Source: Planctomycetota bacterium
GTDB lineage: Bacteria > Planctomycetota > Phycisphaerae > Sedimentisphaerales > Anaerobacaceae
Direction: 5' to 3'
Length of the DNA: 34,217 nucleotides
Assembly: GCA_022563885.1 (NCBI GenBank)
Contig: JADFMM010000029.1
Location: forward strand, 1 to 34,217
In this document: positions 1 through 34,217 of the stretch, in pieces
How positions within the stretch are numbered: position 1 is the first letter of the stretch
How the letters are laid out: every line of letters starts with the position of its first letter
Notes under the pieces: model-generated
Database searches by the model: none
What the model was told of the DNA's origin: nothing
What the model saw: the letters and a program-made list of their open reading frames with translations, nothing else
Translations under genes and position numbers: made by a program

Positions 1-57
1 AAACGAACGGTCATCGTCACGGCCAACGTCGGGCTGCAGTCCCGGATCAAGCGGTAG
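1..57 (+). CDS. 3' end of an unidentified gene (partial)
   Basis: Frame 1 is open from the window edge to a TAG at 55-57 and would give a basic C-terminal tail ending GLQSRIKR. Eighteen codons are too few to identify a family. It would converge with the kinase gene that ends at 81. It may be a chance open frame. Confidence 0.25.
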   Translation, partial: KRTVIVTANVGLQSRIKR

Positions 58-80
58 AGTTAGAGATTCTTGACCAAGAT

Positions 81-1088
81 CTATATCCTCTCAATCTCCA
101 CCCGAATGTCCCGTCGAGCCGCCGACCATGCCTTCTGATCGGACCACCCCCACGCCCGAGCGGCCGCGACTTTGAGCGCCAACGTCAGGGCGGCGTGGGG
201 AGGCAGCGCCCTGCGTAGGCCCACGATGAAGCCACCCAGTAGATAGTCGCCGCAGCCGACAGTGGACAGCACCTTTTCTCCATGCCGACAGTGGCCCTGC
301 CAAGCGCCGCGGCGCGTGACCAATAACGCGCCCAGTCGGCCACGGCTGATCAGGACCCTTGTTGAGTACTCCAGCAGTTCTTCCGCGGCGGTCGCCAGGG
401 TGCGTGGCGTGTTGCGGATCGGGCGGCCCAAGAGTTCCTCGAGTTCTTGGACATTGGGTGCGATCAGCCATGCCAGTCTTTCTTCGACGATCGTTTTAAA
501 GAGAGGCCCATGCGAATCCACCATGAGTCGCGTGCCCGTCCGATGGACGCAGGCCCGACACAAGCCCAGCAGCGCCTCTGTCAGGTCTGCGCCGGGCAGG
601 GCCCCCGACAATACGCAGAGGTCCTGGGGCTGCAGGCGTTTGGTCAGCCGGGTCGTCAGCATCCCCAGGCTCCGATTTGAAGCCAGGTCGCTGGGACACC
701 TCATGTGCATCTCTTGCGACCGTTCTGGATCCACGATCGTGACATTGACACGCGTCGCCCCTGGACCCGGGGTCAGGTAGGGTTCTATCTGGGATGTCGT
801 CTGGCGCAGCACCCGCCGTAGTTGCCCGATATCCTCGCGACCCCACAGGCCGGTGGCGATGCTGCTCTGGCCCAGCCAGGCCAGGGCCCGAGAGACATTG
901 AGCGCCTTTCCCGCAGGACGAATCGTTTGGCTTTCCAGGGTGACATGCCGGCCCCAGTCCAGGCCGCGTCCCAGACAGGTGACGTCCCAGGCAGGTGCCA
1001 ACCCAATGGTCAGAATGTTGCTTTGCAGAGTTCCTTCTCTCAATACCCCGTCCTCAGTTGGGGATCGGCCCCTCTTGACGCGTGACAT
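81..1088 (-). CDS. PfkB-family sugar kinase, 1-phosphofructokinase/tagatose-6-P kinase type
   Basis: A ribokinase-fold kinase that by family would phosphorylate a sugar phosphate with ATP in the cytoplasm. Near the N-terminus ILTIGLAPAWDVT matches the opening strand of the FruK/LacC group (usually ILTVTLNPAxD). It is followed by the substrate-loop motif GKALNVSRALAWLG. Near the C-terminus TVGCGDYLLGGF is the anion-hole and catalytic-Asp motif, with GCGD in place of the usual GAGD. Length fits the family. The ATG at 1088 is used here. A TTG at 1118 would overlap the stop of the upstream barrel gene by four bases (translational coupling), and the conserved core only begins about 23 residues after the ATG, so the start is uncertain. 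Usual sugar-PTS partners are not nearby, so the exact substrate is open. Confidence 0.8.
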   Translation of the reverse strand: MSRVKRGRSPTEDGVLREGTLQSNILTIGLAPAWDVTCLGRGLDWGRHVTLESQTIRPAGKALNVSRALAWLGQSSIATGLWGREDIGQLRRVLRQTTSQIEPYLTPGPGATRVNVTIVDPERSQEMHMRCPSDLASNRSLGMLTTRLTKRLQPQDLCVLSGALPGADLTEALLGLCRACVHRTGTRLMVDSHGPLFKTIVEERLAWLIAPNVQELEELLGRPIRNTPRTLATAAEELLEYSTRVLISRGRLGALLVTRRGAWQGHCRHGEKVLSTVGCGDYLLGGFIVGLRRALPPHAALTLALKVAAARAWGWSDQKAWSAARRDIRVEIERI

Positions 1089-1114
1089 CGTGAGACGCCT
1101 GTGACCGGAAGTGG

Positions 1115-1858
1115 TCAAAATCGAAAGCTCGCCTTTAGTCCATATTGGGGCACATCGCCAAACGCCGCCTCAGCCGTGACATCGCAGAAGGGAAAGGGGT
1201 AGAGTTGGCCGCCTAGGAGCAGCCGAACGAAATCTTCTTCGACCTTGTTGAGCCCGGTCACGAGAGCGCTGGTCTCCTGTCCCTCGATGTGAAGGGCCGA
1301 GACACCGCCGTAGGGGGTAATCATCAGAAAGCCCTTGCTGATGAGTAGATCGAGCGAATAGGTTTCCAAGTCAATATCATCGACCCCGTCCAATTGGCTA
1401 AAGCTTGCCCTGGTGGTCACTGCCGGCATGAAGGCACCGCCCTTCACGACCCCATACTTGATCTCCCCGCCCCAAACGCGGATATTGCTGCCGGGAACCG
1501 CCGCGACCATGCCACCGATTGCGATTTTGCCGGGCAGCCCCTTTTGTACGTGGAGTCGGGGAATGGGGAGATAGCGGGTGGTGTCGTTGCCTTCGACCAG
1601 GTACTTCCAGTAGTTCGCATTGTGGTTGATGTCCGTGACGACGACTTCCACCGAGACATCAAGCCCGGTGACACCGAGTGTCTTGGCAGGGGTCAAGGGG
1701 AGAAAGGAGATGGCCGTGCCAAATTCGGTTATGAAGTTGTCAAAATCGCTTTGGGTCAGGAGACCAAAGTTCACGGGGTCGAACACGATGTCCTCGGCCG
1801 ATGTCGGGGCGAGCACAAACAGGGACACCACCATCAGCACCACGAATCCCATCTTCAC
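1115..1858 (-). CDS. Outer-membrane beta-barrel protein, unknown function
   Basis: A 247-residue exported protein. The start is a GTG preceded by AAGGAA at good spacing. The N-terminus is a clear signal peptide (MKMGFVVLMVVSLFVLAPTSAE). The rest alternates polar and hydrophobic residues with many Gly and aromatic positions, and it ends YGLKASFRF with a C-terminal Phe, the classic signature for barrel insertion by the BAM machinery. It is short for a porin and could be an 8-10-stranded barrel. I do not recognise a specific family. It is followed by the sugar-kinase gene with a four-base overlap if that gene starts at its TTG. Its leader contains two small hairpins. Confidence 0.7.
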   Translation of the reverse strand: MKMGFVVLMVVSLFVLAPTSAEDIVFDPVNFGLLTQSDFDNFITEFGTAISFLPLTPAKTLGVTGLDVSVEVVVTDINHNANYWKYLVEGNDTTRYLPIPRLHVQKGLPGKIAIGGMVAAVPGSNIRVWGGEIKYGVVKGGAFMPAVTTRASFSQLDGVDDIDLETYSLDLLISKGFLMITPYGGVSALHIEGQETSALVTGLNKVEEDFVRLLLGGQLYPFPFCDVTAEAAFGDVPQYGLKASFRF

Positions 1859-1872
1859 AACAAATTTCCTTA

Positions 1873-1892
1873 TTCCGATTTAGTTATCGGAA
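1873..1892 (-). promoter_or_regulatory. Leader hairpin upstream of the barrel gene
   Basis: TTCCGAT and ATCGGAA form a perfect 7-bp stem with a 6-base loop, directly upstream of the Shine-Dalgarno AAGGAA of the barrel gene. The position would allow control of translation or mRNA stability. No function is demonstrated by the sequence. Confidence 0.35.
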
Positions 1893-1893
1893 A

Positions 1894-1907
1894 GAGCCTA
1901 GCGGCTC
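1894..1907 (-). terminator. Weak terminator-like hairpin between two minus-strand genes
   Basis: GAGCC-GCTA-GGCTC on the minus strand gives a 5-bp GC-rich stem followed by only three T. It lies 13 bases past the stop of the exported-protein gene. The T-run is short, so termination would be partial at best. Confidence 0.3.
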
Positions 1908-1919
1908 GTCCGGCAACGA

Positions 1920-3356
1920 TCAATAGAAATAAGAGAGTAGGATGGGCACCGATTGAGCATCATGTCTTGGCCCGATGGTGAGGGACGACGAGGACTCGGT
2001 CGCTCTCTCCGTCTGGGGGAGAATGGGAAGCTGCGCCGCATCGGGCCATGCAGTCGGCCGGCTCAGCCTGAAACAGAGAGGTTCTTCTCCCGCTCGAATG
2101 TCATCGGCGATGTGAACTGGGGCATCATCGGGCAGGAAGACGATCGTGTAACTGACCGCATCGGCGTCCCGATCTGCGGTGCCGTAGATTTGCCAGCTAC
2201 ACTTCTCGATATCAATGGCAAAACGTCCAAACTCGTCCGTAATCGCATCCCACAGAGTCAGGTGATTATCAGCGAAGGAAGTCGGTATGGTTCCACCAGT
2301 GGATCGACCCGGGTGGAGCTTAACGGGAATATTGGCGAGGGGCCGCTGGTTGGCATCAACCAGGACGCCACGAATAACCCAGACGGCCGTATCGGTAATG
2401 TCTTCATAGCTCTGCGCCGTGACTCGGGAGCGATATCGGATGGGCGTATCCAAGCCGCAGGTATAGTTCTTGATAGGAACACCGAGTGGAAAAGATAACG
2501 TCGGACTGATGGGCCCTTCATTGAGTCGAAATAGGGTCGTGGCCGCCAACAGTTTCAACTGGTTGAAGCGCTTGACATAACTCCGCGCCGGATAGTGGAA
2601 TCCGGAGCGTGTGTGTCGATAGGAGATAGCGTGTTCATAGACGGGCAGAGAGAACTCGGCCTCCACCGATATCTGCTGAAAACGCACCACCATATAGTCC
2701 TGGTCTGGGTCGACTCGGTAATGATAGATCCATGGACCCTCCTGGTGAAGGACTTGGATCAGGCCCGTGTCGGTCTTAGCAATGGTGTGAACGCAGGGAT
2801 CGTCGAGTGCCGCTTCCAAACGCCGATCGAAGAGGGCGTGCATGAGTGTCCTGGGCGTAAACTGACTGTCCATCGGATGATCGTTGGCGGGATAGACCTG
2901 TGCCTGGCCACTTTGACTCAGTGTTCGGTAGACGCGGCGGTTAAGGCTCGATCCGTAGGGCGCGGAACAAGGTGTGTCCAGGTAGCGGCTGGCAGGGTCG
3001 TTCGACTGGCGCTTCAAGCGGAAAGCCTGAACCTGTTGGCTATAGTGCCCCAGCGCGTCGATCTGGAAGTCTTGCCGGAAGGCCACATTGCCGGCGGCGA
3101 CCTCCAGGAAGTTGAGGCTCCTCGGTAGCGCATGTTCCGCTTCCAGAGACGCTCCAGGTTTCACATAGACCGTTTCAACATGCAGGCTCTGGAAGAGGTC
3201 CCTCTGTCTTTCATTGGATTGACGGATAAGCCGTGCCAGGGCGACGGCCTCTGCCCTGTGGCCATCGGCGGCAGTGTCGAGGACGGCACCCACCTGCGCA
3301 GGGCAGCCGAGCGCTAGAATAAGGTGGGCAAACGTAAATCGCTGTGTCCCAGTCAT
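1920..3356 (-). CDS. Exported protein with a carboxypeptidase-regulatory-like segment, unknown function
   Basis: A 478-residue protein. The ATG at 3356 is chosen because GGAGG lies eight bases upstream; two earlier in-frame ATGs lack this. The N-terminus (basic RF then AHLILALGCPAQVGA) looks like a signal peptide. The Cys is not in a canonical lipobox, so type I cleavage is more likely. Around residues 325-395 a segment reading VIRGVLVDANQRPLANIPVKL, followed by DEFGRFAID, matches the beta-sandwich carboxypeptidase-regulatory-like fold. The rest is soluble and I cannot assign it. It lies 61 bases upstream of the barrel gene on the same strand, so both may be cell-envelope partners. Confidence 0.65.
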   Translation of the reverse strand: MTGTQRFTFAHLILALGCPAQVGAVLDTAADGHRAEAVALARLIRQSNERQRDLFQSLHVETVYVKPGASLEAEHALPRSLNFLEVAAGNVAFRQDFQIDALGHYSQQVQAFRLKRQSNDPASRYLDTPCSAPYGSSLNRRVYRTLSQSGQAQVYPANDHPMDSQFTPRTLMHALFDRRLEAALDDPCVHTIAKTDTGLIQVLHQEGPWIYHYRVDPDQDYMVVRFQQISVEAEFSLPVYEHAISYRHTRSGFHYPARSYVKRFNQLKLLAATTLFRLNEGPISPTLSFPLGVPIKNYTCGLDTPIRYRSRVTAQSYEDITDTAVWVIRGVLVDANQRPLANIPVKLHPGRSTGGTIPTSFADNHLTLWDAITDEFGRFAIDIEKCSWQIYGTADRDADAVSYTIVFLPDDAPVHIADDIRAGEEPLCFRLSRPTAWPDAAQLPILPQTERATESSSSLTIGPRHDAQSVPILLSYFY

Positions 3357-3757
3357 TGTCTTGTCCTCCATATAAGCCAATAAACCCGTTATTGAACCGT
3401 GGCAGCTTCCCAGATCCCGGTAGAACGGGGTGCATTGGGTCGGCTTCTTCCTTGAGCGACAGAGATGCTGGGCCCAAAAACAACGATTCCAGCTGGACCA
3501 CGAACCCCATCATCCGAACGGCTGTCTTGGTTGCACCTATAAAGACTGGCTTATCGGACCCTGCGCAACAGAGGAATTGAAGATTTTGATGAAAATGACT
3601 CGGCCCAGCGCGGGGTTGGGGGACCGGCAAGAAAACCTCGCCTTCCGTGGTACAATCCTGGCTGCGATAGCAGCATTATTAAAGAACCACGAAATAACTT
3701 GGACTTTTGAATGCCCAATTGCCCCTAATAAATGGGAAGTTATTTTTGCGCGGCCGC
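3357..3757. other. Gene-free spacer carrying a dispersed-repeat fragment
   Basis: About 400 bases between two minus-strand genes. No convincing coding frame is seen. The stretch 3689-3725 is nearly identical to part of the spacer near 13240. The remainder shows no recognisable element. A GCGGCCGC palindrome just 3' of the EF-G2 gene has no T-run, so it is not called a terminator. Confidence 0.5.
3689..3725 (+). repeat. Dispersed repeat family 2, short copy
   Basis: GAAATAACTTGGACTTTTGA followed by ATGCCC, one variable base, and ATTGC recurs at about 13239-13275 with one or two differences. A run of this length is not expected by chance. The flanks diverge immediately, so this copy looks like a fragment of a longer element. 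Confidence 0.55.
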
Positions 3758-5791
3758 TTAGTGCTTCTCGGCCTTTTCCTTGGCGTACTGGGAGATCACC
3801 TGCTGTTGTACATTGCCGGGGACCTGCTCGTAGTGGCTGAGCTCCATCGAGTAGCTGCCTTGCCCTCCGGTCACACTCTTGAGTTGACTATTGTACTGCG
3901 TGACTTCGGAGAGCGGTACCTGGGCCTTGATGACAATGAAACCGCCCGCCAGCATATCCTGGCCCTGCACGCGGCCTCGCTTCGAGGCCAGATCGCCGGT
4001 GATATCGCCCATGTTGTCGGTCGGCACGGTGACTTCCATGTGAACGATGGGCTCCAAGAGGACCGGTCTGGCTTTTTGCAGGGCATCAACGAACGCGCCC
4101 TTGCCGGCCGCTCGGAACGCAACCTCTTTCGAATCGACCGGGTGATGCTTGCCGTCGTAGATGGACACTTTCACATCCTGTAGGGGGAAGCCCGCAACGA
4201 CGCCCGACGCCATGACGTCCTTCACGCCTTTCAGGATGGCTATTTCGTATTGCCCCGGAATAGAGCCACCGAAGATGTCCCAACTGAAATCAAGGGAGGG
4301 ATCGCTGTCGCGGTCCGCCGGCTCGACCCGCAGATACACTTCGCCGAACTGTCCGGCGCCCCCCGATTGTTTCTTGTGACGGTAGTGACCTTCGCTCTTG
4401 GTGGAGATGGTCTCCTTGTAGGGTATCTTCGGTTCTTTGGTGGTGACCTTGAGCGTGAAACGCTTCTCCATTTTTTCGAGCATCACCCGCAGGTGGAGTT
4501 CGCCCAAGCCGTAGATGACCAACTCTTTGGTCTGGTGATCTCTCTCCACTCTAAAACAGAGATCCTCTTCACACAGCTTTTCCAACGCGCCGCCGATCTT
4601 CTGTTCGTCGCCCCGGGTAGCAGGTTCGAGGGCCAACGAGAACATGGGCCGCGGTAGGGGAGGCATGTCCACCGTGCCCTGAAAGGCCCCCTCGTGGATG
4701 ATCGAGCCGGTTTTCAGCTCATCGACCTTTGCCAGCGTAACGATGTCACCGGCGACGCCCGCCGGGATCTCCGGGTTTTCGTTGCCCTGTGACTTCAGGA
4801 TGTGACCGGGGCGCACGCCCTTTTTCTCGTGGTCATAGTGCAGGTTCGTTTCCGAAGTGAGGGTGCCGCTGAAAATGCGAATCATCGAGTATTTCATGTT
4901 GGTCTTGGGGTCGAAGGCGACGCGAAAGACCTGCCCGAGCAAGGGACCCTGGGGATCTGCCGTCCATTCTCTGCCAGTGTCACCCTCTTTGACCGTCACC
5001 GGTGCGACATCGGCGGGCGAGGGGGTGCTGTTGGCCAAGGCATCCAGCAATTCCGGGACACCAATCTGGGCTCGGGAGTCGGTGAAAAAGATGGGAATGA
5101 CGGTGCCCGTGACCAGGGCCTTCATGAAGACCGACTGAATCTTGTCGGCGGCGACCTCTTCGCCGCCGAGATAGGCCTCCATGAGATCGTCGTCGGCTTC
5201 GATGACGCTTTCAACGAGGTCCGTGTGCGCCTGCGCCACATCCATGACCGGGGAGTCACCGCTATCTTGGGTCATGCAATCGATGACAGAGTTCCTATCT
5301 GCCGAGGGCAGGTTGGCACACCGGCACTGGGAACCGAAGGTCTCTTGAATCAAACCAATCAGCTCTCCAAAATCGACATTGTCCACATCCATCTTGTTAA
5401 TGACAATGATCCGAGACTTTCCGGCGATCTCTGCCATTTGACAGAACTTGCGCGTGTTGGTCTCGATGCCGGCAGCCGCGCTGATCACGATGACAGCCGT
5501 TTCCGCTGCCGCTAGGGCCGTGATAGAGGGGCCGATAAAATCCGGGTAGCCTGGCGTGTCCAGGATGTTCAGCTGCTTTCCGGCGTGCTCAATATGGACC
5601 AGGGCGGAGCCGATCGAATGCTGGTGCTCCTTCTCTTCATCGTAGTAGTCACACACGCTTGTTTTCTCGTCGACACTGCCCAAGCGGCTCGTAGTGCCTG
5701 TTTTGAAGAGCATTGCCTCGGCCAGTGAGGTCTTGCCACTTCCTCCATGACCCAGAAGAACGATGTTGCGAATGTTGCCCGTGTCAGCCAC
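3758..5791 (-). CDS. fusA2: Translation elongation factor G paralogue (EF-G2 type GTPase)
   Basis: A 677-residue five-domain translational GTPase that acts on the ribosome. GTG at 5791 is the likely start, because GGAGG lies eight bases upstream and the GTPase domain begins at once; the open frame runs further but is unlike the family. Motifs: P-loop GHGGSGKT (14-21), DTPGY (78-82), NKMD (132-135). The catalytic His of canonical EF-G (DTPGH) is Tyr82, as in EF-G2-type paralogues such as that of Thermus thermophilus. The usual RGITI switch motif reads HQHSIG, and the G5 SA-F-K position reads TDSRA. The domain IV region is present (GGAGQFGEVYLRV, then the domain V region with TGDLASKRGRV). It stands alone, away from ribosomal-protein genes, which fits a specialised rather than housekeeping factor. 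Confidence 0.9.
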   Translation of the reverse strand: MADTGNIRNIVLLGHGGSGKTSLAEAMLFKTGTTSRLGSVDEKTSVCDYYDEEKEHQHSIGSALVHIEHAGKQLNILDTPGYPDFIGPSITALAAAETAVIVISAAAGIETNTRKFCQMAEIAGKSRIIVINKMDVDNVDFGELIGLIQETFGSQCRCANLPSADRNSVIDCMTQDSGDSPVMDVAQAHTDLVESVIEADDDLMEAYLGGEEVAADKIQSVFMKALVTGTVIPIFFTDSRAQIGVPELLDALANSTPSPADVAPVTVKEGDTGREWTADPQGPLLGQVFRVAFDPKTNMKYSMIRIFSGTLTSETNLHYDHEKKGVRPGHILKSQGNENPEIPAGVAGDIVTLAKVDELKTGSIIHEGAFQGTVDMPPLPRPMFSLALEPATRGDEQKIGGALEKLCEEDLCFRVERDHQTKELVIYGLGELHLRVMLEKMEKRFTLKVTTKEPKIPYKETISTKSEGHYRHKKQSGGAGQFGEVYLRVEPADRDSDPSLDFSWDIFGGSIPGQYEIAILKGVKDVMASGVVAGFPLQDVKVSIYDGKHHPVDSKEVAFRAAGKGAFVDALQKARPVLLEPIVHMEVTVPTDNMGDITGDLASKRGRVQGQDMLAGGFIVIKAQVPLSEVTQYNSQLKSVTGGQGSYSMELSHYEQVPGNVQQQVISQYAKEKAEKH

Positions 5792-6056
5792 TCTTTGCGC
5801 CTCCCAATAGCCCGTGTTCCTGATGTCAACTGCGTACCGAACTGCACGAGAAGGGCTGATAATACCCCAACGAAAGGGCCAACGACAAGTCTTTTTTGGG
5901 CCGCAGACCAGGGCAATCGCAAGGCAGTCATCAATAACCACTAATCAATGATCCAGTAATCAGTCTTCAGCTCCAAACTGGTCATCGATGACTAATCGCT
6001 CATCACCGGCCGAGGATGGGAGAGAGGCCCTGCGTAACTCCATGCACGGCCACCCT

Positions 6057-6533
6057 CTACCGCCTGTTGCGGAAAAAGGTGCGTAGCTGCTCCGAGCATG
6101 CCTCGGCGAGGACATCCGATGTGATCCGCACGGTGTGGTTCAGGCGGGAATCCTGCACGATGTTGTACAAACTGCCGCACGCACCGGTCTTGGCATCATG
6201 GCAGCCGAAGACCAATCGATCGATCCGAGCCAAGACCAAGGCGCCAGCGCACATGGCGCAGGGCTCCAGCGTGACGTACAGGGTACATCCGTGCAAACGC
6301 CAGTTCTCTAGGGCCGCAGAGGCCTGGGTCAGGGCGATGACTTCCGCGTGGGCCGTCGGATCTTGCAGCTGCTCTCGTTGATTGTAGGCCTTGCTGATGA
6401 TCTGGTCATCATGGACGATCACACAACCAATGGGTACGTCCCCGTTGGCCTCGGCGATGTCCGCCTGAACGATGGCCATGCGCATGTAGCGGTCATCATC
6501 ACTGTTGATCAATGGAAGGTCGCTATAGTCCAC
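6057..6533 (-). CDS. tadA: tRNA-specific adenosine deaminase
   Basis: Converts adenosine 34 to inosine in tRNA-Arg(ACG). The 158-residue reading from the GTG at 6533 matches family length. The zinc and catalytic residues are His62-Ala-Glu64 (PTAHAEV) and PCAMC (Cys92, Cys95), followed by AGALVLARI. The DDDRYMRMAI stretch is the usual TadA N-terminus. The open frame continues upstream through tRNA-Glu to 6695, which cannot be coding. No good Shine-Dalgarno is seen, and an ATG at residue 17 is an alternative start. It lies about 90 bases downstream of tRNA-Glu on the same strand and may be co-transcribed with it. Confidence 0.93.
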   Translation of the reverse strand: MDYSDLPLINSDDDRYMRMAIVQADIAEANGDVPIGCVIVHDDQIISKAYNQREQLQDPTAHAEVIALTQASAALENWRLHGCTLYVTLEPCAMCAGALVLARIDRLVFGCHDAKTGACGSLYNIVQDSRLNHTVRITSDVLAEACSEQLRTFFRNRR

Positions 6534-6620
6534 GAATGAAAAGAGGAATGATTCAAGGTTTAACGTTCGCGATCCGCAACGGTGAACCCGCCGGACGGAT
6601 CCTGACAAAGAATAAAAAAG

Positions 6621-6693
6621 TATCCCCAGGGGGAGTCGAACCCCCGTCTCCAGGATGAGAACCTGATATCCTAGGCCACTAGACGATGGGGAC
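6621..6693 (-). tRNA. tRNA-Glu (anticodon CTC)
   Basis: The minus strand reads a full 73-base cloverleaf: acceptor GTCCCCA/TGGGGAT (with G1-U72), D arm GTCTAGTGGCCTAGGAT, anticodon loop TTCTCAT, T arm GGGGG-TTCGACT-CCCCC, discriminator A. CCA is not encoded. A copy of the 162-bp repeat starts seven bases upstream of its 5' end. Confidence 0.93.
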
Positions 6694-6699
6694 ACTAGC

Positions 6700-6860
6700 A
6701 GGCTTTGTCAGAAAACTCCGTCGTCGGCCCGAGAGCGAACGTTTTTTCGCCTGGCGAAGCAGGCGAAGCAGGCGATGTTGGTTTTATCGTCGATACAGCC
6801 GGATGCAGCCAGGCGGAAAACAAGCCGCTCGAAGCCAGATCGAGTTTTCTGACACAGCCT
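6700..6860 (+). repeat. Family 1 inverted-terminal repeat element, copy A
   Basis: A 161-bp unit beginning AGGCTTTGTCAGAAAACTC and ending GAGTTTTCTGACACAGCCT, which are inverted repeats with one mismatch. Inside, TTTTTTCGCCTGGC and GCCAGGCGGAAAA form a second, nested inverted pair, so the whole element can fold into one long hairpin. It lies between tRNA-Glu and tRNA-Met. This copy has a tandem GCGAAGCAG duplication compared with copies B and C. No coding capacity is evident. Confidence 0.85.
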
Positions 6861-6869
6861 AGAACGTAG

Positions 6870-6943
6870 TAGCGACGGGTGGACTCGAACCACCGACCTT
6901 AGGCTTATGAATCCCACGCTCTAACCAACTGAGCTACGCCGCC
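6870..6943 (-). tRNA. tRNA-Met (anticodon CAT)
   Basis: A 74-base cloverleaf on the minus strand: acceptor GGCGGCG/CGTCGCT, D arm GCTCAGTTGGTTAGAGC, anticodon loop TTCATAA, T arm GGTGG-TTCGAGT-CCACC, discriminator A, no encoded CCA. The pair next to the anticodon loop is A31-G39, a mismatch. The acceptor with a paired end and the D arm fit elongator Met; a CAT tRNA that becomes Ile2 after lysidine modification cannot be excluded. Confidence 0.9.
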
Positions 6944-6999
6944 AAGTATAGCAAAGCTGCCAACTATAGCAACCGCTCAGTCGCACTGTCAAATACTTT

Positions 7000-7034
7000 G
7001 CCCTGAGCGCCAGACCGAGTTTTCAGGCAGAGCC
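7000..7034 (+). repeat. Family 1 repeat, lone right end
   Basis: GCCAGACCGAGTTTTCAGGC followed by AGAGCCT corresponds to the right terminus of copies A-C (GCCAGATCGAGTTTTCTGAC, ACAGCCT). No left end is found nearby. It lies just upstream of tRNA-Met, the second family 1 sequence within 350 bp. Confidence 0.55.
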
Positions 7035-7111
7035 TATCATGTCGGGATAGGAGGCCCGGGGCCGTTGACGAGGGTGAGACTCGCAATTTCAGCGCGGCGC
7101 TGGCCCGACCG

Positions 7112-7675
7112 TCAGCCGGCCCAAGCGCGTCTTCTACGGGAGAGTGTGAGTGTCCCGAGGCCCAGCAGCAGGAGGGTCGCCGGTTCCGGAACCGGACTGC
7201 TAGGGACGACTTGGATAAAGGGTTCGGGTTGAGGCCGCGACCCGCCCGGCGCCGAGAAGCCGTTGCTGAAGAAGTTGGCCGCCGTGGGCAGGAGTTGACT
7301 CGGGCCGCCACCGCCACCGCGGATCAGGGCCTCCTCTTCATAATTATTCTCTCCATCAATCGGGTCATACACGGCAACCACGACCTTGGAGTTGTCCAGG
7401 TGGACCTGCGTCGTGCTGGACTGAGGATCGCTCACATCCCCCAACCAATAGGCGAAGCGATACCCCTCCCGCGCTACGGCCGTCAGAGAAATCTGTGAAT
7501 AGGTCGCATAGGTGTGAATGCCGGAACCGGGTGTCATCGTCCCACCCCGGGCGGGGCTCTGCTCCAGCAACAGTTCCACTTGGGTCTGGCAGCGGGCACT
7601 GTTCAAGCCAGCCGACAGGGCAAGCAGCAGCATAGACAGACCCTGCCTTGTCCGGAATACTCCGTGCCACGTCAT
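7112..7675 (-). CDS. PEP-CTERM surface protein with a divergent InlB-type repeat
   Basis: About 187 residues from the ATG at 7675 (GGGGG nine bases upstream); an ATG at 7696 is also possible. Layout: signal peptide (LSMLLLALSAGLNSA), one divergent InlB B-repeat-like domain (residues 53-105, containing GYRFAYWLGDVSDP), a flexible Gly/Pro/Ser-rich linker, and a PEP-CTERM tail: VPEPATLLLLGLGTLTL then SRRRRA. By family such tails are recognised by exosortase for sorting to the cell surface or exopolysaccharide. No exosortase gene is in the window. The partner or ligand is unknown. Confidence 0.8.
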   Translation of the reverse strand: MTWHGVFRTRQGLSMLLLALSAGLNSARCQTQVELLLEQSPARGGTMTPGSGIHTYATYSQISLTAVAREGYRFAYWLGDVSDPQSSTTQVHLDNSKVVVAVYDPIDGENNYEEEALIRGGGGGPSQLLPTAANFFSNGFSAPGGSRPQPEPFIQVVPSSPVPEPATLLLLGLGTLTLSRRRRAWAG

Positions 7676-7927
7676 TGGATAGCCCCCGCTTGACATCAAT
7701 TGCCCCCAGATCAACCGATGGCCCGAGTCTACCCCATTTGGACGTCAGACTCAATGCGGAAAGGATCTGAATCCGGTTCAACTTGTGACAAAAAGCCTTA
7801 GGCCTTGTCCGGCGTTCTGGCCGACGTGATTTTGGGACCCAGACGGAAAATAGAGGGGATGGGGACATATTTTTTCCGCTAAGATAAGACCCGCGCGGGG
7901 ATGGTCGGGACTGATTAAGCCGATCGG

Positions 7928-9094
7928 TCACTCCGAAGATGCTTGCGCCTCTAAGGCTGCGAGTCTCTCGGCCGGTATCGTCTCGACGCGCAGGTTTCCA
8001 TAGACGACCTTGAACACGCCGTCTGAAACCTTCCAGCGCAGGAGCACCTGCTCTTTGTCACCCGGCGCCACCTTCCCGCCGAAGTAGGCTGGATCCCTGT
8101 CCTCTGCATGGAGGCGCCGGTAGAATTCGCTCAGCCCTTGGATGGGCATCATGATCTCAATCATGCGTTTCATCCGGTCTTCTCGGGTCATATTCCTCTT
8201 TTGCGCGCGCAGCTCTTTGGCTGCGGGCGTGTCACTTTTTTCGTAGCGCCCGACCTCCTTCATCATGGACATCAGGTCCAGATGCTCGGGAAAGGTCCCT
8301 CCCAGGTTGGCGAGAAACTTTAGCCCCTGCAGGGCCGTTCGTTCATCCGCTCGAGGCATCGCCATGGGCCCACCGCCGACCGACTTGTAGTCCTGGGGGA
8401 TGACGGGCTCGAATGCCCCGGCCTCCACGACAACGTCCCACTCGATGTGCGAGACGGTGCTGTGCAACTGCCTGTCGTTGGGCAGACTAACGGTTTTTTC
8501 AATGCGAATGGGCAGCCGGGTCTGCGTTTCCACCCACAGCCTAACCTTTACCGCGTCACCTCTGCCCCCCTGCAAATAGGCGGGATCTGTCGTCTGGAAG
8601 CCGGCAACGGAGACCCCATCGATCGATGACGGACTCAGACGCGTGTACTCGCAGGCCAGGAGTTGTCGGACGATAGTGGTGGGGTCATCATGTTCTCGCC
8701 GCATCCGGTCCACATAATCCGCCTCACAGATCAACTCTATGTACTGTTTGTTCCCGGGCAGAAGGGTCGTCATGCGCCGTTGGCCGGCGGGTAGATACTT
8801 TATGTTGACGATCGCGCTGTCTGAATTGGGATCCTCGATTCTGCTGCTTATCTTTACCCCCAGGGCGGGTGAAATCAACGCCCGGAACTCGACGGTTTGT
8901 CCTTCCTTCTGCAGATCATTCCCGCTTGCGGCGCTGGTCAGGGTCATTTGATATGAATAGGCCTCGACCTGCTCGATGCGAGTCAGGACCTCGTTCAGCG
9001 TCACCCCGGAACTGCCCCTAAGAAAGACGACACCCAGGAAACCGGCGACTCCCACCAGAGCGGCAATGCCAAGTGCGACGGATTGTTTTCTCAT
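7928..9094 (-). CDS. Membrane-anchored LolA-fold-like protein
   Basis: A 388-residue protein. The ATG at 9094 follows GGGAGA; an upstream in-frame ATG at 9109 is less likely. Residues 8-28 form one hydrophobic segment (ALGIAALVGVAGFLGVVFL) that may anchor it in the inner membrane facing the periplasm. The next ~200 residues look like an outer-membrane-lipoprotein-sorting (LolA/DUF2092) beta-sheet fold: repeated strands, YLPAGQRRMTTLLPGNKQY, and the closing segment AGAFEPVIPQDYKSVGGG. The C-terminal third is helical and charged. The assignment rests on pattern only. A family 1 repeat starts about 40 bases upstream of the longer start. Confidence 0.6.
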   Translation of the reverse strand: MRKQSVALGIAALVGVAGFLGVVFLRGSSGVTLNEVLTRIEQVEAYSYQMTLTSAASGNDLQKEGQTVEFRALISPALGVKISSRIEDPNSDSAIVNIKYLPAGQRRMTTLLPGNKQYIELICEADYVDRMRREHDDPTTIVRQLLACEYTRLSPSSIDGVSVAGFQTTDPAYLQGGRGDAVKVRLWVETQTRLPIRIEKTVSLPNDRQLHSTVSHIEWDVVVEAGAFEPVIPQDYKSVGGGPMAMPRADERTALQGLKFLANLGGTFPEHLDLMSMMKEVGRYEKSDTPAAKELRAQKRNMTREDRMKRMIEIMMPIQGLSEFYRRLHAEDRDPAYFGGKVAPGDKEQVLLRWKVSDGVFKVVYGNLRVETIPAERLAALEAQASSE

Positions 9095-9149
9095 CAACGA
9101 ATCTCCCATGCCAAGACGACCAACCGGCCCTGTCGGCTCCCGCTACGCG

Positions 9150-9311
9150 GGGCTCTTTCTGAAAACTCCGTCGTCGGCCCGAGAGCAAGCAATTTTTTCG
9201 CCTGGCAAAGACGGCGAAGCAGGCGATGTTTGCTCTATCGTCGATGCAGCCGGATGCAGCCAGGTGAAAAAAGGGCCGCTCGAAGCCAGATCGAGTCTTC
9301 AGACAGAGCCT
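9150..9311 (+). repeat. Family 1 inverted-terminal repeat element, copy B
   Basis: A 162-bp unit with ends GGGCTCTTTCTGAAAACTC and GAGTCTTCAGACAGAGCCT. The interior is nearly identical to copies A and C, including TTTTTTCGCCTGGC against a mirrored CCAGGTGAAAAAA. The short flank TACG occurs on both sides and may or may not be a target duplication. It lies upstream of the LolA-like gene. Confidence 0.85.
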
Positions 9312-9628
9312 ACGGGCCTGGTTTTCTGTCAGTATGGTGCCCCTGGGACCAGACACGCAACGAAAAACTGACGCCTCACCGGCATGTCTGCCTCACAACG
9401 ACTTTGATCGTGGATCTGCAGGGGCAACTTTACCTACAGCGGTGCAAAATTCGGCTGGGAACGCAGCCCGATTACCGATTACAGACTGTTGGACCGGTCC
9501 CGATCTTCCGACATTGTGGGAAGTTGCGTGATTTGGTACACTCGCCGGCAGGTGCTGTCGGAGGTGGCTAGGTTCCCCGATGGGGCGCGAGGGTGGGTGT
9601 TGAGGGTAACTCTGTGAGGCCGAACCCT
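9312..9628. other. Spacer without an identifiable gene
   Basis: About 317 bases between repeat copy B and the CotH gene. Short open frames exist on the plus strand but give no family signal and overlap one another. It may be remnant sequence. A GAGG sits nine bases before the ATG at 9629 and serves the next gene. Confidence 0.4.
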
Positions 9629-12600
9629 ATGGTGAAACCGAAGCCGCTGCTAGGCTTTGTCGGAAAACTTGCTCGTTGGCCCGAGAGCGAGCAATTATTT
9701 CGCCTGGCAAAGACGGCGAAGCAGGCGATGTTGGTTCTATCGTCGATGCAGCCGGATGCAGCCAGGCGAAAAAAGGGCCGCTCGAAGCCAGATCGAGTTT
9801 TCCGACACAGCCTGAATTATCCCTTCATTCTCCTTCTTTTTCTCTTTCCCTTCGCTTGCCTCGAGGCTCAGGACCTGGTCCGGATCAATGAATTCGTGGC
9901 CGTCAACGACAGCGGTCTCGACGACGAGGACCGCGACGAAGTGGATTGGATTGAAATCCACAACGGCGGCACCACCCCGGTCGACATGACGGGCTGGTAC
10001 CTGACGGACCGAGTCAATGATCTGACCAAGTGGCGGTTTCCCGGCGTCCTCATCGCACCTCACGGCTATCTGGTGGTGTTCGCCTCCGGCAAAGACAGGA
10101 ACGATCCTGCCGGCCCACTGCACACCAACTTTAAGCTGAGCGGTGACGGAGAGTACCTGGGACTCATCCGACCCGACGCTGCCACCATCGCATCGGAGTT
10201 CTTCCCCGCCTACCCCATCCAGGCGCCCGACGTGTCCTATGGCCTGGAAGTCGCCACCGCAGAAGAGACACTCGTTCGCCATGACGGGGTGGCCCGAGCG
10301 CTGCTGCCAGTAGACGACGCGCTGGAACCACGACGCCAATCGGGCGATCCGCGGCCCTGGACGCAGGTGGACCTCGACGATTCCGACTGGCAGGTAGGCA
10401 CCATCGGCATTGGGTACAACTACGCAGGCCTCATCGGGCTGGATGTCTCGCCCATGCGCAATACCAATGAGACGATATACTGTCGAGTGCCCTTCACCGT
10501 CGTCGATCCGCCCCGGGTGAAGTCACTGACCCTCCGCATGCGCTACGATGACGGGATGATCGCCTACATCAATGGCCAGGAGGTCGCCCGAGACAACGCC
10601 CCGGCGCCGGGAACCGAGACCTGGAAATCCGGAGCGATCGCCAATCGGTCCAACAGAAAGGCCGTCAAGGCGGTCGATTTCCCGCTCTTTCCCCTCGACT
10701 TCCTCCGTCCCGGCCAGAACGTGCTGGCCATCCAGGGCCTCAACAACGGCTTGAGCAGTTCAGATCTCCTGATACTGCCTGAACTGGTGGCCACCGTCAC
10801 TACCGACGCGATTCCCTCCCTCGCCTATTTTCCACTGCCCACGCCCGGGCGACCCAATGGTGCCGGCGTGGCGGCGCTGGGGCCGATCATCCGCGAGCCC
10901 GATCACGCGCCGGCCATGGCGCAAGGGGACCAGGACCTGCGGGTGTGGGCCCGCATCCGGCCTAGCTCGGACGGGCTGCTCTCGGCACGGTTGCATTACC
11001 GCATCCTATTTGGGCCGGAGATCGTCGTAGCCATGGGAGATGACGGGCAGGGTGGCGACGAAATAGGTGGAGATGGGATCTACTCCGCGGGCATAGGGGC
11101 CGGCGCGTTTCGAGCCGGGCAACTGATACGTTGGTACATCACGGCCACCGATGACGTGGGGCGGGTGACACGTCTTCCGGCCTTCCTCGATCCTGAAAAC
11201 GCACCCGAATACCTGGGCACGGTCGTGGACGACCCGAGTCTGACCAACCCCCTGCCCGTGCTGCACTGGTTCGTGCGGAGCCCTGGATCGGCCAACTCCG
11301 ATGCTGGTACCCGTTGCACACTGTTCTATGACGGTGAGCTGTATGACAACGTGGCGGTGAATCTGCATGGACAGTCCAGTCGCGGGTTCCCGAAGAAGAG
11401 TTACGACATCGACTTTCATCCGGGCCACAACTTCAAGTGGGCCCCGGGGCAACCCCGCGCCGACGATATCAATCTGATGACCACCTACCCGGACAAGGCC
11501 CAGATGCGCAATATTCTGTCCTATGAGACCTTCCGAGATGCCGACTGTCCCTACCACTGGGTCTTTCCCGTACGCGTCCAGCAGAACGGGACCTTCTGGG
11601 GGACCGCTCATGTCATGGAGAATGGAGACGAAGACTGGCTGATCCGCATGGGCGTGAATGTCGACGGGGCGCTCTACAAGATGTACAACCGATTCACCAG
11701 TCCCGGCGATGCCACCAACGGCGCCGAGAAGAAGACCCGCAAGCATGAGAGCAACGCCGATCTGCTGGCGCTCTTTAACGGCATCAGCCTCGCCGGTGAG
11801 TCACGCCGACGCTACCTCTACGACCACGTGGATGTCCCCCAGGTGGTCAACTACCTGGCGGCCCTCGTCATCACCGGTAATACCGACTGCTGTCACAAGA
11901 ACTACTACCTCTACCGCGACACGGGCCGTAGCAACGAATGGCAGATGTGGCCCTGGGATGTGGATCTGAGTTTTGGCAGGCGCTGGATCAGCTCCCACAC
12001 CTACTGGGATGAACGGCTCATCACCAACACCCGTGTCTTCGTCGGCAGCAACAACCGCCTGCCCCAGGCGATCTTCGGGATAGCGGAGGTGCGGCAAATG
12101 TATCTGCGTCGGATACGCACCCTGATGGATGACCTCTTGAAGCCGCCCGGCGTCTCGCCCGCGAACCAGCACTACGAGCCCCGTATGGATGAACTGGCGG
12201 CCCTCATCGCCCCGGATGCGGACTTGGACGCCGCCAAGTGGAACTCCCATGCCTGGGGCCAGGGATCCACAGCGCCCTGCTGTCCTCAGTCTCTGTTGGA
12301 AGCCGTCGCGGAGATGAAGTACGTCTATCTGCCCGAACGACGTCGCCAACTCTACCACGGTCTGGCCTCGGGCGCCGGGGAGATCCCCGACGCCCAACCG
12401 GACGCCGCCATCGTAGAGATCGGGGGCATCAGGACGGAACCGGCCAGCGGCGACCCGAACGAACAGTTCCTGCAGCTGCACAATCCCAACCGCTATGCCG
12501 TGGACATCTCGGGTTGGGCCTTGCGGGGCAGTATCGACCTCTTCTTTCGCGGCGGCACGGTGATCCCCGCGGAAGGCCTGCTGTACGTGGCTGCCGATCG

Positions 12601-12790
12601 GGTGGCCTTTCGCGGACGACCCTCCTTCCCCAACGGCGGGCAGGCCCTCTTCATAGTCGGCGACTACGAGGGCCGGTTTTCCTCTTCCTCGGGTTCCCTA
12701 GAACTCGTGAATCGCGCGGGTCGGGTCGTGGCCCTGGTGACCGACGTCCAGCAACATCGACCCCTACTTCGCTCGGGGCGTGGACGCTAG
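9629..12790 (+). CDS. Secreted CotH-kinase-fold protein with two lamin-tail domains
   Basis: A 1053-residue exported protein. The ATG at 9629 has GAGG nine bases upstream. Its first eight codons (MVKPKPLL) are separated from a hydrophobic signal core (NYPFILLLFLFPFACLEAQ) by 54 codons that are exactly a family 1 repeat. Domains: lamin-tail 1 (about 81-190, LVRINEFVAVNDSG, DWIEIHNGG), a beta-sandwich region (about 245-390, DDSDWQVGTIGIGY, LAIQGLNNGLSSSDLLI), CotH kinase fold (about 565-820, VNLHGQSSRGFPKKSYDIDF, WPWDVDLSFGRRW), lamin-tail 2 (about 925-1035). CotH-fold proteins include spore-coat kinases; activity is not shown for this type. The end may be frameshifted: a +1 frame continues from about 12750 to a TAA at 12878 with ILAVQGFLNHV, resembling the internal LAIQGLNN segment. 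Confidence 0.85.
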   Translation: MVKPKPLLGFVGKLARWPESEQLFRLAKTAKQAMLVLSSMQPDAARRKKGRSKPDRVFRHSLNYPFILLLFLFPFACLEAQDLVRINEFVAVNDSGLDDEDRDEVDWIEIHNGGTTPVDMTGWYLTDRVNDLTKWRFPGVLIAPHGYLVVFASGKDRNDPAGPLHTNFKLSGDGEYLGLIRPDAATIASEFFPAYPIQAPDVSYGLEVATAEETLVRHDGVARALLPVDDALEPRRQSGDPRPWTQVDLDDSDWQVGTIGIGYNYAGLIGLDVSPMRNTNETIYCRVPFTVVDPPRVKSLTLRMRYDDGMIAYINGQEVARDNAPAPGTETWKSGAIANRSNRKAVKAVDFPLFPLDFLRPGQNVLAIQGLNNGLSSSDLLILPELVATVTTDAIPSLAYFPLPTPGRPNGAGVAALGPIIREPDHAPAMAQGDQDLRVWARIRPSSDGLLSARLHYRILFGPEIVVAMGDDGQGGDEIGGDGIYSAGIGAGAFRAGQLIRWYITATDDVGRVTRLPAFLDPENAPEYLGTVVDDPSLTNPLPVLHWFVRSPGSANSDAGTRCTLFYDGELYDNVAVNLHGQSSRGFPKKSYDIDFHPGHNFKWAPGQPRADDINLMTTYPDKAQMRNILSYETFRDADCPYHWVFPVRVQQNGTFWGTAHVMENGDEDWLIRMGVNVDGALYKMYNRFTSPGDATNGAEKKTRKHESNADLLALFNGISLAGESRRRYLYDHVDVPQVVNYLAALVITGNTDCCHKNYYLYRDTGRSNEWQMWPWDVDLSFGRRWISSHTYWDERLITNTRVFVGSNNRLPQAIFGIAEVRQMYLRRIRTLMDDLLKPPGVSPANQHYEPRMDELAALIAPDADLDAAKWNSHAWGQGSTAPCCPQSLLEAVAEMKYVYLPERRRQLYHGLASGAGEIPDAQPDAAIVEIGGIRTEPASGDPNEQFLQLHNPNRYAVDISGWALRGSIDLFFRGGTVIPAEGLLYVAADRVAFRGRPSFPNGGQALFIVGDYEGRFSSSSGSLELVNRAGRVVALVTDVQQHRPLLRSGRGR
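9652..9813 (+). repeat. Family 1 inverted-terminal repeat element, copy C, inside a coding region
   Basis: A 162-bp unit with ends AGGCTTTGTCGGAAAACT and AGTTTTCCGACACAGCCT. It is fully open in the reading frame of the CotH gene (54 codons). Removing it exactly joins CTGCT to GAATTATCCC, which keeps the frame and restores a normal signal peptide. Confidence 0.85.
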
Positions 12791-13458
12791 GGGATCAGGC
12801 ATCCTTGCTGTGCAGGGCTTCCTGAACCACGTGCTGCTCTGGTTCTACAGCGATCCCTACATCTCAGCTTATGTGTAAGCTGTTTTCGGAGGCGAAACGA
12901 TGAACTGGATGATAGGTCGGCATTTACATTTCCTAGATTGATTGTGGCACGTATGGCTAGGATCAAAATGGATGGCGCGTCTGCAGCGCATCATCTCCAT
13001 GGACGCATTGCCGGAGTGAAGGGGGAGTCAAGCCGGGTTTTGTTAGAGTGCCTGAGGAAGTAGCTTGTTCTGCGCGGGACGGGTACAACGCCTTGTCACC
13101 GAAAGTCATCTGCGGCTGCGCCAAGATCACCAATGCCATCCGCACCGCCACTCTGCGTCATCAGTCAAGAGTGCAACTCAAGAAGTTGAGGAAGCGGCAG
13201 ATAGCCCACTAGGCCAGGCGTTGCTTAGGGAACGGCAAGAAATAACTTGGACTTTTGAATGCCCGATTGCACCCCATCTTGGATCGCTTCTCAATCGCCA
13301 AATCCGCGACGTAGAACGGCTACGCCGGTGGTTTCGCTCAATCGGGCGCGACCCAATATGGGGCACACTTGGACTCCAAATTGCCCTACTTATTTATTGC
13401 CGATCCCTTAAAGTCATCGTCTTGCCCGGTCAGGAGAGCATTGGTGGTCTTTCTCGTC
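12791..13458. other. Gene-free spacer with repeat remnants
   Basis: About 670 bases. Up to 12878 it holds the +1-frame tail of the CotH gene. Between 12880 and 13225 I see only short overlapping frames with no family signal. From about 13228 it carries the longest copy of dispersed repeat family 2. No promoter or terminator stands out. Confidence 0.45.
13228..13412 (+). repeat. Dispersed repeat family 2, longest copy
   Basis: Three blocks recur elsewhere: the GAAATAACTTGG block near 3689; CGCTTCTCAATCGC at about 13285 and again at 31758; and GGTTTCGCTCAATCGGGCGC at about 13330 and again at 31803, with the last two at nearly the same spacing. CGATCCCTTA near 13402 is also found near 31875. 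Spacing changes by one base between copies, so shared protein coding is unlikely. Confidence 0.6.
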
Positions 13459-14649
13459 TTAAGCGGCAACCATATTATGGGGATCAAAGACGAATTTTGT
13501 GGCAGCACCCTTGTCGAAATCCTTGTAGCCTTGTGGTGCATCGTCCAACGAAATCATCTGTACGTTAACGGCCTTTGCGATCTGGATCTTGTCATAGAGG
13601 ATCGCCTGCATCAACTGTCGATGGTAGCGCATGACTGGGCACTGACCTGTGGTAAACACGTGCGACTTGGCCCAGCCCAGCCCGATGCGAATGCCCAGCA
13701 TGCCTATCTTGGCGTTGTCGTCGACGCCGCCGGGATCACCAGTGACATAAAGGCCAGGGATGCCTATCCCGCCTCCGGCCCGGGTGATATCCATCACCGT
13801 ATTCAGTACAGTAGCAGGCTGTTCTGTTGTGCAACACTTGCCGTGACCCTTGGCTTCAAAGCCAACGCAATCGACAGCGGCATCCACCTCGCCTACGCCG
13901 AGAATGGATTCCAATTGTGCTTCGATGGGATCCTCCTTGCGCAGGTCAATGGTTTCACAGCCGAAACTCTTTGCCTGCTGCAGACGTTCAGGGATCATAT
14001 CGCCCACGATGGTGCAGGCGGCGCCAAGCAGTTGGCACGATGCGGCACAGGCCAGGCCGACGGGTCCTGCCCCGGCCACATAGACGGTGGAACCTGGCCC
14101 GACCCCGGCAGTACAGGCGCCGTGGAAGCCGGTGGGGAAGATATCAGACAGCAAGGTAAGGTCCTTGATCTTGGCCATGGCTTGATCATTGTCGGGAAAC
14201 TTCAGCAGGTTAAAATCGGCATAAGGCACCATGACGTATTCCGCCTGGCCTCCAACCCAGCCGCCCATGTCTACGTAGCCATAGGCAGCACCTGGTCGGG
14301 CTGCGTTGACGCTCAAACAGATACCCGTTTTTCCTTCTTTGCAATTCCGACAGCGTCCACAGGCAATGTTGAAGGGAACCGAAACGACATCCCCCTCCTG
14401 GATGAACTCGACGTCTCTGCCTGCCTCAACGACTTGCCCAGTAATTTCGTGGCCCAAGATCAATCCTTCGGCCGCCGTGGTACGGCCACGGACCATGTGT
14501 TGATCGGAGCCACAAATGTTTGTTGTTATAATTTTCAAAATAACACCATGGGCGCACTGCCTCTTGCCCAAACTCAACTTGGGATACTCAATCGATTGAA
14601 CCTCAACGACTCCTGGTTTAATATAAGCAACGCCTCGATTACTTGCCAT
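13459..14649 (-). CDS. fdhA: Glutathione-independent formaldehyde dehydrogenase
   Basis: A zinc-dependent medium-chain dehydrogenase that, by close similarity to the Pseudomonas putida enzyme, oxidises formaldehyde to formate using tightly bound NAD. The 396-residue length fits. The ATG at 14649 has GGAGG nearby. Catalytic zinc ligands: Cys46 (ICGSDQ), His67 (GHE) and Asp170. Structural zinc: Cys97, Cys100, Cys103 and Cys111. These match the published P. putida ligand set (46, 67, 169; 97, 100, 103, 111) to within one residue. The Rossmann loop is GAGPVGLACA. It stands alone with its own promoter; no formate dehydrogenase or methanol oxidation gene is adjacent, so it most likely detoxifies formaldehyde. 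Neighbouring DNA is debris, so acquisition by transfer is possible. Confidence 0.93.
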   Translation of the reverse strand: MASNRGVAYIKPGVVEVQSIEYPKLSLGKRQCAHGVILKIITTNICGSDQHMVRGRTTAAEGLILGHEITGQVVEAGRDVEFIQEGDVVSVPFNIACGRCRNCKEGKTGICLSVNAARPGAAYGYVDMGGWVGGQAEYVMVPYADFNLLKFPDNDQAMAKIKDLTLLSDIFPTGFHGACTAGVGPGSTVYVAGAGPVGLACAASCQLLGAACTIVGDMIPERLQQAKSFGCETIDLRKEDPIEAQLESILGVGEVDAAVDCVGFEAKGHGKCCTTEQPATVLNTVMDITRAGGGIGIPGLYVTGDPGGVDDNAKIGMLGIRIGLGWAKSHVFTTGQCPVMRYHRQLMQAILYDKIQIAKAVNVQMISLDDAPQGYKDFDKGAATKFVFDPHNMVAA

Positions 14650-14762
14650 AATGACCTCCAAATGAACAGTTCAGGTAGAAAAAGTTATTTCCGTCGCTAG
14701 CGGTCTCACGCCACACGGACATGCTGTGACTGAGAGCTACACGAGCGCGATCAGCAGAATTA

Positions 14763-14791
14763 CCTATACCAGGGGAACCAACGGGTGTCAA
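14763..14791 (-). promoter_or_regulatory. Sigma70-type promoter for fdhA
   Basis: On the minus strand there is TTGACA (perfect -35), a 17-base spacer, and TATAGG preceded by TGG (extended -10). Transcription would start near 14756, giving a leader of roughly 107 bases before the fdhA ATG. Confidence 0.6.
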
Positions 14792-14805
14792 GGCCACCGC
14801 CAGCC

Positions 14806-14985
14806 ATTATTGAACCGCCTCGGACCGAGGTTATGGAGAAGATTCTACGCCCATGCGGGCTGTGGCAGGAATCGGCTTGCAGGGCCCACCCGAGGTCGAT
14901 CGCCTGGTCGGGGGCCTGGATTTCTGTTGCTCCGACAGGCAGGTTGGACCCCCCAGAGCCGGATCAGGCCTAGAGAACTCACATA
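14806..14985 (+). pseudogene. Transposase-like C-terminal remnant
   Basis: IIEPPRTEVMEKILRPCGLW is followed, after a frame change near 14877, by QGPPEVDRLV and, in another frame, RPRELT before a stop. From memory this series resembles the tail of IS91-like transposases (VIEKILxHCGLW ... GPPE ... RELTYVDxDTF). At least two frame changes are present and no upstream transposase body is visible, so it is a dead fragment. The family label is tentative. Confidence 0.45.
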
Positions 14986-15108
14986 GGCTCAAATGGACCG
15001 GATGCAACCCCCACGTGCAACAGCCCTGGGGCTGTTTTCCCATTGATCTGTCTTTCCCTCGGGGGTATAAGCGCTTCTACTGTCGTAACACCAAATTTCC
15101 TATCCGTC

Positions 15109-15213
15109 ACGACGGCTGGTCTTGAATCGGCACGAGCACGGGGTAGGATGGGCGGTCGACCCAAGGCGTTGGACAAGAAGAAGGCCGCCATGGCCGGGTC
15201 AATGCACCGAGGA
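15109..15213 (+). pseudogene. Serine recombinase (resolvase/invertase) C-terminal remnant
   Basis: The frame reads TTAGLESARARGRMGGRPKA, then LDKKKAAMAGSMHRG. This matches the linker and DNA-binding helix-turn-helix start of resolvases (AGLAAARARGRxGGRPxKL). The catalytic N-terminal domain is absent. The fragment runs directly into the signal-peptide start of the S41 pseudogene. Confidence 0.65.
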
Positions 15214-15219
15214 AATGCT

Positions 15220-15774
15220 ATGAGCCGCTGGATACTTTTCTTGTTGGCATCCATCTTGTTCCCCCACGAACTTGTCTGTCACCAAGAGGCCCAGAGCGAT
15301 TCTGTCGAGGGCCAGCGCCACGTCGAGCGTCTTATGTAAGCTGCTCGAGATTTGGGGCTGTGTCGCGTACTTGCATCCGTATCTCGCGTACAAAGAAATC
15401 GACTGGGATGAAGCACTGATCAATACGCTACCGCAAGTCATGCGGGCCGAGACGAAGGCAAGACGGTGACACTGATTGACGAAAGGGCGATCAGTCAGGC
15501 AGAACCCACTGGGTTGTTCCTCGAAGCGGCCTGCCAAACGACTTTCATTGGTTCCCACACTCGGGGCGCCAACGGTGATATCACATTTCTGGTTCTACCA
15601 AGCGGCATCACCGTCTCGTTCACCGGACACGATGTTCGGCACGCCGACGGACGTCAGCTTCAGCGGATCGGGCTGGTCCCACACATCGAAGCTAGGCCGA
15701 CAATCGAGGGTATCCGCCAGGGGAAAGACGAAGTACTGGAGCGGGCCATCCAGTTTTTGCGAGATGGCAACTAG
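15220..15774 (+). pseudogene. S41-family peptidase, frameshifted and internally deleted
   Basis: The ATG at 15220 has GAGGAA upstream and begins a signal peptide (MSRWILFLLASILFPHEL). After RHVERLM a one-base shift at about 15337 moves the frame to KLLEIWGCVAYLHPYLAYKE and IDWDEAL, the typical N-terminal region of long S41 (tail-specific/Tricorn-like) peptidases. That frame stops at 15469. The next frame starts at once with TLIDERAISQAEPTGLF and continues to ADGRQLQRIGLVP and a normal C-terminus. The usual middle of several hundred residues is missing. The S-x-x-E motif holding the nucleophile survives, but the fold cannot. A former periplasmic or secreted protease. Confidence 0.8.
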
Positions 15775-16046
15775 CAATGCCGAAACAACGCCCCATAGCG
15801 TCGCCCCAATCGACCAGGAGGATCGGACCACAATCCTAATCCGCTATTGCGGTGGTCGAAGGTTCGACGGTGCTCGGGCCACTGTCTTCTCTGTCACATG
15901 AATAATGGTCGACTTTTCTGGGGCCCATTGGGGTGGAGTGTGGTGTTGCTTGCGAGGTGCGCGGGCTGCGTTCGGCGCCCCATTCGGCGGCGGATTTACC
16001 GTCGCCGTTTTTCCAGATAATTCCCCACAACGCCGTGAAAATCCTG
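15775..16046. other. Spacer before the respiratory block
   Basis: No gene is seen. A GGCGGCGG...CCGTCGCCG segment near 15984-16010 could fold weakly. The stretch leads into the promoter at 16047. Confidence 0.4.
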
Positions 16047-16075
16047 TTGATCCCCCCGTTTTGCTGGGCTATACT
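16047..16075 (+). promoter_or_regulatory. Sigma70-type promoter of the quinol-oxidising complex operon
   Basis: TTGATC, a 17-base spacer, then TATACT (five of six matches to the -10 consensus). Transcription would begin near 16082, ahead of the HEAT-repeat gene. The genes to 23952 are closely spaced with no clear terminator between them, so this promoter could serve all seven. Confidence 0.6.
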
Positions 16076-16145
16076 TGCCCGAATTCTGAAAGTAAGTAGT
16101 TTTCCCAATAGTCGGTACGTTTGACCGATGTGGTGGATACCCTTG

Positions 16146-17039
16146 ATGGAAGGCCAGATTCAGGACAATCCGGACACGCCCGAAGCCCCCGACGAACCGC
16201 AGCGTTCGATGATGGGGGTCATCGTGCATTCCTTCTTTATTGTGCCCTTTCTCATTGCGGTTTTCTGCGTTCTGCTCTTTACGGCGGGTATGATGCTCAC
16301 CCGGGAACAGAAGACGGCCTTCGACTACCTAGAGGACATTCGGATTGGGGGTTCTACCAAACGCTGGGTATCGGCCTTTGAGTTGTCCAAGTTCTTGGCC
16401 GATCCGGCCAAAATTCTGGATGAGGAACGGTTCGCCGCTGAGATGATTACGGCCTTCGAGAAGGCCCGGGTCCAGCATGACGACAGCCGTGTCCAGGAGT
16501 ATTTGGCCCTGGGCATGGGCCGAACGGGCAATCCCCAGTACCTGGAGACCTTACTCCATGCGATCGATAGCAGCGAGAAGAACCTCTTACTCTCGGCCAT
16601 CTATGCCCTCGGCATGTTACGGGATCAGGGGGCCGTCGCTAAATTGCAACTCTTCCTGGATCATTCGGTGCCGCGGATTCGGTCCATCACCGTGGTGGCG
16701 TTGGCAAATATCGGGGGATCCGAAGTCATACCGCTGCTGAAAGGGGCACTGGCAGATGCCGAGCCCAATGTACGCTGGGGTGCGGCTATCTCGCTGGCCC
16801 GGATGGGCGATGCCTCGGGCAAGGAGACGCTGCTGGAACTGCTAGAGCCGGATTATCTGTCCCAGTTTCCCGCGGTGGATGCACGCGAGAAGAGCGATCT
16901 CAGGGTGGCCACGATTGAGGCGGCAGGCCGGCTGGACGCCCAAGACGTCCGGATGAAGATTGAGGAACTCTCCCAGGATTCCGACATGAAGGTACGGGCG
17001 GCGGCCTGGAACTATCTCCATCAGAAAGACGAGTCATGA
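16146..17039 (+). CDS. Membrane-anchored HEAT-repeat protein at the head of the bc-complex operon
   Basis: A 297-residue protein. The ATG at 16146 has GGTGG about nine bases upstream; an ATG at 16128 gives six more residues but lacks a ribosome site. A Pro/acidic N-terminus precedes one membrane helix (residues about 21-43, IVHSFFIVPFLIAVFCVLLF). Most of the rest, from about 100 on, is HEAT/armadillo-type helical repeats, e.g. LLSAIYALGMLRDQGAV, IRSITVVALANIGGSEV and VRWGAAISLARMGDASG. Such scaffolds bind other proteins. Its position directly before the Rieske gene (16 bases) suggests an accessory or assembly subunit of this complex. This role is inferred from context only. Confidence 0.75.
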   Translation: MEGQIQDNPDTPEAPDEPQRSMMGVIVHSFFIVPFLIAVFCVLLFTAGMMLTREQKTAFDYLEDIRIGGSTKRWVSAFELSKFLADPAKILDEERFAAEMITAFEKARVQHDDSRVQEYLALGMGRTGNPQYLETLLHAIDSSEKNLLLSAIYALGMLRDQGAVAKLQLFLDHSVPRIRSITVVALANIGGSEVIPLLKGALADAEPNVRWGAAISLARMGDASGKETLLELLEPDYLSQFPAVDAREKSDLRVATIEAAGRLDAQDVRMKIEELSQDSDMKVRAAAWNYLHQKDES

Positions 17040-17055
17040 CAAAGATGGGTGCAAT

Positions 17056-17676
17056 ATGAGCGACGATAAACCAGGTCCCGGGAGGACCCCGGAGAAGAAA
17101 GAAGAGGGGGCGGCTGTGACTGCGGGGACCGGAAGTGCCGCAGCAAAAAAAGTGGCGAGTCAGCCCATCGTCAGGCCCAGCGGGCCGGATCGAGTACCGC
17201 GCCGGACGCTGGTGGCGTGGCTGGCCATTGGCTGGTTGGCCTTTGGGGCCTCGATGGCGGCCTATGGTGCGATGTTTGTGCGCTTCCTGTTTCCGAACGT
17301 GTTGTTCGAGCCGAAGCAGAGCTTTCTGGCCGGCTTCCCGGATGAGTATGTCGTGGGGGCGGTCTCCGAACGCTGGAAGGTCTCGCAAGCGGTCTGGATT
17401 GTGCGCGACACCGAGACGCTTTACGTGCTCTCCACCGTCTGCACCCACCTGGGTTGCACGCCGAATTGGCTGGAGAATGAAGGCAAGTTCAAATGTCCCT
17501 GCCACGGGAGTGGCTTCTACAAGACCGGGATCAACTTCGAAGGACCGGCACCCCGCCCGCTGGAACGCTTTCGTGTTGCCCTCACCGACTCGGGTGAAAT
17601 CCTGGTCGACAAGACCAAGAAGTTTCAACAGGAAAAGGGGGAATGGACTCAGCCGGAATCCTTCCTCGCCGTCTGA
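17056..17676 (+). CDS. petC: Rieske [2Fe-2S] protein of a cytochrome bc/b6f-type complex
   Basis: A 206-residue protein that takes one electron from quinol at the Qo site and passes it to the cytochrome subunit. A long charged N-terminus (about 50 residues, rich in Lys, Glu and Ala) precedes one membrane helix (LVAWLAIGWLAFGASMAAYG, about 52-71). The cluster motifs are CTHLGC (Cys129, His131, Cys134) and CPCHGS (Cys147, Cys149, His150): two Cys and two His ligands plus the disulfide pair. The GEI..D ending is typical. Cytochrome b follows 44 bases later. No twin-arginine motif is obvious before the helix apart from PRR. Confidence 0.93.
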   Translation: MSDDKPGPGRTPEKKEEGAAVTAGTGSAAAKKVASQPIVRPSGPDRVPRRTLVAWLAIGWLAFGASMAAYGAMFVRFLFPNVLFEPKQSFLAGFPDEYVVGAVSERWKVSQAVWIVRDTETLYVLSTVCTHLGCTPNWLENEGKFKCPCHGSGFYKTGINFEGPAPRPLERFRVALTDSGEILVDKTKKFQQEKGEWTQPESFLAV

Positions 17677-17720
17677 GTCTCACCGGGGACCCCTCAAAGA
17701 GCTTACAAAAGGATTCCTAA

Positions 17721-18509
17721 ATGCCGAAGGCTAAGAAGAGCTTTTTAGCACCGATCACCGAAAGCCAGATCTACCGATCCATCATGCGCGTCGGTATCCC
17801 CAGCACGCGTCGCGAGCGCATGATGATTGTCCTCAGCAATGTTTTCATACACCTGCATCCCGCTCGTATCCCCAAGCATGCGGTGAAGGTCAAGTACACC
17901 TGGTGCATGGGCGGGCTCACCTTCTTTATCTTTTTGGTTTTGACGGTGACGGGGATTCTCTTGATGTTCTACTACCGTCCGGTCACGGAGTATGCCTACG
18001 GTGACATCATCGACTTGAAGGAACAGGTTCCGCTGGGGATCATGCGGGAGATTCACCGCTGGGGTGCGCATCTCATGGTCATCACGGTCTGGCTGCACAT
18101 GTTCCGGGTCTTTATGACGGGTTCTTATAAGCCGCCCCGCGAATTCAACTGGGGGGTGGGGGTCGTCCTGCTGCTGTTGACGATGTTCTTGAGCTTCACC
18201 GGTTACCTGCTGCCCTGGGATCAACTGGCGATCTGGGCCATTACCGTGGGTTCCCGCATGGCGGGTGCGACGCCATTCATCGGGACCTCGGGCCCCGGCT
18301 CGGCGCTGCTGGCCCTGGGAGACGTGAACTTTGTGCACGAGGCGAGCGATGCCCGCTTTGCCATGCTGGGAGGGCGTTTTGTGGGAGAAGCGACCCTGCT
18401 GCGCTTCTATGTGCTGCACTGCATTGGTTTGCCCTTTATCATCATGATCTTCATGATCGTGCACTTTTGGCGTGTGCGCAAGGACGGCGGTATCTCCGGA
18501 CCCACCTAA
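17721..18509 (+). CDS. petB: b6-type cytochrome b (N-terminal half), with heme ci cysteine
   Basis: A 262-residue four-helix heme-b subunit carrying the quinol oxidation and reduction sites. Heme ligands are His112/His126 ([16 protein letters not shown], 14 apart) and His233/His248 (15 apart). The second spacing is that of cytochrome b6, as are the separate C-terminal subunit and the ending RKDGGISGP. Cys62 in YTWCMGGLT aligns with Cys35 of cytochrome b6 (FYCLGGIT), the residue that covalently holds heme ci/cn. GYLLPWDQ is the Qo-site segment. The next gene supplies the missing C-terminal helices. Confidence 0.93.
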
Positions 18510-18575
18510 GGGAAACAATCAGGCGGGTCCCTCTGAAATGCCGAAACGAATGATGCCTTTCAATGTCTGGGTACT

Positions 18576-19697
18576 ATGGAAGAACTTAGCTGGCCAAAGC
18601 ACTTAATCAACGTTCTTAGCAATCCGAAATATCTCTTTCCGCTCCTCCTCGGGCTCTTCGTGTTCATATTCCCTCCGACGGATCGCCTCCACCGTATTCA
18701 CCTGCGCCTGCGTTTAGACAGGCTCTGGACCAACGCCGGAGGTGTGTTTTTGTTGGTACTGTTTCTGTCCTTTTTCCTCTTTGGACTGACAGACCCCAAC
18801 TTTCGCTTGATCGTGACCAAGGCGGACAATGTGCCCATCGTGGGACTGATATTTCTGGTCACCTTCTTTCTCTGGTTCAGCATGAAGCAGGCGCTGGAGA
18901 ACGACCGGCGCATGGCCGATGGCAAAAAACCCATAGAAGCGGACGACAAGGACCCGGTGTTGGTGTGGCCGGATCTGGTCTACGGCGAGTTCATTGCCAT
19001 GATCGTGTGTACGATCCTATTGATCGTCTGGTCGATTGTTCTCACGGCCCCGTTGGAGCAACCCGCGAATCCGGCGGTCTCTCCCAATCCCTCAAAGGCT
19101 CCCTGGTATTTCCTGGGTCTGCAGGAGATGCTGGTCTATTTCGATCCCTGGATCGCCGGCGTGGTTTTTCCCACCGTGATCATCATCGGCATCATGGCCA
19201 TTCCCTATCTCGACAACAATAAGAAGGGATGCGGATACTACTCCTTCGCGGATCGCAAGATGGCGGTGTCGGTCTTCATGTTTTTCTGGCTGGTCCTGTG
19301 GATCTTTCTGATCGTGGTGGGGACCTTTCTTCGGGGTCCGAACTGGAATTTCTTTGGTCCCTTTGAAGTCTGGAAGATCAGCAAACTCGAGGCCTTGACC
19401 AATGTGAACCTGTCCGAACTGATCTATATGAAGCTCCTGAACCGCCGCCTTCCCGATAACATCCTGGTGCGAGAGATGGGGGGCTTCCTGGTCATCTTGG
19501 GGTATTTCGGTGTGTTGCCCCTGATCCTGATGAAGACGCTCTTTCGAAAATTGCATCAGGATCTGGGAAATGTACGCTTCAGTTTTTTCACGATCATGCT
19601 GCTGATGTCCTTCAGTTTGCCCATCAAGATGATGCTGCGCTGGTTCTTCAACATCAAGTACATCGTGGCGATACCGGAGTACTTCTTCAATATCTAA
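18576..19697 (+). CDS. Cytochrome b C-terminal/subunit-IV-like protein, enlarged
   Basis: A 373-residue polytopic protein. Residues about 131-215 match subunit IV of b6f and the C-terminal half of cytochrome b: DLVYGEF, a helix, APLEQPANP, then the Qo motif, here APWY (175-178) instead of PEWY, then FLGLQEM. Non-PEWY forms are common in menaquinone-using complexes, so a low-potential quinol is likely; this is inference. Family subunit IV has about 160 residues. This protein has roughly 120 extra residues before (two to three helices) and 150 after (three or more helices), which may hold the octaheme subunit. Octaheme gene follows after 18 bases. Confidence 0.88.
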   Translation: MEELSWPKHLINVLSNPKYLFPLLLGLFVFIFPPTDRLHRIHLRLRLDRLWTNAGGVFLLVLFLSFFLFGLTDPNFRLIVTKADNVPIVGLIFLVTFFLWFSMKQALENDRRMADGKKPIEADDKDPVLVWPDLVYGEFIAMIVCTILLIVWSIVLTAPLEQPANPAVSPNPSKAPWYFLGLQEMLVYFDPWIAGVVFPTVIIIGIMAIPYLDNNKKGCGYYSFADRKMAVSVFMFFWLVLWIFLIVVGTFLRGPNWNFFGPFEVWKISKLEALTNVNLSELIYMKLLNRRLPDNILVREMGGFLVILGYFGVLPLILMKTLFRKLHQDLGNVRFSFFTIMLLMSFSLPIKMMLRWFFNIKYIVAIPEYFFNI

Positions 19698-19715
19698 CAT
19701 GCCAAGGATGTTCTC

Positions 19716-22700
19716 GTGAGCGAACCACAAGAGCGATATTACAATATCGCTAAATTGAACAAAGTTTTTGCCATCTCCAGTCTGGTGCTTTTGGGCACCA
19801 TCGGCTGGATGTTGCTGGACGACTATGCCCGTCGCTGGAAGGGCTATCAGCGGGAATTCCGTTCCTACGAGGTCGAGAAGACGCGGGTCAAATTCGACAA
19901 GGAAAAGAATCTTCTCAAGGATCAAGAACGTTACCAGGAACTCTTGGTCGAGCGGGAGGCCGCCCAGGCGGCCTATGACGCCAATTCGGCCGGCCTCGTT
20001 GACTTGCGGACGGAATTAGAAGCGGTTCAGGGAGAGAATGATCTCCTGGTACAACAGTACCGCTTTACCAAGGCCGAACTGGACGCGGCCAAATATCAGT
20101 ACGAAGAGGCGAAGAATCACAATTCTAGCAACCTGGACAGGGCGGAGGAGGCCTTTGACGTGCTGCAAGCGCAGGAGAAGCAACAGAAATTGGCAGTCGA
20201 AGTATCGGATCAGGAGGTCCAGCAGAAGAGAGATGCATTCGATGCGCTGGGTGTTCATCTGAAGGAAATAGAACGTGAGCAGGGTCGGCTCGCTCAGGAA
20301 AAGACCCTGCTTGAGAACAAGCTCGAAAAGATTGATCAGCACGCCATGACTCTACCGAACCTGGTGGCCGATCTCGTGCGTGATCTTCCTCTGATCGATA
20401 TGGCCAGTCCGAACTACAAGATCCGACAGGTGGTCCTGAAGGATTTGAAGGATGACCTTAATTTCATGCAGGTACCCAAGGTGGAGCGCTGCATTACCTG
20501 CCACCTCGGTATCGACAATCTCGATTACAAGGATCTTCCCCAACCTTTTCGCACGCACTCCAATCTGGAGCAGTACGTCGACAACGATTCGCCGCATCCC
20601 CTGGAAGACTTCGGATGCACCTCCTGTCATGGCGGACGGGGCCGTGGGACAGACTTCGTGACGGCGGCCCACACCCCCTCCAGTGACGAACAGAAGAAGG
20701 AATGGGAGGAACAATACAACTGGGAGGCCTTTCACCACTGGGATACCCCCATGGTCCCCCTGCAGTATACGGAATCGGGCTGTTTCAAGTGCCACTCGGG
20801 CGAGACCGTCATCGCGGGGGCGGAAAACCTGAATCTGGGCCTGCAGCTCATCGAGAGGGCCGGCTGCTATACCTGTCACGAAATTGAGAAATACAAGGGG
20901 TGGATGCAGCCGGGGCCCAACCTCAAGGCTATCGGTACGAAAGTGACGCCCGAGTGGGCGCGACGGTGGATTGCAGATCCGCACTCCTTCCGACACAACA
21001 CCTGGATGCCTGCCTTCTGGGGTCAATCCAACAACAGCGACCCCAATTCACAGGCCAGGGCCGATCAAGAGGTCCGCAGCATCGCCCACTATCTCTTTGC
21101 CGCCAGCAAGGAGATCGAACTGACCGACATTCCCGTGCCGGGCGACCCCGTCAGGGGTGAAGAACTCGTGGCCTCGGTGGGTTGCTTCGGCTGCCACAAG
21201 ATCGAGCCGGATCCCGTGGTGACACCGGCCACGCGCCAAAACCTGCAGCGAGAGCAAGGACCCAACCTGATCGGTTTGGGCAGCAAGACCAGCGCTACCT
21301 GGGTCTTCAATTGGCTCAAGGACCCCCATCGCTTCCGGGCTGACACCCGAATGCCCAACCTGCGGCTGACCGATCAAGAGGCCGCCGATATTGCCGCTTA
21401 TCTGACGCAAAGTGACATAAGTAAGAGAGATGACTTCGATCGAAAACCCTTAGCGCCGATCGACGAAGCCATCGTGGACACCCTGGTCACGGAGTTCTTG
21501 ACTCGAACGATGACACGGGCCCAGGCGGACGAACAGCGGGCCGGCATGGCGCTCGACGACAAGCTGGAGTATGCCGGGCAGAAACTGATCGCCCACTACG
21601 GCTGCTTCTCCTGCCACGCGATCGAAGGCTTCGATGACATGAAGCCGATTGGCACGGCGCTGACTCAGGAGGGCAGCAAATCGATTCACAATCTGGACTT
21701 CGGTTTCATCCACATCGATCACAGCAGGCAAGCCTGGTTCAAGCAAAAGCTCAAGGAGCCCCGCATTTTCGACGAAAATCGCGTGAAGACGCCGGGCGAG
21801 AAGCTCCGCATGCCCAATTTCAACTTTACGGATGAGGAGGCCGACGCCCTGGTCACGGTCCTCTTGGGCTTCACCAAGGCCAAACCCGGCCACCTGAAGC
21901 TCACGGGCGCCTCCGTGGAGGAGCAGTACATCCAAGAGGGTCAGCGGGTCGTTCGCCAGTTCAACTGCCAGGGGTGCCACGAGTTGGAGGGCGAGGGCGG
22001 CGCCATTCAGCCCAAGGTCTTCGACTGGCTGGTCAAGTACCAGGACAAGGAGGAGAATGAAGCCGACGCCGTCTTTAAGAGTTTCAGCCCGCCGAATCTC
22101 ATCGGCGAAGGCAAGAAGGTGCACGCCCAGTGGCTCTTCGACTTCCTGCATGCCCCCAGCACCATTCGGCCTTGGCTCAAGACCCGCATGCCCACTTTTA
22201 ATTTTACTGCGGCTCAATCGAATGCGCTGGTGCGCTACTTCAGTGCCCTGGACCGGGTTGATTTCCCCTTCGCGGAGATGGTCAGTGATGCGGAGATCGC
22301 CAGGGACTATGAGGATGGCAAGAAGCTGTTCTCTGAGGAGTATCTCGCCTGCGGCAAGTGTCACATCGTGGGTGACCAGACGCCCGGTGGATCCGCGGAC
22401 AGCTGGGCGCCCGACTTTACGCTGGCTCGAGATCGGTTGAAGCCACAGTGGATGATCGACTGGCTCATGGATCCGCAGGCGCTGCTTCCCGGGACCAAGA
22501 TGCCCGGCTATTTCGAAGCAGAATACTTCGACGATGCGGGTCCGGAAGACATATTGGGTGGAGATGAGACGCTGCAGATCAAGGCGTTGCGGAACTTCAT
22601 TCTCGGCTTGGGCGCCGAGAAGGGTAAAACCGAGAGTTCTGCACGGAGCGATGACAGGCCGGACCCCAAGCAGACGGTGGTGGGAGGACGGGTGTCGAAG

Positions 22701-22724
22701 GCGTTCACGGTACCCGGCGACTGA
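19716..22724 (+). CDS. Membrane-anchored coiled-coil octaheme cytochrome c
   Basis: A 1002-residue protein starting at GTG. One membrane helix (about 16-34) serves as an uncleaved anchor. A long charged coiled coil (about 40-208) follows. Eight CxxCH heme sites start at Cys259, 301, 356, 384, 490, 630, 751 and 879. The last five each have a downstream Met-Pro typical of class I cytochromes (Met431, 546, 699, 825, 929), so they form five class-I-like domains; the first three look like a compact low-potential group. No separate cytochrome c1 or c gene exists here, so this protein probably takes electrons from the Rieske protein and hands them on to the oxidase. It may have grown by domain duplication. 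Confidence 0.88.
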   Translation: MSEPQERYYNIAKLNKVFAISSLVLLGTIGWMLLDDYARRWKGYQREFRSYEVEKTRVKFDKEKNLLKDQERYQELLVEREAAQAAYDANSAGLVDLRTELEAVQGENDLLVQQYRFTKAELDAAKYQYEEAKNHNSSNLDRAEEAFDVLQAQEKQQKLAVEVSDQEVQQKRDAFDALGVHLKEIEREQGRLAQEKTLLENKLEKIDQHAMTLPNLVADLVRDLPLIDMASPNYKIRQVVLKDLKDDLNFMQVPKVERCITCHLGIDNLDYKDLPQPFRTHSNLEQYVDNDSPHPLEDFGCTSCHGGRGRGTDFVTAAHTPSSDEQKKEWEEQYNWEAFHHWDTPMVPLQYTESGCFKCHSGETVIAGAENLNLGLQLIERAGCYTCHEIEKYKGWMQPGPNLKAIGTKVTPEWARRWIADPHSFRHNTWMPAFWGQSNNSDPNSQARADQEVRSIAHYLFAASKEIELTDIPVPGDPVRGEELVASVGCFGCHKIEPDPVVTPATRQNLQREQGPNLIGLGSKTSATWVFNWLKDPHRFRADTRMPNLRLTDQEAADIAAYLTQSDISKRDDFDRKPLAPIDEAIVDTLVTEFLTRTMTRAQADEQRAGMALDDKLEYAGQKLIAHYGCFSCHAIEGFDDMKPIGTALTQEGSKSIHNLDFGFIHIDHSRQAWFKQKLKEPRIFDENRVKTPGEKLRMPNFNFTDEEADALVTVLLGFTKAKPGHLKLTGASVEEQYIQEGQRVVRQFNCQGCHELEGEGGAIQPKVFDWLVKYQDKEENEADAVFKSFSPPNLIGEGKKVHAQWLFDFLHAPSTIRPWLKTRMPTFNFTAAQSNALVRYFSALDRVDFPFAEMVSDAEIARDYEDGKKLFSEEYLACGKCHIVGDQTPGGSADSWAPDFTLARDRLKPQWMIDWLMDPQALLPGTKMPGYFEAEYFDDAGPEDILGGDETLQIKALRNFILGLGAEKGKTESSARSDDRPDPKQTVVGGRVSKAFTVPGD

Positions 22725-22726
22725 TC

Positions 22727-23500
22727 GTGTTGGCCAAGATCCCCCTACTGACCGCCCTGCTGTTTGCGAACCTCTATCCCCTCTGTTTCTGGATCAACGT
22801 GAGAGAGCCTCTGGGCCATGGATTTCACAGGTTTCACTTGGGACTGGCCGGGGTCACCGGCGGCGTTGCCGTGACGCTGCTGATGTTCATGGAGGTCCCC
22901 ACCTCCCTCAAGGTCAGTCTCGCGATTTGGCTTGGGCTCTTTTTAATCGTCTCTGCTCTCATGTGGTCAAGAGACGTTCCGAATCTCATGTGGATCAGCC
23001 TCGTCTCGATCTTCGGGCTCGTCCTCTACGCACAGGCCCAGAGCCACTTGCTGGGACCCGGTCTGGATCTGCTGTTCTTTAGCATCTTGGGAGGCATGAT
23101 CCTCTGCCTGTCTATCTTTGCCATGAATATGGGGCACTGGTACTTGAATGTGCGGGGCTTGTCCGTGAGTCATCTCCAGCGTGTCGTCACGGTCTTCGGC
23201 ATCGTGTTGCTGGCGCGTATGCTGCTGGATGGTTGGCGACTGCTCACGCATCACGTCACCTATGCCGGCTTTGAAATCCCCCTCTATTCCTTTGTGATGA
23301 CCATCGAGGGCTTCTTGATTATCGTGGCCTTGCTCTTCGGCACCATCTTCCCCTTGATCACCCTGTTTTTTGTGCGGGGAACGCTCTCGCTGAAGGCGAC
23401 CCAGAGTGCGACCGGCATTCTCTATGCGACGCTCTGCTCGGTGCTCATCGGTGACCTGAGCTATAAATACTATGCCCTGACATTCGACTGTGTCCTGTAA
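22727..23500 (+). CDS. Polytopic membrane protein of the bc-complex operon
   Basis: A 257-residue protein starting at GTG two bases after the octaheme gene, so probably translationally coupled. It has about eight hydrophobic helices. Conserved-looking polar spots are GHGFHRFHLG (about 30-39), a stretch reading MGHWYLNVRGLSVSHLQRV (about 134-152) and LLTHHVTYAG (about 176-185). The His-rich sites on helix ends could bind heme or quinone, but no known family is recognised. The position suggests an extra integral subunit or assembly factor of the complex. Confidence 0.7.
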   Translation: MLAKIPLLTALLFANLYPLCFWINVREPLGHGFHRFHLGLAGVTGGVAVTLLMFMEVPTSLKVSLAIWLGLFLIVSALMWSRDVPNLMWISLVSIFGLVLYAQAQSHLLGPGLDLLFFSILGGMILCLSIFAMNMGHWYLNVRGLSVSHLQRVVTVFGIVLLARMLLDGWRLLTHHVTYAGFEIPLYSFVMTIEGFLIIVALLFGTIFPLITLFFVRGTLSLKATQSATGILYATLCSVLIGDLSYKYYALTFDCVL

Positions 23501-23520
23501 AAAGGGTCGGGGGTTTGGCG

Positions 23521-23952
23521 ATGAAATCCATAGCCTGGCACTGCCTACACTGCTCCCGGCCCAATCGGCACTGGGTGGAAGAGGGAAAGACAGCACAGCC
23601 CGTTGTTTGCACGTTCTGCCAGGAATCAGACTACTCGATCGAGGACCCCGACCATCCTTTTGAGGCATGCCCTCTCTGCCACTGCCATCAACTCTATGTT
23701 CAGAAAGACTTCAATCGGGGATTGGGACTCCTGATCGTGCTGGGGGGAATCGTGCTGGTCCCCTGGACCTACGGACTGAGTCTGCCGTTCTTTGCCGGCA
23801 TCGATTGGCTGCTCTATCAGCGGGTCGCAAGCATGGTCATCTGCTATCGTTGCGGGGGAGAATTTCGTGGTTTTCCCATCCCCGCCCGACTGAAACCCTA
23901 TCTGCACAAGATCGGCCTGCGACACGACAGGACGCGCCTGTCTAACTCCTGA
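23521..23952 (+). CDS. Zinc-ribbon membrane protein, unknown function
   Basis: A 143-residue protein. The ATG at 23521 has CGGGGG seven bases upstream. Two or three Cys pairs (CLHC, CTFC, CPLCHC) precede a hydrophobic hairpin of two helices (GLLIVLGGIVLVPWTYGLSL and a shorter one), then CYRCGGEFRGFP. The four-Cys set would bind one or two zinc ions at the cytoplasmic face. The type occurs as an uncharacterised protein next to respiratory genes. It is the last gene of the first block. Confidence 0.65.
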   Translation: MKSIAWHCLHCSRPNRHWVEEGKTAQPVVCTFCQESDYSIEDPDHPFEACPLCHCHQLYVQKDFNRGLGLLIVLGGIVLVPWTYGLSLPFFAGIDWLLYQRVASMVICYRCGGEFRGFPIPARLKPYLHKIGLRHDRTRLSNS

Positions 23953-24026
23953 TGAGCGGGGGCTGGTGCGTCCCAAATTGGCCCAAATATTATTTACAAA
24001 CAAGGAAAATGTGTCTATATCCCGGG

Positions 24027-24055
24027 TTGACTTGTTCCGATTATTCATGTAGTGT
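24027..24055 (+). promoter_or_regulatory. Candidate promoter of the oxidase operon
   Basis: TTGACT (five of six), a 17-base spacer, then TAGTGT (weak -10). It lies in an AT-rich 150-base gap between the two respiratory blocks, the only such gap from 16 to 31 kb. A second -10 choice cannot be ruled out. Confidence 0.4.
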
Positions 24056-24102
24056 TTATACGTAGTTTTACGAAGTAAATTTGAAAAGGAGCACTGAACC
24101 TG

Positions 24103-24828
24103 ATGCGAAACGAAAAATACACCTGTTTTTTACTAGTCATTCTAATGATGACGTTTGCCGCCCAGGCGGGCACCATCAAGGGCACGATCGTTTACGAGGG
24201 CCCGATTCCCAAATTGAAGCCCATCAATATGGAAGCCGACCCCATCTGCCACGCCAAGCATGATACTCCCGTGCTTGTGGAGACCCTTGTCCTGGGTGAG
24301 GGTCGGACCATGGCGAATGTCTTCGTTCACGTGAAGAACGCTCCCAAGAAGAGCTACGAGACGCCGGAAGAGCCCGTTGTCATCAGCCAGAAGGGCTGTG
24401 TCTACACTCCCCACGTCCTAGGCATCATGGTCGATCAGCCGATGAAGATTATGAACGAAGACGGCACCTTGCACAACGTGCACGCCCTGTGCAAGACGAA
24501 CAAGGAATTCAACGTGGCCATGCCCGGGTTCAGGAAGGAATTCACTAAGACCTTCAAAGAAGAAGAGTTCATGTTCTTGATGAAATGCGATGTCCATCCC
24601 TGGATGAGCGCCTGGATCTCCGTGATGGGACATCCCTTCTTTGATACCACCGGCAAAGAGGGCACCTACGAGATCAAAGGTCTGCCCCCGGGTGTGTGGC
24701 AGATCGAAGTCTGGCACGAAAGACTTAAGACGCAGACCCGCACGGTGAAGATCGCAGGGAAGGACGACGTGCAGGTGGCGGACTTTACCTACCAGCATCC
24801 CAGTCTGAAAAAGAAGGCCGCGAAATAA
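24103..24828 (+). CDS. Periplasmic cupredoxin-like protein with a carboxypeptidase-regulatory tail
   Basis: A 241-residue protein with AAGGAG upstream and a signal peptide (YTCFLLVILMMTFAAQAG). The mid part has a likely type 1 copper set: His in DGTLHNVH and Cys/His/Met in MKCDVHPWM. The C-terminal part (HPFFDTTGKEGTYEIKGLPP) is a carboxypeptidase-regulatory-like beta-sandwich. It lies 61 bases before subunit I. It could carry electrons between the octaheme cytochrome and the CuA site, or help deliver copper. Role is from context; binding residues are visible. Confidence 0.75.
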   Translation: MRNEKYTCFLLVILMMTFAAQAGTIKGTIVYEGPIPKLKPINMEADPICHAKHDTPVLVETLVLGEGRTMANVFVHVKNAPKKSYETPEEPVVISQKGCVYTPHVLGIMVDQPMKIMNEDGTLHNVHALCKTNKEFNVAMPGFRKEFTKTFKEEEFMFLMKCDVHPWMSAWISVMGHPFFDTTGKEGTYEIKGLPPGVWQIEVWHERLKTQTRTVKIAGKDDVQVADFTYQHPSLKKKAAK

Positions 24829-24889
24829 GGACTGGTTCACGGCTCCGAATTCCCCAGCTAGGGGAGCGGCAAGAGATAAGTAGAGATCT

Positions 24890-26662
24890 ATGGATAACTC
24901 TCTCGACTCCTCCCACAGCGCTTCTTTCTGGCGCAAGTACGTCTTCTCGATAGATCACAAGTGGATTGGGATCCAGTACGGCATCACGGGTCTGCTTTTT
25001 CTGCTCTTTGGCTTCTGCCTGATGCTGCTAATGCGCTGGCAACTGGCCTACCCGGAAAGGCCGCTGCCCTTCTTCGGGGCGTGGTTCGGCGAGCTGCGGA
25101 TGCCCGAGGGCGTCATGCTGCCGGAGTTTTACAACCAGCTCGGCGCGATGCATGGGACGATCATGATCTTCCTGGGAGTCGTTCCCTTGGCCGTCGGCGC
25201 CTTCGGGAACTACTTTGTGCCCTTGCAGATCGGCGCCCCCGACATGGCCTTTCCGAGATTGAACATGGCCAGCTACTGGGCCTATTTCCTCGGTGGTGTC
25301 ACCATGCTGATCAGTTTCTTCGTCCCCGGGGGGGCGGCGAACTCCGGCTGGACCTCCTATCCTCCCCTGGCGGTCATCGCCACCACGGGACAGACGCTAT
25401 GGCTGTTCGGGATGATTTTTCTGATTACCTCGTCGTTGCTCGGTTCGATCAATTTCATCGTGACGATTTTTCAGCTACGTGCCCCCGGCATGACACTGAT
25501 GCGCATGCCCTTCTTCGTCTGGACCCAGTTGACCACCGCCTTTCTGCTCTTGCTGGCCTTTCCGGCGCTGGAAGTCGCCGCGATCCTGCAACTCATGGAC
25601 CGTCTGGCCGACACCAGCTTTTTCATGCCCAGCGGATTGGTCGTCAGCGGCGAGATCCAGGACTACAGCGGTGGGGGCAGTGTTCTCCTCTATCAGCACC
25701 TGTTCTGGTTCCTCGCACACCCCGAAGTCTACGTGCTGATCCTGCCAGCCATGGGCATTATCACCGAGATCATTGCCAACAACACCCGCAAGCCCATCGG
25801 TGGCTATAAGCCCATGGTCTATGCCCTTGTCTTTCTGGGCTTCATGTCCTTTGTCGTCTGGGCGCACCACATGTTCCTGACCGGCATGGGCACCGCCATC
25901 AGTTCTTTCTTCCAGGCGACGACGATGATCATCTCGATTCCTTCGATCGTTATTCTGGCGGCGCTGATGTTGACCCTCTGGGGGGGATCGATTCGCTTTA
26001 ACGTCCCCATGCTCTTTGCGCTGGCATTCTTGCCGATGTTCGGCATCGGCGGCCTGACGGGCTTGCCCTTGGGCCTATCGACCGCCGACATTCATCTGCA
26101 TGACACCTACTATGTGATTGGCCACTTTCACTATGTCGTCGCGCCGGGAACCCTCTTCGCGCTGTTTTCCGGTATCTATTACTGGTTCCCCAAGGTGACG
26201 GGGCGCAAGATGAACGAGTTCCTGGGACATCTCCATTTTTGGCCCACTTTCATCTCCATGAACATTATCTTCATGCCCATGCTCATCCAGGGTCTTGCCG
26301 GCATGTCGCGCCGGCTGTGGGATGGCGGTCTTACCTATGCCGACACCACACCAGAAGGCGTATTGACCGGGGGCATATTGACAGCGGGCATCATAGGCTT
26401 GCACAAGGTCATCTCCATGGGGGCCTGGACCATGGCGCTGTTTCAGATCCCCTTCATCTTCAACTTCTTCTGGAGCATCTGGTGGGGCAAGAAGGTGACA
26501 TCGGACAATCCCTGGGAGGCGACCACCTTGGAGTGGGCGGCGCCCTCGCCTCCACCCCACGGCAATTTCGCGACCGTCCCGGTTACCTACCGTGGACCCT
26601 ACGAGTACAGCGTGCCCGACGCGGAACGCGACTTTAGCCCGCAGTTTCAGGAGACGATCTAG
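24890..26662 (+). CDS. ctaD: Cytochrome c oxidase subunit I (heme-copper oxidase, A-type)
   Basis: A 590-residue protein with 12 predicted helices that reduces oxygen at a heme a3-CuB centre. Ligands: His88 and His414 (low-spin heme a), His412 (heme a3), His277, His326, His327 (CuB) and the cross-linked Tyr281 in HPEVY. Glu279 and the D-channel entry Asp118 (APDMAFPRLN, Asn125) are present. At the position of the canonical K-channel Lys (Lys362 of Rhodobacter, VPTGIK) there is Ile355 (IPSIVI); the alignment from the HH pair to WGG has no gaps. The Asn just before RAPGM is Gln. Subunit III follows after two bases. Confidence 0.95.
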   Translation: MDNSLDSSHSASFWRKYVFSIDHKWIGIQYGITGLLFLLFGFCLMLLMRWQLAYPERPLPFFGAWFGELRMPEGVMLPEFYNQLGAMHGTIMIFLGVVPLAVGAFGNYFVPLQIGAPDMAFPRLNMASYWAYFLGGVTMLISFFVPGGAANSGWTSYPPLAVIATTGQTLWLFGMIFLITSSLLGSINFIVTIFQLRAPGMTLMRMPFFVWTQLTTAFLLLLAFPALEVAAILQLMDRLADTSFFMPSGLVVSGEIQDYSGGGSVLLYQHLFWFLAHPEVYVLILPAMGIITEIIANNTRKPIGGYKPMVYALVFLGFMSFVVWAHHMFLTGMGTAISSFFQATTMIISIPSIVILAALMLTLWGGSIRFNVPMLFALAFLPMFGIGGLTGLPLGLSTADIHLHDTYYVIGHFHYVVAPGTLFALFSGIYYWFPKVTGRKMNEFLGHLHFWPTFISMNIIFMPMLIQGLAGMSRRLWDGGLTYADTTPEGVLTGGILTAGIIGLHKVISMGAWTMALFQIPFIFNFFWSIWWGKKVTSDNPWEATTLEWAAPSPPPHGNFATVPVTYRGPYEYSVPDAERDFSPQFQETI

Positions 26663-26664
26663 CC

Positions 26665-27264
26665 ATGTCGGATGCGATTCCCTATGCCGTTGACATCCGC
26701 CCGGATACCGGTCTGAACAATGGGAAGATGGGTATCTGGCTCTTCCTGGCCTCGGAGGTCATGCTCTTTGGGGGACTCTTCTCGAGTTATGTCCTGCTTC
26801 GCACGGGCGCTTCGCACTGGCCTTTGGGGGTGGACGAAGGCTTGAACATTTGGCTCGGTCTCGTCAATACAATCGTGCTCATCACTTCGAGTGTGACTAT
26901 GGTCATGGCCTGGGCCTCGCTGAAGATGCAGGACTTCGACAAATTTAAAAAGTTTCTGGGGGCGACGCTCCTGCTCTCCTGTGTGTTTCTGGTTGTGAAG
27001 GCCTTCGAGTATGGGGGTAAGTTTGCTCACGGTTCCGTTCCCAGCAAGAACACGTTTCTTGCCATCTATTTTGTGCTGACCGGAGTGCATGGTCTGCACA
27101 TCATCGGCGGGATGGTTGTGAATGGCTATTTTTGGGGTCCTGGCTCGAAGATGTGGAAGACGGATCCGGAACGCTTCACCGGTCGCATTGAAATCGCCGG
27201 GCTCTACTGGCATTTCGTCGACCTGGTCTGGATTTTCCTGTTCCCGGTTCTCTATCTGCTATAG
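26665..27264 (+). CDS. ctaE: Cytochrome c oxidase subunit III
   Basis: A 199-residue five-helix form (the family has five or seven helices). Recognisable segments are WLFLASEVMLFGGLFSSYV (first helix with the SE motif), FEY, the LTGVHGLHIIGGM loop and GLYWHFVDLVWIFLFPVLYL at the end. It stabilises subunit I and proton uptake. Subunit IV follows 23 bases later. Confidence 0.93.
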   Translation: MSDAIPYAVDIRPDTGLNNGKMGIWLFLASEVMLFGGLFSSYVLLRTGASHWPLGVDEGLNIWLGLVNTIVLITSSVTMVMAWASLKMQDFDKFKKFLGATLLLSCVFLVVKAFEYGGKFAHGSVPSKNTFLAIYFVLTGVHGLHIIGGMVVNGYFWGPGSKMWKTDPERFTGRIEIAGLYWHFVDLVWIFLFPVLYLL

Positions 27265-27287
27265 TGACAGTGTAATAAGGGCGTCCC

Positions 27288-27668
27288 ATGAGTGCCGATG
27301 CACATGATATCAAGAGAGAGGTCAGAAAATACTATGCGGTATTCGCCGCGTTGCTGGTGCTAAGCTGTGTCACCGTGGCGGTCAACAGGCTGCATCTCTC
27401 ACCCTCTAGGGCCATTGGCCTGGCCCTCGTCATCGCGACGGTCAAGGCGTCGCTGGTGGCCTGCGTCTTCATGCACCTCCTGTCGGAAAAACGATTCATC
27501 TATTCGGTGCTAGCGATGACGTTCGTTTTCTTTTTCGCGCTCATGTTGTTGCCTCTTGGCACTGGCAGCGATCCGTTACATGGAACAGAGGTTAGCCAGT
27601 ACGCGTCGGCGCATGCCGGCGGGGATGGGCATGCCGAAGCGGCGCAGGAGACCGAAGTTGGGCATTAA
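27288..27668 (+). CDS. ctaF: Prokaryotic cytochrome c oxidase subunit IV
   Basis: A 126-residue protein with about three helices: YYAVFAALLVLSCVTVAV, a central helix containing ATVKASLVACVFMHL (the signature VKASLVxxxFMHL of the family), and FVFFFALMLLPLGTG. A His/Ala-rich tail follows. It is an accessory subunit of the oxidase. Its last codons overlap the next small gene by 11 bases. Confidence 0.85.
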   Translation: MSADAHDIKREVRKYYAVFAALLVLSCVTVAVNRLHLSPSRAIGLALVIATVKASLVACVFMHLLSEKRFIYSVLAMTFVFFFALMLLPLGTGSDPLHGTEVSQYASAHAGGDGHAEAAQETEVGH

Positions 27669-27858
27669 GACCTTTCATCTGATATTTATCAGCATCTCCG
27701 TCTTGCTGTCGGTGGGTGTCGCCGTCTGGGCCTTCGATTTCGCCCAGCAGGTCAGCCGGCCTGTGGGTTATGTCCTGACCGGTGTAGGGGCAATCCTGTT
27801 CGGTCTCGCTTTGGTGGCCTATGAGATCATTTTTATTCGGAAACTGAAGGACCTGTAG
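27658..27858 (+). CDS. Small two-helix membrane protein of the cox operon
   Basis: About 66 residues from a TTG at 27658 with GGAGA eight bases upstream. It starts LGIKTFHLIFISISVLLSVG, with helix two about 40-58. Longer ATG-starting frames run into the end of subunit IV in a shifted frame and are not believable as protein. Small unassigned proteins of this type are seen in cox operons; a structural role is possible. Confidence 0.6.
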   Translation: MGIKTFHLIFISISVLLSVGVAVWAFDFAQQVSRPVGYVLTGVGAILFGLALVAYEIIFIRKLKDL

Positions 27859-27860
27859 AG

Positions 27861-28055
27861 ATGTTGCCTGCTGACTTAATGACCTCAGCGTCACGCGTAT
27901 TGGGCTGCTCCGTTTGCTATGGCGCAGCAGATTCCCCCCTGACGGCAGGGCTCAACATGGGCATCCTATCCATGTTGGCTATTCTTGTTTTCGTCTTGGC
28001 GCTGTTCGCGAGATTCTTTTGGGCTTTTCGCAAGAGAGCGAAGGAACTGGTCTGA
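27861..28055 (+). CDS. Small single-helix protein with a CxxC motif, cox operon
   Basis: A 64-residue protein containing CSVCYGAADSPLTAGLNMG before a helix (ILSMLAILVFVLALFARFFW) and a basic tail. The CxxCYG segment next to a membrane helix could bind metal such as copper. It lies between the two-helix protein and subunit II with one- to two-base gaps, so it is in the same transcript. I recognise the pattern from cox operons but know no experimental function. Confidence 0.65.
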   Translation: MLPADLMTSASRVLGCSVCYGAADSPLTAGLNMGILSMLAILVFVLALFARFFWAFRKRAKELV

Positions 28056-28056
28056 C

Positions 28057-28827
28057 ATGAACCTAATGAACTTACTGCCGCTGCCGGAACTGGCCTCGGC
28101 CCACGGTTACAAGATTGACTTCATCATCTATGTCGTGCATGGACTGATGTTTGCCCTGTTCGTGGGTTGGGCCCTCTTTATTCTTTACGTCCTCTTTCGT
28201 TTCCATCGTCGTCGCCACCCGAAGGCCAGTTATCATGGCATTCACACCCACTGGTCGACAGGCCTGGAGGTCTTTATCGCCATCTTCGAGGTGGCGCTCC
28301 TGGTAGGGCTGTCAATTCCCTTCTGGTCCAGCCATGTCGATGCGGCGCCGAATCGGACCGACACGGTCGAGCTGCGGGTGGTTGGGGAGCAGTTTGCCTG
28401 GAACGTGCACTACCCGGGGGCAGACGGTGTTTTTGGCAAGACAGACATCATCCACATAGATCAACAGTCCAATCCACTCGGCATAGACCCCAATGATCCC
28501 CATGGAAAGGATGACATCACCTCGCCGAACCTGCACCTTCCTATCGGCAGGCCGGCCTACATCCACCTGACCAGCAAGGACGTCATTCACTGTTTCTCTT
28601 TGCCCGTCATGCGGGTCAAGCAAGACGTCATTCCCGGCATGAGTATTCCCGTCTGGTTCACGCCCACCAAGACAGGTGAATTCGAGATCGCCTGCGCGCA
28701 ACTCTGCGGCTTGGGCCACTATAAAATGAGGGCAGGCCTCATCATTCACAGCGACGAAGACTTCCAATCCTGGCTGGACGAGCAGGCGGCTGCCAGTGCC
28801 GTAGAGTACGATGACTTCTTCAATTAG
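28057..28827 (+). CDS. ctaC: Cytochrome c oxidase subunit II (CuA protein)
   Basis: A 256-residue protein with two helices (about 22-46 and 69-90) and a periplasmic cupredoxin domain. CuA ligands are His178 (DVIHCFSLP), Cys213 and Cys217 (CAQLC), His221 and Met224 (GHYKM). The usual Glu of CxExC is Gln215, which contributes only a backbone oxygen. There is no fused cytochrome c domain, so this is not a caa3 form and electrons must come from an outside donor. It comes after subunits I, III and IV, not before. Confidence 0.94.
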   Translation: MNLMNLLPLPELASAHGYKIDFIIYVVHGLMFALFVGWALFILYVLFRFHRRRHPKASYHGIHTHWSTGLEVFIAIFEVALLVGLSIPFWSSHVDAAPNRTDTVELRVVGEQFAWNVHYPGADGVFGKTDIIHIDQQSNPLGIDPNDPHGKDDITSPNLHLPIGRPAYIHLTSKDVIHCFSLPVMRVKQDVIPGMSIPVWFTPTKTGEFEIACAQLCGLGHYKMRAGLIIHSDEDFQSWLDEQAAASAVEYDDFFN

Positions 28828-29881
28828 GGGCGTGATTGCCGATGCAATGGACCCTTCCCCGTCGGCTGATCGTGGCGCTGCCCCTTTGACATCCCGTGGT
28901 GTCCGCGACTGGTTGAGACACTTTGCCAAACTGAACTGCCTGGCCACCCTCCTGTTGATCTTCGTGGGGGCCCTGGTCAAGAGCACCGGTTCCGGACTGG
29001 CAGTCCCGGACTGGCCGCTCTCTTTCGGGGGCCTCTTCCCCCCCATGGTAGGAGGCGTGTTCTACGAGCATGGCCACCGGATGGCCGCCACCCTGGTGGG
29101 CTTCCTGATCCTATGTCTGGCCGTTCTGTTGGCTCTCTACGAAGAACGGCGTTGGGTCCGTACGCTGGGTTGGACGGCCCTCACGGTGGTGATCGTGCAG
29201 GGCCTGCTGGGAGGACTCACCGTGTTGCTCTATCTCCCCACGGCGGTCTCCCTTGCCCACGGCGTGTTGGCCCAGACCTTTTTCGTCTTGACCATCGTGA
29301 TCGCGTATGCGCTCTCCACGGAGCGCACTCGACGCGGCAGAGATCTGGTATCGCCAGCGAACCGTCGTCTCCTGAAAGCCTCCTGCTGGGTGATGGGTTT
29401 GATCTATTTGCAACTGATATTGGGTGGCGTGATGCGCCACACGGAGTCGGGATTGGCCATCCCTGACTTTCCGACGGTGGGCTGGGCCTGGGTACCGCGC
29501 TTCGATGCGGCGATGCTCCACAAGATCAACGTGTGGCGTTTCGATGCCGGTCAAGACTCTGATGTGACCATGGCCCAGGTCCTCTATCACTTCTCGCACC
29601 GGGTCGGCGCATTGGTGGTCTTCTTCGCCGTGGTCTGGCTCAATGTGATCGCGTTGCGCAGCGCTTGCAGTGGTTCCCTGCGGGCGCTCTTGATCGTGAT
29701 GGATCTGCTCCTGCTGGCTCAGATCGGTTTGGGCGTGATGACGGTCCTGACGCTCAAGCAGCCCCACTTGACGAGTGGCCATGTCATGGTGGGGGCGGGC
29801 TTGCTCGGCATCAGCACGCTGTTGCTCTTACGCTCCGCGCCGCTATCATGGCAGGATTTGAGACGGACACTGACGAATTGA
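28811..29881 (+). CDS. ctaA: Heme A synthase
   Basis: A 356-residue eight-helix protein converting heme O to heme A by oxidising a methyl group. Four His marks are in the expected places: EHGHRMAA (helix 2), SLAHGVLAQ (helix 4), FSHRVGAL (helix 6) and TSGHVMVGA (helix 8). The quinol/heme loops SGLAVPDWPLSFGGL and SGLAIPDFPTVGW are typical. The chosen ATG at 28811 overlaps subunit II by 17 bases; an ATG at 28847 is an alternative. The heme O synthase follows. Confidence 0.93.
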   Translation: MTSSIRGVIADAMDPSPSADRGAAPLTSRGVRDWLRHFAKLNCLATLLLIFVGALVKSTGSGLAVPDWPLSFGGLFPPMVGGVFYEHGHRMAATLVGFLILCLAVLLALYEERRWVRTLGWTALTVVIVQGLLGGLTVLLYLPTAVSLAHGVLAQTFFVLTIVIAYALSTERTRRGRDLVSPANRRLLKASCWVMGLIYLQLILGGVMRHTESGLAIPDFPTVGWAWVPRFDAAMLHKINVWRFDAGQDSDVTMAQVLYHFSHRVGALVVFFAVVWLNVIALRSACSGSLRALLIVMDLLLLAQIGLGVMTVLTLKQPHLTSGHVMVGAGLLGISTLLLLRSAPLSWQDLRRTLTN

Positions 29882-29895
29882 GACTAGAGTCACAG

Positions 29896-30771
29896 ATGAA
29901 CGCAAACGCCAAGGCCTATCTTGAACTGCTCAAACCCCGGATTCTCGCTCTGGTCTGCGTGACCACCACCTTCGGCTATTTCCTGGCTGGCAGAGGCATT
30001 GAGTCCTGGCTGCAACTGTGTGTATTGCTGCTGGGAATGGGCAGTGCCTGTGGCGGATCGGCGGCCTTGAATCACTATTTCGAACGAGAACTCGACGGCC
30101 GCATGAATCGAACGCGCGAGCGGCCCATTCCCAGCGGGCTCATCCCCCCGAACAACGCGATGCTCTTCGGTGCCGTCATGACACTGATGGGTGTGTTCTT
30201 GCTCTGGTGGAGAATAAACCTGCTGACCGCCTTCCTGGCCCTGCTGGCGGCCTTCCTCTATGTGTTTGTCTACACGCCCATGAAGAAGGTCCATTGGCTC
30301 AACACGATGGTCGGGGCCATTCCGGGGGCCATTCCTCCCATCGCCGGGTGGGCCGCCTGCCGAGGAGAACTGGGTGCCGAGGCATGGGTCCTGTTTGCCA
30401 TTCTCTTCTTCTGGCAGCACCCTCACTTTTATGCCATTGCTTGGATGTTTCGCAAGGAGTATGGAGAGGCCGGTTTCAAGATGTTGCCCGTGATCTATCC
30501 CGACGGCAAGAGTACTTTTCTATTGATCAAGGTCACGACCTGGATCCTCTTGGCCGTCTCGATTCTACCCGCCTGGTATGGCAGCTTAAGCGTCGTCTAT
30601 CTGGTGGGCGCGATCCTGGGAGGCATCTTTCTGTTGCGCAAAGGGAATGTGTTGGCCCTGTCGAAATCGACGGATGCGGCGCGTGGGCTCCTCAAGGCCA
30701 CCGTCCTTTACCTGCCCTTCCTCTTGCTCCTAACGGTCTTTGACGTCGTGATCTTGACTTCTTTTGCATGA
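29896..30771 (+). CDS. ctaB: Heme O synthase (protoheme IX farnesyltransferase)
   Basis: A 291-residue UbiA-fold protein that adds a farnesyl group to heme B. The first Asp-rich motif reads NHYFERELDGRMNRTRERP, with Glu where many members have Asp; the second, VIYPDGKST, is typical. FWQHPHFYAIAW is characteristic. The ATG at 29896 gives the normal N-terminus (YLELLKPRI). An in-frame ATG at 29848 would overlap ctaA and lacks a ribosome site. Confidence 0.93.
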   Translation: MNANAKAYLELLKPRILALVCVTTTFGYFLAGRGIESWLQLCVLLLGMGSACGGSAALNHYFERELDGRMNRTRERPIPSGLIPPNNAMLFGAVMTLMGVFLLWWRINLLTAFLALLAAFLYVFVYTPMKKVHWLNTMVGAIPGAIPPIAGWAACRGELGAEAWVLFAILFFWQHPHFYAIAWMFRKEYGEAGFKMLPVIYPDGKSTFLLIKVTTWILLAVSILPAWYGSLSVVYLVGAILGGIFLLRKGNVLALSKSTDAARGLLKATVLYLPFLLLLTVFDVVILTSFA

Positions 30772-31184
30772 ACATTGCTTTTCCAACCATAAACGCCTGC
30801 CTCAACGGCTTCGCCGGGGTAATGCTCCTCTTCGGCTGGCGGGCCATCAAGGCCAATCAGCGCGAACGTCACCGACGCTTCATGATCGCCGCGGTGGTCT
30901 CTTCAGCCCTGTTTCTCTGCTCTTACGTGACCTATCATGTGTTAAAGGAGGGAGTGGTCACCCGGTATGAAGGGGAGGGTATTTTGCGACTGGTCTATTT
31001 CTCGATCTTGCTGACTCACACGCCCCTGGCCGTGCTCATCGTGCCTTTCGTCATTCGGGCCGTCTGGCTGGCCCTCAAGGGAGAGTACAAGCGGCATGCG
31101 CGGATCACCCGCTGGCTCCTGCCGGTATGGCTCTATGTCTCGGTCACCGGGGTGGTGATCTACTTGATGCTTTATATCTTCTGA
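30768..31184 (+). CDS. DUF420 (YozB/CtaM-type) membrane protein
   Basis: A 138-residue four-helix protein, overlapping the heme O synthase stop by four bases (ATGA). INACLNGFAGVMLLFGWRAI, SYVTYHVLKEG, LRLVYFSILLTHTPLAVLIV and the RHARITRWLLPVWLYVSVTG stretch are the DUF420 pattern. A member of this family in Staphylococcus (CtaM) is needed for aa3-type oxidase maturation, which fits the position at the operon end. Confidence 0.9.
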   Translation: MNIAFPTINACLNGFAGVMLLFGWRAIKANQRERHRRFMIAAVVSSALFLCSYVTYHVLKEGVVTRYEGEGILRLVYFSILLTHTPLAVLIVPFVIRAVWLALKGEYKRHARITRWLLPVWLYVSVTGVVIYLMLYIF

Positions 31185-31188
31185 GGCA

Positions 31189-31312
31189 GCGTTCCTCGCC
31201 ACTCGTTGTCGTAGTCGTTGTCGTAATCGTAATCGAAACATAGAATGGGCTAAAACAGCATTCTCGATGACGACAACGACAAGCGCTTCGCTGACAACGA
31301 CAACGAGGGTGG
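31189..31312 (+). repeat. Imperfect palindrome of GTCGTT/AACGAC units
   Basis: Left arm has several TCGTTGTCGTAGTCGTTGTC units; right arm has GACAACGACAAG and GACAACGACAACGA. The arms can pair over more than 30 bases with a loop of about 50. It lies between the oxidase operon and the convergent small gene at 31314. No T-run follows, so an intrinsic terminator is doubtful; it could still protect 3' ends. Confidence 0.5.
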
Positions 31313-31313
31313 C

Positions 31314-31445
31314 CTACGGCAGCATCCGCGGAAAAACGTACAGGAAGAAGTAGATCCCCAAGGCCAAGACGCCCAGCGCTGTCAAGGCAAGGACCCAAAT
31401 CATGCGGTCAAAGCCCTTGAGGCCGGAGTCAAATTTTAGGATCAT
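31314..31445 (-). CDS. Small single-helix membrane protein
   Basis: A 43-residue frame: MILKFDSGLKGFDRMIWVLA then LTALGVLALGIYFFLYVFPRML. A short soluble start precedes one helix. No strong ribosome site is seen. The longer open frame upstream includes a family 1 repeat and is not real. It converges on the oxidase operon, separated by the palindrome. Function unknown. Confidence 0.5.
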   Translation of the reverse strand: MILKFDSGLKGFDRMIWVLALTALGVLALGIYFFLYVFPRMLP

Positions 31446-31454
31446 GCGAAGCTT

Positions 31455-31520
31455 AGGCTCTGTCTGAAAACCCGATCTGGCTTCCCCTCGGGCCGACGAC
31501 GGAGTCTTCAGGAATTGCCT
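31455..31520 (-). repeat. Family 1 repeat, internally deleted copy D
   Basis: Both ends are present in reverse orientation: AGGCTCTGTCTGAAAACCCG with ATCTGGCT on the left, CCTCGGGCCGACGACGGAGT with CTTCAGGAATTGCCT on the right. About 95 bases of the middle are gone. It sits between the two small membrane-protein genes. Confidence 0.75.
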
Positions 31521-31534
31521 GGTGTCATCAGATT

Positions 31535-31696
31535 TCACTTTGGAACGGCCATCTTTTGCATAAGCCAGCCGATCCCAAAGAAGAGAGCACCGACCAGTAT
31601 GACCTTCGGACTCATCAGGTCGGGGAACTTTCTCCAGAAATCGATCAGGATGAGGGTCATTCCTGTCGCCTGAGCCAGCTTCGCCATGAACAGCAT
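31535..31696 (-). CDS. Small membrane protein, about 53 residues
   Basis: The frame reads MLFMAKLAQATGMTLILIDF, WRKFPDLMSP, KVILVGALFFGIGWLMQKM, then VPK and a TGA. Two short helices are separated by a polar WRKFPDLMSPK loop. The pattern is protein-like, but no clear Shine-Dalgarno is present; an ATG at 31687 is an alternative start. With the 43-residue gene it forms a pair of minus-strand miniproteins facing the oxidase operon. Function unknown. Confidence 0.5.
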   Translation of the reverse strand: MLFMAKLAQATGMTLILIDFWRKFPDLMSPKVILVGALFFGIGWLMQKMAVPK

Positions 31697-31751
31697 TTAG
31701 GAACCGCGCATCATTAAATGATCCATTTCTCATCTCATCTTCACGTCATCT

Positions 31752-31884
31752 TCAGCCGCTTCTCAATCGCGAAATCCTCCCCAGTAGGCCAACTACAACT
31801 CTGGTTTCGCTCAATCGGGCGCGACTGAATCTGACGCAAATCTGAGCGATAAATGACTCATTGGATGATGGGCGATCCCTTAGG
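31752..31884 (+). repeat. Dispersed repeat family 2, third copy
   Basis: It holds CGCTTCTCAATCGC (31758), GGTTTCGCTCAATCGGGCGC (31803) and CGATCCCTTA (31875) in the same order and nearly the same spacing as at 13285-13412. The AACTTGGAC block is missing. Confidence 0.55.
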
Positions 31885-32362
31885 AACTCCGAGTCACACC
31901 CACCATGGCCAGGATGTTGTTGGTGTTGTCGCGAAAGGCTCGGTGCTGCAAGAGCTTGTCATAGAGGTAGTGCGCGAGACACAACACAAAGCAGACACAG
32001 TAAAGGCCGGCACTCATCTTGCCCGTGTCTACCGCTCCATAGAGGATGAAGAGGGTCATCATGAAGAGAATGTTCATGGTGAGCTGGGGAAACATCACCC
32101 GCTTGATGGTGAGGGCATTCTTGTAGTAGTCGGGTTCGAGCTGCTTCTCTTGCGAGTACTCCTTGATGCTCATGCCGGTGCCGACGAAGAAGAAGATAAT
32201 CAAGGTCTCGGTGAAGCAGTAAACGATTGAGGTCAACAACATGAAAATGAAGGGGCTGGCGTTGAGCACGTGGAACGGAAAGAAGATCTGGAAGAAAGCC
32301 ACCATCAGCATGACGAAAGTCGTCAGACTGAGCACATAGCAGGAAATCATGAAAAACCACAT
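31880..32362 (-). CDS. Four-helix membrane protein downstream of two ferredoxins
   Basis: A 160-residue protein with AGGTAA upstream. It has about four helices: MWFFMISCYVLSLTTFVMLM, a second about 38-62, a third about 92-110 and a fourth about 118-132. The loop after helix 2 is charged (SIKEYSQEKQLEPDYYKN), and the end is YLYDKLLQHRAFRDN. It follows the second ferredoxin by 33 bases on the same strand. A membrane partner that receives electrons from the ferredoxins is possible. I do not recognise a family. Confidence 0.65.
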   Translation of the reverse strand: MWFFMISCYVLSLTTFVMLMVAFFQIFFPFHVLNASPFIFMLLTSIVYCFTETLIIFFFVGTGMSIKEYSQEKQLEPDYYKNALTIKRVMFPQLTMNILFMMTLFILYGAVDTGKMSAGLYCVCFVLCLAHYLYDKLLQHRAFRDNTNNILAMVGVTRSS

Positions 32363-32395
32363 TAGGTTACCTGTTTGCGGAGGCCGGTTCTAGCA

Positions 32396-32761
32396 TCACT
32401 CGGCGGTGACGACGCCATAGGGGGGATCCATGGTATCGGTCAACTGGATCCCGTAGTCCGCTTCGAACTCGGGGACCTTGAGCATGTCGATGGCAAACCA
32501 AGCCAGTTGCTCACAGACGTGGGCGCAGATAGAGCAACCGATGCATTCATTGAAGCGAATTTGAACGGGCGGAATGGGAGTGTCGTACTTTTCCCTGGGA
32601 ACCAGCTCAATGCAATCGACAGGACAAAATGGGACACAGGCCTGACAACCCGTACAGTTGTCCTCATCAACCAGGGCCACGATCTTCGGCTTTTTCTTCT
32701 TGGACGAGATCTTGGCAGGCAGGTTGGGTATTTTCTTATAGTGATCGTAGGCGGCTGGCAA
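32396..32761 (-). CDS. Two-cluster ferredoxin-like protein
   Basis: A 121-residue protein starting at TTG with GGGGA upstream. Site one is CTGCQACVPFCP (Cys36, 39, 42, 46); site two is CIGCSICAHVCE (Cys73, 76, 79, 83), so two [4Fe-4S] clusters are expected. In site two the residue after the fourth Cys is Glu, not Pro. A basic N-terminus (KKIPNLPAKISSKKKK) and an acidic C-terminal tail flank the core. It is the middle gene of a likely three-gene operon. Confidence 0.82.
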   Translation of the reverse strand: MPAAYDHYKKIPNLPAKISSKKKKPKIVALVDEDNCTGCQACVPFCPVDCIELVPREKYDTPIPPVQIRFNECIGCSICAHVCEQLAWFAIDMLKVPEFEADYGIQLTDTMDPPYGVVTAE

Positions 32762-32800
32762 CGAATAATCCCCTTAGTCTGGGCCGTCCCCAATGTCGGC

Positions 32801-33079
32801 TTAGGAGTCGGCCAGGGGTTCTTTCTTCTCGGTGATCACGGGAAGGTCGGGCGCTTTGTCGGCGTTAATCTGGATCCATTTCTCCTGTCCGTCCGGGCAA
32901 TCCTCTTCGGCGTAGATGGCCTCCACAGGGCACTCTGAGACGCAAGCAGCGCAATCGATACATTCGTCAGGATCGATCACCAACATCTCTTCATCCTCGT
33001 GAAAGCAGTCCACCGGACAAACCTCCACACAGTCCGTATATTTGCACTTAACACATGCTTCGACGACGATATGAGTCAT
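32801..33079 (-). CDS. fdxA: 7Fe-type ferredoxin
   Basis: A 92-residue protein with AAAGGAG upstream. [20 protein letters not shown] is the classic start of 7Fe ferredoxins ([3Fe-4S] plus [4Fe-4S]), followed by [19 protein letters not shown]. It serves as a small soluble electron carrier. First gene of the minus-strand set, with its own promoter. Confidence 0.92.
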
Positions 33080-33117
33080 TTTTCATGTCTCCTTTATTCT
33101 TGAAACCGTGTCAGTCA

Positions 33118-33146
33118 GGGATAGCAGATTTGTGTTTCCGTGTCAA
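33118..33146 (-). promoter_or_regulatory. Candidate promoter of the ferredoxin operon
   Basis: On the minus strand: TTGACA (perfect -35), 17 bases, TATCCC (weak -10). The leader to the fdxA ATG would be about 30 bases and includes AAAGGAG. Confidence 0.45.
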
Positions 33147-33294
33147 ACAAAAATGGGGAAATCACTTAGGCTCTTTTGGGTCCGGTCTCAAAGAATCTAT
33201 CGGCAGAATGCTGCCCCCGATCCCCACCCGGACCCCCTGAAATGTGGAAACGGGGCATAGATAGCGGCTCCGACGAAGTCCGATTTCAAAATGA

Positions 33295-33323
33295 TTGACA
33301 TCTTCGCGAAAAAATGCAACATT
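33295..33323 (+). promoter_or_regulatory. Candidate promoter of the [2Fe-2S] ferredoxin gene
   Basis: TTGACA, 17 bases ending in TGC (extended -10), then AACATT. The -10 is poor (three of six), but the -35 is exact and the spacing right. It is divergent from the fdxA promoter within the same 308-base gap. Confidence 0.35.
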
Positions 33324-33387
33324 CGGACCTACAGTCGACACTGATAGAACCTAGTTCGAGCACGATCCTAGCCAGGGAGTTTGAGTC

Positions 33388-33648
33388 ATGGGCAGATTGA
33401 TAAACGAGGACAAACAGGTGGACGTGCCGGATGGAGAGGCCTTGGTAGACTACGCGGAAGCAATAGGCGTTGAGTTTGGGTGTTACAGTGGAGCCTGTGG
33501 GACTTGTCGCATTGAGATACTGAAGGGCATGGAGAACCTCTCCGATCTCAGTGAGGAAGAGACTGATTTTGGCTTGGAAGGTGCAGAACGCCTGACCTGC
33601 CAATGTACACTCAATCAGGGGGAGGTGAGCCTGCGTCCGGTTCACTGA
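33388..33648 (+). CDS. [2Fe-2S] plant-type ferredoxin
   Basis: An 86-residue protein with GGGAG nine bases upstream. Cluster ligands Cys32, Cys37, Cys40 (CYSGACGTC) and Cys71 (TCQC; Cys73 is extra) give the beta-grasp plant/IscFdx-like pattern. It is divergent from the other two ferredoxins. The partner is unknown. Confidence 0.88.
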   Translation: MGRLINEDKQVDVPDGEALVDYAEAIGVEFGCYSGACGTCRIEILKGMENLSDLSEEETDFGLEGAERLTCQCTLNQGEVSLRPVH

Positions 33649-33702
33649 CAGAGGGCAGCCGACTTTCGTTCTCCGCGTCCTAGAATACGTTTCACGGCCT
33701 GC

Positions 33703-34110
33703 TCAGAATCCGCCCAGCATCTGGAGTTGCTCCGAAACGCGCTGGTAGGTAGAAACCATGACCTTCGCACAGTAGAGGGTCACCGCCAAAACGACGATGC
33801 TGACAACGATCTTCGTGGTGAGTTTGTATCGGGGATTGATCCATAGCAGAGGCAAGGCAAAGGGGCCCACCGTCAGGAGCGCCGTGACGAGACTGCCGTT
33901 GCTATGATACCATTTTTTGGCGGGCGGGCCGCTGACGGGACGCGCCGATCCATTCAGGAATTCATGACAGTGGCGACACTTGATGGCTTCAGTTTGAATC
34001 AGCTCCGCGCAGAATGGGCACTTTTTTAGCTCGCTCTGTCCGCCTGGCAGGTCGTCCAGATCAAGCACAGCCACATTGGCTCCATGCGGTTTGATCGTCT
34101 CGGTTCCCAT
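33703..34110 (-). CDS. Zinc-ribbon membrane protein
   Basis: A 135-residue protein. A UPF0547-like zinc ribbon (KKCPFCAELIQTEAIKCRHC, about 30-49) binds one zinc. A hydrophilic linker follows, then two helices (about 74-90 and 100-118). Function unknown; similar ribbons sense or bind nucleic acid or proteins. No link to the ferredoxins is evident. Confidence 0.7.
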   Translation of the reverse strand: MGTETIKPHGANVAVLDLDDLPGGQSELKKCPFCAELIQTEAIKCRHCHEFLNGSARPVSGPPAKKWYHSNGSLVTALLTVGPFALPLLWINPRYKLTTKIVVSIVVLAVTLYCAKVMVSTYQRVSEQLQMLGGF

Positions 34111-34217
34111 ATTGTTTCCTATCGGCTGATTGTTTGTATCACCTTAGGGCCACGCCAGGGAAATGCATCGACGGTTGTATCGTCTGCATCGATAGCGTAG
34201 TCCCTATCATCAGGCTC

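Follow-up and report, generated by a model that had tools for sequence, protein, structure and literature searches.

An in-frame MITE within the signal peptide of a CotH/lamin-tail gene and its recurrence at signal peptides in two Planctomycetota genomes

The gene for an exported lamin-tail (LTD)/CotH kinase protein is split by a MITE, which lies in frame after codon 8 of the signal peptide and leaves the reading frame open from the native ATG to the end of the gene. The gene is found in the window, a stretch of 34,217 nucleotides that makes up an entire contig (C351) of a 6.5-Mb draft genome (G000), and the same MITE interrupts signal peptides at about 18 distinct sites in this genome and its sister G001. 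The CotH case is best read, with a probability of about 0.7, as a non-autonomous MITE inserted in the n-region, where insertions survive selection since export discards them.

The CotH gene and its split signal peptide

The features of the gene and the copies of the repeat in the window are collected in Table 1. Pfam places an LTD domain at residues 83–188 (5e-22) and a CotH domain at residues 578–876 (3e-40) of the encoded protein. A preliminary description of this DNA had read the start of the gene as MVKPKPLL, a repeat and NYPFILLLFLFPFACLEAQ, preceded by a GAGG, with the 162-bp repeat equal to 54 codons, open in the gene frame and containing two in-frame ATG codons. This reading is borne out, the 162 bp being composed of a 160-bp element and a 2-bp TA target duplication. 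The h-region of the signal peptide and its A-Q end are visible and common to the orthologues, and cleavage after AQ is probable from the sequence.

Table 1. Features of the CotH/lamin-tail gene and copies of the MITE in the window
Feature	Position	Strand	Basis or remark
Full copy of the MITE (third), between two tRNA genes	6701..6859	+	91% identical
Full copy of the MITE (second), upstream of the CotH gene and outside it	9151..9310	+	91% identical
GAGG, Shine-Dalgarno-like	9616..9619	+	sequence; 9 nt ahead of native ATG
CDS, exported lamin-tail (LTD)/CotH kinase protein	9629..12790	+	1053 codons, insertion included; Pfam
Native start with codons 1–8 (MVKPKPLL), original n-region	9629..9652	+	G001 codons (MVKPKALL); empty-site orthologues
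Left copy of TA target duplication (target CTAA/CTAG type)	9651..9652	+	from the consensus flanks of the 87 full copies
MITE of 160 bp in sense orientation, open in gene frame	9653..9812	+	GGCT...AGCC
Left terminal inverted repeat GGCTTTGTCGGAAAACTT	9653..9670	+	
In-frame ATG within element, alternative start	9728..9730	+	sequence
Second in-frame ATG within element, alternative start	9746..9748	+	sequence
Right terminal inverted repeat	9795..9812	-	
Right copy of target duplication, TA decayed to TG	9813..9814	+	flanks of 87 copies
Signal peptide h- and c-regions NYPFILLLFLFPFACLEAQ	9815..9871	+	sequence and orthologues
Internally deleted 64-bp copy keeping both terminal repeats	31456..31519	.	

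Empty and filled orthologous sites

It had also been proposed that the repeat was inserted into the n-region of an existing signal peptide and was tolerated there, in which case relatives should show an empty site. The orthologues from G002 (MRKLPVPAFIFTISCLLCPWISLSAQ...) and G009 (MRYSKTLFLLFLVPFTISSFSTAWAQ...) lack the repeat, possess normal signal peptides of ~24–26 residues and start at the equivalent position, while G001 carries the insertion at the identical site. The simplest history suggested by these sequences would place the insertion after the split from G002 and before the parting of G000 and G001. Since the insertion, the mature part of the CotH gene has acquired 51 synonymous substitutions as against 35 nonsynonymous ones (dN/dS 0.22) and is thus under purifying selection, which indicates that the protein, insertion included, still works and matters to the cell, in line with the proposed tolerance.

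Empty sites have been verified for four genes in all. Besides CotH, the site in the L069 gene is empty in both G001 and G002, with an identical TATAAT...ATG directly upstream, the L093:2933 gene lacks the element in G002, G009 and G041, and the L134 gene is filled in G000 and G001 and empty in G002.

The MITE

The core of the repeat matches 118 times in G000, 98 times in G001 and 21 times in G002, with no match to a reversed-pattern control, and candidate copies of the MITE number in the hundreds. The named records with the same repeat are metagenome assemblies of Planctomycetota/Phycisphaerae. Of 87 full copies, 48 measure 160 bp, and a long form of ~212–220 bp also exists. The aligned copies have GGCTYTGTCNGAAAACT and its inverse as common ends, and their terminal inverted repeats pair over 18 bp. 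The single strand folds into a single long hairpin, of -95 kcal/mol in the consensus and -86 kcal/mol in the CotH copy. The target is YTAR, of which the TA is duplicated: TA is present on both sides of 27 of the 87 copies, on the left of 54 and on the right of 41, and TG is found at the right flank in 10. Judged from these sequence features, the copies have the anatomy of a MITE whose mobility depends on a TA-duplicating transposase: they are short and dispersed, bear terminal inverted repeats and a target duplication, encode no transposase of their own and occupy sites that are filled in some genomes and empty in others. The shared ends were not found beside PF01609, PF13586 or PF13358 transposases in four genomes, the single PF13586 match (L238) being covered through its overlap with L216. 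Draft assemblies often lack IS copies.

A standard copy together with the TA duplication adds 162 bp, or 54 codons, and the consensus, TA context included, is free of stop codons in four of six frames. The survival of the CotH reading frame is explained by these two properties, the exact addition of 54 codons and the openness of the element in most frames. The 54-residue peptide encoded by the 160-bp MITE has no match in Pfam.

The copy between the tRNA genes (6621–6693 and 6870–6943, both on the minus strand) is also present in G001 (L154); Rfam detects only tRNAs over the window. Several further observations were made on the copies and on other repeats. The 220-bp long form, with an internal insert of ~60 bp, is seen at L086, L069, L084 and L177; with the TA it adds 222 bp, a multiple of three, which does not hold for the forms of 215–216 bp. 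The sequences at L042:5620, L077:3312, L091:4598 and L118:2572 begin with an end of the CTAGGCTCTGTCTGAAA type and have unrelated interiors; they may represent additional MITE families or the autonomous element that is missing. At L064, L122, L074 and L061, copies of the MITE lie directly ahead of the start codons of core genes, which, judged by eye, resemble MraY, the acetolactate synthase small subunit and FlgB. The window also contains another repeat, of 55 nt and unrelated to the MITE, which includes TGGTTTCGCTCAATCGGGCGCGAC; its two copies, at 13311–13365 and 31784–31838, are 76% identical.

Recurrence at signal peptides

In-frame signal-peptide insertions were counted by a fixed rule, according to which the frame is open through the element, an ATG lies no more than 30 codons upstream, at least 150 codons follow downstream, and an uncharged hydrophobic stretch comes soon after the element with no ATG between. 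The null consists of virtual insertions at every YTAR site of the same loci under the unchanged rule. In G000, 10 of 87 full copies satisfy the rule, compared with 3.3% of the simulated insertions (p = 6e-4), the signal-peptide caller being a simple hydrophobicity rule and the null controlling for the YTAR target and the ORF layout, with a possible insertion bias towards gene starts uncontrolled. The identical rule applied to a separately fetched set from G001, chosen regardless of context, gives 12 of 88 copies, compared with 2.15% simulated (p = 4e-7); the two sets are not fully independent, as they have three sites in common. One G000 match (L045) is a false call, lying in the interior of a membrane protein, and the figure of ~18 distinct sites in the two genomes is obtained with it removed and the shared sites counted once.

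N-terminal in-frame placement is itself not enriched (12 of 87 copies in G000 against 13.7% in the null). The excess lies in the signal-peptide character of these places: G000 has 10 signal-peptide-scored copies and 12 N-terminal in-frame ones, where the null has 104 and 434 (Fisher p = 3e-4), and of the 12 N-terminal in-frame copies in G001, 9 are signal-peptide-like. Overall, the copies are depleted from ORFs of at least 300 amino acids, in which 34% of them are located compared with 66% of random positions. Preferential insertion into genes, as in an overall RPE-like behavior, was considered as well and is ruled out by this depletion.

The frames read through the copies have a recurrent layout of a short native start, the element and a hydrophobic core, as exemplified by MRFGAP / element / LACFLTVCLAWVNVVQS, MRERASLHLKEL / element / LAILLILWWVTTPSSWA, MKNL / element / LVLFLLCLCPFTSQA and M / element / WLLSLICCLAALPLTSTKA. 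The loci L119–L198 are biased to open sense copies and serve as examples only. By Pfam, several of the filled genes encode members of families whose proteins are often exported, namely sulfatase, PQQ beta-propeller, amidohydrolase with a lipobox and DUF547. Copies are also found inside other genes. The essential cytoplasmic gene for DNA polymerase III delta prime (L140:1826-3313) has an in-frame MITE that splits its Pfam match in two, a YkgJ-like gene (L042) likewise contains one in frame, and internal in-frame copies are present in TrkH (L167) and a sulfatase (L145). The in-frame copies in cytoplasmic or essential genes (L140 and L042) indicate that the signal-peptide niche is not exclusive.

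Proposed explanation and alternatives

According to the proposed explanation, the MITE would have entered an ordinary signal peptide in an ancestor of G000 and G001, at a YTAR site lying past codon 8 and ahead of the hydrophobic core. Translation would begin at the native ATG and yield a preprotein in which a basic n-region of ~60 residues would precede the unchanged h-region. The Sec system would accept this extended preprotein, signal peptidase would remove all foreign residues, and the mature CotH protein would be unchanged. More generally, MITEs would land at YTAR sites, most genic ones being lost and those in signal-peptide n-regions kept, presumably for the reason that an n-region needs only to be basic, can be long and is discarded by signal peptidase. 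Survival of n-region insertions where most other intragenic ones do not survive would account for the recurrence at ~18 sites, and selective survival is the most likely cause of that recurrence. We lean towards the wider proposition that mobile elements within genes generally find a safe harbour in the n-regions of signal peptides, from which they leave the mature product unaltered.

The start of translation is the point on which the closest alternative differs. Initiation at 9728 or 9746, with the native ATG silent, would give a basic n-region of 23–29 residues ahead of the same h-region. Both codons are in frame and followed by the basic run AARRKKGRSKPDRVFRHS, most sense-frame sites carry ATGs of the element, and the very stable mRNA hairpin of the CotH copy begins 24 nt past the native ATG. 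For CotH, a start within the element is possible, and either codon would also provide a plausible signal peptide by sequence. However, a good Shine-Dalgarno sequence is absent before both, three filled sites (L132, L177 and L093:11298) have no ATG, GTG or TTG inside the element, and the filled sites examined retain the native ATG and its upstream sequence. The use of the native start is favored because of these three sites and of the retention of native starts and upstream sequences, and bypass through an internal start is considered unlikely. The notion that the gene simply starts after an ordinary intergenic repeat, the open frame through the element being accidental, draws on the element being stop-free in four frames and on ORFs at L064, L089 and L117 that likewise run through upstream copies. 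It is very improbable for CotH, where no ATG, GTG or TTG is present between the end of the element and the hydrophobic core, and where the empty-site orthologues start ahead of that core.

It could also be hypothesized that the element has been domesticated, being favored at signal peptides for a useful trait such as a regulatory hairpin, an RNase III site or a targeting extension. The strong hairpin and the functional long n-regions of autotransporters (PMC2805444) are consistent with this, as is the finding that the CotH elements of G000 and G001 differ by a single base in 160, compared with 18 of the 245 bases aligned in the flanks, although the identity of shared copies is inflated by their selection for similarity to the consensus. 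Moreover, the element of L134 shows 12 differences, 10 of which change an amino acid, as would be the case for an unconstrained spacer, and long-form copies diverge at the same rate as their flanks, which makes domestication improbable. An apparent constraint on the element from the overall divergence between G000 and G001 (2.4% against 6.1%) was rejected, as it is biased by the choice of copies and is not seen in the long forms or in L134.

Selective survival in a discarded n-region, if true, would mean that a MITE whose copy and duplication amount to a multiple of three exploits n-regions at many independent sites, and that selfish DNA has a place inside protein genes that is almost cost-free. 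The safe-harbour idea becomes countable, since sites, frames and empty orthologues can be tallied and set against a null model. The filled genes also provide a natural experiment on how long and basic the n-region of a Sec signal peptide can become, and their starts or signal peptides may be called wrongly by gene finders during annotation.

Comparison with known systems

In-frame MITEs, one of them forming part of a signal peptide, are already known, and the recurrent signal-peptide niche appears to be new; no report of such a niche was found in the open literature searched, most subscription papers being outside its scope.

The Rickettsia palindromic elements (RPE; Ogata et al. 2000) are in-frame repeats in functional protein genes (PMC2229807, PMC10969869). 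Like the present MITE, they are short (~105–150 bp), palindromic, dispersed and stop-free, and lie in frame in protein genes, which here are the conserved genes for CotH, DNA polymerase III delta prime, TrkH, sulfatase and others. Compared by description, the RPEs belong to a host phylum unrelated to Planctomycetota/Phycisphaerae. The present MITE differs from them in being mostly intergenic, with its genic copies concentrated in signal peptides, and in having a defined TA duplication that makes standard copies a multiple of three.

The enterobacterial RU-1/ERIC and RU-2/YPAL (Delihas 2007) are likewise MITE-like repeats to which ORFs are fused in frame, and RU-2 constitutes residues 1–30 of the signal peptide predicted for Y. 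pestis YPO1552 (PMC2759123). There, at a single exported-protein locus, part of the signal peptide is made up by the element, which was proposed as a maker of new proteins, whereas the present MITE splits pre-existing signal peptides at ~18 loci with the native start and h-region kept.

Proteins of the autotransporter and two-partner secretion systems have extended Sec signal peptides whose N-terminal part is unusually long (PMC2805444), to which the predicted long n-region of the CotH preprotein would be similar. However, the extension in those proteins is a common, organised feature of the family, while here it is a mobile insertion absent from the orthologues.
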